Part shown: positions 1-64,000 of the stretch, piece after piece
How the letters are laid out: each line of letters begins with the position of its first letter
How positions within the stretch are numbered: position 1 is the first letter of the stretch
DNA from: Bacillota bacterium
GTDB lineage: Bacteria; Bacillota; Clostridia; Peptostreptococcales; Anaerovoracaceae
Reading direction: 5' to 3'
Assembly: GCA_029008005.1 (NCBI GenBank)
Contig: JAQXIX010000029.1
Location: 1 to 64,000 of the forward strand
Length of the DNA stretch: 64,000 nucleotides
Translations under genes and position numbers: made by a program
The notes under the pieces: generated by a model
The model's input: the letters and a program-made list of their open reading frames with translations, nothing else
Databases searched by the model: none
What the model was told of the DNA's origin: nothing

Positions 1-101
1 CGCTCTATTATAATAAGTGAAAAAACATGCGATATTTTAGAGGAATCTGTGGTTTGATGTATATTTATGCGTTTTTGATGACTGTGAAATTTGAAGATAT
101 A

Positions 102-113
102 GAACATTTGTTT
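102..113 (+). promoter_or_regulatory. Putative LexA/SOS box (GAACATTTGTTT) upstream of uvrBA
   Basis: Matches the Bacillus-type GAAC-N4-GTTY pattern and overlaps the putative -35 of the uvrB promoter. Confidence 0.6.
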
Positions 114-140
114 GCGATGCTACGACTAGTATGGTATACT
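112..140 (+). promoter_or_regulatory. Putative sigma-A promoter of uvrBA (TTGCGA-17-TATACT)
   Basis: -35-like TTGCGA at 112-117, 17-bp spacer, -10 TATACT at 135-140. Confidence 0.5.
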
Positions 141-249
141 GTTATAGTTAAAAATGGTGGTTGAGAGTGTTCATAACGCTTTGTATAATATAGAAGATAA
201 TCGCTTATTTTTAGCTGATTTTATACCGATAAGAAAGGAGGACACGTAC

Positions 250-2235
250 ATGCCTGAATTCAAAATTGTATCTGACTACAAGTTAATGGGCGATCAGCCG
301 CAGGCGGTAGAAAAGATCGCAGACGGGATATTGCAAGGGAAGCGAGCTCAGACACTGATGGGTGTAACAGGTTCCGGTAAGACATTTACCATGGCCAATA
401 TCATCGAGCGTGTCCAGAAACCTACCCTGGTCATCAGCCATAATAAGACACTGGCTGCACAGCTTCACGGAGAATTCAAGGAGTTCTTCCCTGAGAATGC
501 AGTGGAGTATTTTGTGTCCTACTACGATTACTACCAGCCGGAGGCCTACGTGGCATCAACAGACACATATATTGAGAAGGATTCCGATATAAATTCGGAA
601 ATAGAAAAACTGAGACACTCGGCAACAGCAGCTCTTTCGGAGAGGCGAGATGTAATAATCGTTGCCAGTGTTTCATGCATATATGGGCTCGGAAGCCCGG
701 TAGATTACGAAAACCAGGTGATTTCCCTGAGACCCGGCATGGAAAAAGACCGTCAGGAGCTTTTGCGTAAACTGGTGGATATTCAGTACACTAGAAACGA
801 TATGGCCTTCGAAAGAGGGAATTTCCGTGTTCGCGGAGATGTGGTTGACGTGTATCCGGCAGGCGCCGAAAATGCCGTCAGAATCGAGCTGTTCGGAGAT
901 GAGATAGAGCAGATTAAGGAAATGAATCCCCTGACAGGAGAGATTCTCGGTATAAGAAATCACGTGGCTATTTATCCGGCATCACATTATGTTTCAACGC
1001 CGGAGCAGATTGAAGCCGCTGCAAAATCCATAAACGAAGAACTGGAGGAACGCATTCAGTGGTTCCGGGACAGAGGTAAGCTCATTGAAGCTCAGCGTAT
1101 AGAACAGAGAACGAGATATGATGTTGAAATGCTTCGTGAAGTAGGAACATGCAAGGGCATTGAAAATTATTCGCGTCACCTTGTAGGCCTGCCCCCGGGA
1201 AGCAGACCATATACCCTTATTGACTATATACCCGATGATTTTCTGATAATAATAGACGAATCTCATGTTATGCTGCCTCAGCTGAGAGCCATGTACAACG
1301 GAGACAGAGCGCGAAAGAGCTCTCTTGTTGATTTCGGCTTCAGACTGCCTTCGGCGCTGGATAACAGACCTTTGAAATTCGAAGAGTTTAACAGCCTGGT
1401 GAATCAGATTGTTTACGTGAGTGCAACGCCGGCGCAATATGAGAAGGAAGAAAGCGGCGGAATTTCCGCTGAACAGATAATAAGACCGACGGGGCTTCTG
1501 GATCCTGTAATCGAAACACATTCGACAGAGGGGCAGATTGACCATCTGATCGGGGAAATAAACAAGGTTACGGCCGAAGGTGACAGAGTCCTTGTCACCA
1601 CTCTGACTAAAAAAATGGCAGAGAGTCTGACGGATTATCTCAAGGGCGCCGGAATTAAAGTGCGCTACCTCCATTCGGAGATAGATACACTGGAAAGACT
1701 TGAGATTATCAGGGATTTACGTCTCGGTGAGTTTGATGTTCTAGTGGGTATCAATCTTTTGAGAGAAGGCCTTGATATTCCGGAAGTTTCAATGGTTGCA
1801 ATACTTGATGCCGACAAGGAGGGTTTCCTTAGAACGGAAACATCCCTGATACAGACTATAGGCAGAGCTGCCAGAAACGATCACAGTAAAGTAATCATGT
1901 ACTGTGACAGAATAAGTGATGCCATGAGAGCGGCAATGGATGAAACAGGGAGAAGGCGTGAAATCCAGGAGCAGTACAACAGAGAACACGGTATCGTTCC
2001 CAAGAGTGTCAGGAAAGGTGTACGTCAGGTTATCGAGGCGACTAAGGTTGCCGAAGACAGTGCCGAGTACGATTCCTTCCTGGCGGGACGCAAACCTGAG
2101 GAACTTACAGGCAAAGAGCTTAAGGACTATGTGAAGAAGCTGGAAAAAGAAATGAAACAGGCAGCTGCAGACCTGCAGTTTGAACAGGCTGCGATGCTGA
2201 GAGATCTGGTGTTTGAGTACAAATCCCGGATGTAG
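250..2235 (+). CDS. uvrB: Excinuclease ABC subunit UvrB
   Basis: Conserved UvrB sequence ([28 protein letters not shown]-terminal UVR motif). Likely start is ATG 250 after AAGGAGG; the track ORF begins at 154. Confidence 0.97.
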
Positions 2236-2247
2236 GAGTGTTGCATA

Positions 2248-5106
2248 ATGACAAAAGAAATAGTAATAAAAGGGGCTAATGAAAACAACCTGAGGAAGCT
2301 GGATGTTACAATTCCCCGGGATAAGATGGTGGTTCTGACAGGTCTTTCGGGAAGCGGCAAGAGCTCTCTGGCTTTCGATACGATTTATGCGGAGGGACAG
2401 AGAAAGTATATGGAAAGTCTCTCGTCTTACGCCAGACAGTTTCTGGGACAGATGGAAAAGCCCGATGTCGAAAGTATTGAGGGACTTTCACCTGCAATAA
2501 GTATCGACCAGAAGACGACTAATCACAATCCGAGATCCACAGTAGGAACTGTAACGGAGATATATGATTATCTGAGACTGATGTATGCCAGAATCGGTAT
2601 ACCTCACTGCCCTGTCTGCGGAAGGGAAATCACAAGTCAGACAGTCGATCAGATAGTGGAGTTCCTTATTGACGAGGGAGAAGGGACGAAGCTGACAGTT
2701 CTGGCTCCCGTTGTCAGACAGCGCAAAGGAACACACGAGAAATTACTGGACAGAATCAGGAGAGAAGGTTTCACAAGAGTCAGAGTTGACGGAGAAATCA
2801 GGCTTCTGGAAGAAGATGAAATTAAACTGGAGAAGACGTATAAACATACCATAGAGATTGTTATTGACAGAATCAAAGTGCGCGATGGAATTTCGGGAAG
2901 ACTTGCCGAGGCGTGTGAGCTGGCTGTTTCTCAGGGTGACGGGCTTGTTCAGGTAATAGTGGATAAAGGCGGAAATGCAGATGGCGGAGCTGTGGAAGAA
3001 AAGACTTTCAGCACTTCTCTCTCGTGCCCGGAACACGGAGTAAGTATCGAGGAGCTTGAGCCGAGAATGTTTTCTTTCAACAATCCTCTCGGTGCATGTC
3101 CGGAGTGTAAGGGTCTGGGATATATTCAGAGTATCGATCCGGATCTGCTTATTCCCGATCAGAGTAAAAGCATAATTGATAAGGCTCTGGGAAATGCATT
3201 CTCGACTATGGAGTACACAAGCTATTACTGGCAGGTAATCAAGGCTCTCGCTGATAAATATGACGTGGATCTGGAGATTCCTTTCGAGCAGTTGAATGAC
3301 AGCTTCAAAGAAGCGCTGCTTTACGGAACAGGTGATGAAGAACTTGTTTACGACTATACAAACAGAGCCGGAATGGTTCAGCACAGGCATCATACCTTCG
3401 AGGGAATTATCCCTAACCTGGAGAGAAGGTATCAGGAGTCCACATCAGACTGGATTAAAGGTAAAATCGAACAGTATATGAACGCAACAGTCTGCAGTTC
3501 ATGCGGTGGGGAGAAATTGAGGCCGGAGCTTCTGGCTGTAACAGTATGCGGCAAAAATATAATGGAATTCTGTCATCTGTCCGTTTCACAGGCACTTGAC
3601 TTTCTCGATGAAATTGAAGGGCACATGGACGAAAACCGGTTGAAGATTGCCGGAGAAATAATCAGAGAAATACGCGGAAGACTTCGTTTTCTTTCCAATG
3701 TCGGGCTTGATTATCTGACATTAAGCAGAGCCGCAAGCACTTTGTCAGGAGGAGAGTCTCAGAGAATCAGACTTGCAACGCAGATCGGCTCCGGACTTGT
3801 AGGTGTGACGTACATTCTCGATGAGCCGAGTATCGGTCTCCATCAGAAGGACAACGAGAAGCTGCTGAAGTCACTCAGACGACTTACGGATATCGGTAAT
3901 ACGCTTATCATTGTGGAACATGATGAGGACACAATGTATGCAGCAGATCATATAATAGATATCGGACCGGGAGCGGGAGTTCACGGAGGCAGACTTGTTG
4001 CACAGGGAACTGTTGATGACATCAAGGCGTGCCCTGAATCAGTGACAGGTCAGTTTCTCAGCGGCCGAAGGTCTATTTCCGTACCGGAAGCAAGACGCCC
4101 GGGAAACGGTGAGCACATAGTGGTTCGCGGAGCTTCCGAAAACAACCTTAAAGACATAGATGTGAAAATACCCCTCGGAAAAATCGTCTGCATAACGGGA
4201 GTTTCCGGTTCGGGCAAAAGCTCTCTTGTTAACGGGATTCTCTACAAGGCAGCGGCATCTGAGTTGAATCGCGCCAAGGAAAAGCCGGGAAAACACAGAG
4301 GAATCGAAGGGCTGGAGCATGTTGATAAAGTTATTGATATTGACCAGAAGCCTATCGGCAAGACACCTCGTTCTAACCCGGCAACATATACAGGCGTGTT
4401 TACTCATATCCGTGATCTTTTCGCCAGCCTTCCTGAGGCGAAAATGAGGGGATACGGCAAAGGCCGGTTCAGCTTTAACGTTAAAGGCGGCAGGTGTGAG
4501 GCATGCAAAGGTGACGGAATCGTCAAGATTGAGATGCTGTTCCTGCCTGATGTTTACATTCCCTGTGATGTGTGCAAAGGAAAAAGATACAATCGCGAAA
4601 CTCTGGAGGTTAAATACAAGGGCAAGAGCATTTTCGACGTTCTCGATATGAATGTCAGTGAGGCTCTTGAGTTTTTCAGGAACCACCCGGCTATATCCAG
4701 ACAGCTGCAGACACTTGAAGATGTCGGACTGGGATACATCAAGCTCGGACAGCCGAGCACACAGCTTTCGGGCGGTGAGGCTCAGCGAATCAAGCTGGCG
4801 TCGGAGCTTTCGAAGAAAAGTACGGGAAGGACTTTATATATACTTGACGAACCTACTACAGGCTTACATTTCGCGGATGTTGAGAAACTCATCGGGATTC
4901 TCGACAGGCTGGCGGATGCAGGAAACACCGTAGTTGTAATAGAGCATAACCTCGATGTGATTAAGAGAGCCGACCATATAATAGACCTGGGACCTGACGG
5001 CGGTTTCAGAGGCGGAACCATTGTCGCAGAGGGAACTCCGGAGGAAGTGGCGCGTTGCGAAGGCTCGTATACAGGACGTTTCATGGCTAAGATGATGGGA
5101 TTATAA
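2248..5106 (+). CDS. uvrA: Excinuclease ABC subunit UvrA
   Basis: Two ABC ATPase modules with Walker A ([27 protein letters not shown]), LSGGE signatures and zinc-finger CxxC motifs. Confidence 0.97.
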
Positions 5107-5163
5107 ACGTTGATTTAAGCTTGATTGTGGTGTAGAATGGCACTTAAGAGCAAGGAGGCAGAC

Positions 5164-6591
5164 ATGATTGAAAAAATAAACCTGAGCATGCTGACAGATT
5201 TCTATGAGATTACCATGGCAAACGGATATTTCGAAGCCGGCATGAGTGATGATATAGCGTATTTTGATATGTTTTTCAGAAGGATTCCCGATGAAGGCGG
5301 ATATGCTATTATGGCAGGGCTGGAGCAGGTTATCGAATATCTCAAAGGTCTTGAATTTACAGACGAGGATATTGAGTATCTGAGAGGAAAGAATATCTTC
5401 AGTGAGAAATTTCTCGAGTACCTTGGAAATTTCAAATTCGCATGTGATGTATGGGCTGTTCCCGAAGGAACACCGATTTTTCCTTATGAACCGATTATTA
5501 CGGTCAGAGGACCTGTTATGCAGGCTCAGTTTGTTGAGACAATGATACTTCTTATCATTAATCACCAGAGTCTTATTGCCACTAAGGCCAGCAGAATTGT
5601 AAGGGCTGCAGAGGGCAGACCGGTAATGGAATTCGGAACAAGACGTTCCCACAGTACGGCTGCTGCAGTTTACGGTGCGAGAGCATCTTACATCGGAGGA
5701 TGTGCAGGTACGGCGTGTACAATTGCCGACAGGGAATTCGGAACACCGGCACTGGGAACCATGGCTCACAGCTGGGTTCAGATGTTTGACAATGAGTACG
5801 AAGCCTTTAAGACTTACACGGAAATATACCCGACAAATGCGACACTGCTCGTAGATACGTATAATGTTCTCAAGTCGGGAGTTCCGGCGGCTATCAAGGT
5901 GTTTAAGGAACTTGACCCGCCGAGCAAAGGCATCAGAATAGACAGCGGAGACATCGCTTATCTCACGAAGAAGGCCAGAAAAATGCTTGATGATGCAGGC
6001 CTTGAAGACTGCAAGATTGTTGTATCCAATTCACTGGATGAATATATTATCAGAGACGTTATTCAGGAAGGCGCATGTATTGATTCCTTTGGAGTTGGCG
6101 AGAGAATGATTACTGCCAAATCAGAGCCTGTTTTCGGAGGAGTATACAAGCTGGCAGCTGTTGAAGTTGACGGAAAGCTTATTCCTAAAATCAAAGTAAG
6201 CGAAAACGTGGAAAAAATTACGACTCCGGGATTTAAGACTTTGTACAGACTCTTTGATAAAGATACGAACAGAGCTCTTTGCGATATTATTGCCTTTGAC
6301 GGAGAGGAAATACCGGAACAGGATGAATACGAAATATTCGACCCTAACGCAGTGTGGAAGAGAAAGAAAATAAGCAATTACTACGTGAAGAATCTGAGAA
6401 AACAGATTTTCAGTAAGGGTGAGTGTGTCTACGAATCACCGTCTATTAACGAGATTAAGAAATACTGTGCAGAGCAGCTGGAGCTTATGTGGGACGAAAT
6501 GAAGAGATTTGAAAATCCGCAGACATATTATGTGGATCTGTCTCCGGATTTGTGGAAGCTTAAGAATGACATGATTGAAGGTGCTAAATAG
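5164..6591 (+). CDS. pncB: Nicotinate phosphoribosyltransferase
   Basis: NAPRTase features (SMLTDFYEITMANGYF, EFGTRRSHS, RIDSGDIAYL). Start probably ATG 5164 after AGGAGG. Confidence 0.92.
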   Translation: MIEKINLSMLTDFYEITMANGYFEAGMSDDIAYFDMFFRRIPDEGGYAIMAGLEQVIEYLKGLEFTDEDIEYLRGKNIFSEKFLEYLGNFKFACDVWAVPEGTPIFPYEPIITVRGPVMQAQFVETMILLIINHQSLIATKASRIVRAAEGRPVMEFGTRRSHSTAAAVYGARASYIGGCAGTACTIADREFGTPALGTMAHSWVQMFDNEYEAFKTYTEIYPTNATLLVDTYNVLKSGVPAAIKVFKELDPPSKGIRIDSGDIAYLTKKARKMLDDAGLEDCKIVVSNSLDEYIIRDVIQEGACIDSFGVGERMITAKSEPVFGGVYKLAAVEVDGKLIPKIKVSENVEKITTPGFKTLYRLFDKDTNRALCDIIAFDGEEIPEQDEYEIFDPNAVWKRKKISNYYVKNLRKQIFSKGECVYESPSINEIKKYCAEQLELMWDEMKRFENPQTYYVDLSPDLWKLKNDMIEGAK

Positions 6592-6592
6592 T

Positions 6593-7597
6593 TTACGGCA
6601 TCAGAGCAGGTGAAAGAGTTTTTTCAATATGCCATCTGCTTATATATTCTTTAACGAATGAAGCGGCATCGCTATCGGAATAAGTAACGGTAGCGGTGCT
6701 TTTCTCGTTTCTGACACAATCTCTGTAATATTCATTGTAAATCTTTCTGTGCTCCGTCGGCGTGCGACCCCACATATCCTTAAATGATGCGTAGAAATAT
6801 TTCGGATCCGAAAAACCGCATTCGAAAGAAATCTCAGAATTTGGCATATCAGTTTCAAGCAGCAGTTTCTCGGCATAGTAGCAGCGTATGTAGCTGATCA
6901 TGTTGCTGAAGCTTGAAAAAACCGTTTTACCGATAAACTGGGAAAAATAGTTTCTGTTTATGTTTTCTTTTTTCGCTATATTGGAAATGGAAATTTTTTC
7001 TCTGAAATTCTGAAGGCAGTATTCCAGCACTCTGTCGAACCGTTCATAAAGGTCCGGGTTCATATAATCATCCTGGTTTTCGTAATTGAACCAGTTGAAA
7101 TACTGGATGATTGTATCGAGAAGATGATTAAGAGGCGCAGCGTATTTCTCCGGAGAAGTGCAATCGGTAAAAAATTCATATGAAAGTGAAAGGACAATAT
7201 CTTTGACGATTGCCATAGGAGCTTCCTGATATGGAAACAGGTGATTGCTTTCACAGGAGAACAGCATGTGGGAAGTTGTCTCCCAGTTGTCAAATCGCGA
7301 CAGATCGACATGAAAGAGCAGGGTTGTGTTATGGCAGTCGGACCATATGCGGTGAATGTCCTCATGATCGATCGAATGAATCTGGCCTTCGGAGATAGTG
7401 TATTTCTGATCTGCGGCTTCCATGTTAACAGAACCCTCAAGGCAGTAAATAAGTTCGAGCTCATTTTTATGCCTGTGGGGAAGGAGTTTTTTTATATGAA
7501 GAAGCTCCGCCTGAAAGGGCTGATCATTCTTGTATTTCAGTTGATAATTGTTGAGTCTCATGGTTATTATGATACAACAAAGGTGGTTTATAGTCAA
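6593..7597 (-). CDS. AraC-family transcriptional regulator (cupin N-terminus, C-terminal HTH)
   Basis: C-terminal AraC HTH pattern (ISISNIAKKENINRNYFSQFIGK ... EISFECGFSDPKYFYASFKDMWGRTPTEHR). Start may be 7561. Confidence 0.88.
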   Translation of the reverse strand: MTINHLCCIIITMRLNNYQLKYKNDQPFQAELLHIKKLLPHRHKNELELIYCLEGSVNMEAADQKYTISEGQIHSIDHEDIHRIWSDCHNTTLLFHVDLSRFDNWETTSHMLFSCESNHLFPYQEAPMAIVKDIVLSLSYEFFTDCTSPEKYAAPLNHLLDTIIQYFNWFNYENQDDYMNPDLYERFDRVLEYCLQNFREKISISNIAKKENINRNYFSQFIGKTVFSSFSNMISYIRCYYAEKLLLETDMPNSEISFECGFSDPKYFYASFKDMWGRTPTEHRKIYNEYYRDCVRNEKSTATVTYSDSDAASFVKEYISRWHIEKTLSPALMP

Positions 7598-7737
7598 ATT
7601 TTAGATAAAAAACATTTATTGTAATAAAAAATAGCTATAGAAGAAGCGGTATTCCTGGTGGATAATTTTTTTGTAAGAAAAAGCTAGCTGTAAAAACTCA
7701 TGAAACAGAAGAACACAAACAAAGGAGATGTTAATCC

Positions 7738-9042
7738 ATGGGAAAAAAAGTTTTAGTATTAGGAACAGGCGCACAGGGAACAACGGTAGTAAAGAGACTG
7801 GACAGGGAACCGAATGTTGATAAGGTTATCTGCGCAGACTATGATGAAGCCGCTGCGAAGGAGCTTGCCTCTGAGATGACAAAGGCAGAAGGCTGCTTCG
7901 TGGATGCGGGAAAGAAAGAAGAAATCGTTCCGCTGATTGAGGGCTGCGACCTTGTTGTTAATGCTCTCCCGCTGGAATTCGGAATCAATGTTATAGAGGC
8001 TGCGCTTGAAGCAAAGTGCAACTATCAGGATTTCGCAGCACCTGAAGGCTTTGAGGAAACCTGGGAAAAATGCATGCACAAGCTTCTTACTGAATACGAT
8101 AAAAAGTTTAAGGAAATCGGTAAACTGGCAATAATGGGAACAGGTTCGGCACCGGGAACCATGTGTGTAGTTGCCCGTGACACAATGAAAGACATTGATG
8201 AATGCGACACAATTTACATGCTTGTTTACGAAGGTGTGGAAGCTAAGCGTTTCCAACCGTACTGGTGGTCACCTCAGGTGGCGCTTAACGATATGGACGA
8301 CCTTCCTGTTGCATACATCAATGATGAAATCGTGAACACGAAACCTTTCTCACTTCCGGTTGTAAGAAATTACGATTATGTCGGATATCCTGTGAAATTC
8401 GTTGAACACGCTCATGATGAACCGTTCTATATGGGAAGAAACAGCAAAACATTATTCAAGGGCGCACATAATATTTACTTCAAGTACGGTGGAGTTGGAG
8501 TTGAATTCGCGGAACCTCTGGCAAGAGCCGGACTGCTTAAGAGAACTCCGGTTGAAGTTGACGGACAGATGGTTAATACACACAATGTGATTCTCAGTGC
8601 ATTGCCTAAACCTCCGCGTTTCGCGCATGAAATCAAAGAGATTCTCGATGAAGGTCTTGTGACCGATAACGGTGCATTCGTTGTTGAAGCAATAGGTAAA
8701 AAGGACGGAAAACCAGTAAGAGTAGAATCGCATCTGTCCGCTCCGGGATTCGCTGAATCCTATGAAAAATTCGGTGTTTCCGGGGAGCAGTACCTGACAG
8801 GCCAGGGCGGATTCCTGTTTACAAAGCTTTTTGTAAATGATAAGATGAGTCAGACCGGATTCATATCATCGGATATGCTTACGGAAGAAGAAAATGACCA
8901 GTATCTTGAATGGGCAAAAGAACTTGAAATTACAATCGAAAGACGATTTGTATATGATGATCCGTATTTCGAAAAAGAAGAGGGTCCTAAGGAATTTAAG
9001 CCTTGGTGGGACGGTCCTACCGTTACACCGGTAGAACTTTAA
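7738..9042 (+). CDS. Saccharopine dehydrogenase family protein
   Basis: N-terminal Rossmann motif (VLVLGTGAQGTTVVKRL) and saccharopine-reductase-like architecture. Confidence 0.8.
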   Translation: MGKKVLVLGTGAQGTTVVKRLDREPNVDKVICADYDEAAAKELASEMTKAEGCFVDAGKKEEIVPLIEGCDLVVNALPLEFGINVIEAALEAKCNYQDFAAPEGFEETWEKCMHKLLTEYDKKFKEIGKLAIMGTGSAPGTMCVVARDTMKDIDECDTIYMLVYEGVEAKRFQPYWWSPQVALNDMDDLPVAYINDEIVNTKPFSLPVVRNYDYVGYPVKFVEHAHDEPFYMGRNSKTLFKGAHNIYFKYGGVGVEFAEPLARAGLLKRTPVEVDGQMVNTHNVILSALPKPPRFAHEIKEILDEGLVTDNGAFVVEAIGKKDGKPVRVESHLSAPGFAESYEKFGVSGEQYLTGQGGFLFTKLFVNDKMSQTGFISSDMLTEEENDQYLEWAKELEITIERRFVYDDPYFEKEEGPKEFKPWWDGPTVTPVEL

Positions 9043-9080
9043 CAGACCATAAAATGCTTCGGATGAAGAGAAGTTGTGTG

Positions 9081-9114
9081 ACAGCCCGGCTGGTATTACA
9101 GCCGGGCTGTTTTT
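9081..9114 (+). terminator. Rho-independent terminator
   Basis: Perfect 12-bp stem ACAGCCCGGCTG/CAGCCGGGCTGT followed by a T run. Confidence 0.85.
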
Positions 9115-9134
9115 TGCCGGAAAGGGTGTAGTAA

Positions 9135-10487
9135 ATGCTGATTGCTGTATTTGTTTTGTTTGTCGGCGGAATGATAACTGTTATAATTGCCGGAAAGTCA
9201 ATGATATGGGCGCTTCTTTTCGGATTGCTTCTTTTCTCCGCAGCCGGAATAAGAAAGCTGGGAATGGGAATTCCCAAAGGACTGAAAGAGTTGGCAATAT
9301 GGAGCAGGGATTCAATCAGAGACTCGCTTGTTGTAATAGAGGTAATGTTTATAATAGGCTTTATTACTGCAGCATGGAGGATTTCGGGCACAATTACGGT
9401 TTTCGTTTACTACGGAATGAAAATAATCATACCGCCGATATTCCTTCTTGCGGCATTTCTGCTTTCATGTCTGTTAAGCTATGCTCTGGGAACATCATTT
9501 GGTGTGGCCGGAACATTAGGTGTGATATTTATGGCTCTTGCCAGAAGCGGCGGAGTCAATCCTGTAATTGCCGCCGGGGTAATTATGTCCGGAATATACT
9601 TCGGAGACAGGGCATCTCCCGTATCGTCAAGTGCCAATATGGTTGCAGGTATAACAGGCACCGATATTATTGCGAATGTTAAGCTGATGATGAAAACAGG
9701 CGCGTTACCACTGGCGATAACAGTTATTGCATATGGAATTATTTCTTTTCTTAATCCGATAAGTCATGTTGACGAGGCTGTCCTGAAATCTTTCGAGGAC
9801 TCGTTCACATTATCTTTATGGGGATTTTTGCCTGCCGTAATAATGCTTCTTCTGCCGCTCCTTAAGGTTGGAATTATTCCTTCCATAGGTGCGAGTGTCG
9901 TTTCAGGTGTCATTGTAGGATGGCTGGTGGAAAAAGTATCGCTGCTGATTGTAATAAAAACACTTGTTTTCGGTTATGAATCGCCGGACGACGGACTCGG
10001 AACCATATTAAACGGAGGTGGTATGTTTTCGATGCTTGAGGTTGTGGCAATTCTGGCAATATCATGTGCCTACTCGGGCATATTCAACAGGACGGATATG
10101 CTGAAAAGTATCCTCATGATTATTGAGAAAGCATGTACGAAAACAGGCCGTTTCTTCGTATCCTTTATGGTAAGCCTGCTGACATGTGTAATATTCTGCA
10201 ATCAGACAATAGCCAGCCTGATGTGTAACGACCTTCTTATGAAACCGTATCTGAATACAGGCGGCAGCAGGCAGGAACTTGCCATAGACATGGAAAATTC
10301 CGTAATCGTAATAGTCGGACTCGTGCCGTGGGCTATAGCGTGCACAGTGCCGCTTACATTTATGGGTGTGGGACTTGAGGCTTTGCCGTGGGCTGTTTAT
10401 CTGTATCTTGTTCCCCTGTGCTATTTCTTTACGAAAGGGCATTGGTTTGAGAATAAAGCTTCCTGCGCAAAAGGCCGAGCTCATTGA
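9135..10487 (+). CDS. Na+/H+ antiporter NhaC family protein
   Basis: Multi-TM protein with NhaC-like segments (LGTSFGVAGTLGVIFMALA, GIYFGDRASPVSSSANMVAGITGTD). Confidence 0.8.
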   Translation: MLIAVFVLFVGGMITVIIAGKSMIWALLFGLLLFSAAGIRKLGMGIPKGLKELAIWSRDSIRDSLVVIEVMFIIGFITAAWRISGTITVFVYYGMKIIIPPIFLLAAFLLSCLLSYALGTSFGVAGTLGVIFMALARSGGVNPVIAAGVIMSGIYFGDRASPVSSSANMVAGITGTDIIANVKLMMKTGALPLAITVIAYGIISFLNPISHVDEAVLKSFEDSFTLSLWGFLPAVIMLLLPLLKVGIIPSIGASVVSGVIVGWLVEKVSLLIVIKTLVFGYESPDDGLGTILNGGGMFSMLEVVAILAISCAYSGIFNRTDMLKSILMIIEKACTKTGRFFVSFMVSLLTCVIFCNQTIASLMCNDLLMKPYLNTGGSRQELAIDMENSVIVIVGLVPWAIACTVPLTFMGVGLEALPWAVYLYLVPLCYFFTKGHWFENKASCAKGRAH

Positions 10488-10971
10488 CAATGTCTTTGAT
10501 TTCATAAGACATATTGCCGATGAGAGAAGCACCTTTGACGAAATAGTCGCTCATACCGTCCCTTATATCTGACATGAGATCCGAGGCGAAAGAAAGAATA
10601 TGGCGCCTGATGTTCACTTCGTCACCTGAATGAGGGACGTATGCTATTTTTATTTCACCGCTGTTTTCGTTGTAGAACACAGTGTCTGTAGTGATAGTCA
10701 GTCGCGAAGGCATGATAAGATAGTCGGAAACGCGGCTGACAATCAGAAGCACTTTTTCCAGAATATATATCGCATCCTCGGTTTTATCCAGCTTGAACTC
10801 GCTTATAGGAGAGAACCCGTTGCATTTGTAATAGGCAACCTGTTTTCCTCCGACACCCAGAAAAATCATGGGCAGCAGGTAATTGCAGTTTCCCGATGTA
10901 AGCACTATTTTTTCATAATCGTAAATTGAATCCTCACGTATTGAAATTTTGTATTCATTGTTTTTCCACAT
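10429..10971 (-). CDS. Tad-locus-associated protein of unknown function (DUF6382-like)
   Basis: Last gene of the minus-strand Tad cluster; resembles the DUF6382 region of clostridial pilus loci. Assignment from memory. Confidence 0.55.
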   Translation of the reverse strand: MWKNNEYKISIREDSIYDYEKIVLTSGNCNYLLPMIFLGVGGKQVAYYKCNGFSPISEFKLDKTEDAIYILEKVLLIVSRVSDYLIMPSRLTITTDTVFYNENSGEIKIAYVPHSGDEVNIRRHILSFASDLMSDIRDGMSDYFVKGASLIGNMSYEIKDIVNELGLLRRKLYSQTNALS

Positions 10972-10983
10972 TTTCTTATCCCT

Positions 10984-11721
10984 TTATTCCTTTCTTCCGC
11001 ATTTTCCGCAAGGCGTGTATCCTCGTTTTATTGCATCTTTTTTATCTATAACGGCAGTATGTCTGTCAATAGAACTGCATGTGCTTCGGTGATATGCTGT
11101 GTTTTCACTGCGAAAAACGAAAACAATGCTTCCGGACTTCATTTCCCCGGAACTGCAAAGGCCGCAGGAGGTGTATTTCTTCCTGATATCCGGAGAAAGA
11201 ATTACACCCGTAACTGTTGCTTTCACGTATGTGCAGTTTTCGCTGTGATATTTTTCGCCGCTTCTGGGGAAAATCCATACGGGATTTTCCTCATCGTATG
11301 CTTCGAGACCCTCTGTTCCGAGAGATTTTCGCGTATATGTGCTGCCGCAGAAACATCTGTATTTGATTTTTCCTTCGTAAGAGAGTACTCTGTCAAATCC
11401 GGCAGGCAATTTCAATTCTACATTCGCATTCAGATTAAACGATGTGATATCGCTGCATATAAGTCCCGTGACATTCACGTAGTCCGGACTGTTTGCTTCG
11501 TTCATTATGCGGTTTTCAACAGCAATGCCCGCAGTGAATCCTGAAGCAGGTTCGCCTGTTGCTGCCAGACGCGAGCACTCATCCGCTGCGCAGTAGATGT
11601 AGTTTTCCCACCGTGCATCGGCCTGCATAATATAGCCGAGAGATAGAATCGCCAGTATGACGAGAGGCAGAACAATGGCCGCCTCGATTGTATGTGACCC
11701 TTTTTTAGTATTTTTTATCAT
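10984..11721 (-). CDS. TadE-like pilus assembly protein with tandem C-terminal Cys/His modules
   Basis: N-terminal KKGSHTIEAAIVLPLVILAILSLGY is typical of TadE-like proteins. C-terminus has two YHxxxC...CGxC units. Track ORF begins at 11796. Confidence 0.75.
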   Translation of the reverse strand: MIKNTKKGSHTIEAAIVLPLVILAILSLGYIMQADARWENYIYCAADECSRLAATGEPASGFTAGIAVENRIMNEANSPDYVNVTGLICSDITSFNLNANVELKLPAGFDRVLSYEGKIKYRCFCGSTYTRKSLGTEGLEAYDEENPVWIFPRSGEKYHSENCTYVKATVTGVILSPDIRKKYTSCGLCSSGEMKSGSIVFVFRSENTAYHRSTCSSIDRHTAVIDKKDAIKRGYTPCGKCGRKE

Positions 11722-12967
11722 AACTGAAGCGTCTCCCGTTAATAACTGCATTGACAGAAATGCCTGCAGAGCAGTCGCTGATGAGAAAATCAGCATCGTG
11801 ATTTTTTCTCATGTTGATCTGTATGAGATCGAGAATTCTTGATACTGTGACGTTCTCATCCTTGACTGTAAGTAAAATCCTAAGATACTCATCGTAGGAA
11901 AGTCCTCTGTTTGCTTCAGGTTTGATGAGTATTTTTTCATTTTCGATTCCCGATTCAATACTGCTGATAATACTCTCAATATCAGTAGCCCAGGTAAGAC
12001 TGTCCTTGACAACAGGTACCTTGTAGCCCTCCTTAAGAAGCAAAACGTCGTTATATGACTCGGCAGCTGCCCATGCGGCAGCGAGGCCCAAGGTTGTAAT
12101 TGCACCTGCCGGACCGGGTGTAATTACTTCTGCAGCAGCCGTAACCGCTGACAGTTTTTTTGGATCTGCATATATGTGAGCCAGATTGGGTCCCGCACGC
12201 AGGCCTTCCAGAGCATGTTCGACAGATGAAAGATTTTCTTTATCGGAATATTTACCGGATAAAATATATTCGACTTCATTCCTGAAAAAATGACTGCTGT
12301 CGCGAAGAGTTCTTTCGCTGTTGAACAGACTGAGAATATAGGTTCCGATCATATAAGATTCACTGCCTTCCTTTAATGCGACTTCCGGGTCTGAAAATGT
12401 TTCGCCAAGTGACATGGCCGCATCGTAAAGGCTCCTGTCGGGCACCGAAGCGGAAGGAAGTGATGTCTTAGTCGGACCGTGTCTCAAATTATGCAAAGGC
12501 ATCGTATTATCGATTTGTTCCGACATATTTTCTTTCTCTGCCAAAGCGATACCGGCGGGATCCTTCATGAACCCGATTATCTGTTTTTTTATTATTCCGC
12601 AATCGGCAATGGCATATCGGGATGACGAAATGCTGCAGCTGTCCAGTTTCATGTCTCCCATGGAATTAACGGAAAAGCTTATATAGTCTCTGAGCTTTGA
12701 CGAAAGCTCATTGTCAGGAATATTCAGCAGAAACAGGCCGTATTCTTTCTGGATATAGGCGTCATATTCAGACATGACAGAATCTCCGGCCAGATTCAGC
12801 AGGCTGTCTGAACGGCTTGCTGCCGACATTTTGCCTGCTCCGTATACAAGCATCAGTGACAGGCTTATTACTGCCGGCAGAATAACGGCAAGGAATACAG
12901 CAGTGCTGCCGCGTTTTTTTCTAATCGCTTTCCGTAATTTTATCAATCCAAGTTTTCCTCCTGACAT
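11705..12967 (-). CDS. TadG-like / DUF5702-like Tad locus protein
   Basis: Single N-terminal TM (KKRGSTAVFLAVILPAVISLSLMLVYGAG) with a long extracytoplasmic domain, in Tad context. Start uncertain (12967 or 13018). Confidence 0.65.
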   Translation of the reverse strand: MSGGKLGLIKLRKAIRKKRGSTAVFLAVILPAVISLSLMLVYGAGKMSAASRSDSLLNLAGDSVMSEYDAYIQKEYGLFLLNIPDNELSSKLRDYISFSVNSMGDMKLDSCSISSSRYAIADCGIIKKQIIGFMKDPAGIALAEKENMSEQIDNTMPLHNLRHGPTKTSLPSASVPDRSLYDAAMSLGETFSDPEVALKEGSESYMIGTYILSLFNSERTLRDSSHFFRNEVEYILSGKYSDKENLSSVEHALEGLRAGPNLAHIYADPKKLSAVTAAAEVITPGPAGAITTLGLAAAWAAAESYNDVLLLKEGYKVPVVKDSLTWATDIESIISSIESGIENEKILIKPEANRGLSYDEYLRILLTVKDENVTVSRILDLIQINMRKNHDADFLISDCSAGISVNAVINGRRFSYDKKY

Positions 12968-13319
12968 TTTTAACTCCGTCTGTAATGTATCGCTTTCCCT
13001 CGGTTCTGAAGCTGTCATTATGCAAAACAGAAAAAAGATTCATGACAGCAACGTCGCTGAATGCTGACACGATTTTGCCGTCATCGGAGACCGAACCGCT
13101 GAATTCAGGTGTTTTGCATGTTACTTCCGTATGCCCGGAGGCTTCGCCGGATTTTGATGTAAGAGCCATGTGCATACGATACTGTTCTGTTGAAATCTCG
13201 CAGAAAAAGACGATTATGAGAATTACCGTCAGCGTGATCAGTACAGTTACAGGCAGTACTATGGAAGCTTCGACCATACTGCTGCCCCTGCGGCTTTTAA
13301 AATAAGATTTGATACTCAT
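12921..13319 (-). CDS. TadE-like pilus assembly protein
   Basis: RRGSSMVEASIVLPVTVLITLTVILIIVFFCEI is a TadE-type N-terminus. Confidence 0.75.
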   Translation of the reverse strand: MSIKSYFKSRRGSSMVEASIVLPVTVLITLTVILIIVFFCEISTEQYRMHMALTSKSGEASGHTEVTCKTPEFSGSVSDDGKIVSAFSDVAVMNLFSVLHNDSFRTEGKRYITDGVKNVRRKTWIDKITESD

Positions 13320-13322
13320 TAA

Positions 13323-13454
13323 TCAGAACTGGTTCAGGCTTTCGAAAGTCCTGTTGACAAAATCAGTAATCTGAGTTCTGAAAATCAGACCCAGAGCCAC
13401 TGCGATAGCTACAAGTATTGCGACCTGAACAAGCTCCATCCCTTTTTTATTCAT
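13323..13454 (-). CDS. Flp-family type IVb pilin, 43 aa
   Basis: Hand translation MNKKGMELVQVAILVAIAVALGLIFRTQITDFVNRTFESLNQF*: class III prepilin-like KKG/MELVQ plus hydrophobic helix. An AGGAGG lies just upstream on the minus strand. Below the ORF-track length cutoff. Confidence 0.85.
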   Translation of the reverse strand: MNKKGMELVQVAILVAIAVALGLIFRTQITDFVNRTFESLNQF

Positions 13455-13473
13455 TTGATACCTCCTTCTGTAT

Positions 13474-14478
13474 TTACAATTCAAGCAGGGCGGGGCTGAC
13501 CGTAATTACGATTAATACCATAAGAAATACTGTAAGAGGAAGAGTGAGTTTTGTCTCCGCAATTCGCCCGCGCTCCTCGCAGTTTTTCTTTCTGTTCAGC
13601 CACAGAACTTCACTTTCGTTGAGAAGTTCCTGCACAAGATCTACACCCTTGCTGACATTGTCACTTATTATATTGCTTATTCTCATCAGATCCGCCGAAC
13701 CGGACTGTCTTGCAAACTCTCTGAATTCTCTGCTGAAAGATCCGTTCGTCTGACGAATGGTTGTATATATGTTTTTCATACTGCTGCAGAAATAATCGTC
13801 ATCCTTTTCATCATACCGGAGGCTTGCCTCAACTGACCGCTGAAAAGCGGTGTTGAGGACAAGTCCTGCGTTAAGAAGAAGAGTAAGCCGCTGACAGAAC
13901 TCCGGCAGCTGAATTGCAATTGAATTCTGCTGCTCTTTCTTCATCTTCTGCAGAGGGGCATATCTGTTTTTGACAAGAAGAAAGAGCATGAAGATAATGC
14001 CGGCAATAATGACAGCTGTGTTACTGCTTTTCTCAACCTTCCAGTATATTTTCTCACCTGAAGACAGGCGAGAGGGGAGGGCAACAGAATCGGCGGAAAT
14101 GTCATCGTTAAATGACGATACTATCCGGTTAAGTTCACCTGAGACAGCTTCCTTATGACTGATTTCGCTCTCAGGCACAGTGTCTCCGGAATTCCTGCCG
14201 GTTTTCTCTGAATTTCTGGGGTCAAGGCGAACTGTATAGGTTTTTTTTAGCTGCCCTTCATCAGTTGTTACAGTAGCTGTAATTTTGGAACTTTCCGAGT
14301 CGGATCCTTCTTCGGGTCGAACCATATACAGCATGTTATCTCGCTTTTCTAAGGAAATTCCTTCGGTAAGGTATGATGCGAGGCAGTCTGAAACCAGCAG
14401 TGCAAGCCCCAGAATAAGAACTGCGGTAATTTGTTTTTTTAGTTTCTTAAGGCAATCCTCCTTGCTATATTTCAACAT
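13474..14478 (-). CDS. Type II secretion system F domain protein (TadC-like)
   Basis: T2SF-like pattern (LPEFCQRLTLLLNAGLVLNTAF ... C-terminal TM) in Tad gene order. Confidence 0.75.
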   Translation of the reverse strand: MLKYSKEDCLKKLKKQITAVLILGLALLVSDCLASYLTEGISLEKRDNMLYMVRPEEGSDSESSKITATVTTDEGQLKKTYTVRLDPRNSEKTGRNSGDTVPESEISHKEAVSGELNRIVSSFNDDISADSVALPSRLSSGEKIYWKVEKSSNTAVIIAGIIFMLFLLVKNRYAPLQKMKKEQQNSIAIQLPEFCQRLTLLLNAGLVLNTAFQRSVEASLRYDEKDDDYFCSSMKNIYTTIRQTNGSFSREFREFARQSGSADLMRISNIISDNVSKGVDLVQELLNESEVLWLNRKKNCEERGRIAETKLTLPLTVFLMVLIVITVSPALLEL

Positions 14479-15211
14479 TTGAAATCCTTTCCATCATGAC
14501 TGCTCCGGCAGCAGTTGCGGCCAATGCAACCGTCATGATAATACGTCCGCCTATAGTTGTATACAGAGGCTCAATGTACGAGGATGAAACAAGATTCATA
14601 AGAGCCAGCATTACAGGCGGCATAAGAGCGATAAGGCGGCCTTCAAGCTTTTTCTGGGAAGTTATTGCTTCAATTTCCCGCTTAATATTCATTTTATCGG
14701 TAATCATATCGCAGCTGCGGCTAATAACCTTTTCCAGGTCACCGCCGAGATTTCGGCAAGTTGTATAGACCTGAACGAAGCTGCGTATGTCTTCACAGTG
14801 GCTTCTGCCGGCAAAATCGGCTAGGAGAACACTGTCACTTTCGTTATTGTCTCTGATAGACAGGCACATATAGTGAAGCTCCTTCAGAAGACATGAGTCA
14901 GGCGGAAGTGTCAGAGCAAGATTTTCCTCTGCTTCAATCAGCGCTTCTGACATCTGTCTTCCCGAAGAAACGGAAGCTGACAGGGAATACAGAAGATCCT
15001 TGAATTCGGCCTGCAATACCGACAGTCGCCTGTCAGCAAGATATGTTTCATAATAGGGACGTATTTTTAATACAAATAAGCCTGTGGCTGCCGAAATAAT
15101 AAGGGACCTGTAAAAGAGAAATGAGAAAAGGAATAACACCGTATATCCCACCGAATAAAAAACTGTCTTTTCTTTTGCTGAAAGATCATATTTCGAGTAA
15201 TCCCGTATCAT
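14465..15211 (-). CDS. Type II secretion system F domain protein (TadB-like)
   Basis: T2SF features (FKDLLYSLSASVSSGRQMSEAL ... NLGGDLEKVISRSCDMITDKMNIKREIEAITSQKKLEGRLIALMP). Confidence 0.82.
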   Translation of the reverse strand: MIRDYSKYDLSAKEKTVFYSVGYTVLFLFSFLFYRSLIISAATGLFVLKIRPYYETYLADRRLSVLQAEFKDLLYSLSASVSSGRQMSEALIEAEENLALTLPPDSCLLKELHYMCLSIRDNNESDSVLLADFAGRSHCEDIRSFVQVYTTCRNLGGDLEKVISRSCDMITDKMNIKREIEAITSQKKLEGRLIALMPPVMLALMNLVSSSYIEPLYTTIGGRIIMTVALAATAAGAVMMERISNVEI

Positions 15212-16388
15212 TTATCAGTTTCTCCCTGTGTATGAGTCTGTTTCCTGTCAGACCTGTATCTATGCGATAAAGTGAATTAGTTACTATAGAGTTATCTTTT
15301 ACAGAGTCAAGCTCTGCAATTTCCATAACGCGCCGATGACCGTCTTTCATACGGCTCATGTGAATAATCACATCTATTCCCTCGGCAATCTGATTTCGTA
15401 TGGCGTGAACAGGATAATCAACGGCCTGCATGAACATTGCTTCGAGCCTTTTGAGCATACCGGAAATGCTGTTGGCATGACCTGTGCTCAGACTTCCGGA
15501 GTGACCTGTATTCATAGCGTTTATCATGTCAAAAACTTCGGCGCCTCGCACCTCTCCGATGATGATTCTGTCAGGGCGCATTCGCAGACTTGTTTTCACA
15601 AGCAAAGCCATATCGACAGCGCCCTTGCCCCGCACGTTACCGCTTCTGCATTCCATTCTGACGATGTTTTTTACCTGCTTTATCTGGAGCTCAGCGGAGT
15701 CTTCTATTACGATTACTCTTTCGTCCGGAGGAATCAGCTGCGCCAGTACGTTAAGTAAAGTGGTCTTGCCGCTGGAGGTTCCGCCGCATACGAAACAGTT
15801 GTATCCTGATTTGACAAGGGCGTCCAGCAGCTTCGCAGCTTCCAGTGTAAGTGTGTCGTTTCTTATCAGGTCGGCCATTGTCATTACCTCTTCCGGAAAT
15901 TTTCTTATTGTCAGAATTGGACCGTTCAGTGCAATGTTGCCGTATACTGCATTTACACGGGAGCCGTCACTAAGTCTGGCGTCGACAATGGGATTAAGCT
16001 CGTTGATTTCTCTGTGGACCTTACCTGCTATTCTGCGAATAAGCTCCTCAAGACTCTCTGTTGAATCGAAAGAAAGAGAGGTTTTCTCGATTTTTCCTCT
16101 GCGTTCAATGAATATGTTGTCTTTTCCGTTTACCATTATTTCTGAAATGCTTTTATCGTCTATCAAAGGCTGGAGTATATCCATTTCACTTCTCAGAGAG
16201 AGAAAGAGTCTCTCGATGAGCCTGCTGTTTTCATTGTGACTGCAGATTTGAGCCTTGGGGAGAGAGAAAATGTACGATTCGATTCTTTCAAGGGCTTCTT
16301 CATCTGTCAGACTGTCTCCCTGCTCTGAGAGGAGAAGACGTATTTCAGAAATATATACAGAAACATCTTCTGAAGAATAATATGACAT
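15186..16388 (-). CDS. CpaF/TadA-family pilus assembly ATPase
   Basis: Secretion ATPase motifs (VCGGTSSGKTTLLNVLAQLIPPDERVIVIEDSAELQI, LRMRPDRIIIGEVRGAEVFDMINAMNTGHSGSLSTGHANS). Start probably 16388; track ORF begins 16445. Confidence 0.93.
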   Translation of the reverse strand: MSYYSSEDVSVYISEIRLLLSEQGDSLTDEEALERIESYIFSLPKAQICSHNENSRLIERLFLSLRSEMDILQPLIDDKSISEIMVNGKDNIFIERRGKIEKTSLSFDSTESLEELIRRIAGKVHREINELNPIVDARLSDGSRVNAVYGNIALNGPILTIRKFPEEVMTMADLIRNDTLTLEAAKLLDALVKSGYNCFVCGGTSSGKTTLLNVLAQLIPPDERVIVIEDSAELQIKQVKNIVRMECRSGNVRGKGAVDMALLVKTSLRMRPDRIIIGEVRGAEVFDMINAMNTGHSGSLSTGHANSISGMLKRLEAMFMQAVDYPVHAIRNQIAEGIDVIIHMSRMKDGHRRVMEIAELDSVKDNSIVTNSLYRIDTGLTGNRLIHREKLINDTGLLEI

Positions 16389-16604
16389 AAATCCCAATAT
16401 TTTCCTTTCTGAAAAGATACTACCACAACAGAAAAGCTTTTGCAAGAATAAAATGCAAAATAAGTAAAATAATGGAAAAAAGTATAGTCGAATTTTAGTA
16501 AAATGCGGGGTCTTTTAATAAAAATTAGCTACTGTTAATTTTGTACACAGTATGTATTATGATGGTAAAGATGTAGTCATTATTTGTATTTGAGAGGTTT
16601 TATT

Positions 16605-18332
16605 ATGAACGAACAGAGCACACATGTTAATGGTGTTGCCGGGCTGAAAAAACATGACATTAAAACTTCGGGAATCGTGTTCATGCTTTACTGCCTGGTG
16701 GCGGCGGGGGCCTTCGGAATCGAGGAAATGATACCTGAGGCCGGACCGGGAATGACAATTCTTTTGTTGGCAGTATTTCCTTTTATATGGGCATATCCGA
16801 TAAGCAGTCTTGTTTCAGAGTGTTCATCTGTGATGCCTTCCGAAGGAGGTATCTACGTTTGGATCAAGGAGGCCTTCGGCGAATTCTGGGGATTCCAGGC
16901 CGGCTGGTGGGCAACTGTTTCCACTTATATTACAAACGGTGTTTATGTTGCTCTGGTTGCCGGTTATGTGAGTCAGATGGTTGGCGGACTTTCTCCGATT
17001 GCCAGTCAGGCTCTTAAAGTGGGAATGATTCTGATATTCACAATCATTAACCTGCTTGGACTGAAGGAAGTCGGAACGGTAAGTACAATTCTTTCAATCC
17101 TTATTCTTGCGGCCTTTGCTCTCGTAGCTGTGGTAGGTCTTCTGAACTGGCAGACCAATCCGGTTGAACCGTTTATGCCGGAAGATTACACACTGGTTGA
17201 CGGTCTCGGCGGCGGAATCTGCATCTGTATCTGGATGTACTGCGGATACGAATGTATCTCAAATATGGCCGGTGAGGTTAAAAATCCGCAGGTAATTCCG
17301 AGAGGACTTAAAATTGCAATGCCTCTTATTGCACTGACATATATTCTTCCTACTATCGGTGGACTTTGCTCACTTCCTGCAGGAAGCTGGGAGCTCTGGT
17401 CAACTGAAGGAGGATTCTCGGGACAGAATGTAGGGTATGCGACAATACTTACTTCTGCACTGGGACCTGTTGCAGGATATTTCTTCCTGGTAATTGCGAT
17501 AATATCTCAGTGTGCGATTTTTAATACATATTTGGCATCAGGTTCGAGAGGATTCTTCGTTCTCGCAGACGATCACCTTTGTCCTCAGTTCCTTGTCAAG
17601 GTAAGCAAAAACAGGGGAGTGCCTTATGTTGGTATTATTTCTCTGGCGATTGTTACATGGATACTTTCCCAGTCGGATTTCACAACACTCGTTTCAATGG
17701 AAGTAGTGTTCATGCTGGCGCTTTATATCATCCTTCCGATTGGTGTTATCAAGCTCAGGAAGAAACTGCCTGTTGAGGACAGGGCAAAGAGAAACCTGTA
17801 CTGGATTAAAGGATCGAAATTCGGTCTCCTCTACTGCTGTCTGCTTCCGATTGTAATATCTGTTGTGGCATTGCTGGTAAACGGTACCGATTATCTGGCA
17901 ACCGGCCTGATGGCTCTTTGCTCGGGGCCTGTGGCGTATATTATATTCAAAAAGACATTCGGCGGATTGTCTGTGGCAGATCCTGAAGGTAATCCTGTTA
18001 ACGGATTCGGCCTCGCTGTCGGAGATACTGTAAGAATAGGCGTGTTCACAATTTGTGCGGGAGCGATGGCGTTTCTCGGACAGTTCTGGCTCAGGTGGTA
18101 CGAAGTGAGCTGGGGCGAATGGGGACCTGATGACTATGATGTATTCTGCAATTCAATTCCTCAGGTTCAGAACGGTCTGCTGATTGGCGGGATAATCTGC
18201 ATTGTACTGGGAATAATACTTTATGCAATCGGAAAGAAAAAGGATGCTCCGCTTCCTGAAAAGAAACTTGATGTTGATGTTGTTCTGGATAAGTACCTGA
18301 ACGAAGTGAAGACAGAAACATTCTTCGACTGA
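16605..18332 (+). CDS. APC-family amino acid permease
   Basis: APC superfamily multi-TM protein (SGIVFMLYCLVAAGAFGIEEMIPEAGPGM ... SECSSVMPSEGGIYVWIKEAFGEFWGFQAGWW). Start ATG 16605 after GAGAGG. Confidence 0.87.
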   Translation: MNEQSTHVNGVAGLKKHDIKTSGIVFMLYCLVAAGAFGIEEMIPEAGPGMTILLLAVFPFIWAYPISSLVSECSSVMPSEGGIYVWIKEAFGEFWGFQAGWWATVSTYITNGVYVALVAGYVSQMVGGLSPIASQALKVGMILIFTIINLLGLKEVGTVSTILSILILAAFALVAVVGLLNWQTNPVEPFMPEDYTLVDGLGGGICICIWMYCGYECISNMAGEVKNPQVIPRGLKIAMPLIALTYILPTIGGLCSLPAGSWELWSTEGGFSGQNVGYATILTSALGPVAGYFFLVIAIISQCAIFNTYLASGSRGFFVLADDHLCPQFLVKVSKNRGVPYVGIISLAIVTWILSQSDFTTLVSMEVVFMLALYIILPIGVIKLRKKLPVEDRAKRNLYWIKGSKFGLLYCCLLPIVISVVALLVNGTDYLATGLMALCSGPVAYIIFKKTFGGLSVADPEGNPVNGFGLAVGDTVRIGVFTICAGAMAFLGQFWLRWYEVSWGEWGPDDYDVFCNSIPQVQNGLLIGGIICIVLGIILYAIGKKKDAPLPEKKLDVDVVLDKYLNEVKTETFFD

Positions 18333-18370
18333 GACAATTAAGCTGCTGAGGCAATTTTCTTCTACAAAAA

Positions 18371-18412
18371 GAGGCTGCTGCACAGATTTCCTGTGCAGCA
18401 GCCTCTTTTTCA
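18371..18412. terminator. Strong probable bidirectional terminator
   Basis: Perfect 15-bp stem GAGGCTGCTGCACAG/CTGTGCAGCAGCCTC, 5-nt loop, flanked by A-tract and T-tract, between convergent genes. Confidence 0.92.
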
Positions 18413-18417
18413 GTACT

Positions 18418-19293
18418 TTATTTGTAACTATATGTTATTGAGAAACGGTTTAAGTCATATCTCAAATTCGCATAATAACGTGTGTACTTGCTAGGAATTT
18501 TGAAGTAAACCCATTTGCTGCGTTTTTTCTTCAGGTTGATTTTTTTCTTTGAGAACTTGTAATTTACGTAAGTTTGTCCCCATACATCTGTAATGGCAAT
18601 TCTGGATTTGTAAATGTATTTGATTTTTCTCTTTGTTTTGTTGGTGAATTTCACTTTACAAACCAGATAGCTTCCACTGTAGTAAAGCTGCGCCTGTGTA
18701 GCCTTGAAGCGTTTGGAACTGCTCAAGGCAAGAGATGCCACGTTTGCAGAAGGAACAGCCGATACGGGATAATAATATTCGCTGTAAATAGTATTATTGT
18801 AATCATCATATCCGTATGCAACAACCGCGAAATAGTATTTCTTGCCGGCAGTCAGCCCCGGGACTACGTAATAACCGAAATCAGATGAATCGTCGACGAC
18901 AATCTTGCCGGGATTGGAAAATTCACTGTCGAGGGAATAAAAAATTACATACCCCAGCAAATTTTCATCGTAAATCTTGTCCCAGTACAGTTCAACGGAA
19001 GATGATGTGAACGGATAAACATAAACACCGGTTACATCCGACATATAAGTTTCAGACAATGCTTCACTTTCCCCGGCTATTTCCTGGGCCTTGACAACAT
19101 CAGAATCAATGCTTCCTATGAGCTTATCTGACAGTTCTCGATTGCCTTTTTCAGCATCACTTGAAACTGCTTTCTTCGTTGCAGTCGGATTTTGTCCTGA
19201 TGCTTCACCTCCATCTGCAAATACACTTGCCGGCAGCATAAGTGTGAATGCAAGGACAAATGATAAAACAATACCGAATAATCTGGTTTTCAT
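18418..19293 (-). CDS. Secreted protein with fibronectin type III-like domain
   Basis: Signal peptide (MKTRLFGIVLSFVLAFTLMLPASVFA); FnIII-like segment (SSSVELYWDKIYDENLLGYVIFYSLDSEFSNP ... LTAGKKYYFAVVAYGYD). Confidence 0.7.
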   Translation of the reverse strand: MKTRLFGIVLSFVLAFTLMLPASVFADGGEASGQNPTATKKAVSSDAEKGNRELSDKLIGSIDSDVVKAQEIAGESEALSETYMSDVTGVYVYPFTSSSVELYWDKIYDENLLGYVIFYSLDSEFSNPGKIVVDDSSDFGYYVVPGLTAGKKYYFAVVAYGYDDYNNTIYSEYYYPVSAVPSANVASLALSSSKRFKATQAQLYYSGSYLVCKVKFTNKTKRKIKYIYKSRIAITDVWGQTYVNYKFSKKKINLKKKRSKWVYFKIPSKYTRYYANLRYDLNRFSITYSYK

Positions 19294-19379
19294 TTGTTTA
19301 GGCCTCCTCTCCTAATGGCTTTACACAACTAAAATATATAACTAAAATATATAATAACATAAATATGTGTTCAGGATAC

Positions 19380-19623
19380 TGCCATATTGCCATATATTCA
19401 GTATTTATGATTGATTTAGACAAAAATTATACAAACAGAAAAAATTTTTTTTATATATGGCAGTTTTTGCTTGAAACTAAAGGATTTTAGGAAGCTTTTG
19501 CCATATAGGATTTTAATAAAGTGTATATGGCAGTTTCAGACCCTAAATTGCCATATACGATGAAATAAAACCTGTTATGTATAATTTTTGCCGTATGCGA
19601 AGATAATAATCCTGCTATGGCAA
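19380..19623. repeat. Cluster of eight TTGCCATATA/TATATGGCAA-type motifs
   Basis: Sites at 19380-19387, 19387-19396, 19454-19463, 19498-19507, 19524-19533, 19548-19557, 19588-19597 (TTGCCGTATG) and 19614-19623 (GCTATGGCAA), in both orientations. Confidence 0.8.
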
Positions 19624-19694
19624 TCGAGAGACAGTACTTCACTGCAGTTCGGCTGTTTTCAATGGCTTTGCGGATGTTTCAGTAAAAACAGCCA

Positions 19695-19888
19695 ATGGCG
19701 GTGCGACCGGGGGAGGGGAGTATGCTTTCGCAGAGATGGTTGCGATTTCAAGGGGGAGCGAAGGCGGGAGGCTAGAAAGTCCGTGGGGGGCGGTTCCCGC
19801 GGACTTGTCTTGTCGACCCGGCAAGCGATACGTTAGAAATCGCCCGGCTCGAGGACAAAATACTCCCCTCCCCCGGTCGCACTGCCAT
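19695..19888. repeat. Large inverted-repeat element: structured ncRNA or MITE/REP-like element candidate
   Basis: 29-nt arms 19695-19723 and 19860-19888 are complementary apart from one G/T position. Nested pairings: 19742-19749/19836-19843, 19777-19787/19796-19806 and 19809-19815/19819-19825. Confidence 0.85.
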
Positions 19889-20011
19889 CCGCAATTATTT
19901 ACCGAAATACTATGACGATTCATTTCAAACTGGCTTATTTCTGCATGAAAGTGTATAATCAATGATATATTTACCGTAGCGAATCGTGACGGATATGGAG
20001 GAAAAAGACAA

Positions 20012-20833
20012 GTGAAAGTAATAGGAATAGGTGATAATGTAGTCGACAGGTATATAGACAGAAGAATAATGTTTCCCGGTGGAAATTCAGTAAATTTCGC
20101 TGTCTATGCGAAACAGTGCGGAGTTGAATCGGCATACCTTGGAAATATTGCGGATGATCCGGAAGGGCATCTGGTAAAAGAATCTCTCATCAGCCTTGGA
20201 GTTGATGTGTCCAATTGTCCGCTGCAGGAAGGAATGGCTACAGAACGTTGCGACGTAGTGCTAAATGACGGAGACAGACAATTTGTCGGATGTACATACG
20301 GTCCCGGTGTTTGGACACCTTTCACAATTGAAGAAAAACACATGGAATATCTCAAAGGCTTTGATCTTATTCACTGCGGCTGCTACGGAGAGATGGCCGA
20401 TGAAATTCACAAGCTGTCCGGCATTGATGCAATGAAGACATATGATTTTTCAGCCGAAGAAGAATACAGAACGGATGAGTATCTGGAGAAAGTATGCCCT
20501 TATATAGATATTGCACTTTTCTCAGCAGAAGCCATGAATAGTGATGAAATCGACGCTGTAATGAAAAAAGCATACTCACTTGGCGCGAAAAAAGTGCTTG
20601 TGACCATGGGAACTAAAGGTCAGCTCCTGTGGGACGGAGAAAAGGTACACAAGGGAAAAGTCAAGCTGATCGATGCTGTTGATACAATGGGAGCGGGAGA
20701 TTCATTCTTTACGGCTTTTGCAATAGCAATGCTCAGAGGACTGGAGTATCCGGAGGCATTTGATTACGCAGCGGAATTCAGTGCGAAGACATGTCTCACA
20801 GAAGGAGCATTCGGACTGGGAAAAGAATACTGA
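20012..20833 (+). CDS. PfkB-family sugar kinase, fructoselysine 6-kinase-like (FrlD-like)
   Basis: PfkB features (FPGGNSVNFAVYAKQCG ... DTMGAGDSFFTAFAIA) with FrlD-like N-terminus (KVIGIGDNVVDRY); linked to an FrlB-like SIS protein. Confidence 0.8.
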   Translation: MKVIGIGDNVVDRYIDRRIMFPGGNSVNFAVYAKQCGVESAYLGNIADDPEGHLVKESLISLGVDVSNCPLQEGMATERCDVVLNDGDRQFVGCTYGPGVWTPFTIEEKHMEYLKGFDLIHCGCYGEMADEIHKLSGIDAMKTYDFSAEEEYRTDEYLEKVCPYIDIALFSAEAMNSDEIDAVMKKAYSLGAKKVLVTMGTKGQLLWDGEKVHKGKVKLIDAVDTMGAGDSFFTAFAIAMLRGLEYPEAFDYAAEFSAKTCLTEGAFGLGKEY

Positions 20834-20834
20834 T

Positions 20835-21551
20835 ATGGCAAAAAACACTCTCAAACTCGATGTCAAAATCGCAAAAGAAATTGAATACTGGATAGAATCG
20901 GGAATATACGGTGAGGGTGACCGGCTTCCTTCGGAGCGACACCTGGCAGAACATTTCGGTGTTCAGAGGGAGACAATAAGAAAGGCACTTCGGTTCCTGA
21001 AAGACAGAGGAAGAATCATAACGAAGAAGAATTCCGGACACTATATTGCATCGAAGAGAATCACATTTGATCTGAATGCTTTCAGTTCGAGAAAAAAGAT
21101 AATGGAAAAGACAGGAAAGGCAACATTTGTAAAGCTCTTGACCATGGAAGTGATTCAGGTGCCTGATAAGATGCTAAAAAAAACCGGATGGCCGGCGGGA
21201 ACCATGGCTTATAAGATAATGCGCCTCAGATATGCGGCAGGTCAGCCGGAAGGACTTGAACGAGCTCACATCAGATGCGATCTGGTGCCGAATCTTTCGG
21301 AGACAGATGTTCACAATAAGTCTATTTATTCTTTTCTTAATAAAGAATACGGAATCAACATCGCAAAATCCACAACCACCGTATCGGTAGTAAATACAAA
21401 CGGTCTCGAATCGGAACTGTTGAATACCAAGTATTCGAAACCGGCTCTCAGATATGAAGGACTCGTGTATGACAGACAGGGAAGACTGATTGAGTTTTTT
21501 GACGATATAATATTGAAAGACAGAGTTCAGTTTGTGAAAAACGATATATAG
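20835..21551 (+). CDS. GntR-family regulator with UTRA domain (first copy)
   Basis: N-terminal wHTH (GEGDRLPSERHLAEHFGVQRETIRKALRFLKDRG) and UTRA-like C-terminus. Start MAKNTLKLDVK at 20835. Confidence 0.88.
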   Translation: MAKNTLKLDVKIAKEIEYWIESGIYGEGDRLPSERHLAEHFGVQRETIRKALRFLKDRGRIITKKNSGHYIASKRITFDLNAFSSRKKIMEKTGKATFVKLLTMEVIQVPDKMLKKTGWPAGTMAYKIMRLRYAAGQPEGLERAHIRCDLVPNLSETDVHNKSIYSFLNKEYGINIAKSTTTVSVVNTNGLESELLNTKYSKPALRYEGLVYDRQGRLIEFFDDIILKDRVQFVKNDI

Positions 21552-21559
21552 CAGAAGCA

Positions 21560-22300
21560 ATGAATAAAAAAATTATCGAAAAAAAACCGGATACGAAAGC
21601 TATATGTGACGGTATAAGACGGCGTATCGAACAGGGAAGCCTGCTGCCGGGAGAGAGGCTTCCGGCAGAACGCGAACTTGCCGAAGTAATAGGTGTGGGC
21701 AGGGCGGCAGTTCAGAATGCATACAATAAGCTTAGGGATGAAGGGTACCTGACAAAGCGCAAAGGCTTCGGAACATTTGTAAGCAGAACGGAAGAGAACA
21801 GAATGAATTTCGAATTTCTGTCACAGACGGGAAATTCCGGAATAACTGCTATGCTCAATAATTACAATGTCAGCACGTCCAACAAAGTCTTCAGCCAGGG
21901 TATTACAACTGAAAGGTTTTTCACACATAAGCTTGGAATTCCGGAAAAAAGCGATGTCTTTTTTTTACACAGAGTAAGATACGGAGACGGGGAACCGCTT
22001 ATTGTGGAATATACATATCTGCCGGCAGAAGAGTTCCCGGGAGTGGACAAGGTGGATTTCTCTAAAGTGTCTCTGTATGACTATATGGATGCCAAGGGCA
22101 GAATGCCGGTGCTGTTTAACGAGAAACTGATGACGATTGATGCTCCTGTTCACGAAGCGAAGCTTCTAGGTGTAAATGCCGGCACTCCGCTATACTATGT
22201 GGAATTTATCTGTTTTGACAAAAACAGGAAAATTGTCGAATACACTGAGAGCTACGCCAGAAGCGACAGGTTTCAGCTGAATTTCACAAATAGAGTGTAA
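21560..22300 (+). CDS. GntR-family regulator with UTRA domain (second copy)
   Basis: LLPGERLPAERELAEVIGVGRAAVQNAYNKLRDEGYLTKRKGFGTFV plus UTRA domain. Confidence 0.9.
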   Translation: MNKKIIEKKPDTKAICDGIRRRIEQGSLLPGERLPAERELAEVIGVGRAAVQNAYNKLRDEGYLTKRKGFGTFVSRTEENRMNFEFLSQTGNSGITAMLNNYNVSTSNKVFSQGITTERFFTHKLGIPEKSDVFFLHRVRYGDGEPLIVEYTYLPAEEFPGVDKVDFSKVSLYDYMDAKGRMPVLFNEKLMTIDAPVHEAKLLGVNAGTPLYYVEFICFDKNRKIVEYTESYARSDRFQLNFTNRV

Positions 22301-22346
22301 TTTTAAATTGGTATATGAATCGACCTGATATTGATAAATTAAGGTT

Positions 22347-22375
22347 AAAGAGCTTTTTTAAAAGCTCTTTTTTTG
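22347..22375 (+). terminator. Rho-independent terminator
   Basis: AAAGAGCTTTT/AAAAGCTCTTT stem followed by a T run. Confidence 0.8.
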
Positions 22376-22487
22376 ATTGGTATAGTATTTATATCGAATT
22401 GGCATGTCAAAATCCTTCGCAATTGCTTTTATTTGATTGAATTTGTTGTTATTCTATAGATGATAATAATTTTGAGAGGAGACTTCT

Positions 22488-23498
22488 ATGCGTAATTTCA
22501 ATTTAGAAGAGTATATGAAAGAATCGGAAGCTGCTTATGGCAGAAGAGCCGATATCGAAAAAATGGCGGACACACTTCACGCCAGAGGATATGACAATAT
22601 TGTAGTAATAGGAATCGGCGGAACATGGGCTGAATGGCATCCTGTAGTACATATCGCAAGACATTACACAGATGTTCCTATTTATCTGGAAAACGCTGCT
22701 GAGCTTTGTATCAAAACAGATAAGAGATACCTGAACAAGAATTCACTGGTCGTTACTTCTTCAGAGTCAGGAAACACAAAGGAAGTTGTTGAGGCAGTTA
22801 AGATGTGTAAGGAAATGGGTGTTGAAGTGGCATGTCTCACTAAAAACGCCGATTCACAGCTGGGTCAGCTTTGTGATTACGTGGTGCCTGACTGCACAGG
22901 AGACTGTGAACATGCATATATGATGTGCTTCATGTTCATGCTCAGACTTCTCTGGAACAGAGGAGAATTCCCTGCATATGAGAGATTCGCAGATCAGATG
23001 GTAAACCTTCCTGAAAACCTCATCAGAATCAGAGAGGAATTCGAGCCTAGAGCTGCAGAAATCGCACGTAACTATGCGAAGGAACCGTATTCGATATTCA
23101 CAGGATCGGGAGCTCTCTGGGGTGAGACATATCTGTTCTCAATGTGTATTCTCGAAGAAATGCAGTGGGTAAGAACAAAATCAGTTACTTCAGCAGATTT
23201 CTTCCACGGCACACTCGAACTCGTTGAAAAGGATGTACCTGTATTCGTATTCAAGGGCGAAGATGAATACAGACCTCTTGATGAGAGAGTTGAAAGATTT
23301 TGCGAAAAGCTTACAGACAAGCTGACTGTAATTGATACAAAGGCATTTGAACTTAAAGGAATCGATGACGAATTCAGAGTAATCTGTTCACCAATGATTC
23401 TGACATCACTCGTAACAGAAAGACTGGCAGCTCACTATGAACTGAATACAGGACACAGCCTTAAGTTCAGAAGATATTACAGACAGTTTGATTATTAA
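22488..23498 (+). CDS. SIS-domain protein, fructoselysine-6-phosphate deglycase-like (FrlB-like)
   Basis: SIS motifs (VVIGIGGTWAEWHPV, SLVVTSSESGNTKEVVEAV) and FrlB-like C-terminus; linkage to an FrlD-like kinase. Confidence 0.78.
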   Translation: MRNFNLEEYMKESEAAYGRRADIEKMADTLHARGYDNIVVIGIGGTWAEWHPVVHIARHYTDVPIYLENAAELCIKTDKRYLNKNSLVVTSSESGNTKEVVEAVKMCKEMGVEVACLTKNADSQLGQLCDYVVPDCTGDCEHAYMMCFMFMLRLLWNRGEFPAYERFADQMVNLPENLIRIREEFEPRAAEIARNYAKEPYSIFTGSGALWGETYLFSMCILEEMQWVRTKSVTSADFFHGTLELVEKDVPVFVFKGEDEYRPLDERVERFCEKLTDKLTVIDTKAFELKGIDDEFRVICSPMILTSLVTERLAAHYELNTGHSLKFRRYYRQFDY

Positions 23499-23510
23499 GA
23501 GGTGGTATAA

Positions 23511-24587
23511 ATGACACAGTCGATTGTTTCATTGCAGCATGTCAATAAATACTTCGGGGACAACCATGTTATCAGAGACCTTAATCTGGAAGTTTATGAG
23601 GGAGAATTCCTGACTTTGCTGGGACCTTCAGGTTGCGGCAAGACGACTATTCTCAGAATGGTTGCGGGCTTTGAAGATGCCACTGACGGTATGATACTGG
23701 TAGAAGGGGAGAGAGTAGAGGACAAGGAAGCCTTTGAAAGAGACGTAAACACTGTATTTCAGAGTTATGCCCTTTTCCCGCACATGACTGTGTATGATAA
23801 CATTGCCTACGGACTTAAGGTAAAGAAAGTTCCGAAAGAAGAAATAAAAGTAAGAGTTAAGGAAATGCTTGAGCTTGTGCAGCTCGTCGGATTCGAGGGC
23901 AGGAAGCCGGATGAAATGTCCGGTGGCCAAAAGCAGAGAGTAGCCATTGCGAGAGCACTCATAAACAATCCGAAGGTTCTTCTCCTCGACGAACCTCTCG
24001 GAGCACTTGACTTGCAGCTGAGAAAACAGATGCAGATTGAACTTAAACGTCTGCAGCAGAAGCTGAATATTACTTTCGTTTATGTTACCCACGATCAGGA
24101 AGAAGCGATGACGATGAGTGACAGAATCGCAGTAATGAGCAAAGGCGTGATTCAGCAGCTGGCAGCACCGGATGAAATCTATAACAGACCGAAAACCAGG
24201 TTTGTTGCGGGATTCATAGGAGAATCAAACATCTACAGCGGTAAAGTTACTGAAATAAAAGATGGAACAGCAGTGGTGGAAACAGAATTCGGAGTGGGAC
24301 GTATGCCTGCAGAAGATTTCAGCGTTGGAGAAGATGTTCACCTCTGTATCAGACCGGAAGTGATTCAGTACAGCAAAGAACCTGTTGAAGGATTCTCGAT
24401 TTCAGGGCAGGTTAAGAACAGAATATTCGTGGGATCAAATCACAGAACACTCGTGACTATGTCAAACGGATATGATTCCAGAATCAACAGAGTTAAGAAC
24501 GACAGCAGTTATAAAGAAGGCGATACTCTGTATCTTTTCTGGGAAATGGAAGACGTAACCGGAATCCATACACAGGAGGGAGAGTAA
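23511..24587 (+). CDS. ABC transporter ATP-binding protein, PotA-like
   Basis: Walker A GPSGCGKTTILRMVAGFE, signature MSGGQKQRVAIARAL, TOBE-like C-terminus. Confidence 0.9.
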   Translation: MTQSIVSLQHVNKYFGDNHVIRDLNLEVYEGEFLTLLGPSGCGKTTILRMVAGFEDATDGMILVEGERVEDKEAFERDVNTVFQSYALFPHMTVYDNIAYGLKVKKVPKEEIKVRVKEMLELVQLVGFEGRKPDEMSGGQKQRVAIARALINNPKVLLLDEPLGALDLQLRKQMQIELKRLQQKLNITFVYVTHDQEEAMTMSDRIAVMSKGVIQQLAAPDEIYNRPKTRFVAGFIGESNIYSGKVTEIKDGTAVVETEFGVGRMPAEDFSVGEDVHLCIRPEVIQYSKEPVEGFSISGQVKNRIFVGSNHRTLVTMSNGYDSRINRVKNDSSYKEGDTLYLFWEMEDVTGIHTQEGE

Positions 24588-25450
24588 TGGCAAAAGGTAA
24601 ATTGAGAAACAATGCACCGGCCATTGCTACAGCAGGCCCGGTATCGGTTTGGATGATTATTTTCGTACTTCTGCCGCTGATTTATATTCTCGTTATCAGT
24701 TTTATGACAAGAAGCTCATACGGTGGGATAGATTATACATTTACACTCGATAACTATAAGGAAATGCTGCAGCCTCTGTATCTGTCGGTAATTGTGAAAT
24801 CCTTTAAGCTGGCGTTCCTGACTACGGCAATCTGTCTGGTTGTTGGTTATCCGCTGGCGTACTGGATTGCAAGTAAACCTTTCAAGACGGCAGGGAATCT
24901 GCTTATGCTTGTAATGATTCCGTACTGGACAAGTTCTCTTGTTAGGCTCTACAGTACAAATCTGCTGGTTATGCCTAACGGATTTATTAACACGGCGCTC
25001 ATGAAGCTGGGACTCATTGATCAGCCTCTTGATTTGCTGTACAGCGACACAATGGTACTGGTGGGACTGCTTGTTACATGCCTGCCGTTCTCGGTTCTGC
25101 CGCTTTACAGTTCAATAGAAAAGATGGACAAGTCCCTTATTGAGGCGTCAAAGGATCTCGGAGCAAACTCCGTGCAGACATTCCTGAGAGTAACGATTCC
25201 TCAGACAGCACCGGGAATAGCAGGATGTATTATTCTCGTATTCATACCGTCTCTGGGTATGTACTACGTACCTGAAATCCTCGGTGGAGGAAAGGTAATG
25301 CTCATAGGAACACTGGTTAAGAATCAGTTCCTCGTAACAAAGAACTGGCCTTTCGGTGCATCCATGGCAATACTTCTGATTCTCATTACTCTGGCAATCA
25401 TGCTCATATATACCAGATTTAACAAGCTGGAAGATCTGGAGGTGTGCTGA
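24587..25450 (+). CDS. ABC transporter permease, PotB-like
   Basis: Multi-TM permease with EAA loop (IEASKDLGANSVQTFLRVTIPQTAPGI). Confidence 0.88.
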   Translation: MAKGKLRNNAPAIATAGPVSVWMIIFVLLPLIYILVISFMTRSSYGGIDYTFTLDNYKEMLQPLYLSVIVKSFKLAFLTTAICLVVGYPLAYWIASKPFKTAGNLLMLVMIPYWTSSLVRLYSTNLLVMPNGFINTALMKLGLIDQPLDLLYSDTMVLVGLLVTCLPFSVLPLYSSIEKMDKSLIEASKDLGANSVQTFLRVTIPQTAPGIAGCIILVFIPSLGMYYVPEILGGGKVMLIGTLVKNQFLVTKNWPFGASMAILLILITLAIMLIYTRFNKLEDLEVC

Positions 25451-26298
25451 TGAAAACAGAGAATCAGAGATTAAGCAAAAGACTGCGCAGAAAACGTGCC
25501 GGCAGACGCTGGGGAAATGTTTTTGCGGTAGCAGTGTTCACATTTATTTATATTCCGGTGGCAATGATGGTTCTCTTCTCGTTCAATGACCAGAGGACGA
25601 ACTACTACTGGAACGGATTCACCTTTGAATGGTATGAGTACCTGTTTACGAAATCAACCCTGTGGGAGAATCTTGTTGTATCGCTGATTGTAGCGGTTGC
25701 ATCGGTTATTCTTTCGCTGATAGTGGGAGTTCTCGGTGCCATCGGGCTTTCGAGATTCGAATTCAAACTGAAGAAAACGATTAACAGTTCTCTGTACATA
25801 CCGATTGTAATCCCTGAGGTTGTACTTGGTATATCGCTTTTGCTGTTATTTGATTTCTGCCAATTCCCACTGGGATACTGGTCGATGATTCTGTCTCATA
25901 CGACTTTCTGCGTACCTTTCGTTGTAATAATAATGAGGGGGCGGATTGCCGGTATGGACATGTCGGTTGAAGAGGCATCCATGGACCTTGGGGCCAACAG
26001 GATATACACATTCTTCAATATTACATTGCCAATGATGGTACCGGGAATAATGTCGGCGGCATTTATGTCCTTCACCCTTTCCATTGATGATGTTATCATC
26101 ACAAACTTTGTATCGGGTCCATATGCGACAACGCTCCCGATTAAGATTCTGTCAATGGTTAAGGTGGGACTGAAACCGGAGGTAAACGCACTGACCACAA
26201 TAATGGTTTTCGTGCTTGTACTCGGTATCGTGTGCAACAGTATATTTCAGGCGGCCGCAAAGAGGCGCGCCTCTAAAAAAGTTGTAACATATTATTAA
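25450..26298 (+). CDS. ABC transporter permease, PotC-like
   Basis: Multi-TM permease with EAA loop (VEEASMDLGANRIYTFFNITLPMMVPGI) and FTLSIDDVIITNFVSG. Confidence 0.9.
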   Translation: MKTENQRLSKRLRRKRAGRRWGNVFAVAVFTFIYIPVAMMVLFSFNDQRTNYYWNGFTFEWYEYLFTKSTLWENLVVSLIVAVASVILSLIVGVLGAIGLSRFEFKLKKTINSSLYIPIVIPEVVLGISLLLLFDFCQFPLGYWSMILSHTTFCVPFVVIIMRGRIAGMDMSVEEASMDLGANRIYTFFNITLPMMVPGIMSAAFMSFTLSIDDVIITNFVSGPYATTLPIKILSMVKVGLKPEVNALTTIMVFVLVLGIVCNSIFQAAAKRRASKKVVTYY

Positions 26299-26324
26299 TT
26301 ATTATCTGTGAAAAGGAGGAGAAG

Positions 26325-27416
26325 ATGAAAAAGCATCTGAAAAAAGTGATTGCTCTGGCTCTCATGGCAGTTATGGCATTGTCATTTACTGCATGTGGCG
26401 GCGGAAGCAGCGAAGACAACGGAGAAGTGAATATCTACATGTGGTCTGAGTACATTTCTCAGGATGTTGTAGACAGATTTACTGAAGAAACAGGAATCAA
26501 AGTTAACTTTTCTTACATGAACACATCAGAAGAAGCAGTTGCTAAGATTACAAGCGGCGGCGGAGATGCATATGACCTGGTTATGCCTTGTGATGCCGAT
26601 ATCACAAGCCTGATCGAAGGCGGATATCTCGCTGAAATCAATCTTGACAACGTGCCGAATCTGGACAACCTGGGTGATGCATACAAGAACAGAGTGTTCG
26701 ACCCTGAAAACAAGTACGCTATCCCTTATCTCATGAACTACGTATATGTTGTTTACAATCCTGAAACATGTCCGATCGAAATCAAGAGCTATGACGATCT
26801 CTGCGATCCTAAGCTTAAAGGACAGATTGCATCAGTTACAGGACAGAGAAACCTGTTCCCTATCGCACTTGTTGCCCTGGGATATGATGCAAACAGCACA
26901 GATGAAGGCGAAATCAAAGAAGCTTATGAATGGCTGAAGAACTATGTACCTAACGTAACAGGCTTTGACTCGGACAGTGCTGAAACTATGCTCATCAACG
27001 GAGCTTCATCGGTAGGATTACTCTTTGACGGTCAGGCATCAAAGGCATTCTCAGAAATGGGAGACGATGCTCTCGTAGTAGCAGAGCTGGAAAACCCTGT
27101 ACAGCTTGGAGTTGATGAACTGGTAATCCCTGCAAACGCAAAGAACAAGGAAAATGCTGAAGCATTCCTCAACTTCATTCTGGATGCTCAGAATATGGCT
27201 GATAACCTCCAGACAATGATGGACAACGACGGTCAGGCTTATGCTTGCCCTAACGAAGCAGCTGTTGCTCTGATGGGTGATGATTATCAGAAGGCACCTG
27301 CACTTGACATTCCTAAGTCAGTAAAAGAAAACTACTTCCTCCAGCTGGATGTAGGCGATGCTGCCAAGGTATATGACAAGTACTGGACAATGCTGATGTC
27401 AGACGAACAGCAGTAA
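26325..27416 (+). CDS. ABC transporter substrate-binding lipoprotein, PotD-like
   Basis: Lipobox (LSFTACGGG), PotD-like start of mature region (VNIYMWSEYISQDVVDRFTEETGIKV). Confidence 0.9.
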   Translation: MKKHLKKVIALALMAVMALSFTACGGGSSEDNGEVNIYMWSEYISQDVVDRFTEETGIKVNFSYMNTSEEAVAKITSGGGDAYDLVMPCDADITSLIEGGYLAEINLDNVPNLDNLGDAYKNRVFDPENKYAIPYLMNYVYVVYNPETCPIEIKSYDDLCDPKLKGQIASVTGQRNLFPIALVALGYDANSTDEGEIKEAYEWLKNYVPNVTGFDSDSAETMLINGASSVGLLFDGQASKAFSEMGDDALVVAELENPVQLGVDELVIPANAKNKENAEAFLNFILDAQNMADNLQTMMDNDGQAYACPNEAAVALMGDDYQKAPALDIPKSVKENYFLQLDVGDAAKVYDKYWTMLMSDEQQ

Positions 27417-27500
27417 TGTAGAAATATTCTTCATTCCCCAATATATTTTCCGGCAGCTTGCTGTGTATTATGTGATTCGCAGTGAAGGCCGGGAAGAGAA

Positions 27501-27549
27501 GAAGCCGTTGATCCGACACGGAAAGTGCCGGTACAGCGGCTTCTTTTTT
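27501..27549 (+). terminator. Rho-independent terminator
   Basis: GAAGCCGTTG...CAGCGGCTTC stem followed by T6. Confidence 0.75.
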
Positions 27550-27588
27550 GTTGAATATGTAGTATACTGTAATACGGAGGAATAAACA

Positions 27589-28890
27589 ATGATACCACTT
27601 TCAACAAAGATGAGACCGGACAGAATCGAGGATTTCGTCGGGCAAAAGCATTTCATGTACGAAGGGTCTCTGTTTTACAATTCAATAAAAAACGGCACTT
27701 TCGAATCAGCTGTTTTCTTCGGACCAAGCGGTACAGGCAAGACTACTCTTGCCAGAATAATCGCAAAAGAGCTGGACAGCAGTTTCGTGGAGATAAACGC
27801 ATCTGTTACGGGGACGAAGGAGCTTAAGGAAATTCTTGCAAAGGCTTCAGACAGGTTCTACGGGCTTTTGAAGGAGACAACATGCCTTTATGTAGATGAG
27901 GTTCACCGATGGAATAAACTGCAGCAGGATTCGCTGCTTAAGGCGATAGAAGAAGGTGTTGTCAAATTCATCGGAAGCACTACGGAGAATCCGTATTTCT
28001 CAATAAATAAAGCGGTTCTCAGCCGTGTCGGAAACATTTATGAGTTCAAATGTCTCTCAACAGATGAAATAAAGCTGATTCTGGAGAGAACCATTAAGGA
28101 CAGTGATAAAGGCTTCGGCGGTCTTAATATACAGTACGATGATGAAGCGCTGAGGATTCTGGCAGCCATGTCGGGGGGAGACTGCAGAGTTGCCCTTGAT
28201 GCCCTCGGATTCATAGTTGACAATACAGATCTGAAAATCGACAGAGAGACTGTTGCGGAAGCAATGCAGAAGCAGACAACTTTTTACGATAAAGAAGAGG
28301 ATAAATACAATCTCTTGAGCGCTTTGCAGAAATCCGTCAGGGGATCTGATCCCGATGCTGCCGTTCATTATCTGGCGCGTCTGATAGAAGGTGGTGCCGA
28401 TGAAATGATGATAGGTCGCAGGCTTATGGTAATGGCAAGCGAAGATGTGGGAATGGCTTATCCCAATGCGATAAGCATAGTGACATCATGTGTTCAGGCC
28501 GCACAGATGATAGGTTTTCCGGAGGCACAGATACCCCTGGCTCACGCTACCGTACTGATGGCATCCTGCCCGAAATCCAATTCGGCAAACGAGGCAATCT
28601 GCGCCGCATTAAGTGATCTTAGAACAAGAAAAATCGACGATGTGCCGGATCACCTGAAAGATTCCCATTATTCGGGAGCCGGTAAACTCGGAAGAGGAAT
28701 CGGATATAAATATCCTCATGCGTACGGAGGATATGTTCCGCAGCAGTATCTGCCGGACAATCTGTATAATGAGGGAACGAGATATTATGTACCTACATCA
28801 AACGGCAGTGAATCTTCATTCAGAAAGTATCTTGAGGAATTGAGAAAAATAGATGAAAACGAAAGAAAAAAGAACAGTAACAAGGGCTGA
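27589..28890 (+). CDS. rarA: Replication-associated recombination protein A (RarA/MgsA AAA+ ATPase)
   Basis: AAA+ motifs (FFGPSGTGKTTLARIIA, LYVDEVHRWNKLQQDSLL, FIGSTTENPYFSINKAVLSR) and C-terminal MgsA domain. Confidence 0.93.
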   Translation: MIPLSTKMRPDRIEDFVGQKHFMYEGSLFYNSIKNGTFESAVFFGPSGTGKTTLARIIAKELDSSFVEINASVTGTKELKEILAKASDRFYGLLKETTCLYVDEVHRWNKLQQDSLLKAIEEGVVKFIGSTTENPYFSINKAVLSRVGNIYEFKCLSTDEIKLILERTIKDSDKGFGGLNIQYDDEALRILAAMSGGDCRVALDALGFIVDNTDLKIDRETVAEAMQKQTTFYDKEEDKYNLLSALQKSVRGSDPDAAVHYLARLIEGGADEMMIGRRLMVMASEDVGMAYPNAISIVTSCVQAAQMIGFPEAQIPLAHATVLMASCPKSNSANEAICAALSDLRTRKIDDVPDHLKDSHYSGAGKLGRGIGYKYPHAYGGYVPQQYLPDNLYNEGTRYYVPTSNGSESSFRKYLEELRKIDENERKKNSNKG

Positions 28891-30874
28891 AAATTCCGGC
28901 TTCTGCTTCGGCGTCAGAAGAGCAGTGGAAACAGCGGAAAAAGCCGCAGAACAAAAGGATCGCAAAGTATACACACTCGGTCAGCTTATTCATAATGAAA
29001 CTGTGACAGGAATGCTTGCGGAGAAGGGAGTGCAGCTTGTTAACAGTCTCGATGAAATTCCCGATAAGGACGTTGAAGACGGAGTAAGCGTAATAATAAG
29101 ATCTCACGGAGAAGGAAGAGAAATATACGATAACGCAAAGGCTTCAGGCATTGAAGTTATCGATGCAACATGTCCCTTTGTTGAGAAAATACACAGGCTT
29201 GTGGAATCTGTCGGTGAAGATGAACATGACAGACGCAGAGTCCTCATAATCGGTGACAGAAATCATCCTGAAGTACGCGGTATTGCAGGCTGGTGCCGCG
29301 ATGAAGCACTGGTTGTATCCGGCGGCGATGAGATGAGAAAACTCCTGGACGAAAAGGAAAGAGATTATTTTGAAGGGGGACTTTTTATTGTTACTCAGAC
29401 GACAATAAAGAAAGAAACTCTTCAGTCGGTAACGGAGAGCCTGGATGGAATTAAATACGAGCTCCACAATACAATATGCGATGCCACGGCGAAACGTCAG
29501 AAATCATGTATGGAGCTGGCGGCTGCAAGTGATGCCATGGTGGTGATCGGAGGAAAAAACAGCTCCAATTCCCGTAAACTTTTTGAAATATCTCAAAAAT
29601 ACTGCGAAGAATCGTTTTTTATTGAAAATATTGAGGATTTATCGTTGCACCATATGAAAAAATATAATAAAATAGGCGTGGCGGCTGGTGCATCGACACC
29701 AGAATGCACAATTAAGGAGGTTATTGCCAGCATGAGTGAAGTTACACTTGAAAAAGAATTAACTATGGACGATCTGATGGAGGATATTGATAAATCCCTC
29801 AGATTACCAAGAAACGGAGAAGTTGTTACCGGTAAAGTACATCAGGTTAACGACGGAGAAGTAATTGTCAATTTAGGATGCAAGAAAGACGGAATTCTTC
29901 CTATCAGTGAGGTAAGCCTTGAAGAAGGACAGACGTTAGCTGACGTATTTAAAGTTGACGACGAAGTTCAGGCGAAGGTTATCAAGACTGATGACGTTGA
30001 TGGAGGAATCTTACTTTCCAAGAAGAAGTTGGAAATCAGTGCTAACTGGGGAGAAATCGTCAAGGCACTTGAAGATAAAACTGTTCTGGAAGTTAAGGTT
30101 ACAAGAACGGTTAACGGTGGTGTAATTGCAGAATACAAGGAAGTATTCGGATTCATTCCACTCTCACAGCTTTCAGATCACTACGTTGAAAACGCTGAGG
30201 AATTTGTTGGTCAGACTATGGAAGTAAGAGTTTCAAGAGTTGACCAGAGAAGAAACAGAGCTGTATTCTCACACAAGATGTTCCTTAACGAAGAAAGAGA
30301 AAAGATTATTGCAGAAATCTGGGACAAGCTGAATGTTGATGATGTTGTTGAAGGTACAGTAATGAGATTCACTGACTACGGTGCATTCGTAGATATCGGC
30401 GGAATTGATGGTCTCCTTCACATTTCAGAGATTTCATGGGGCAAGCTTAAGCACCCTCAGGAAGTTCTCAACATCGGTGACAAGATTAACGTTAAGGTTC
30501 TCTCAATGAATGCTGAGAAAGGCAAGATTTCACTGGGACTCAAGCAGACTATGCCTGAACCTTGGAGCGTAATCGATGAAAAGTACGAAGTAGGACAGGT
30601 TATCGAAGGTAAGATTCTTCAGATTAAAGAATACGGTGCTTTCGTTGAACTGGAACCTGGTCTTGACGGACTTGTTCATATTTCGGAAGTTGCTCACAAG
30701 AGAGTAGGAAATATCGCTGAGGAACTGGAAGTTGGACAGGTTGTATCAGCTAAGATTCTTGAAATCGACAAAGAGAGAAAGAGAATCAGCCTGAGCATCA
30801 GAGAGACTATTGAAGCTCCTGCAGAAGACGCGGCAGAAGTTGCTGAGGAAGCAGAAGAAGCAGTAGAAGAATAA
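28853..30874 (+). CDS. ispH-rpsA: Bifunctional 4-hydroxy-3-methylbut-2-enyl diphosphate reductase (IspH)/30S ribosomal protein S1 fusion
   Basis: N-terminal LytB/IspH (NSGFCFGVRRAVETAEK, IRSHGEG, DATCPFVEKIH) followed by several S1 repeats (GKVHQVNDGEVIVNLGCKKDGILP, GTVMRFTDYGAFVDIGGIDGLLHISEISW). Confidence 0.94.
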   Translation: MKTKEKRTVTRAENSGFCFGVRRAVETAEKAAEQKDRKVYTLGQLIHNETVTGMLAEKGVQLVNSLDEIPDKDVEDGVSVIIRSHGEGREIYDNAKASGIEVIDATCPFVEKIHRLVESVGEDEHDRRRVLIIGDRNHPEVRGIAGWCRDEALVVSGGDEMRKLLDEKERDYFEGGLFIVTQTTIKKETLQSVTESLDGIKYELHNTICDATAKRQKSCMELAAASDAMVVIGGKNSSNSRKLFEISQKYCEESFFIENIEDLSLHHMKKYNKIGVAAGASTPECTIKEVIASMSEVTLEKELTMDDLMEDIDKSLRLPRNGEVVTGKVHQVNDGEVIVNLGCKKDGILPISEVSLEEGQTLADVFKVDDEVQAKVIKTDDVDGGILLSKKKLEISANWGEIVKALEDKTVLEVKVTRTVNGGVIAEYKEVFGFIPLSQLSDHYVENAEEFVGQTMEVRVSRVDQRRNRAVFSHKMFLNEEREKIIAEIWDKLNVDDVVEGTVMRFTDYGAFVDIGGIDGLLHISEISWGKLKHPQEVLNIGDKINVKVLSMNAEKGKISLGLKQTMPEPWSVIDEKYEVGQVIEGKILQIKEYGAFVELEPGLDGLVHISEVAHKRVGNIAEELEVGQVVSAKILEIDKERKRISLSIRETIEAPAEDAAEVAEEAEEAVEE

Positions 30875-30894
30875 TTTACAATACGAGATTCAGA

Positions 30895-30935
30895 CAGGGA
30901 ATTCGGAATATATCGTCCGGATTCTCTGTTTTATT
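30895..30935 (+). terminator. Rho-independent terminator (first of tandem pair)
   Basis: CAGGGAATTCGG/CCGGATTCTCTG stem (with wobbles) followed by T-rich tract. Confidence 0.65.
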
Positions 30936-30978
30936 TTGCGCCTGCGTTGCTTAAGAAATATTAAGGCGCAATTTTTTT
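30936..30978 (+). terminator. Rho-independent terminator (second of tandem pair)
   Basis: TTGCGCCT...AGGCGCAA stem followed by a long T run. Confidence 0.65.
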
Positions 30979-31020
30979 GTTTACAAGAGTGTTTACAAGA
31001 GCTCAGTATGCGTATATACT
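30978..31020 (+). promoter_or_regulatory. Putative promoter with duplicated -35 element
   Basis: Perfect tandem 12-mer TGTTTACAAGAG (30978-30989, 30990-31001). TTTACA (30992-30997)-17 bp-TATACT (31015-31020). Confidence 0.6.
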
Positions 31021-31061
31021 TATATAGTCATAATTAATTACTTATAATACAGGAGGAAGAT

Positions 31062-32051
31062 ATGAAAAAAAGAATTCTTGTAGCAGTGACAGCTGTAGTA
31101 ACTGTGCTGGCCATGAGTTTCTCCCTCGCAGGTTGCGGAGGAAGCGAAGAAAACGGCAGTGACGGTGAAGCGAAAAAGATAACAGTAGTTCAGCAGTATG
31201 GTATGGCATATGCCCCGTTCCAGGTAATGGAAGCACAGGGCCTTATTGAGAAGAATTACGACGGAGACCTTGAGGTTGAATTTACTCAGTTAAACTCCGG
31301 TGCGTCAATTAACGACTCCTTTATTTCGGGTGATGTCCAGGTTGGTGCTATGGGTGTGGGACCTGCGGTTACCGGAGCGCTCACAGGTGTAGGTTACAAA
31401 ATCTGTTCAAATATGTCGGCGCAGCCGCACAGAATGATGACGAACGATTCTTCAGTCAAATCCCTTAAGGATATAGGCGAAAGCGATCAGATTGCAGTTG
31501 TAAATATTGGAAGCATGCAGCATATTCTTCTGGCTATGGCCTGTGAAAAGGAACTCGGCGATGCCCATGCTCTTGACAACAATCTGGCGGCAATGGCTCA
31601 TCCTGACGGTATGACATCACTCATAAGCAACTCAGTTAAGTGCCAGGTAACTACATCTCCTTATGTATTCAAGGAAGCAGCCGAAGGCATGACAGAAGTC
31701 GATGTACTGTCACAGGTATGGCCTGAAGGAAATTCATTTATTGTGGCGGTAGCATCTCAGGATTTACATGACAATGATCCGGAACTTTACCAGGCTGTAG
31801 TTGATGCGATAGCAGAAGCATGTGATTATCTTACAAACAATAAGGAAGAAGCAGCGGAAATGCTTTGTGAAAACGAAGATGTTGACGCAGAAACAATGCT
31901 TGAGTGGCTTAACGATCCTGCATGCTCATATTCAACAGAGCTTAAGGGTGTAATGGATATGGCAACATTCATGAGTGAAAACGGATTCCTCGAAGTTGAC
32001 GGACCTAAGGATATCAGTGAACTGGCGTACGATAACGTAGAGGGAAAATAA
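31062..32051 (+). CDS. NitT/TauT-type ABC transporter substrate-binding lipoprotein
   Basis: Lipobox (SLAGCGGSE) and SBP sequence of the NMT1/TauA-like class; adjacent to SsuC- and SsuB-like genes. Confidence 0.82.
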   Translation: MKKRILVAVTAVVTVLAMSFSLAGCGGSEENGSDGEAKKITVVQQYGMAYAPFQVMEAQGLIEKNYDGDLEVEFTQLNSGASINDSFISGDVQVGAMGVGPAVTGALTGVGYKICSNMSAQPHRMMTNDSSVKSLKDIGESDQIAVVNIGSMQHILLAMACEKELGDAHALDNNLAAMAHPDGMTSLISNSVKCQVTTSPYVFKEAAEGMTEVDVLSQVWPEGNSFIVAVASQDLHDNDPELYQAVVDAIAEACDYLTNNKEEAAEMLCENEDVDAETMLEWLNDPACSYSTELKGVMDMATFMSENGFLEVDGPKDISELAYDNVEGK

Positions 32052-32054
32052 TTT

Positions 32055-32837
32055 ATGAAGAGCGAAACGAGAAGTGAGTTAAGAGACCAGATTATTTTTG
32101 TCATCTGCTTTATCGGTGCATGGTATGTCGTTTATAAAATGAACTTTTTCAGTGAGATGATTTTCCCGTCTCCGAAGGATATAGGAGAAGCATTCATAAA
32201 AGGGTTTACCGAAAACGGGATGATTTCATACACGGCATACTCAATGTCACTTATTGTTAAGGGGCTGGCAATAGGAATTGGACTGGCCTTTGTGTTTTCG
32301 AGCATTGCTGTTGTAAGCAGACATTTCCGGTCAATATACAATTTCGTAGTATCGGTTTGCGACCTCTTGCCGGGCGTAGCTCTGCTGCCTCTGGCAATAT
32401 GCTGGTTCGGAATCGGAGAAATAACTATAATATTTATAGTGGTACATTCCATTATATGGCCGATGTCAAGAAGCTTGATGGACGGATTCAGAGCAATTCC
32501 CTCAATTTATATTGAGGGCGGCAAAAACATAGGACTCAGGGGTTTGAATCTCGTGATGGGCGTTTATCTGCCTGCAGCCTTTGCAAGTGTGCTCAGCGGA
32601 CTTAGGGTAGGATGGGCGCGAGCCTGGAGAGGCCTGATAAGCGTCGAAATGATATTCGGAACGACGGGCAAAGGCGCCGGAATCGGATGGTACATATTCA
32701 TGAGACGTGTTAACGTAGATGTAGCAGGAGTGTTCGCATCTCTCATAGTGATAATCATAATAGGTGTGATTATTGAGTACGGAGTGTTCCGGACAATCGA
32801 AAGAAAAACCGTAAAGAAATGGGGGATGGCACAGTGA
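32055..32837 (+). CDS. NitT/TauT-type ABC transporter permease
   Basis: SsuC/TauC-like membrane protein (GGKNIGLRGLNLVMGVYLPAAFASVLSGLRVGWARAWRGLISVEMI). Confidence 0.87.
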   Translation: MKSETRSELRDQIIFVICFIGAWYVVYKMNFFSEMIFPSPKDIGEAFIKGFTENGMISYTAYSMSLIVKGLAIGIGLAFVFSSIAVVSRHFRSIYNFVVSVCDLLPGVALLPLAICWFGIGEITIIFIVVHSIIWPMSRSLMDGFRAIPSIYIEGGKNIGLRGLNLVMGVYLPAAFASVLSGLRVGWARAWRGLISVEMIFGTTGKGAGIGWYIFMRRVNVDVAGVFASLIVIIIIGVIIEYGVFRTIERKTVKKWGMAQ

Positions 32838-33613
32838 CAGAAAATAACGGCAGAACGCTTCTGGAAATAAAGAATCTGACCAAGAATTATCATGACGGGC
32901 CGGATTCAAGAGATATTATCAGAAACCTGAACCTGACAGTCAACGAGGGTGATTTTCTCACGATACTCGGACCGTCGGGATGCGGTAAGACAACTTTAAT
33001 AAGATGCATCGCCGGTTTTGAGGATTTCGAGGGAGATATAATTGTCGAGGGAAATAAAGTCGACAAACCCGGAATCGACAGGTTTATGGTTTTTCAGACA
33101 TTCGAGCAGCTTTTTCCGTGGAGAACAGTTCGCGGCAATATAACGTATCCGTTGAAGATGAACGGTATATCTGATAAAGAAGAAAGAAATCGAATTGCAG
33201 AAAGACACCTTGATCTTGTAGGTCTGGCCGGTAAAGGCGATCTTTATCCCCATCAGCTTTCGGGAGGAATGAAGCAGCGTGTTGCGATTGCAAAGGGCCT
33301 GGCACTGAATCCGAAAATCATACTTATGGATGAGCCTTTTGCAGCTCTGGACGCAATGACGAGAAATAAGCTTCAGGCGGAGCTGCACAGAATCAAAGAA
33401 AAAGAAAATGCAACGGTGATTTTCATTACTCACAACATACAGGAGGCACTTGTACTCGGTACCCGTATAATACTCATGTCGAAAAAAGGAGAAATCAAAA
33501 TCAACATGGAGAACAAAATACCGAAGCCGGTTACTCCTGCATCGGAAGGGTATGGTGAACTGTGGACACAGCTTAACGAAGCTCTTTGGGAAGAGGACGA
33601 AAGCGAAGCGTAA
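32819..33613 (+). CDS. NitT/TauT-type ABC transporter ATP-binding protein
   Basis: Walker A GPSGCGKTTLIRCIAGFE, signature LSGGMKQRVAIAKGLA, ILMDEPFAALDAMTR. Confidence 0.9.
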   Translation: MGDGTVTENNGRTLLEIKNLTKNYHDGPDSRDIIRNLNLTVNEGDFLTILGPSGCGKTTLIRCIAGFEDFEGDIIVEGNKVDKPGIDRFMVFQTFEQLFPWRTVRGNITYPLKMNGISDKEERNRIAERHLDLVGLAGKGDLYPHQLSGGMKQRVAIAKGLALNPKIILMDEPFAALDAMTRNKLQAELHRIKEKENATVIFITHNIQEALVLGTRIILMSKKGEIKINMENKIPKPVTPASEGYGELWTQLNEALWEEDESEA

Positions 33614-33623
33614 CATCATGAAT

Positions 33624-33667
33624 AAAATGGATGTTCAACCGAAATTGTCGGGAGAACATCCATTTTT
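33624..33667. terminator. Probable bidirectional terminator
   Basis: AAAATGGATGTTC...GAACATCCATTTT stem between convergent genes. Confidence 0.8.
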
Positions 33668-33669
33668 CA

Positions 33670-34317
33670 TTATTTCATTCTGAAACATTTTATCTGATCG
33701 TAATCTGCAGTGAGAGTAACGATGATTCCGAAGTGATTCAATCTGGAATTGCTGTCCTCATCGTGCCATCTTGTCATGAATTCGGTTTTCGGGATGTATG
33801 CGTATGATCCCATAGTGGACGGGTCCATGAAAATAATGTTCTTATCGTCATAACCGGCTGCTATTACATAATGCCCTTCATTCCAGACATCAGAATAGTC
33901 ACCTGTTTCTCCGGGGCTGCCCCAGGCCTGCAGTGCGCAGATAACGGGACGGCCTTCGTTGATGAAGGTGATAAGCTGCTCCAGAGAAATGTTTTCTCTG
34001 GCTTCGGCTTTAAATACCTGAACACCATCTCGTGAAATCATGCTGCTGTCTTTTTCTTCGGCGCTGTATCTGACTGAGTTGAGATATTCAACAATGCTGC
34101 GGTATTCTGTTCCTTCTTCCGGATTTGCCTGCAATATTTCGGCGAGTTTGTCTTCGCGTATATCGAAGTCGTATCCTGCGTATCTTAGTATCGACTGAAC
34201 ACAGGCAATGCCGCAGGTGTAGCCGGTACTCTGTCTTACGAGAGGAAGTCTGAGAATAACTGCGTTTGTACTCAATGTAATGCTTTCGGAATTTGTATTG
34301 TAAAATATGTGTTTCAT
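33670..34317 (-). CDS. C39-like papain-fold cysteine peptidase family protein
   Basis: N-terminal PLVRQSTGYTCGIACVQSILRYAGYD (Cys in C39-like context), later GHYVIAAGYDDKNIIFMDPSTMGSYAYI. Confidence 0.72.
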   Translation of the reverse strand: MKHIFYNTNSESITLSTNAVILRLPLVRQSTGYTCGIACVQSILRYAGYDFDIREDKLAEILQANPEEGTEYRSIVEYLNSVRYSAEEKDSSMISRDGVQVFKAEARENISLEQLITFINEGRPVICALQAWGSPGETGDYSDVWNEGHYVIAAGYDDKNIIFMDPSTMGSYAYIPKTEFMTRWHDEDSNSRLNHFGIIVTLTADYDQIKCFRMK

Positions 34318-34408
34318 TTTTCGGTAATCCTTTGTTCAAGTGTGAAAGTTATATGTTTTGTTTATTTTAGCACTTGAATTGCCGTGTAACAATACCTGCA
34401 TCAATAGA

Positions 34409-34437
34409 TTGACTTGAACGCTTTAGCAGAGTATAAT
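34409..34437 (+). promoter_or_regulatory. Putative sigma-A promoter (TTGACT-17-TATAAT) of peptide ABC operon
   Basis: -35 at 34409-34414, -10 at 34432-34437, 17-bp spacing. Confidence 0.7.
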
Positions 34438-34447
34438 TCAGTTATCG

Positions 34448-34482
34448 GTTCAAGTTAAGAACGTAATGTTCATATTATGAAC
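34448..34482 (+). promoter_or_regulatory. Putative tandem operator, two GTTC-N7-GAAC sites 20 bp apart
   Basis: GTTCAAGTTAAGAAC (34448-34462) and perfect palindrome GTTCATATTATGAAC (34468-34482), just downstream of the predicted transcription start. Confidence 0.6.
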
Positions 34483-34496
34483 GTGAGGAGGGCGAA

Positions 34497-36107
34497 ATGA
34501 AAAAGAAATTATTTAAGGTGGCAGTAAGCGTTATTCTCGCTTTCTCATTCTGCTTCAGCATGGCAGGATGCGGAGGCGGCAGTGCTGCCGGTATGGTTGT
34601 AGGAACAACCGAAGGCGTGGATTCGATGAATCCGATTGCAGCGGAGACTATGGTTTCATGGGAAGTTTTTTCTCTGATTTACGATCCGCTTGTAAGATAC
34701 GATGAAAGCTTCGAACCACAGCCTTGTCTGGCTGAAAGCTGGGATTCAAACGATGACGGAACGGAATGGACTTTCAATCTGATTGATGCAACATGGCACG
34801 ATGGAGAAGCCTTCACGTCTGAAGATGTCAAGTGCACATATGAACTTATGGCATCATCTTATCTGTATGGCTTATACATGGAGAACATTGACAAGATTGA
34901 GTGCCCTGACGAAAAGACAGTAGTAATTAAATGCAGTGCGCCAAAGGCAAATATGCTCCAGAATCCTACACCGATACTCCCAGCTCACGTATGGGGAGAT
35001 CTTGGAGATGAAGCAGCAGAGTATGAAAATGCAGAAGCAATAGGAACCGGCCCGTATAAGTTCTCATCAAAGGATGATACGACGGTGAATCTCGAACTTA
35101 ATGCTGAGTACTTCGGTACAGCGGCTAAAATTCCGGCATATTCATTTGTGGAGTACAAGTCGGAGGACGGTCTGGCATCAGCACTTAAGACAGGAGAGGT
35201 TACGGGAGCCACAAATCTTACTGCGACTCAGCTGGGAGAACTTCAGAAAGAAGAAGGAATTGATGTTGTTGCAGGCAACGCAAACGGTTTCACACACGTG
35301 GCGTTTAACCAGAGTGATTCTAAAGACAGCAAAGGCAACCCTGCACTGAAAGAAAAGGTTGTCAGACAGGCTATAGAGCTTTGCACTGATAAAGAGGCGA
35401 TAGTAGCCAAAGCATACGGCGGACTCAGTACAGTAGGAACAACGCTTGTAAATGAGGGAGACAGATATCACTACACACCTGAAGGCGATGAACTCAGAGA
35501 TTTCGATACCGACAGAGCAAACAAGCTTCTTGATGAGGCGGGATTTGTCGATTCAGACGGAGACGGCATAAGAGAAGCCAATGGCAACAAGCTCGAGTTT
35601 GATATTATCAGTATTTCGGACAACACTCCGGAAGTCAAGGCGGCACAGATTATGAAAAAAGGCTGCAAGGAAGCAGGTATCGAGTTAAACTGCCAGACAA
35701 TGGATTCAGGAAAAATGTGGGATGAAGAGTGGGTATTCAACTACGACATCCTTATTGACGGATACGGCGGAGATGTGGACGCATCATGCATCTGCGGAAT
35801 TCTCAGATCCACTTACTATGCGTCAGATGACAACACAAACGACTTCGGATATGTGAACCCTGAATACGACAGACTGTTTGAGCTGCAGGCGTCACAGGTA
35901 AATGAAGCAGACAGAATCAGCACAATCAAGGAACTGCAGAAGGTTGCCTATGAGGATTGCCCGATGATGGTTCTTGTTTATGACAATTACGTACAGGCTG
36001 TAAGAAGCGATACCGTTAAAGGATTCAAACAGATTCCGGAAAACGGCGCATATTTCTTCAATAACACTATTGATAACTATGTGAACGCTGAAATGGTTAC
36101 AGAATAA
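34497..36107 (+). CDS. Peptide ABC transporter substrate-binding lipoprotein (family 5, DppA/OppA-like)
   Basis: Lipobox (SMAGCGGGS) and SBP_bac_5 features (VVGTTEGVDSMNPIAAETMVSWEVFSLIYDPLVRYD). Confidence 0.92.
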   Translation: MKKKLFKVAVSVILAFSFCFSMAGCGGGSAAGMVVGTTEGVDSMNPIAAETMVSWEVFSLIYDPLVRYDESFEPQPCLAESWDSNDDGTEWTFNLIDATWHDGEAFTSEDVKCTYELMASSYLYGLYMENIDKIECPDEKTVVIKCSAPKANMLQNPTPILPAHVWGDLGDEAAEYENAEAIGTGPYKFSSKDDTTVNLELNAEYFGTAAKIPAYSFVEYKSEDGLASALKTGEVTGATNLTATQLGELQKEEGIDVVAGNANGFTHVAFNQSDSKDSKGNPALKEKVVRQAIELCTDKEAIVAKAYGGLSTVGTTLVNEGDRYHYTPEGDELRDFDTDRANKLLDEAGFVDSDGDGIREANGNKLEFDIISISDNTPEVKAAQIMKKGCKEAGIELNCQTMDSGKMWDEEWVFNYDILIDGYGGDVDASCICGILRSTYYASDDNTNDFGYVNPEYDRLFELQASQVNEADRISTIKELQKVAYEDCPMMVLVYDNYVQAVRSDTVKGFKQIPENGAYFFNNTIDNYVNAEMVTE

Positions 36108-36127
36108 ACAGCAAAGGCAGCAGAACA

Positions 36128-37102
36128 ATGAGAGCAAAATATATATTAAAAAAATCCATATATGCACTCATAACAATATTCCTTATTCTTGTGTTTAATT
36201 ATTTTCTGTTCAGGGTGATACCGGGAGATCCTCTCTCCATGGTAATGCGTAATCCGAAGGCTACAGATGCCGCAATACAGAAAACAATTGAGATGTACGG
36301 ACTGGATAAAACCTGGTACGAACAGTTCTTCATTTATCTTAAAGATCTTGTTCACGGCAATCTGGGAATGTCATTTGAATTCAAGAGACCGGTAACGGAG
36401 GTAATAGGACCTAAGATACTTCCTACCGTAATATTGTTCGGTGTGTCGGAAATACTGGCGATAATAATAGGTGTTTTCATGGGAATTGCATCAGCCTGGA
36501 GAAGAGGAACGAAACTGGATGTTACGATTTTAAGTGTTTCTCTCTTCACATATTCGATGCCTGTCTTCTGGCTCGGAATGATTCTTGTGGCCGTTTTCGC
36601 AGTAGGAATGGGATTGTTCCCGACAGGAGGAATCACGTCGCCGGGTGTTGCCATTATGGGCGGATGGAACCATATAAGTGACATGATATGGCACGGAGTT
36701 CTCCCTGTAATTACAATGACGGTACTTATAGTAGGCGAATATGCCCTTACTATGAGAAATACCCTTATCGATGTACTGGGAGAAGATTATATCACCACAG
36801 CAAGGGCAAAAGGCTTCAGCGATAAGTATATCCTGAGGAAACATGCGCTGCCTAATGCCATGCTGCCGATGGTTACAATCATCGCAATCAATCTTGGCTT
36901 TGTAATAGGCGGAGCTGTTCAGATTGAAACGGTATTCTCCTGGCCGGGTCTTGGGAATCTCATGTATGATGCATTGAGTGCCAGAGATTATCCTGTTCTG
37001 CAGGGATTGTTTCTGCTGATAACCATATGTGTTGTAGTTGCCAACTATATTGCAGATATTAGCTATTCCTACATTGACCCTAGGGTTAAGAACGAAGCAT
37101 AA
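36128..37102 (+). CDS. Peptide ABC transporter permease (DppB-like)
   Basis: FRVIPGDPLSMV, EDYITTARAKGFSDKYILRKHALPNAMLPMVTI. Confidence 0.93.
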   Translation: MRAKYILKKSIYALITIFLILVFNYFLFRVIPGDPLSMVMRNPKATDAAIQKTIEMYGLDKTWYEQFFIYLKDLVHGNLGMSFEFKRPVTEVIGPKILPTVILFGVSEILAIIIGVFMGIASAWRRGTKLDVTILSVSLFTYSMPVFWLGMILVAVFAVGMGLFPTGGITSPGVAIMGGWNHISDMIWHGVLPVITMTVLIVGEYALTMRNTLIDVLGEDYITTARAKGFSDKYILRKHALPNAMLPMVTIIAINLGFVIGGAVQIETVFSWPGLGNLMYDALSARDYPVLQGLFLLITICVVVANYIADISYSYIDPRVKNEA

Positions 37103-37114
37103 GGGGGTGTCTGT

Positions 37115-37993
37115 ATGAATAGTGCGAGAAGTGCAATAAGAAAAAGAAAGTTTAAGGAATTTTGCAGCAGCGTATATCACAATAAAATGGCTTTTACGGG
37201 AACGGTAATACTTGCTGTTTTCGTTCTGGCAGCCGTTTTCGGTCCAATAATTGTTCCTTTTTCAACACTTGATTTCGGTGATAATTCCGAAATAATGCAG
37301 CCTCCTAGTGCAGAGCACTGGCTGGGAACAGACGATATGGGAAGAGATGTTCTGGCTTATCTTATGTCAGGCGCCAGAATATCCATGCTGTGCGGAGTGA
37401 TGGCAACACTTATATCTATGATTCTGGGAACGGCAATAGGAATCGCTGCCGGATATTTCGGCAAAGGTACAGACAATATTCTCATGAGATTCACGGATTT
37501 CTTCCTTGTAATACCGTGGCTTCCTCTCTGTATGGTTCTGGCTGCGATTCTCGGAACAAGTATATGGAACATAATATTTGTTATCGGTATTACAAGCTGG
37601 CCGGGAACTGCCAGAGTTGTAAGAGCGCAGACTCTGTCAATAAGAGAGCGGCCTTTTGTGGAACGTACGGTTTCCATTGGGGCAGGCAGTTTCCATACGA
37701 TGATAAAACACATTATGCCTAATGTATTTCCTCTGATCTTTGCCAACACGGTTCTTGTAGCTGCTGTTGCCATTACATCTGAGACAACTCTCAGCTTCCT
37801 GGGACTCGGAGATTCCACAAGAGCAAGCTGGGGGATGATGCTGCATTATGCCTTTGAAAGCGGAGCCGCCAGCGTCGGTGCATGGTGGTACTATATTCCG
37901 CCGGGACTTTGTGTTGTACTCGTTATACTGGCATTTACCCTTATGGGATACGCCTTTGACGAAATTATGAATCCGAAGCTGAAAGAGAGGTAG
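37115..37993 (+). CDS. Peptide ABC transporter permease (DppC-like)
   Basis: APSAEHWLGTDDMGRDVLAYLMSGAR-type motif and ETTLSFLGLGDSTRASWGMMLHYA. Confidence 0.93.
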   Translation: MNSARSAIRKRKFKEFCSSVYHNKMAFTGTVILAVFVLAAVFGPIIVPFSTLDFGDNSEIMQPPSAEHWLGTDDMGRDVLAYLMSGARISMLCGVMATLISMILGTAIGIAAGYFGKGTDNILMRFTDFFLVIPWLPLCMVLAAILGTSIWNIIFVIGITSWPGTARVVRAQTLSIRERPFVERTVSIGAGSFHTMIKHIMPNVFPLIFANTVLVAAVAITSETTLSFLGLGDSTRASWGMMLHYAFESGAASVGAWWYYIPPGLCVVLVILAFTLMGYAFDEIMNPKLKER

Positions 37994-37997
37994 AAAT

Positions 37998-38966
37998 ATG
38001 AAACTGCTGGAAGTAAAAAACCTTAAGACATATTTCACCATCAGGCAAGGTACAGTGAAGGCCGTGGATGGAATCAGCTTCGACCTTGATTACGGCGAAG
38101 CGCTGGGTCTTGTGGGAGAATCAGGCTGCGGCAAGACAACAAGTGCTTTGAGTATAGCTCATATACTGCCGAAAGAAGGCAGAATTGTTGATGGCGAGAT
38201 TCTCCTGGAGGGTGTTGACCTTGCCGGGATGACCGAAAAAGAAATAAATAAATACAGATGGAATGATGTCTCAATCTGCTTTCAGGGTGCGATGAACGCA
38301 TTAAATCCTGTAATGAAAATAGGGGACCAGATAGCAGAGGCAATCGAGCTCCACCAGGGACTTGATCGAAAAGAGGCCCTTAAGAAAGCGTCTTCCCTGC
38401 TGGAACTTGTTGATATACCCGGAGAACGAATCAATAACTACCCCCATGAGTTCTCGGGAGGTATGAAGCAGAGAGTTATGATAGCCATGGCTCTGGCCTG
38501 CGATCCTAAAATAATGATAGGTGATGAACCTACAACAGCACTTGATGTAATGGTTCAGGCTCAGATTCTTAATCTGATCGAAAAACTCAGGGCTGAGTTT
38601 AACATGGGATTTATTCTCATAACCCATGATCTTTCGATTCTGGCTGAAACCTGCGATAAGATTGCCGTAATGTACGCCGGGAAGATTGTTGAGATTGCAA
38701 GGTCCGAAGATATTTTTAAACACACATCGCATCCTTACACGGATAAACTCATTAAATGCTTTCCTGACGTGACGGCAGGCAAAGTGATGCCTGAGGGAAT
38801 TCCGGGTGCACCGCCGAATATGCTGAATGTTCCTCCGGGATGTCCTTTTGCGCCGAGATGCGATATAGCCTGCGACAAGTGCAGGCAGGAAGTACCTGAA
38901 CCTGTTGAAGTGGGTCCGGATCATTTCGTAAGCTGTCATAACTGGGAGGTGATTGCCAATGGCTAA
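37998..38966 (+). CDS. Peptide ABC transporter ATP-binding protein (DppD-like)
   Basis: GESGCGKTTSALSIAHILP, FSGGMKQRVMIAMALACDPKIMIGDEPTTALDVMVQAQIL, oligopeptide C-terminal motif CPFAPRC. Confidence 0.93.
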   Translation: MKLLEVKNLKTYFTIRQGTVKAVDGISFDLDYGEALGLVGESGCGKTTSALSIAHILPKEGRIVDGEILLEGVDLAGMTEKEINKYRWNDVSICFQGAMNALNPVMKIGDQIAEAIELHQGLDRKEALKKASSLLELVDIPGERINNYPHEFSGGMKQRVMIAMALACDPKIMIGDEPTTALDVMVQAQILNLIEKLRAEFNMGFILITHDLSILAETCDKIAVMYAGKIVEIARSEDIFKHTSHPYTDKLIKCFPDVTAGKVMPEGIPGAPPNMLNVPPGCPFAPRCDIACDKCRQEVPEPVEVGPDHFVSCHNWEVIANG

Positions 38967-39930
38967 GATTTTTGAAGTCGAAAACCTGAAAGTTCACTTC
39001 AAGCTTAAGGGAACCTTTGGCAGCGCTGCGAAGACAGTTAAGGCTGTTGACGGTGTTTCCTTCAGCATTGAAGAGGGAGAAGTGCTTTCACTGGTCGGCG
39101 AATCGGGGAGCGGTAAAACCACAACAGGTAAAGCGTTGCTGCAGCTTGTTCCTTATACGTGCAACAGGATGAAGTTTAAGGGAGAAGAAATCGAGAAGAC
39201 TAAAGCGGGTCTGAAGAAATTCAGACAGCAGGCACAGATGATTTATCAGGATCCTTATCAGTCCCTTAACCCAAGAAACGAAATACTCGATATTGTTTCA
39301 GAGCCTCTTATGGTCAATAAATTGACGAAAAGTGAGTCTGACAGACTTGAGCGCAGTAAAAATGCACTGGAGGAGGCCGGACTGGCACCGGGTGAAGATT
39401 ATTTCTTCAGATATCCGTATGAATTGTCGGGAGGTCAGAGACAGAGAGTAGTAATAGCAAGTTCAATGATAATGAAGCCGGATTTTGTCGTAGCTGATGA
39501 ACCTGTTTCTATGCTTGATGCATCTATTCGTACGGGTATTCTCAGACTTATGATGAAGTTCAGGGAAGAGACTGGTGTATCATACCTTTTTATTACTCAT
39601 GATTTGTCTTTGGCATGGCTGATATCAGACAGAATTGCCATAATGTATCTGGGTAAAATCATGGAAATAGGAAGCTCCGATATTATTGTAAACGGTGGAG
39701 TTCATCCCTATACAAAAGCACTGGCGGAAATAATGCCTAAACCCGGCAAATCTCGCCGGGGAGCCAGAAATGTCCTGGCCGGGGAAACACCGGATCCGAC
39801 GGAAGTCGTGGAGGGATGTAAATTCTGCAGCAGATGTCCTGTTCGTATGGAAAAATGTGAGGCGGAGGAGCCGCCGATGTTTGAAGTAGAACAGGGACAT
39901 CAGGTTGCCTGCTGGAGGGCAATGAAATGA
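38959..39930 (+). CDS. Peptide ABC transporter ATP-binding protein (DppF-like)
   Basis: GESGSGKTTTGKALLQL, LSGGQRQRVVIASSMIMKPDFVVADEPVSMLDASIRTGIL. Start ATG 38959 after GGGAGG. Confidence 0.92.
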   Translation: MAKIFEVENLKVHFKLKGTFGSAAKTVKAVDGVSFSIEEGEVLSLVGESGSGKTTTGKALLQLVPYTCNRMKFKGEEIEKTKAGLKKFRQQAQMIYQDPYQSLNPRNEILDIVSEPLMVNKLTKSESDRLERSKNALEEAGLAPGEDYFFRYPYELSGGQRQRVVIASSMIMKPDFVVADEPVSMLDASIRTGILRLMMKFREETGVSYLFITHDLSLAWLISDRIAIMYLGKIMEIGSSDIIVNGGVHPYTKALAEIMPKPGKSRRGARNVLAGETPDPTEVVEGCKFCSRCPVRMEKCEAEEPPMFEVEQGHQVACWRAMK

Positions 39931-41123
39931 CTGTAAAAGAACGAATCATTACTGAAGTAAACAAAATAGATATAGCTGAGCTCACATCCAGTCTGGTAAA
40001 ATTAAAAAGTTATTCCTTTATGGAGAATCAGGAGCAGGAAGTTGCGGAATACATCTGCGACTTCCTGATTTCCAACGGAATTGAAGCAGAGCTTAATTAT
40101 GCCGCGCCGGGAAGACCTAATGTGATAGCGTCAATTGGTGAAGGCGGAGGGCCTGTTCTGATGCTCAACGGTCACATTGATACTGTACCTGCATACGATA
40201 TGCCGGATGCTTTCGCAGGAGAGATCAGAGACGGAAGAGTATACGGAAGAGGTTCATGCGATATGAAGGGTTCTGTTGCTGCTATGATGGCAGCTATAAT
40301 AGGAATAAAAAACTCAGGTGTCAAGCTGAAGGGAAAAGTAGTTTTCGCAGCGGTTGCGGATGAAGAAGAAGCCGGAATCGGGACAAAAACTCTTCTTAAA
40401 AACTGGTGTAATGCAGACGCCGTTATTGTCGGTGAACCATCTGGTCTTCGTATCGGTCTCGGGAACAAGGGCCTTGAATGGATAAAGGTTGATTTTTTTG
40501 GCAAGAAAGTTCACGGCGGAGAGCAGAAAAACGGAATTAATGCTATTGAAATGGCAGCCAGATTCATTTCGTATCTGACGGAGGTATATGTGCCGAAGCT
40601 GGACAAGAGGACAGCCGAATACCTGGGAAGCGCAAGTCTGAATATAGGAACGATTTCGGGAGGAGATCAGCCGAGCACAGTTGCCGACAGTTGTACGGTA
40701 ACTTTTGACAGAAGATCTATACCGGGAGAATCTGTAGAAGATGTTTATAGAGAAATAAACGAAATACTGGAATTTCTTGGAGAAAAGTATCCGGGATTCA
40801 GTGCCAGTGCAAGTGATCTGATTGAAGGTAACAATGAATTGCCTCATCTGGCATTTTGCACCTCACCTGAAGCGGAAATTGTTAAGGCTGCACAGGCAGC
40901 GGCAAATGAAACAGGAATCGGTGAAAGACCTCTTGAGGGAATGTCTTTCTGGACGGATGCAGGATTCATAGCCAATAATACTGACGCAGAGTGTATAATA
41001 TTAGGACCGGGTGAAATGGCTGTATGTCACACGGCAAATGAAAATATTTCCATAGATCAGCTGGAAAAGGGAGCGGCAATGTTCGCACTAACGGCTCTGG
41101 AATACTGTGGAGAGGAAATTTGA
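39927..41123 (+). CDS. M20-family peptidase/deacylase (ArgE/DapE-like)
   Basis: Metal-site motifs (MLNGHIDTVPAYD, GRGSCDMKGSVAAMMAAI, AAVADEEEAGIGTKTLL). Confidence 0.88.
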   Translation: MTVKERIITEVNKIDIAELTSSLVKLKSYSFMENQEQEVAEYICDFLISNGIEAELNYAAPGRPNVIASIGEGGGPVLMLNGHIDTVPAYDMPDAFAGEIRDGRVYGRGSCDMKGSVAAMMAAIIGIKNSGVKLKGKVVFAAVADEEEAGIGTKTLLKNWCNADAVIVGEPSGLRIGLGNKGLEWIKVDFFGKKVHGGEQKNGINAIEMAARFISYLTEVYVPKLDKRTAEYLGSASLNIGTISGGDQPSTVADSCTVTFDRRSIPGESVEDVYREINEILEFLGEKYPGFSASASDLIEGNNELPHLAFCTSPEAEIVKAAQAAANETGIGERPLEGMSFWTDAGFIANNTDAECIILGPGEMAVCHTANENISIDQLEKGAAMFALTALEYCGEEI

Positions 41124-41881
41124 TGGCAAAAGAAACAAGTAAGACAAGTATAGAAAAGGCGCTGGACATACTAAGTATATTCAGCGAAGAGCCTTATGAA
41201 TATTCCGTGATGGATATTGTGAAAATCACAGGGATGAACAGAACTACGGTTTACAGGGATTTGACAGCTTTTGAAAACTACGGTCTTATAATGAAAGCCG
41301 AAGATAACAGGAAATACACACTGGGTCCTTTAGCTTATCACATGGGCAGTGCATATCTCACAAAAGCAGATTACGAAGAAAAAATACTCAATATTCTTGA
41401 GAAAATAGGTGAGGAAACCAAGGAATCCGTCGGGCTGGCAAGAAGAGACGGAGACAAGATTGTTTCAATTTATTCTGTTGAAATACACCAGGCCATAAAA
41501 ATAAACGACAAGCCGGGGACTTTTTATCCGATAAACAGAGGAACATACGGTAAATGCCTTACGGCTTTCAGGGATGATCCCATTACACGTGAACAGCTTG
41601 AGAAAATGGATTTCGAAAAGGAAGCTCCGAGGACGTTAACAGAACCGGATGAGATTTTGCTTGAATATGAGAAAATCAGAAATGACGGATATGTAACAAG
41701 CGTTGAGGAATCTTATGCGTATGCCATAGGAGTCGGTGTTCCTCTCAGGAGTCCGGACGGTAAAGTCAGAAATGTGGTAGCAGTTTCCTTCTTTATGCAG
41801 GACGGCTACGAGAAGAAGATGGAAGATATAAAAAGAGTACTCTTTAAGTATCAGTCCGAAATAGAAAAATATCTGAGATGA
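41123..41881 (+). CDS. IclR-family transcriptional regulator
   Basis: wHTH (YSVMDIVKITGMNRTTVYRDLTAFENYGLI) and IclR effector domain (INRGTYGKCLTAF ... SVEESYAYAIGVGVPLRSPDGKV). Confidence 0.88.
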   Translation: MAKETSKTSIEKALDILSIFSEEPYEYSVMDIVKITGMNRTTVYRDLTAFENYGLIMKAEDNRKYTLGPLAYHMGSAYLTKADYEEKILNILEKIGEETKESVGLARRDGDKIVSIYSVEIHQAIKINDKPGTFYPINRGTYGKCLTAFRDDPITREQLEKMDFEKEAPRTLTEPDEILLEYEKIRNDGYVTSVEESYAYAIGVGVPLRSPDGKVRNVVAVSFFMQDGYEKKMEDIKRVLFKYQSEIEKYLR

Positions 41882-43206
41882 GTGATTTGAATATAATCGA
41901 AAAAAAAGAATACATCGACGGAATTCTGAAAGACCTTTCGGGACTTATCGGAATACCTAGTGTATCCGATGACAGGAAGCAAGTAAAAAAAGCATTGGAT
42001 TACGTAATTGAACTGGGAAAGAGCATGGGATTTGAAACGGGAATCTTTTCCCATGGAAGAGTCGGTGTAATTGAATGGGGCACAGGACCGGAAACTCTGG
42101 GAATTCTTGTTCATGTGGACGTTGTCCCGCCGGATCCTTTGGAACAATGGGAAATCGATCCCTTTGAAGCAGTAATCAGAGACGGTAAAATCTTCGGGCG
42201 CGGGACAATGGACGACAAGGGCATGGTGATAGCCAGTCTGCATGCCATGAAGGCTGTTAAGGACATGGCTGCGGAAGAGGGACTGGCTCCGTACAAAAAG
42301 GTTCAGCTGATTATCGGAACTCAGGAAGAAGCCGAATGGGACGACATGTACGAATATGTAGCGTCAAACCCTCTTCCTGATTACGGATTTACTCCCGATG
42401 GCGAATTTCCATATGCCAATATAGAAAAAGGAATTGTCGATATAGACATGATTTTCCCGCTTCCGGATGATCGACGGGTTATTTCTGTTGAAGCAGGATC
42501 TGCGGTAAATGCTATTCCGGCCTTTGCAAAGGCTGTGTTTTCTAATGGAAAAACTCTTGAGGCAAAGGGAAGGACATGTCATTCATGTGATCCCGCGAAG
42601 GGAGAAAACGCAGTATTTAACCTTACTGAGAAGCTGAAGGAAGCTGAGGGGGACAGTGAACTGACAAACATCCTTGAAATGATCGAGGAGGCTTTCGGTG
42701 ACTGTTACGGAAGCAATCTGCCTATTTACAAAGAAAGTGAATACTATGACGGCGAATGGGTTCACAGGAATGTTTTTTCGCCTACCCTTGTTAAAACATC
42801 CGATAATGAGCTTCGGATTACAGTAGATGTAAGATTTGCCTACGGCACAGAGCCGGAGGAAATAATTGATTGCATGAAAACACTTGCCGAAGGACACGGA
42901 GGAAGAATCGAGTCAGTTTCTGTCATGCCTGCAGTATTTGTTTCACGAGACAGGCCTTTTCTCAAGGTGTTTGATGAAGCATACGAGAAACATTCGGGAC
43001 TTCCCTATTCCGGAAGTGTTGCTATGGGCGGATCCTATGCCAAGACAATGCCTAATATTGTTTCATGGGGTCCTATTTTCCCGGGTGAAGAAGATTTTTG
43101 TCACGAACCGAATGAGTATATGAGTATTGAATCGCTGGAAAAGTGTTTCATGATATATTCTGAGGCAATAAAAAAGCTTTTGTTTGAAAACAAAAGCTTT
43201 AAGTAA
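41878..43206 (+). CDS. M20-family dipeptidase (PepV/Sapep-like)
   Basis: ILVHVDVVPPDPLEQWEIDPFEAVIRDGKIFGRGTMDDKGMVIASLHAMK and QEEAEWDDMYEY. Confidence 0.85.
   Translation: MSDLNIIEKKEYIDGILKDLSGLIGIPSVSDDRKQVKKALDYVIELGKSMGFETGIFSHGRVGVIEWGTGPETLGILVHVDVVPPDPLEQWEIDPFEAVIRDGKIFGRGTMDDKGMVIASLHAMKAVKDMAAEEGLAPYKKVQLIIGTQEEAEWDDMYEYVASNPLPDYGFTPDGEFPYANIEKGIVDIDMIFPLPDDRRVISVEAGSAVNAIPAFAKAVFSNGKTLEAKGRTCHSCDPAKGENAVFNLTEKLKEAEGDSELTNILEMIEEAFGDCYGSNLPIYKESEYYDGEWVHRNVFSPTLVKTSDNELRITVDVRFAYGTEPEEIIDCMKTLAEGHGGRIESVSVMPAVFVSRDRPFLKVFDEAYEKHSGLPYSGSVAMGGSYAKTMPNIVSWGPIFPGEEDFCHEPNEYMSIESLEKCFMIYSEAIKKLLFENKSFK
43172..43201. terminator. Probable bidirectional terminator overlapping the 3' end of the upstream CDS
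   Basis: AAAGCTTTTGTTT/AAACAAAAGCTTT-type inverted repeat within the last codons of the M20 gene (KKLLFENKSFK*). Confidence 0.6.
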
Positions 43207-43213
43207 AAGTTTA

Positions 43214-44719
43214 TTATCTGTTTATCAGCTGCTTGCGTATTATCTTACCGTTGAAGGTTCTCGGGATTTCATCAATCTCCTCAATATATTTAGGAAGCTT
43301 GTTGGCGTCGAGAACCTCAGCGAGGAAACTCTTAAAGGATTTATCGTTATATTCAACGCCTTCTGCAAGCACTATGTAGAGTTTAGGTGCCTGACCTGTC
43401 AGGGAATCTTCCACAGGAACGCAGGCACAGTCTTCAATCATGTCATTTTTGATGACCATGCTTTCAATTTCTTCCGGGCTTATTTTGACTCCACCGTAAT
43501 TTATCACGTCGTCTTTTCTTCCCAGCATGTAAACATAACCGTCTTCGTCTATGTATCCCAGATCCTTTGTATATATGTAGTCACCGTCAGGCATTGCTTC
43601 GGCAGTAAGCTCCGGAGCTTTGAAGTATTCCTTCATGTTGATTGCACCTGAACTTGCAAGGAACCCGAGATTATCGGGAGATGATTTGATTTCGTTTCTG
43701 TTTTCGTCAACGACGATAAAATGTGCATTCACAGCAGGTTTGCCTATACATCCCGGAGCCTTCGGAGCACCGTTAAAATCCATAAGGCATGAACAGCCTG
43801 CCTCAGTGCTTCCGTAGAAGTTGTAAAGTCTCGTATTCGGCAGAATTCTTGAAAGATGTTCTTTATCTTCTTCCGAAAGAGGTGCAGAACCCAGCTGAAT
43901 GTAGTCAAGCACGTCTTTATAATCACCCAGTCTGTCTTTTGACAGCTTGAATATTATCGAAAGCATACTCGGTGACAGATCCATTGAAGTGACCTTATAT
44001 TCGTCCATCATTCCGAAAACTTTCTTCAGAAGCATTATTCCGTCAACGAAAACAACACTGCTTCCGTTTACCATATTGGCGTAAGTTCTCCTCAATCCGT
44101 GAGAATGACTTGTAGGCATCGGAATCATCTCAACGTTCTCCGGCTTCATCTTAACACCGCAGCACACGTTTTCCGCAATTGCTATGTCATTTCCGTGAGT
44201 AAGGACGATACCCTTGCTCTTGCCTGTCGTTCCCGTTGAGAAGAGAATTTCCGAAACAACATCTCTGTCCGGGAAGTCTATTACTTCCAGATCTTCTATT
44301 GATCCTCGATATACTCCGTCACGCTCACATCCAAGAGCAAAAGCATCAGATGTACTGATGTCAAAATGCGGAACTGAGGAAAGTTCGTCTACCGGTGATG
44401 TTCCGATATGGAGAACCGCATCTGTATCCTGCGAGATTTCGAGAATGCGGTTTAATGCAGCATTTTTTTCGAGAGGAACAAATACTGCTTTCAGAAGATG
44501 AAGTGCGAATTCGCATATCATGTAATCGACACTCTGATTACATTCAACAACTACACAGGAGCCTCTTCTTACTCCCAGACTTTCGAAATGCATTGCAAGT
44601 CCGCAAATGCTGTCCCAAACTTGTTTATATGTCAGAGACTTTCTTTCATCGGCCAGACACAGTCTGTCCGGATTAGCAAGCGCATTATGCGCGAGATTTT
44701 CAACTATTGATGAATACAT
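43214..44719 (-). CDS. AMP-dependent acyl-CoA synthetase/ligase (class I adenylate-forming)
   Basis: ANL motifs (ILFSTGTTGKSKGIVLTHGN, YNFYGSTEAG, KDLGYIDEDGYVYMLGRKDDVINYGGVKISPEEIE). Track ORF begins 44746. Confidence 0.88.
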   Translation of the reverse strand: MYSSIVENLAHNALANPDRLCLADERKSLTYKQVWDSICGLAMHFESLGVRRGSCVVVECNQSVDYMICEFALHLLKAVFVPLEKNAALNRILEISQDTDAVLHIGTSPVDELSSVPHFDISTSDAFALGCERDGVYRGSIEDLEVIDFPDRDVVSEILFSTGTTGKSKGIVLTHGNDIAIAENVCCGVKMKPENVEMIPMPTSHSHGLRRTYANMVNGSSVVFVDGIMLLKKVFGMMDEYKVTSMDLSPSMLSIIFKLSKDRLGDYKDVLDYIQLGSAPLSEEDKEHLSRILPNTRLYNFYGSTEAGCSCLMDFNGAPKAPGCIGKPAVNAHFIVVDENRNEIKSSPDNLGFLASSGAINMKEYFKAPELTAEAMPDGDYIYTKDLGYIDEDGYVYMLGRKDDVINYGGVKISPEEIESMVIKNDMIEDCACVPVEDSLTGQAPKLYIVLAEGVEYNDKSFKSFLAEVLDANKLPKYIEEIDEIPRTFNGKIIRKQLINR

Positions 44720-44795
44720 ATCATACCTCCGACAGAAATATAACATATTAATATTTACAAATCAATGATATATGATTAGAATAGTGGGGGTATAA

Positions 44796-46262
44796 ATGCC
44801 GAGTTATCATAATTCGAAAAAATATAAATTAGGAGTGTGGAGTTACTTGAAAAAAAGAGTTATCAATCTTGTAATAGGACCGGTACTGTTTTTGATTTGC
44901 TATTTTCTTCTGCCGGAATCCTTCTTTGACACAGCTGCAGCCAGAGGGGCAATCGGTACAATAGCATGGATGGCATACTGGTGGATAACGGGACCTGTGG
45001 ATTTTGCTGTCACAGGATTTCTGCCGATTATTGTAAATGCATTGTTTCAGCTGTGCGATATGTCGCTGGTGATTTCCAATTATGCGGATGAAATAATCCT
45101 TCTGCTTCTGGGAGCGTCGCTGATAACAGCAGCCTGGGAAATAACAGGACTGGACAAGAGAATTGCGTCGATGTTCCTGATGCTGATAGGGAGCAACCTG
45201 AGGAATCAGATAATATTCTGGTTTTTACTGTCAACGATTCTGTCATCGGTGCTGCCGAATGCCGTAGTGTGTGCGGCAATAACACCTATTGCCGTTTCGA
45301 TGCTGAAATACGTAGGTATAAATGAAATTCAGGAGAGCAACACAGGTTCGATGATTTTGCTTACCATAGCTTACGGGGCAGGTGTCGGAGGACTCGTATC
45401 GCCTCTCGGCGGAGCCATGAACCTCGTGGCCGTAGATTATCTGCAGCAGGTTTCGGGACAGGAATTTATTTATTGGCACTGGGTTGTGCGTTTTCTTCCT
45501 ATTGCAGTAATACTCGTGGCAAGCAACATTATATACCTTGTGCTTTGCTGTAAGAAAAACGATCATCTCGGTCAGTCAAAGGAATACTTTGTGGAACAGT
45601 ACAGAGCCATGGGGAAAATGAGAAATGACGAGAAATGGGCTCTCGGCTTATTTCTTCTGGCAACAGTCCTGGCATTTACAAGACAGTTTTATCAGGATAT
45701 ACTGCCGGGACTTAAGCCTGCATATGTGTTTATCGGCTGCGCTATTATCGCCTTTATTATTATGGAAAAAGACGGCGGCAGACTTATGACGTGGAAGTCA
45801 GCGGAAAGAAAAGTAATATGGGATCTTCTCTATATTTTCGCAGGCGGTCTGGCAGCAGGAACACTTATTAATGAAACGGGAGCTACAGGTGCCATTGGCA
45901 AGGCAATGGCTTCGATGAATCTGGATGGCGGATTCTTCACGATTCTTGTAATAATCACTGTGACTATTCTCATGTCTGATATGACATCCAATACTGCTAC
46001 AGCAGCGGTGGCACTGCCTGTTATAATAAGTATCGTGCAGGGAATAGGACTCGATCCGGTTCCGTATATTTACATTACGGCTATCGGCGTCAACCTGTCA
46101 TATATGTTGCCAACATCAATAAGAGCAATACCGGTGGGATACGGACTAAGTCCTAAATTTATGCTTAAGAAGGGCGTAGTGATTACAGTAATGGTAATAC
46201 TTCTTATGACGGTTGTCTCCTGGATTATGATGACGTATATTCCGGGATTCAGCAACGTATAA
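44796..46262 (+). CDS. SLC13/DASS-family anion symporter
   Basis: Multi-TM protein (VDFAVTGFLPIIVNALF, GAGVGGLVSPLGGAMNLVAVDYL, MSDMTSNTATAAVALPVIISI). Confidence 0.83.
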   Translation: MPSYHNSKKYKLGVWSYLKKRVINLVIGPVLFLICYFLLPESFFDTAAARGAIGTIAWMAYWWITGPVDFAVTGFLPIIVNALFQLCDMSLVISNYADEIILLLLGASLITAAWEITGLDKRIASMFLMLIGSNLRNQIIFWFLLSTILSSVLPNAVVCAAITPIAVSMLKYVGINEIQESNTGSMILLTIAYGAGVGGLVSPLGGAMNLVAVDYLQQVSGQEFIYWHWVVRFLPIAVILVASNIIYLVLCCKKNDHLGQSKEYFVEQYRAMGKMRNDEKWALGLFLLATVLAFTRQFYQDILPGLKPAYVFIGCAIIAFIIMEKDGGRLMTWKSAERKVIWDLLYIFAGGLAAGTLINETGATGAIGKAMASMNLDGGFFTILVIITVTILMSDMTSNTATAAVALPVIISIVQGIGLDPVPYIYITAIGVNLSYMLPTSIRAIPVGYGLSPKFMLKKGVVITVMVILLMTVVSWIMMTYIPGFSNV

Positions 46263-46281
46263 TATCAATAAAGGAAAAGTA

Positions 46282-47208
46282 ATGAAAAACAACGGAGGAG
46301 AAGAATACATAAGAATAATTGCTGAAATGAAAAGCATTTCGGCAGCAGCGGAGGTTATCGGAATTACCCAGCCGGCTCTAAGCGCTTTTCTCAAGAAACA
46401 GGAAAAAGAGCTGAACACAGTGCTTTTTGACAGATCCAAGGTGCCTCTGGAGCTTACTGAATCGGGAAAAGCGTATCTGAATTACATTGAAAAGCACAGG
46501 CTTATGCTAAGACAGCTGAAACAGGAAATATCAGATATCGATAAACTGAAGACAGGTCATCTGGCAATAGGAGGAGCTACGTTTTTTAATATTGCCTATC
46601 TGCCTGTTGTGATTGAGCGATACCAGCGTGAATATCCGGGAATTGACATAGAGATTGTCGACGGAAAAATCCCGGAAATTACCGCAAAGGCACAACAAGG
46701 AGAACTGGACCTGTTTATTACTCCTATTGCCGGAGAAGACAGCAGATTTCAATATGAGAAATTCATTTCGGAGGATATTTATCTGGCGGTACCGTCGGAG
46801 TGGGATGTTAACGATAAAATTGGACAGCCTTATTCAGATGGTATAAAATATGTGACAGAAAGTGATTTCAGAGAACTTTGCAGATACACGTTTATTGTTC
46901 TTAAGGAAGACCAGCATATAGGCAAAATAATGCGTGAGCTTTTCTCCAGATATGACGCTTATCCGGAGAAAACTGTTATCGCCGAACAGACGATGACTAC
47001 TCTGGCTCTGACAATTAAAGGTGTCGGAATATCGATGATAACCGAAAGCAGCATAAGAAACTGCGGTCTGGCAGATTTGCCGGAACTTTATATGGCGGAT
47101 GAAAGCCTTTGCAGGAGGGACATGTATATTGCCCATGCAGGCGACAGATACCTTTCGAGACCTGCGGAGGAGTTTATCCGAATACTTAAAGAGGAGTACA
47201 GAAAATGA
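46282..47208 (+). CDS. LysR-family transcriptional regulator
   Basis: N-terminal HTH ([45 protein letters not shown]) and LysR substrate-binding fold. Confidence 0.9.
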
Positions 47209-47666
47209 GATGTCCATATTGTGAAAACGAAGACAGCAAGGTAATTGATTCCAGACATACGGAAGACGGCAAGGCTATAAGAAGGCGCAGAGAATGTGAG
47301 GCATGCGGACGCAGATTCACAACATATGAAAAGATTGAAGAAATGATTCTGATGATAATCAAAAAGGACGGAAGCCGCCAGGCCTTTGACAGAAACAAGC
47401 TGATGAACGGAATAATAAGAGCCTGTGAGAAGCGGCCTGTCTCCGTTACTGATATCGAGAAGATTGTTGACGATATAGAACGAGGTCTTAACAACACGAT
47501 GGAAAAGGAAGTAGAAAGCACTTTTCTGGGAGAACTTGTCATGGAACGGCTTAAAGATCTTGATGAAGTGGCATATGTTCGCTTCGCGTCGGTATACAGG
47601 CAGTTTACTGATGTAAATACATTTGTGCAGGAGGTTGAAAAACTTCTTACGAACAGAAAAAGTTGA
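47205..47666 (+). CDS. nrdR: Transcriptional repressor NrdR
   Basis: [17 protein letters not shown]...[20 protein letters not shown] Zn-ribbon plus ATP-cone. Confidence 0.97.
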
Positions 47667-47680
47667 GAGAGGGAGATTGT

Positions 47681-48337
47681 ATGAACAGCAAATACAGAAT
47701 AGCTATAGACGGTCCGAGCGGAGCCGGTAAAAGTACGATTGCCAAAGCAGTTGCCGGGAAGCTGGGCATTGATTATATCGATACGGGAGCTATGTACAGA
47801 GCTATCGGATACAAAGCAGGAAGGGAGAACGTAGAACCTGAGGACAAAGAGAGACTGTCTGAAATGCTTGCAGATACTGAGATAGATTTTTCCGATGGAA
47901 ACATTATACTCGACGGTGAGAACGTCAACAGCCTTATAAGGACACCTGAGGTGTCTATGCTGGCATCAAAGTATTCGGCAGTTCGGGAGGTAAGAGAAAA
48001 GCTGGTCGAACTCCAGAGGAATATGGGAATGCGAAAAAGTGTCATCATGGACGGCAGAGACATAGGAACCAACGTACTGAAAGATGCAGAGTACAAAATT
48101 TTCCTTACTGCTTCCGCTGAGGAAAGAGCAGATCGTCGATTCAGGGAGCTTCAGGAAAAGGGCCGTGAACAAAGTTACGATTCTGTACTTGAAGATATTA
48201 AACAGCGGGATCACAATGACATGACAAGAAAACTGAATCCGCTTCGAAAGGCAGAAGATGCAATTGAACTGGATACTACGGGAATGGACATCGAACAGGT
48301 AATCGAAGCTGTGATGGACATTGTTTACAAAAAATGA
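47681..48337 (+). CDS. cmk: Cytidylate kinase
   Basis: IAIDGPSGAGKSTIAKAVAGKLGIDYIDTGAMYRA; IMDGRDIGTNVLKDAEYKIFLTA. Confidence 0.95.
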   Translation: MNSKYRIAIDGPSGAGKSTIAKAVAGKLGIDYIDTGAMYRAIGYKAGRENVEPEDKERLSEMLADTEIDFSDGNIILDGENVNSLIRTPEVSMLASKYSAVREVREKLVELQRNMGMRKSVIMDGRDIGTNVLKDAEYKIFLTASAEERADRRFRELQEKGREQSYDSVLEDIKQRDHNDMTRKLNPLRKAEDAIELDTTGMDIEQVIEAVMDIVYKK

Positions 48338-48347
48338 AATTAATGGT

Positions 48348-48375
48348 AAAATACTCCTTGAAAGGAGTATTTTTT
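48348..48375 (+). promoter_or_regulatory. Terminator-like hairpin sequestering the radC Shine-Dalgarno
   Basis: 11-bp stem AAAATACTCCT (48348-48358)/AGGAGTATTTT (48363-48373); the AAAGGAG SD (48361-48367) lies mostly in the 3' arm, 8 nt before ATG 48376. Confidence 0.7.
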
Positions 48376-49053
48376 ATGAGGATTAGAGAATATCCCGTTG
48401 AGGAAAAACCAAGGGAGAAATTGTTGTCTATGGGAGCAGATTCCCTTTCCAACGCAGAACTTCTGGCGATTTTGCTTGGAAGCGGAACTTCGAGAAAAAG
48501 CGCTGTTCAGATGGCAGAGGAAGTGCTGACGCTTGGGGAAGAGGGAATACGCCACTTGGCTGATTGTACGCCTGAAGAACTTTGCTGTATCAACGGAATG
48601 GGTCAGGCAAAGTGCTGCTCCGTGCTGGCTGCCGTAGAACTGGGAAAAAGAATAGCGACTGCCGTTCCGGAAAAGAGATTTTCGATTAAAAGTTCGGAAG
48701 ACGTTGCCGGTCTGTACATGGAGAGACTCAGATACGAGAAAAGGGAAAACTTCATGTGCCTGCTTATTAATGTGAAAGGTGAGATTATCGAGGACAGTGT
48801 TATATCTGTCGGTGATCTCTGCTCGTCAATCACCCATCCGAGAGAGGTGTTCACAAAGGCTGTAAGGAGAAGTGCCGGCTCTGTTATTTTCGTACATAAT
48901 CATCCTTCCGGCGATCCGGAACCATCGGCAACAGATATTGAAACAACAGAGCGGCTGGCTGAAGCAGGTAATCTTCTCGGTATTCCCGTACTGGATCACA
49001 TTATAATCGGTGACGGCAATTATACCAGTCTGAAGTCAATGGGTGTACTGTAA
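48376..49053 (+). CDS. radC: RadC family protein (JAMM domain, DUF2466)
   Basis: LLSMGADSLSNAELLAILLGSGTSRKSAVQMAEE; VIFVHNHPSGDPEPSATDIETTERL; LDHIIIGDGNYTSLKSMG. Confidence 0.95.
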   Translation: MRIREYPVEEKPREKLLSMGADSLSNAELLAILLGSGTSRKSAVQMAEEVLTLGEEGIRHLADCTPEELCCINGMGQAKCCSVLAAVELGKRIATAVPEKRFSIKSSEDVAGLYMERLRYEKRENFMCLLINVKGEIIEDSVISVGDLCSSITHPREVFTKAVRRSAGSVIFVHNHPSGDPEPSATDIETTERLAEAGNLLGIPVLDHIIIGDGNYTSLKSMGVL

Positions 49054-49120
49054 TTTTTTTCTTGACTATAAACAAAAAGCGTTGCAAAATATTAGTATAT
49101 ATTTTCTTTGGAGTTTAGTT

Positions 49121-49846
49121 ATGAGTAAAGTTTTGCTGGTATCTTCCGGAAAGGGCGGAACAGGGAAGACAATGGTCTCTGTTAATCTCGGCGCAACTTT
49201 GGCACAATCCGGATTTAAAGTTCTCATAGTAGACATGGACATGGGTTTAAGAAATGTCGATGTCTATCTTGGAATGGAAAATAAGGTGGTTTATAACCTT
49301 ATGGATGTGATGTCGGGGATTTGCCGTATTAATCAGGCTGTTCTAAAAGTAGGAGGATTCAGGAATCTGTATTTTATTGCAGCATCTCCTATAAAGGACG
49401 AAAGAGATATCACAGATCTTCATATGCAGGTTCTCTGCAATAAGCTTGGAGATGTTTTTGACTTTATTATTATCGACACTCCTGCCGGAATCGGTGAAAT
49501 GGTTGATATCGCTGCGGCAGTTTCAGAGTCTGCTATAATTGTTACAGAACCTGACAGTGCAGCATTGAGAGATGCTGATTCAGCTGAACGATATATCAGA
49601 AATCTGGGAATCCGTGACATAAAGTTCGTTATTAACAAAGTGAACCTCGAACTTATGAAACAAGGCTTCCTGCCTAGTATTGAGGAAATTGTAAATATGT
49701 TCGGAAGTTCGATAATAGGATGGATTCCTGAGGATGACAATATTAGAATTTCAACAAGCAAGGGGATTCCGATTGTTGCCAAAAGAGGAACTTATCTTGA
49801 ATCTGCATTTCTGGAAATCGGTAAAAAAGCCATCAGTAGACTTTAA
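49121..49846 (+). CDS. MinD/ParA-family P-loop ATPase (MinD-like)
   Basis: Deviant Walker A SSGKGGTGKTMVSVNLG and MinD-like DMDMGLRNVDVYLGMENKVVYNLMDVMSG. Track ORF begins 49043. Confidence 0.83.
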   Translation: MSKVLLVSSGKGGTGKTMVSVNLGATLAQSGFKVLIVDMDMGLRNVDVYLGMENKVVYNLMDVMSGICRINQAVLKVGGFRNLYFIAASPIKDERDITDLHMQVLCNKLGDVFDFIIIDTPAGIGEMVDIAAAVSESAIIVTEPDSAALRDADSAERYIRNLGIRDIKFVINKVNLELMKQGFLPSIEEIVNMFGSSIIGWIPEDDNIRISTSKGIPIVAKRGTYLESAFLEIGKKAISRL

Positions 49847-49878
49847 TGACATATGATATTTAATGATTAAGTTATTTG

Positions 49879-49904
49879 AACCGTCGCCTTTGCGGCGGTT
49901 TTTA
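49879..49904 (+). terminator. Rho-independent terminator
   Basis: AACCGTCGC/GCGGCGGTT stem followed by T run. Confidence 0.75.
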
Positions 49905-49934
49905 TAGTATGATACAGCTGAGGCGGATTTTGCA

Positions 49935-49963
49935 TTGACGCAACTGCTGTAAAATACTATAAT
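49935..49963 (+). promoter_or_regulatory. Putative sigma-A promoter of rny (TTGACG-17-TATAAT)
   Basis: -35 at 49935-49940 and -10 at 49958-49963, 17-bp spacing, about 80 bp before the rny start. Confidence 0.7.
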
Positions 49964-50041
49964 ATTCATGTATGCTTTTAACTTTTGTTGATTCAAAAAC
50001 AATTGATATACAATATTTTATGTAAGGAGGGATGTCGATAT

Positions 50042-51583
50042 ATGACAACGATAATCATTGTTGTAGTTGGTCTGGCGGCTCTTGTTATCGGGCTGCTGGT
50101 TGGATATATACTGCGCAAGTCGATTGGTGAAAAAACCATAGGAAATGCCGAACTGAAGGCGAAAAACATGATTCTTGATGCCGAGAACAGAGCCGAGACA
50201 ATTAAGAAGGAACTGATTCTTGAGGCTAAAGAAGAATCACAGAAGCAGAAAAACGAAGTTGAAAGAGAAATTCGAGAGAGAAGAAATGAGATTTCTAAGC
50301 AGGAAAGGAGACTGAATCAGAAAGAAGACTCCATTGACCGCAAGCTGGAGAATATTGAAAAGAAAGAAGAAAGCATAACAAATAAGGAAAAGAGCATCAC
50401 AAGCAAATACAACGAAGCCGACAAGCTGGTTCAGAAACAGCTGGAAGAACTGGAGAAGATTTCGGGATATACGGTGGAAGAAGCCAGAAAAATAATGCTC
50501 GAAAAGGTCGAAGTCGAAGCCAGAAGCGATGCCGCAGTGCTTTATAAAGAAATTGAATCAAAGGCAAAAGACGACGCCGAAAAGAAAGCAAAAGAAATTA
50601 TTACAGGGGCAATTCAGAGGTGCGCGGCAGATCATGTTGCGGAATCAACAGTTTCGGTTGTTCCTCTTCCTAACGATGAAATGAAGGGCAGAGTAATCGG
50701 AAGAGAAGGCAGGAACATCAGAGCCATTGAAAATGCAACGGGCATAGACCTTATTATCGATGACACGCCTGAGGCAGTTATACTTTCCGGATTCGATCCT
50801 GTAAGAAGAGAGGTTGCAAGACTTGCTCTCGAGAAACTTATTGTCGATGGAAGAATTCACCCGGCAAGGATTGAGGAAATGGTTGAAAAATCCGAGAGAG
50901 AAGTCAAGGCAATAATAAAGGATGCAGGCGAACAGGCAACTTTTGACGTTGGTATTCACAATCTTCATCCTGAACTTGTGAAGCTTCTTGGAAGACTGAA
51001 ATTCAGAACTTCCTACGGACAGAATGTACTTAAGCATTCAATTGAAGTGGCACATCTCGCAGGACTGATGGCAGGAGAGCTTGGGCTTGATGTTACTCTT
51101 GCCAAGAGAGCGGGACTTCTTCACGATATAGGCAAGGCTCTTGACCATGAGAGAGAAGGAACGCACGTTGACATAGGAATTGAAGTGCTCAGAAAATACA
51201 AGGAGAATGAGGCAGTTATTAACGGAATGGCAGCACACCACGGTGATTACGAACCGAAGTCCATTGAAGCCGTTCTAATAGCTGCAGCCGATGCTCTCAG
51301 TGCAGCGAGACCGGGAGCAAGACGAGAAACTCTTGAAAGTTATATAAAGAGACTTCAGAAACTTGAAGAAATTGCGAATACAACTACAGGAGTCGAAAGA
51401 TCCTATGCAATTCAGGCCGGCAGAGAAATACGCATAATTGCCAAACCTGATGAAGTCGGCGATGATGCCATAGCACTTCTGGCACGTGATATTTCCAAGA
51501 AAATCGAATCGGAACTGGAATACCCGGGACAGATAAAGGTAAATGTTGTTCGTGAGACACGAGCAATTGATTATGCGAAATAA
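50042..51583 (+). CDS. rny: Ribonuclease Y
   Basis: N-terminal TM, coiled coil, KH domain ([29 protein letters not shown]) and HD domain ([14 protein letters not shown]). Start ATG 50042 after AAGGAGG. Confidence 0.97.
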
Positions 51584-51668
51584 GGAGTTTTTGGGGCAGC
51601 GGCAAGTTGCCCCATTTTGGATATATACAGAAAGAAAAGAGAAATAAGATATATACGGAAAGAAGCTA

Positions 51669-52844
51669 ATGATATATCTAGATAACAGCGCTACGACAAG
51701 ACAATATGATGACGTAACCGAAATTATGCTCAAGTGCATGAAAGAGGTCTTCGGAAATCCTTCATCATTATACAGTTTGGGACTTGATGCCGAAAAGACT
51801 CTGAAGAAAGCACGTGAACAGGTTACAGATGCCATAGGCAGCGGGAGGACTGTGTTTACATCAGGAGGAACCGAAGCCGATAATACAGCTGTATTCGGAG
51901 CAGCCAAGGCATTAAAAAGAAGAGGCCGAAGGATTGTGACCAGTGCCGTTGAGCATCCTGCAGTTCTGGAATGCTGCTCAAGACTTGAAGAAGAAGGTTT
52001 CGAAGTAATAAGGGTAGGAGTTGACAATAAGTGCAGACCCGATATGGAGCAGCTTGCAAATGCAGTAAACAGCGATACGATTCTCGTAACGTTCATGCAT
52101 GTAAACAACGAAACCGGTACAGTAATGCCCATTGACGAAATAAGAAAAATCATGGATAAAAACAAATCACCGGGGCTTTTGCATACAGATGCGGTGCAGA
52201 GCTTCGGTAAAATGAGAATGCCGCAGAATGCGGATATGGTTTCCATGAGCGGACATAAGATTCACGGACCTAAAGGCATTGGTGCGTTATGGATCAGAGA
52301 AAAAAACAGCCAGGGTAAAAAAATACTGCTGCCGGCATATATTACAGGAGGCGGACAGGAGCAGGGACAGAGATCGGGAACCGAAAACGTTCCTGCAATA
52401 GCAGGACTCGGTAAAGCTGTTGAAATTGCTCTTAATGACAGGGAGAAAGAAATGAAGCGGCTGGCAGGAATCCGGGCGGAAATCATCGGTGAACTGGAAA
52501 AAACACTGCCGGATGTAATCCTTAACAGCCCTCGAGAAGCAGGAGAAAAACCGGGTATGTGCTGCCCGACAGTAATTAATATGACCTTCATGGGTACAAG
52601 AGGTGAAGTTTTATTACACGACCTGGAGAGAGACGGAATATACGTTTCAACAGGATCGGCATGTTCATCAAATAAAAAAGGACAGAGCCATGTTCTTAAG
52701 GCAATGGGTCTTAAGGATAAGGAAATTGAGGGAACAATCAGAATAAGTCTGGGCAGGTTCAACTCAATGGACGAAGTTGATTTCATAACGGAAAAAATCA
52801 GAGCTGCCGTAACAAGATTCAGAAAGCTGGGCAGCTTCAGGTAG
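51669..52844 (+). CDS. Cysteine desulfurase (class V aminotransferase, NifS/IscS-like)
   Basis: IYLDNSATTRQYDDV, SGHKIHGPKGIGALWI, STGSACSSNKKGQSHVLKAMG; adjacent to thiI. Confidence 0.92.
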   Translation: MIYLDNSATTRQYDDVTEIMLKCMKEVFGNPSSLYSLGLDAEKTLKKAREQVTDAIGSGRTVFTSGGTEADNTAVFGAAKALKRRGRRIVTSAVEHPAVLECCSRLEEEGFEVIRVGVDNKCRPDMEQLANAVNSDTILVTFMHVNNETGTVMPIDEIRKIMDKNKSPGLLHTDAVQSFGKMRMPQNADMVSMSGHKIHGPKGIGALWIREKNSQGKKILLPAYITGGGQEQGQRSGTENVPAIAGLGKAVEIALNDREKEMKRLAGIRAEIIGELEKTLPDVILNSPREAGEKPGMCCPTVINMTFMGTRGEVLLHDLERDGIYVSTGSACSSNKKGQSHVLKAMGLKDKEIEGTIRISLGRFNSMDEVDFITEKIRAAVTRFRKLGSFR

Positions 52845-52852
52845 GAAATAAC

Positions 52853-54067
52853 ATGACGACAGAACTTAACAGAGAACATATTTTAATAGTAAGATGCGGT
52901 GAAGTCGCCCTTAAGGGAATGAATAAACCGTATTTCGAGAGAATGCTCCTGGAGCGAATCAAAAAACTTCTGAAAAAATTTGACGGAATCAAGGCTTACA
53001 GACATGAGGGGCTTATATTCGTCAGAGCAGATAAAGAATTAAATCCCGGTTCGGAGGGAAGACAGAAGATAATCAGAGAAATAGGCAAGGTGTTCGGCGT
53101 AGCCTCAATAAGTCCGGCAATGGAATGCCTTAGTACAATGGAGTCAATCGGCAGTACGGCTGTTGACTACATGATGGAGGCAATTGAAGAAAGAGGCGTT
53201 AAGACATTTAAGGTCGAAGCCAAGAGAGCCGACAAAAACTTCCCGGTCAAGTCTCCGGATATAGCACGGCAAATCGGTGCGGCAGTTCTTAAGGGCTGCA
53301 AAGTGCTCAAGGTTGATGTACATAATCCGGATGTCAGACTCTTTGTGGACGTAAGACATGATCAGTCATTTATATATCAGGATAAAATACCGGGATTCGG
53401 AGGCCTTCCGCTTGGCACAAACGGCAAGGGAATGACACTTCTCAGCGGAGGAATAGATTCGCCTGTATCAACATGGATGATGGCGAAGAGAGGAATGCTT
53501 ATTGAAGCTGTTCATTTTCATTCGTTTCCGTACACAAGTCAGAGGGCCAGAGAGAAAGTTGAAGAACTTGCGTCTATTATTGCCACATACTGCGGCAGAT
53601 TCAAGATGCATGTAATAAATATTCTGCCGATTCAGGAACAGATTGTACAGAACTGTCCCGAAGAGGAAACGACAATCCTCGTAAGACGATTTATGATGCG
53701 TATTGCACAGGAACTTGCTAAAGAGACGGAGTGCAATATGCTCATTACAGGAGAAAACCTGGGACAGGTTGCCAGCCAGACAGCAGAGGCCCTTACAGTA
53801 ACAGATGCATGTGTGAACATGCCTGTAATGAGGCCTTTGATAGGGATGGACAAGGTTGACATTATGGATCTGGCACAGGAAATAGGCACATACGAGAAAT
53901 CCATCGAACCATATGAAGACTGCTGTACAGTATTCCTGCCGAAACATCCGACAACTAAACCGAAGCTTGAGAGAATACTTGAATCAGAAAGCAGGCTTGA
54001 CTGTGAGAAACTCATAAGAGAAGCAGTTGAAAGCAGAGAAACAGTGAATATATTCCCAGAGGGATAA
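52853..54067 (+). CDS. thiI: tRNA 4-thiouridine synthase ThiI
   Basis: THUMP region plus PP-loop (LLSGGIDSPVSTWMMAKRGM), ITGENLGQVASQT, EDCCTVFLPKHPTTKP. Confidence 0.96.
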   Translation: MTTELNREHILIVRCGEVALKGMNKPYFERMLLERIKKLLKKFDGIKAYRHEGLIFVRADKELNPGSEGRQKIIREIGKVFGVASISPAMECLSTMESIGSTAVDYMMEAIEERGVKTFKVEAKRADKNFPVKSPDIARQIGAAVLKGCKVLKVDVHNPDVRLFVDVRHDQSFIYQDKIPGFGGLPLGTNGKGMTLLSGGIDSPVSTWMMAKRGMLIEAVHFHSFPYTSQRAREKVEELASIIATYCGRFKMHVINILPIQEQIVQNCPEEETTILVRRFMMRIAQELAKETECNMLITGENLGQVASQTAEALTVTDACVNMPVMRPLIGMDKVDIMDLAQEIGTYEKSIEPYEDCCTVFLPKHPTTKPKLERILESESRLDCEKLIREAVESRETVNIFPEG

Positions 54068-54088
54068 AAGAGAGAAAGAGAGAAGAAT

Positions 54089-55828
54089 ATGACAAAGAAA
54101 ATAATGCTTGGAAATGAAGCCTTTGCAAGAGGTGCATGGGAAGCAGGGGTTAAAGTGGTGTCATCCTATCCGGGAACACCGAGTACAGAGGTTACGGAAA
54201 GTGCTGCTAAATACGACGAGATGTACGTAGAATGGGCTCCGAACGAGAAAGTCGGAGTTGAAGTTGCCATGGGTGCTTCACTGGGCGGAGTAAGAGCCCT
54301 TTCATGTATGAAGCATGTAGGCCTTAATGTGGCTGCAGATCCTTTTTATACTGCAGCATATACAGGTGTTACGGGTGGAATGGTAGTGCTGGTTGCCGAT
54401 GATAACGGATGCCATTCGAGTCAGAACGAGCAGGATTCAAGATATCACGGCAGAGCAGCCGGAGTGCCTGTGATTGAACCTTCAGATGCACAGGAATGCA
54501 AGGATTTTATCAAGCTGGCATATGATATCAGTGAGAAATACGATACGGTTGTTCTCATGAGAAGCAACACGAGAGTCTCCCATTCAAGAGGTATCGTCGA
54601 GCTCAGTGAGAGAATTGAGAAGGAAGAGATCCCGTATGAGAAGAATATGAGCAAATACGTGGCTATGCCTGCAATGGCGAGGAAGCTCCACGTAGCACAG
54701 GAAAAACGCTTGGCTGATATTACAGCTGACAGCTCTGTTCTCGGTCTGAACAGAGTGGACAAAGGCGACGGCAAAATAGGAATTATTACAAGCGGCATAT
54801 GCTATCAGTATGTTAAAGAGGCGCTGCCTGAGGTTTCTGTTCTGAAGCTGGGACTTGTTAATCCTATTTCTAAAAAAGAAATTGAGGATTTTGCGGGAAC
54901 AGTAGAAAACCTCTATATTATTGAGGAAGGAAATGCGTTCCTGGAGGAACAGATAAGAGCCATGGGCATTAAGGTTGCCGGCGGCAAGGATATGTTCACA
55001 ATTCAGGGTGAATACAGTGCCAACATGATAAGAAAGGCTTTCGGAAGAGATTTACCGGAAAGTGCAGTTGAATCGGTTGATGACGCACCGGGAAGACCTC
55101 CTCTTCTCTGTGCAGGATGTCCGCACAAAGGACTGTTCTACGTTCTCAGCAAGCTGAAGACTACGGTTCTCGGAGATATCGGATGTTATACACTGGCGGC
55201 ACTGCCTCCTACATCGGCAATGGATACGACGCTCTGCATGGGTGCATCGATTACAATGGCTCATGGATTCGAAAAAGCCACGGGAAGCAGCGAAAATACA
55301 GTAGCTGTGCTGGGAGATTCAACTTTCTTCCACTCGGGGATTACAGGACTCATTAACATGAGCTATAACGAATCAAAAGGAACTGTAATTATTCTTGATA
55401 ACAGAATTACCGGTATGACAGGACATCAGGATAACCCTGCAAGCGGCAGAAATGCCAAGGGTGAAATGGCTCCGGCAGTTAATATTGAAGCTCTTGTTAA
55501 AGCGTGCGGTGTTAAGAATGTAAGGGTTGTAGATCCTCTTGACGTTAAGAAGGTTGAAGAAGTACTTAAAGAAGAAATATACAGAGATGAGCTTTCTGTA
55601 GTGATTACAAGAAGACCGTGTGCGCTGATCGTTAAGCAGTCGAACATTCCTTGTGAAGTGACGGATAAGTGCAAGAACTGCAGGCTCTGCATGAAGGTGG
55701 GCTGTCCGGCAATCGAGCTTAAAGACGGAAAGCCGTTCATTGCATCAGACAGATGCGTAGGCTGTGGACTTTGCATGAATGTATGTCCGTTTGATGCCAT
55801 TAAGAGCACAGGAAAGGAGAACAGATAA
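54089..55828 (+). CDS. iorA: Indolepyruvate ferredoxin oxidoreductase alpha subunit
   Basis: SYPGTPSTEVTE N-terminal domain, TPP-binding region (GDIGCYTLAALPPTSAMDTTLCMGASI), C-terminal ferredoxin Cys motifs. Confidence 0.95.
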   Translation: MTKKIMLGNEAFARGAWEAGVKVVSSYPGTPSTEVTESAAKYDEMYVEWAPNEKVGVEVAMGASLGGVRALSCMKHVGLNVAADPFYTAAYTGVTGGMVVLVADDNGCHSSQNEQDSRYHGRAAGVPVIEPSDAQECKDFIKLAYDISEKYDTVVLMRSNTRVSHSRGIVELSERIEKEEIPYEKNMSKYVAMPAMARKLHVAQEKRLADITADSSVLGLNRVDKGDGKIGIITSGICYQYVKEALPEVSVLKLGLVNPISKKEIEDFAGTVENLYIIEEGNAFLEEQIRAMGIKVAGGKDMFTIQGEYSANMIRKAFGRDLPESAVESVDDAPGRPPLLCAGCPHKGLFYVLSKLKTTVLGDIGCYTLAALPPTSAMDTTLCMGASITMAHGFEKATGSSENTVAVLGDSTFFHSGITGLINMSYNESKGTVIILDNRITGMTGHQDNPASGRNAKGEMAPAVNIEALVKACGVKNVRVVDPLDVKKVEEVLKEEIYRDELSVVITRRPCALIVKQSNIPCEVTDKCKNCRLCMKVGCPAIELKDGKPFIASDRCVGCGLCMNVCPFDAIKSTGKENR

Positions 55829-56401
55829 ATGGATAAGAATATACTCATAGTCGGTGTCGGTGGACAGGGCACGCTTCTGGCCAGTGTTCTTCTGGGAAAT
55901 CTGGCTCTTGATTCAGGTTATGATGTTAAACTCAGTGAGGTTCACGGTATGTCCCAGAGAGGCGGAGATGTTGTGACTCACGTAAAAATAAGTGACAGCA
56001 AAGTCAGCTCACCGCTTATTGAGAAAGGTGAGGCAGACATGATAATAGGCTTCGAGAAGCTTGAAGCCTACAGATGGCTCCCGTATCTTAAGAAAGGCGG
56101 AGAGTGCTTCGTGAACGATCATCAGATTATGCCTATGCCGGTTGTACTGGGAAAAGCCCAGTATCCGGAAGGTGTTGATGAGACAGTAAGAGATAATGCA
56201 GGGAAGGTTGTGTCTTTTAATGCTCTTGAGGTTGCGGAAGAGTGCGGAAGCAGCAAGGCTGTAAATGTTGTTTTGCTCGGCGCGGCATCAAAGAGCCTTC
56301 CTTTCAGCGAAGAACAGTGGATAAAAGTGATTGAGGAGAATGTTAAACCTAAGTTCGTTGAATTAAACAGGGAGGCCTTTATTAAGGGAGCAAGACAATA
56401 G
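55829..56401 (+). CDS. iorB: Indolepyruvate oxidoreductase beta subunit
   Basis: VGVGGQGTLLASVLLG...EVHGMSQRGGDVVTHVKI, adjacent to iorA. Confidence 0.93.
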   Translation: MDKNILIVGVGGQGTLLASVLLGNLALDSGYDVKLSEVHGMSQRGGDVVTHVKISDSKVSSPLIEKGEADMIIGFEKLEAYRWLPYLKKGGECFVNDHQIMPMPVVLGKAQYPEGVDETVRDNAGKVVSFNALEVAEECGSSKAVNVVLLGAASKSLPFSEEQWIKVIEENVKPKFVELNREAFIKGARQ

Positions 56402-56454
56402 CTCCCCTTAACGAGACCACGCTGTAATATTAACGCAAAGAAAGGAAGACATTT

Positions 56455-57753
56455 ATGATTTGGAACAAGGAAATGGAATGTGCAGATCGCGAAACCATGC
56501 GCGCACTGCAGCTTGAGAAGTTACAGGGAACCGTGAAGTATGCATACGAAAGAGTGCCTCATTACAAAGAAGCTTTTGACAAGGCAGGAGTTAAGCCTGA
56601 AGATATCAAAACTCTTGAGGACATAGCTAAGTTGCCTTTTATTACAAAAGAAGATCTGGCGGCAAATTATCCTACAGGACTCTTCGCACAGCCGATGTCG
56701 GAAATTAAGAGAATTCATGCATCTTCAGGAACTACAGGTAAGCCGAAAATTGCAGGATATACTCAGAGTGACCTGGATATGTGGGGTGAGTGTGTTGCCA
56801 GAGGCCTGACAATGGCAGGAGCCGATGAGAATGACATAGTTCATGTATCATACGGATACGGTCTCTTTACAGGAGGTCTCGGAGCACATATAGGAGCTGA
56901 GACAATCGGAGCAACAGTTATCCCTATGAGCAGCGGAAATACGCAGAAACAGCTTATGTTCATGCAGGATATGAAGAGTACTGTTCTCTGCTGTACACCT
57001 TCGTATGCGCTTACTTTGGCTGAGGGTCTTAAGAAGGCAGGTCTTACACCAGATGATATTTATCTTAAGGCAGGTGTGTTCGGTGCTGAACCATGGACTC
57101 AGGGTATGAGAGACGAAATCGAGAAGGGACTTGGCCTTAAAGCTCACGATATCTACGGACTTTCGGAAATCATGGGACCGGGAGTTTCAATGAGCTGTGC
57201 ATATAATTGCGGAATGCACATTCAGGAAGACTATTTCTATGTTGAAATTATAGATCCGGATACACTGGAAGTACTTCCAGACGGTGAAAAGGGAGAACTT
57301 GTAATAACTACTATCGGCAAGGAAGGAATGCCTCTTATCAGATACAGAACAAGAGATATCTGCTACCTTATGAGAGAAAAGTGCGAATGCGGCAGAACAA
57401 CTGTCAGAATGAGCCGTGTATTCGGAAGAACAGACGATATGCTCATTATCAGAGGCGTAAACGTATTCCCGTCACAGGTTGAAACAGTAATCGCCAAGTT
57501 TGACGAAATTACAATGAACTACAAGCTCTATGTCGGAAGAGAAAATAACAAGGATACTTTCGAAATGGCAGTAGAACTTGCCGAAGGTCTTGAACTTGAT
57601 GATATCGCAACTGTGGAAGCATTGAGAACAAAAGTGGATCACGCTATGAGAGATATGCTCGGAATCGGATGTAAAATCAGATTCCTCAACGCAGGTACGC
57701 TGCCTAGAAGTGAAGGCAAGGCAGTCAGAGTTGAAGATACAAGGAGGTTATAA
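56455..57753 (+). CDS. Phenylacetate-CoA ligase (PaaK-like)
   Basis: RIHASSGTTGKPKIAGYTQSDL, YGLSEIMGPG, FGRTDDMLIIRGVNVFPSQVE. Confidence 0.93.
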   Translation: MIWNKEMECADRETMRALQLEKLQGTVKYAYERVPHYKEAFDKAGVKPEDIKTLEDIAKLPFITKEDLAANYPTGLFAQPMSEIKRIHASSGTTGKPKIAGYTQSDLDMWGECVARGLTMAGADENDIVHVSYGYGLFTGGLGAHIGAETIGATVIPMSSGNTQKQLMFMQDMKSTVLCCTPSYALTLAEGLKKAGLTPDDIYLKAGVFGAEPWTQGMRDEIEKGLGLKAHDIYGLSEIMGPGVSMSCAYNCGMHIQEDYFYVEIIDPDTLEVLPDGEKGELVITTIGKEGMPLIRYRTRDICYLMREKCECGRTTVRMSRVFGRTDDMLIIRGVNVFPSQVETVIAKFDEITMNYKLYVGRENNKDTFEMAVELAEGLELDDIATVEALRTKVDHAMRDMLGIGCKIRFLNAGTLPRSEGKAVRVEDTRRL

Positions 57754-57755
57754 TC

Positions 57756-58181
57756 ATGATTATCAAGCAGGTTTCAATTTTTGTAGAGAATGAGACAGGT
57801 AGATTGTATGATCTTATGCAGACACTGGCTGACAAGGAAATCAATCTCAATGCAGCAACAATTGCCGAAACAGGAGAATACGGCATTCTGAGATGTATCG
57901 TTCAGGAACCTGAAAAGGTTGTCGAAATTCTCAGGAACTGCAATTATTCTGCCAGCCTTTCGGATGTTATAGCTGTTGCAATCGAAAACAAAGCCGGAGG
58001 ACTTAATAAAGTTCTTAAAATCCTTGCTGAGAAGAATATTGCTGTTAAGTATATTTATTCCACAATGCAGAGTGATAAGGATGAAGCGGCAATTATGGTA
58101 AAAGTAAATGATCCTCAGAAGGCTATTGATATTCTCGAGGCAGAGGGTGTTAAGCTCTTTGCTCTTGAAGATCTGAAATAG
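57756..58181 (+). CDS. Tandem ACT domain protein
   Basis: Two ACT-like units (QVSIFVENETGRLYDLMQTLADKEINL; VAVAIENKAGGLNKVLKILAEKNIAV). Confidence 0.88.
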   Translation: MIIKQVSIFVENETGRLYDLMQTLADKEINLNAATIAETGEYGILRCIVQEPEKVVEILRNCNYSASLSDVIAVAIENKAGGLNKVLKILAEKNIAVKYIYSTMQSDKDEAAIMVKVNDPQKAIDILEAEGVKLFALEDLK

Positions 58182-58205
58182 TCGAATTGATTAGAAGGGG
58201 TTAAA

Positions 58206-58988
58206 ATGGGAAACAAAGCTGTTAAGAGAAAAAACGGAAAATCGGCCATGGGCTACGGAAGTAAGATAGTATTGATGATTTGTCTGATAGTTTTCTGTGC
58301 TTCCGCAGCTTGTCTTGCCGATTATTTTCATAAAAACTATTTCAAGGTTCAAAAAGAAGCGAAGCAGCTGGCTGAAAAGAGCAAAGACAGAAAAGGGCTG
58401 CTGGAGCTCTATGAAGAAAATAATGATCTGATAGGCTGGATTAAAGTAGATAATACTAAAATAGACTATCCGGTTATGCAGACGAAGTCTCAGCCGGAGT
58501 ATTATCTGCGCAAAGATTTTGAGAAAAATTATTCTCTGGCCGGAACGCCTTTTATTGATGCGGGAAGCGACATTGAAGAGCCGACTTTTAACTGGCTGAT
58601 TTACGGTCATAATATGAAAAGCGGTGTAATGTTCCATGATCTTCTTAAATATGAAGAAAAGGAGTTTATGGAGTCGAATCCGGCATTCACCTTAAGCGTA
58701 ATCAAAAAAACAGAAGAAGGTTTATCTGTTGAAAAAGACAAATACAGAATTGTTGCGGCCTGTTATTCAGAAGTAAGATCTGAGGATGACAAAGCCTTCA
58801 AATATTACAAATATTCATCCTATACAGATGAGAAAATGTTTGAGGAGTTTGTAAAGGGCATAAAAAACGAATCCTGCTATGATACGGGAATTACACCTGC
58901 GTACGGTGACCAGCTTGTCACACTGTCAACATGTGCATACCATACGGAAAACGGCAGGTTTTATGTGGTTGGTGTGAAGCAGAATTAG
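58206..58988 (+). CDS. Class B sortase
   Basis: N-terminal TM; LYEENNDLIGWIKVDNTKIDYPVMQ; GHNMKSGVMFHDL; catalytic TLSTCAYHTENGRFYVVGV. Confidence 0.9.
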   Translation: MGNKAVKRKNGKSAMGYGSKIVLMICLIVFCASAACLADYFHKNYFKVQKEAKQLAEKSKDRKGLLELYEENNDLIGWIKVDNTKIDYPVMQTKSQPEYYLRKDFEKNYSLAGTPFIDAGSDIEEPTFNWLIYGHNMKSGVMFHDLLKYEEKEFMESNPAFTLSVIKKTEEGLSVEKDKYRIVAACYSEVRSEDDKAFKYYKYSSYTDEKMFEEFVKGIKNESCYDTGITPAYGDQLVTLSTCAYHTENGRFYVVGVKQN

Positions 58989-59000
58989 AAACAAGAAAAA

Positions 59001-59029
59001 AGAGCGATCTGTTCGAATCGCTCTTTTTA
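59001..59029. terminator. Probable bidirectional terminator
   Basis: AGAGCGAT/ATCGCTCT stem with flanking A/T tracts, convergent genes. Confidence 0.85.
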
Positions 59030-59039
59030 TATGCTTAAA

Positions 59040-60698
59040 TTATTTCATTACGGCTCCGTGGGCTGCTGAGTCTACGTAACGCTGATATCTTACAAGCCAG
59101 CCGCCTGTAACAGTCGGTTCAGGTGCAACGTAGCTTTCGCGACGTTTAGCGAATTCTTCTTCGCTAACCTGAGCGTTTATCTTAGCACCAGGAATATCTA
59201 TTTCGATAATGTCGCCTTCCTCAAGGAGTCCGATGTTTCCGCCGGCAGCTGCCTCAGGGCAGACATGACCGATAGAAGCGCCTCTGCTGGCTCCGCTGAA
59301 ACGACCGTCAGTAATAAGTGCAACAGTCTTATCAAGCTTCATTCCGGCGAGAGCACTTGTAGGATTGAGCATTTCTCTCATTCCCGGACCGCCCTTAGGG
59401 CCTTCGTATCTGATAACAACAACATCACCGTCCTTGATTTTGCCGTCGTAAATTGCTGCAATAGCATCATCCTCGCTGTTGAATACTCTGGCAGGACCAC
59501 TGTGAACGAGCATCTCAGGGGCAACTGCACTTCTTTTAACAACGCATCCGTCCTGAGCGATATTTCCCCACATAATGGCTATTCCGCCTGTTTCGCTGTA
59601 AGGATCTGATACCGGTCTTATGCAGTTTGTGTCTTTAATATGTGCGCCTTCGATATTCTCGGCAACGGTTTTACCTGTTGCAGTGATAAGAGAAGTGTCG
59701 ATAACCCCAATCTTATCAAGTTCGGCAAGTACAGCCGGAAGCCCGCCTGCATTGTTCAGGTCATGCATATGCGTAGGACCTGCAGGTGCCAGATGACAAA
59801 GGTTTGGAACCTTGCCGCTGTATTCGTTAAAAAGCTTAAGGTCGAAGTCAACACCTGCTTCATTGGCAATGGCCAGAAGGTGAAGAACTGTGTTTGATGA
59901 ACAACCGAGAGCCATATCGCATGCCAGGGCATTTCTTAAGGATTTCTCGTTGATAATGTCACGAGCTTTAATATCCTTTTCGACAAGATTCATAATCGCC
60001 ATACCTGCATGTTTAGCGAGCATGATTCTGCCGCTGTGTACAGCCGGAATAGTGCCGTTGCCGGGAAGAGCGATTCCTACTGCTTCGGCCAGACAGTTAA
60101 TGCTGTTTGCAGTATACATACCGGAGCATGAACCGCAGCCCGGACATACGTTTTCTTCGAATTCGTTCAGACCGGCTTCATCGATTATTCCGGCTTTGTA
60201 TGAACCGACAGCCTCAAACATTTTACTGAGACTTGTTTCCTGTCCGTTAACAAGTCCTGACATCATAGGACCGCCGGAGCATACTACTGCAGGAATATTC
60301 ATTCTAACAGCAGCCATAATCATGCCGGGAACAATTTTGTCACAGTTTGGAATCAGTACAAGACCATCAAAGGCATGTGCCATAGTCATTGTTTCAACGC
60401 TGTCGGCAATAAGCTCTCTGCTTGCCAGAGAGTATTTCATTCCAATGTGACCCATTGCGATTCCATCGCAAACGCCAATAGCAGGGACTTCAATAGGTGT
60501 TCCGCCGGCCATGCGAACACCGGCCTTAACAGCTTCGGCTACTTTATCCAGATGCACATGACCCGGAACGATTTCACTCTTAGCGGAAACAACTCCGATA
60601 AGAGGTCTTTCAAGCTCTTCGCGAGTATATCCCATGGCGTAGAAGAGGCTCCTGTTCGGAGCTCTTTCTGCGCCTTTTGTTACTGTATCACTTCTCAT
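59040..60698 (-). CDS. ilvD: Dihydroxy-acid dehydratase
   Basis: [60 protein letters not shown]. Confidence 0.97.
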
Positions 60699-60712
60699 AA
60701 TTTGTCCTCAGA

Positions 60713-61708
60713 TTATTTTTTTAACCAGCTCATCATCTTTCTAAGTTCAGCACCTACTGTGCAGAGAAGGTGAGAAGCCTCTCTCTTACGTGTTGCCAGG
60801 AACTTAGCCTTGCCGCCTGCATTGAATTCCTGAATGAATTCTGATGCGAAAGTTCCGTCCTGAATCTCAGTAAGAACCTGTTTCATTTCTTTTCTTGTTT
60901 CTTCTGTAATGAGTCTCTTTCCTGTTCTGTAATCACCGTATTCTGCTGTATTTGAAATTGAGTATCTCATCTTGTCGAAGCCGCCTTCGTTAATCAGGTC
61001 AACAATCAGTTTCATTTCATGGATACATTCGAAGTATGCCATTTCAGGAGCATAACCGGCTTCTACGAGAGTATCGAATCCGGCCTTCATAAGCTCAGTA
61101 ACACCACCGCAGAGAACAGCCTGTTCGCCGAAGAGGTCTGTTTCAGTTTCTTCTTTGAAAGTTGTTTCCAGGATTCCTGCTCTTCCTGCACCGATTCCTG
61201 AAGCATATGCCAAAGCATAGTCCTTAGCTTTTCCTGAAGCATCCTGATAAACGGCGATCAGTGAAGGAACTCCTCTGCCTTCGAGGTACTGGCTTCTTAC
61301 AGTGTGTCCAGGTCCCTTAGGAGCAATCATGATAACATCATTGTCAGCCTTAGGGGTAATCTGGTTAAAGTGAATGTTGAAGCCGTGTGCAAATGCAAGA
61401 ACATCGCCTTCCTTCATGTGCTTTTCTACCTGGTTTTTATAGATATCAGCAGCCAGTTCATCCGGTACGAGCATCATAACGATATCTCCTGCTTCTGCAG
61501 CAGATTCAATGTCCATAACTTTAAGACCTGCAGCTTCTGCCTTTGCAGTATGTGATGAACCCGGTCTGAGACCTACAACTACGTTGCAGCCGCTTTCATT
61601 AAGGTTCATTGCGTGGGCATGACCCTGTGAACCGAAACCGAGAATAGCAACAGTCTTTCCGTCCAGCATTCCTAAATTACAATCTGTGTCATAGTATTTT
61701 TTTATCAT
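60713..61708 (-). CDS. ilvC: Ketol-acid reductoisomerase
   Basis: [50 protein letters not shown]. Confidence 0.97.
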
Positions 61709-61757
61709 GATTTTCTCCTTTCAATCATTATATTATTTTTATATTTTGTATTTAATA

Positions 61758-62276
61758 CTAATTCTGTTCCGATGAATCCGATATGCCTGCGTCACCTCTG
61801 TTTATTCCGGTAACGCCTGTACGGCATACGTCAACAATTTCATAGCAGCTCATCATATCCATAAAACCGTTTATTTTTTCTGTTGAGCCTGTCAACTCGA
61901 CAATAAGGCTTTTTCTGGACAGATCCACTATTCTGCCTCTGTATATTTCCACGATTTCTCTTATCTGAGAGCGATCCTTTTTATCTGCTTTTATTTTCAG
62001 AAGCAGCAGTTCTCTGTAAATGCTCTTGGAATCCATAATATCAATTGTTTTGACGAATTCCTGTTTCGCTGTCTGAGTAAGAATCTGATCGAATTTTCTG
62101 TCGTCGCCTGTAGTGGCGATTGTAATTCGCGTCAGCGTGGGATCGTTAGTCGGTGAGGCTGTAAATGAATCTATATTGAAACCGCGCCTTCCGAAGAGGC
62201 TTCCCAGCCTTGCCGTAACTCCCGGCTCGTTGACAACCAGGATACTGAGAATCTCGCTTCTCTCTGTTTTATCCAT
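61758..62276 (-). CDS. ilvN: Acetolactate synthase small subunit
   Basis: ILVVNEPGVTARLGSLFGRRGFNIDSFTASPTNDPTLTRITI. Confidence 0.94.
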   Translation of the reverse strand: MDKTERSEILSILVVNEPGVTARLGSLFGRRGFNIDSFTASPTNDPTLTRITIATTGDDRKFDQILTQTAKQEFVKTIDIMDSKSIYRELLLLKIKADKKDRSQIREIVEIYRGRIVDLSRKSLIVELTGSTEKINGFMDMMSCYEIVDVCRTGVTGINRGDAGISDSSEQN

Positions 62277-62287
62277 GGTAACCTCCT

Positions 62288-63949
62288 TTAACCTATAATC
62301 ATATCCTCAACGGTTCCGCCTCCCGGAATCATTGGATAAACACATTCATTTGTGGCTATATGACAATCAATCCATACAGGGCCGCTGTCCTTTAACGCCT
62401 GTGCAAAGGCTTCCTCAAATTCAGCAGGAGTAGTCGCTCTGTAGCCTTTGCCCCCGAACCCTTCGATTACCTTTACGAAATCTGTTTTTCTTTCGGGAAC
62501 AGTAGATGAATATCTCTTGCCGTAAAAAATCGTCTGCCACTGGTAAACCATTCCGAGAACGCTGTTGTTCATAATAATTGTTATAATAGGAAGGTTTTCG
62601 CTTACAGCAGTACAGGCTTCATTAAGGTTCATGTGGAATGACCCGTCGCCGGTGAAGTGGATGACTCTGCTGTCGGGAACTGCCATCTGTGCACCGATGG
62701 AAGCACCGTATCCAAAACCCATGGTACCGAGACCGCCGCTTGTAATAAACTGCTTGGTGTGCTCATGCTTCAGATACTGAGCTGCCCACATCTGATGCTG
62801 ACCGACATCCGTAACGTATATAGTCTCTTTATCAGTGTTGCGGCATACAGTATCAATGATTTCGCTTGGATGAAGTTCTGCATCAGAACTCTTGACATCA
62901 CCTGAGGTCTTCTTCCATCCTGTTGCGAGAGATAGCCATTCGCTGTGATTCTTTTCCTTTATATATGGCAAAAGCGCTTTAAGAAACTCACCGACATCTG
63001 CATTAACACCTAAATCAACGAGAACGTTCTTATTGATTTCGCTGGCATCGATATCTATCTGGACTTTCTTGGCTCTTCTTCCGAATTTTTCGGTGTTAAG
63101 AGCTACTCTGTCACTGAACCTTGTGCCGAGTGCGATAATAAGGTCGCTTCTGTCGAAAGCCTTGTTAGCTGCAATCGTTCCGTGCATTCCTGCCATTCCC
63201 AGATTCTTAGGATTATCATACCCGATGACTCCTGCAGACATGAGAGTATGTGCAGCAGGAATGTCTGCTTTCTCCATAAGCTCCAAAAGCTCAGAGCCTG
63301 CATTGGCTGATGCAACACCGCCTCCGCAGTAGATTACCGGTTTATCTGAAGCATTAATCATGTCGGCAACCTTCTTAACCTGCTCTTCCTTAAAGGAAGG
63401 CGGCGGAGTAAGAGTCATAGGAGATTTTTTCTTATAGGTAATCATTTCAGCAGTTACATCTTTAGTTATATCTACGAGAACAGGTCCCTTTCGTCCGCTG
63501 TTCGCAATACGAAAAGCGTTGTAAAGTGCATCCTCGAGATTGTTAATATCGTTAATGAAGAATGTATGCTTGGCAACAGGAATTACCACGTTGGAAATGC
63601 AGACTTCCTGGAATGCGTCACGTCCGATCATACTGTCGGGAACATTGGCTGTTATGGCAACAACGGGTATACTGTCCATAAATGCAGTCGCAATGCCTGT
63701 GACGAGATTTGTTGCTCCCGGACCGCTGGTAGCGAAACATACGCCGGTCTTACCGGTTGCTCTGGCGTAACCGTCAGCGGCATGAGCAGCACCCTGTTCG
63801 TGTGCAGTCATTACATGCTTGATTCTGTCACCGTATTCATAAAGTGCATCGTAGAGGTTCAACGCAGTGCCGCCGGGATATCCGAAGACAGTATCAACAC
63901 CATGCTGCAGAAGAACTTCCATTACAAGTTGTGAACCGTTTATTCTCAT
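62288..63949 (-). CDS. ilvB: Acetolactate synthase large subunit
   Basis: GVDTVFGYPGGTALNLYDALY, HEQGAAHAADGYARATGKTGVCFATSGPGATNLVTGIATA. Start at 63949 after GGGAGG; track ORF begins 63970. Confidence 0.96.
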   Translation of the reverse strand: MRINGSQLVMEVLLQHGVDTVFGYPGGTALNLYDALYEYGDRIKHVMTAHEQGAAHAADGYARATGKTGVCFATSGPGATNLVTGIATAFMDSIPVVAITANVPDSMIGRDAFQEVCISNVVIPVAKHTFFINDINNLEDALYNAFRIANSGRKGPVLVDITKDVTAEMITYKKKSPMTLTPPPSFKEEQVKKVADMINASDKPVIYCGGGVASANAGSELLELMEKADIPAAHTLMSAGVIGYDNPKNLGMAGMHGTIAANKAFDRSDLIIALGTRFSDRVALNTEKFGRRAKKVQIDIDASEINKNVLVDLGVNADVGEFLKALLPYIKEKNHSEWLSLATGWKKTSGDVKSSDAELHPSEIIDTVCRNTDKETIYVTDVGQHQMWAAQYLKHEHTKQFITSGGLGTMGFGYGASIGAQMAVPDSRVIHFTGDGSFHMNLNEACTAVSENLPIITIIMNNSVLGMVYQWQTIFYGKRYSSTVPERKTDFVKVIEGFGGKGYRATTPAEFEEAFAQALKDSGPVWIDCHIATNECVYPMIPGGGTVEDMIIG

Positions 63950-64000
63950 TATTTCCTCCCAAATGGCCATAATAGACCAAATAATATTCTCTATGCCAAT

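Follow-up and report, generated by a model that had tools for sequence, protein, structure and literature searches.

The closest described systems to the GC-rich hairpin at positions 19695-19888 of the window, the stretch of 64,000 nucleotides analysed here, are MITEs, the REP / REPIN / BIME repeats and the structured RNAs of Rfam. The family to which this hairpin belongs resembles MITEs in that its members are short, non-coding, multi-copy, dispersed, intergenic and built on inverted repeats, in that one site (locus B) shows an insertion polymorphism with an empty site, and in that copies in one genome (G324) have ends matching those of an autonomous ISLre2-type insertion sequence (IS). However, terminal repeats of the MITE kind are shared only in G324 and by the paralogues L085/L072, and neither between loci A and B nor by the window copy; outside G324, copy-to-copy identity otherwise lies in an internal core with an invariant loop, and the arms are unrelated. 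Like REP, REPIN and BIME elements, the hairpins are intergenic palindromes near gene 3' ends and sometimes occur as inverted pairs, but they measure 190-380 nt instead of 20-40 bp and show no correlation with Y1 (RAYT-type) genes. With structured RNAs of Rfam they share a covarying rod of a length similar to 6S RNA, although their pairing, in contrast to that of 6S, is wobble-poor and symmetric.

Analysis of the sequence reveals that all helices listed in the earlier sequence-only reading are present in the window hairpin (Table 1), including the outer arms, which pair over 29 positions with a single G/T. The nested inverted repeat is far above chance, as the RNA fold of positions 19640-19910 has a minimum free energy of -146 kcal/mol against -96 +/- 4.9 in shuffled sequences (z = -10.2), none of 200 being as low. 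The contrast in composition described earlier is also seen, with GC content rising from 0.22-0.37 in the AT-rich DNA upstream to 0.65 in the element. The element had been called branched as well, which is not borne out, since its inner helices stack as a single long rod with internal loops. On the minus strand, a T-run (TGGCTGTTTTTAC) follows the hairpin.

Table 1. Features of the window hairpin and of its immediate flanks
Feature	Position	Strand	Remark
5' arm of outer stem, locus-specific	19695..19723	+	complementary to 19860-19888
Basal internal loop, 5' strand, TTC-GCAG (family consensus TCC-GCAG)	19727..19733	+	CGCAG conservation
Middle stem, 5' strand, GCGATTTC	19742..19749	+	pairs with 19836-19843; covarying alignment columns 29-36
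Apical hairpin, AAGTCCGTGGG (19777-19787), loop, CCCGCGGACTT (19796-19806)	19777..19806	+	covarying helix 5
Middle stem, 3' strand, GAAATCGC	19836..19843	+	pairing with GCGATTTC; covariation
Basal internal loop, 3' strand, CGA-GGAC	19850..19856	+	GAGGA conservation
3' arm of outer stem	19860..19888	+	complementary to 19695-19723
Match to family model R2	19714..19869	+	97 bits, E 1.7e-24; sole copy in window
Additional outer pairing, TTGCGG(ATG) / (CAT)CCGCAA	19668-19676 / 19886-19894		sequence check
Separate flanking hairpin, GGCTGTTTT / AAAACAGCC	19651-19659 / 19685-19693		sequence check

The window copy lies between divergent genes for an fn3-domain protein (from 19293, minus strand) and a PfkB kinase (from 20012). 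In the AT-rich stretch that separates the hairpin from the fn3 gene, short palindromic repeats, TGCCATATA / TATATGGCA, are clustered at 19378-19624; they occur at least six times, in both orientations, and look operator-like. From 20012 to 25450, genes for the PfkB kinase, two GntR/UTRA-like regulators, a SIS-domain protein and an ABC transporter run in one direction; by domain content they resemble a candidate utilisation operon of the fructoselysine or glucoselysine type. Further away, at 14465-16445 on the minus strand, there are Tad pilus-like genes, one for an ATPase and one for a TadB-like membrane protein, as judged by their translations.

A MITE/REP-like element would be expected in dispersed copies. 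BLASTN against the host genome (G000) returned the element itself only; against relatives it returned a diverged homologous core, which in one same-genus relative is 69% identical over 131 nt, has rpsL on one side and the end of rpoC on the other, and is enclosed by a different inverted repeat. A second match among the relatives (L004) is a 21-nt chance match within an aminotransferase gene. A covariance model made from two sequences (R1), searched against 49 genomes of the genus, identified 13 copies in 10 of them. The refined covariance model (R2), searched against 397 genomes drawn from the order, found copies in 26, all of them in the window's own taxonomic family and spread over six genera; by this model the host genome has three copies. 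A degenerate pattern scan of GTDB contigs gave 82 loci, two from Mogibacterium (Anaerovoracaceae in NCBI) among them, and R2 run on these loci made 68 matches, many per genome (up to about ten), which come from nearly exclusively rumen and gut Bacillota assemblies and amount to about 60 further loci. Chance matches, recovered by the pattern but not by the model, account for some 15 of these loci, most of which come from high-GC genomes (Salinispora, Streptomyces, Bifidobacterium and others). Plasmid and phage collections gave no match to the element, and literature searches found no description of this hairpin family. The window hairpin is one copy of a previously unlisted dispersed repeat family of Mogibacterium-group gut bacteria.

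Each copy is a rod made of outer arms, a basal internal loop, a covarying middle stem and an apical stem. The outer arms are inverted, about 20-60 bp long and different in sequence between loci, and the core is better conserved than the arms; the arm sequence of the window copy has no other occurrence in its own genome or in the other family loci examined. The asymmetric basal internal loop, UCC-GCA-G / C-GA-GGA, is invariant or nearly so. Its invariance in 68 of 68 members comes in part from the search pattern, but it also holds in members found without the pattern: among the 13 genus members from the covariance search, GAGGA is unchanged in all 13 and CGCAG in all except one, which has CGCAA. 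At least two core types exist, which differ in the apical part and measure about 125-130 and 135-145 nt; the window copy, with L015, L025 and L017, has the shorter core (type I). Some loci carry an oppositely oriented pair of elements, back to back with about 65-110 bp between them (L086, L071, L091, L083, L049). At one of these sites, the second member of the pair belongs to type I in G004 and G064 and to type II in L091, G008 and G014. In G215, the recently amplified copies L200-L206 have arms in which the inner arm motif AAACACGGGCACCC is repeated internally, which produces nested palindromes.

Copies are located mostly at gene 3' ends and with a polarity bias, the window copy between divergent genes being different in this respect. 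The downstream neighbour is convergent on the element in 42 of the 50 loci with callable genes, and in 18 of these 42 the outer arm ends no more than 13 nt from the stop codon of that neighbour. No neighbour gene is fixed across the family copies.

Copy number and position vary between close relatives, and two loci, with genes named by translation, allow recent copies to be compared. Locus A (L103/L073) is found 3' of the gene for an L,D-transpeptidase; at locus B (L080/L061) the element is flanked by hypA and a gene for an ACT-domain protein. The cores of the two loci are 96-98% identical, and this identity stops at the core edges, the arms and flanks being unrelated. Orthologous copies with similarly diverged cores have mostly the same arms, and therefore the unrelated arms at loci A and B are not due to point mutation. 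G064 and G014 carry the element at locus B; the site is empty in G008, where the ACT protein is 99% identical, and also in G004, G007, G020, G035 and others. The insert is 218 bp long and carries both core and arms, with no clear target duplication at this locus. We also considered that the core may have entered a pre-existing palindrome or terminator, which is rejected at locus B because the empty site has no such stem. Compared with L316, locus B in G014 (L317) has four clustered substitutions in one arm, the other arm being unchanged. The paralogues L085/L072 have arms in common and unrelated flanks, indicating that arms can travel with the element.

With dispersed copies that differ between relatives, a 218-bp insertion at locus B and near-identical cores set in unrelated arms, we consider it probable (about 0.68) that the window hairpin belongs to a new family of MITE-like foldback DNA repeats that are mobile, non-autonomous and recognised by the core. 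Against this mobile reading, old copies still have a deeply conserved basal loop, which suggests some role other than mobility, although the search pattern contributes to the full invariance. The sharing of cores between different arms could also result from gene conversion, and the window copy does not sit at a gene end.

A narrower form of the mobile foldback reading, overlapping it in confidence, is a classical MITE with ordinary terminal repeats, belonging to ISLre2 or some other IS family, that has undergone decay of its ends in the genus of the window. Such a possibility is raised by G324, a near-complete genome in which one full arm used as query has 42 matches, with nearly the whole arm matched in some 17. 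The outer 27 nt of the G324 repeat match both ends of an ISLre2-type IS that is present in many copies with an intact UPF0236 (PF06782) reading frame, and approximate 9-bp target repeats are found, e.g. TTCAAAAAT/TACAAAAAT at L208; the common arms of L085/L072 agree with this as well. At L278, L279 and L280 of the same genome, many near-identical ISLre2-type copies lie often beside the hairpin repeat or nested with it, and about six of the ISLre2-type copies are interrupted at a common position, leaving two frames. However, ISLre2 ends on the hairpin repeat are seen in this one genome, and the recent copies at loci A and B have long intact arms that are unrelated to each other and to the ISLre2 ends. 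In the genus of the window, neither a common terminal repeat nor a clean target duplication was found. The PF06782 transposase was not found in the host genome or in most of the hairpin-bearing genomes, although metagenome-assembled genomes lose IS copies. A classical MITE is rather doubtful as an explanation. Of the two repeat classes named in the sequence-only reading, the MITE likeness is retained, through dispersed copies, the empty site and the ISLre2 ends in G324, and the REP likeness is abandoned on size, on anatomy and on the missing Y1/RAYT link, with no PF01797 match in the copy carriers G000, G029, G215 and G324.

The same reading had offered a structured RNA, which could be a stand-alone non-coding RNA family or a 3'-UTR element that has multiplied and whose rod and conserved loop bind a protein. 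The covariation on which this depends is present and very strong. In the 13-member alignment 39 pairs are supported, 30 of them with both sides changed, and the covariation score is 0.442 against 0.202 +/- 0.017 in shuffled alignments; with 68 members it is 0.682 against 0.190 +/- 0.008, and sliding the partners by one column abolishes the signal. An invariant internal loop within an otherwise variable rod, a core conserved above its arms and the polarity-biased location close to stop codons would also fit an RNA.

Pairing is, however, retained across hundreds of compensating changes with few wobbles. RNA helices tolerate G-U pairs on the transcribed strand but not A-C mismatches. Across the 68 members, the well-paired columns contain 2176 Watson-Crick, 31 G-U and 25 A-C pairs, and isolated arm mismatches comprise 24 G-U and 20 A-C. 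As a control we used 6S RNA, taken from 20 genomes in the genus and treated identically, in place of a tRNA control that was too small; it has 98 G-U and 28 A-C. Type II hairpins, with 67 G-U and 51 A-C, differ from 6S (Fisher p 0.0006), and type I hairpins, to which the window copy belongs, have 41 G-U and 23 A-C, a weak excess (p 0.03; against 6S, p 0.056). G-U asymmetry is thus absent in type II and in the pooled set and weak in type I, and for type I the wobble test does not settle between RNA and DNA. With Watson-Crick pairs so predominant and so little difference between the strands, covariation alone does not establish an RNA; DNA hairpins, or palindromes that template switching has mended, would be expected to show such largely symmetric, wobble-poor pairing, and the pattern points to DNA-level pairing or palindrome homogenisation.

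Other evidence also argues against an RNA. Copy number and position shift between close relatives, and promoter-like sites are not above shuffle expectation. The earlier reading claimed no known ncRNA family, and neither the window nor the related loci have an Rfam match at gathering score. Relaxed E-values add nothing credible, the MIR1858 match (E-value 5.6e-4) being far below its 137-bit cut-off. The 6S identity (RF00013) is rejected, since the 6S of the host genome sits at C41:14962-15143. We therefore consider a structured RNA family unlikely.

Bidirectional terminators or mRNA 3'-end stabilisers with grown stems, whose transcription on both strands would give symmetric pairing, are a very improbable explanation, for although copies lie at 3' ends between convergent genes, the G004 rpoC-rpsL element occupies the place of the relatives' terminators and is followed by TTTCTT, and a T-run follows the minus-strand hairpin of the window, the flanks of 59 loci show no T-run enrichment, no terminator-like site is called in the window region, an ordinary terminator persists beside the element at locus A, and termination does not need an invariant internal loop.

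If the mobile foldback reading is correct, the mobilising machinery would recognise the folded core instead of fixed terminal repeats, and a transposase, which in G324 may be that of ISLre2, would act in trans. Template switching is a documented route by which perfect hairpins are created, mended and maintained (PMC8794818). Switching between the arms during replication, partly into the flanking gene tail, could keep and extend their perfect pairing; covariation that is symmetric between strands and poor in wobbles would then arise with no selection on an RNA. The tail of the neighbouring gene recurs as a significant inverted copy on the far side of the element at 8 of 28 loci (each p < 0.05; 1.4 expected), which means that some palindromes extend into host coding sequence. 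These copies are suggestive of inverted copying without being proof of it. Gene conversion of the core, a genomic donor with the new arms and inverted copying at insertion all fit the origin of new arms, and no donor of arm sequences was found in the DNA searched, which consists of partial genomes. Copies may persist mainly just 3' of stop codons because insertion there would be least harmful. A more specific and tentative version, which we hold to be possible but well short of probable, is that the core alone is recognised and copied as a folded single strand, the arms being formed afresh whenever an insertion occurs, through inverted copying of the DNA next to it, at times with the stop codon of the adjacent gene; such an element would have no terminal repeats of its own and its covariation would mimic that of a structured RNA.

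The hairpins add an unlisted repeat family to a group of poorly studied gut bacteria. They also serve as a warning case, because, judged by covariation alone, the hairpins would be taken for a new RNA family with very strong support, while the near absence of wobble pairs and the insertion polymorphism point to DNA instead. If the arms are indeed renewed with each insertion, the family would break the rule that a mobile element is defined by its ends, and it would offer a natural system for measuring the extension of palindromes by template switching.
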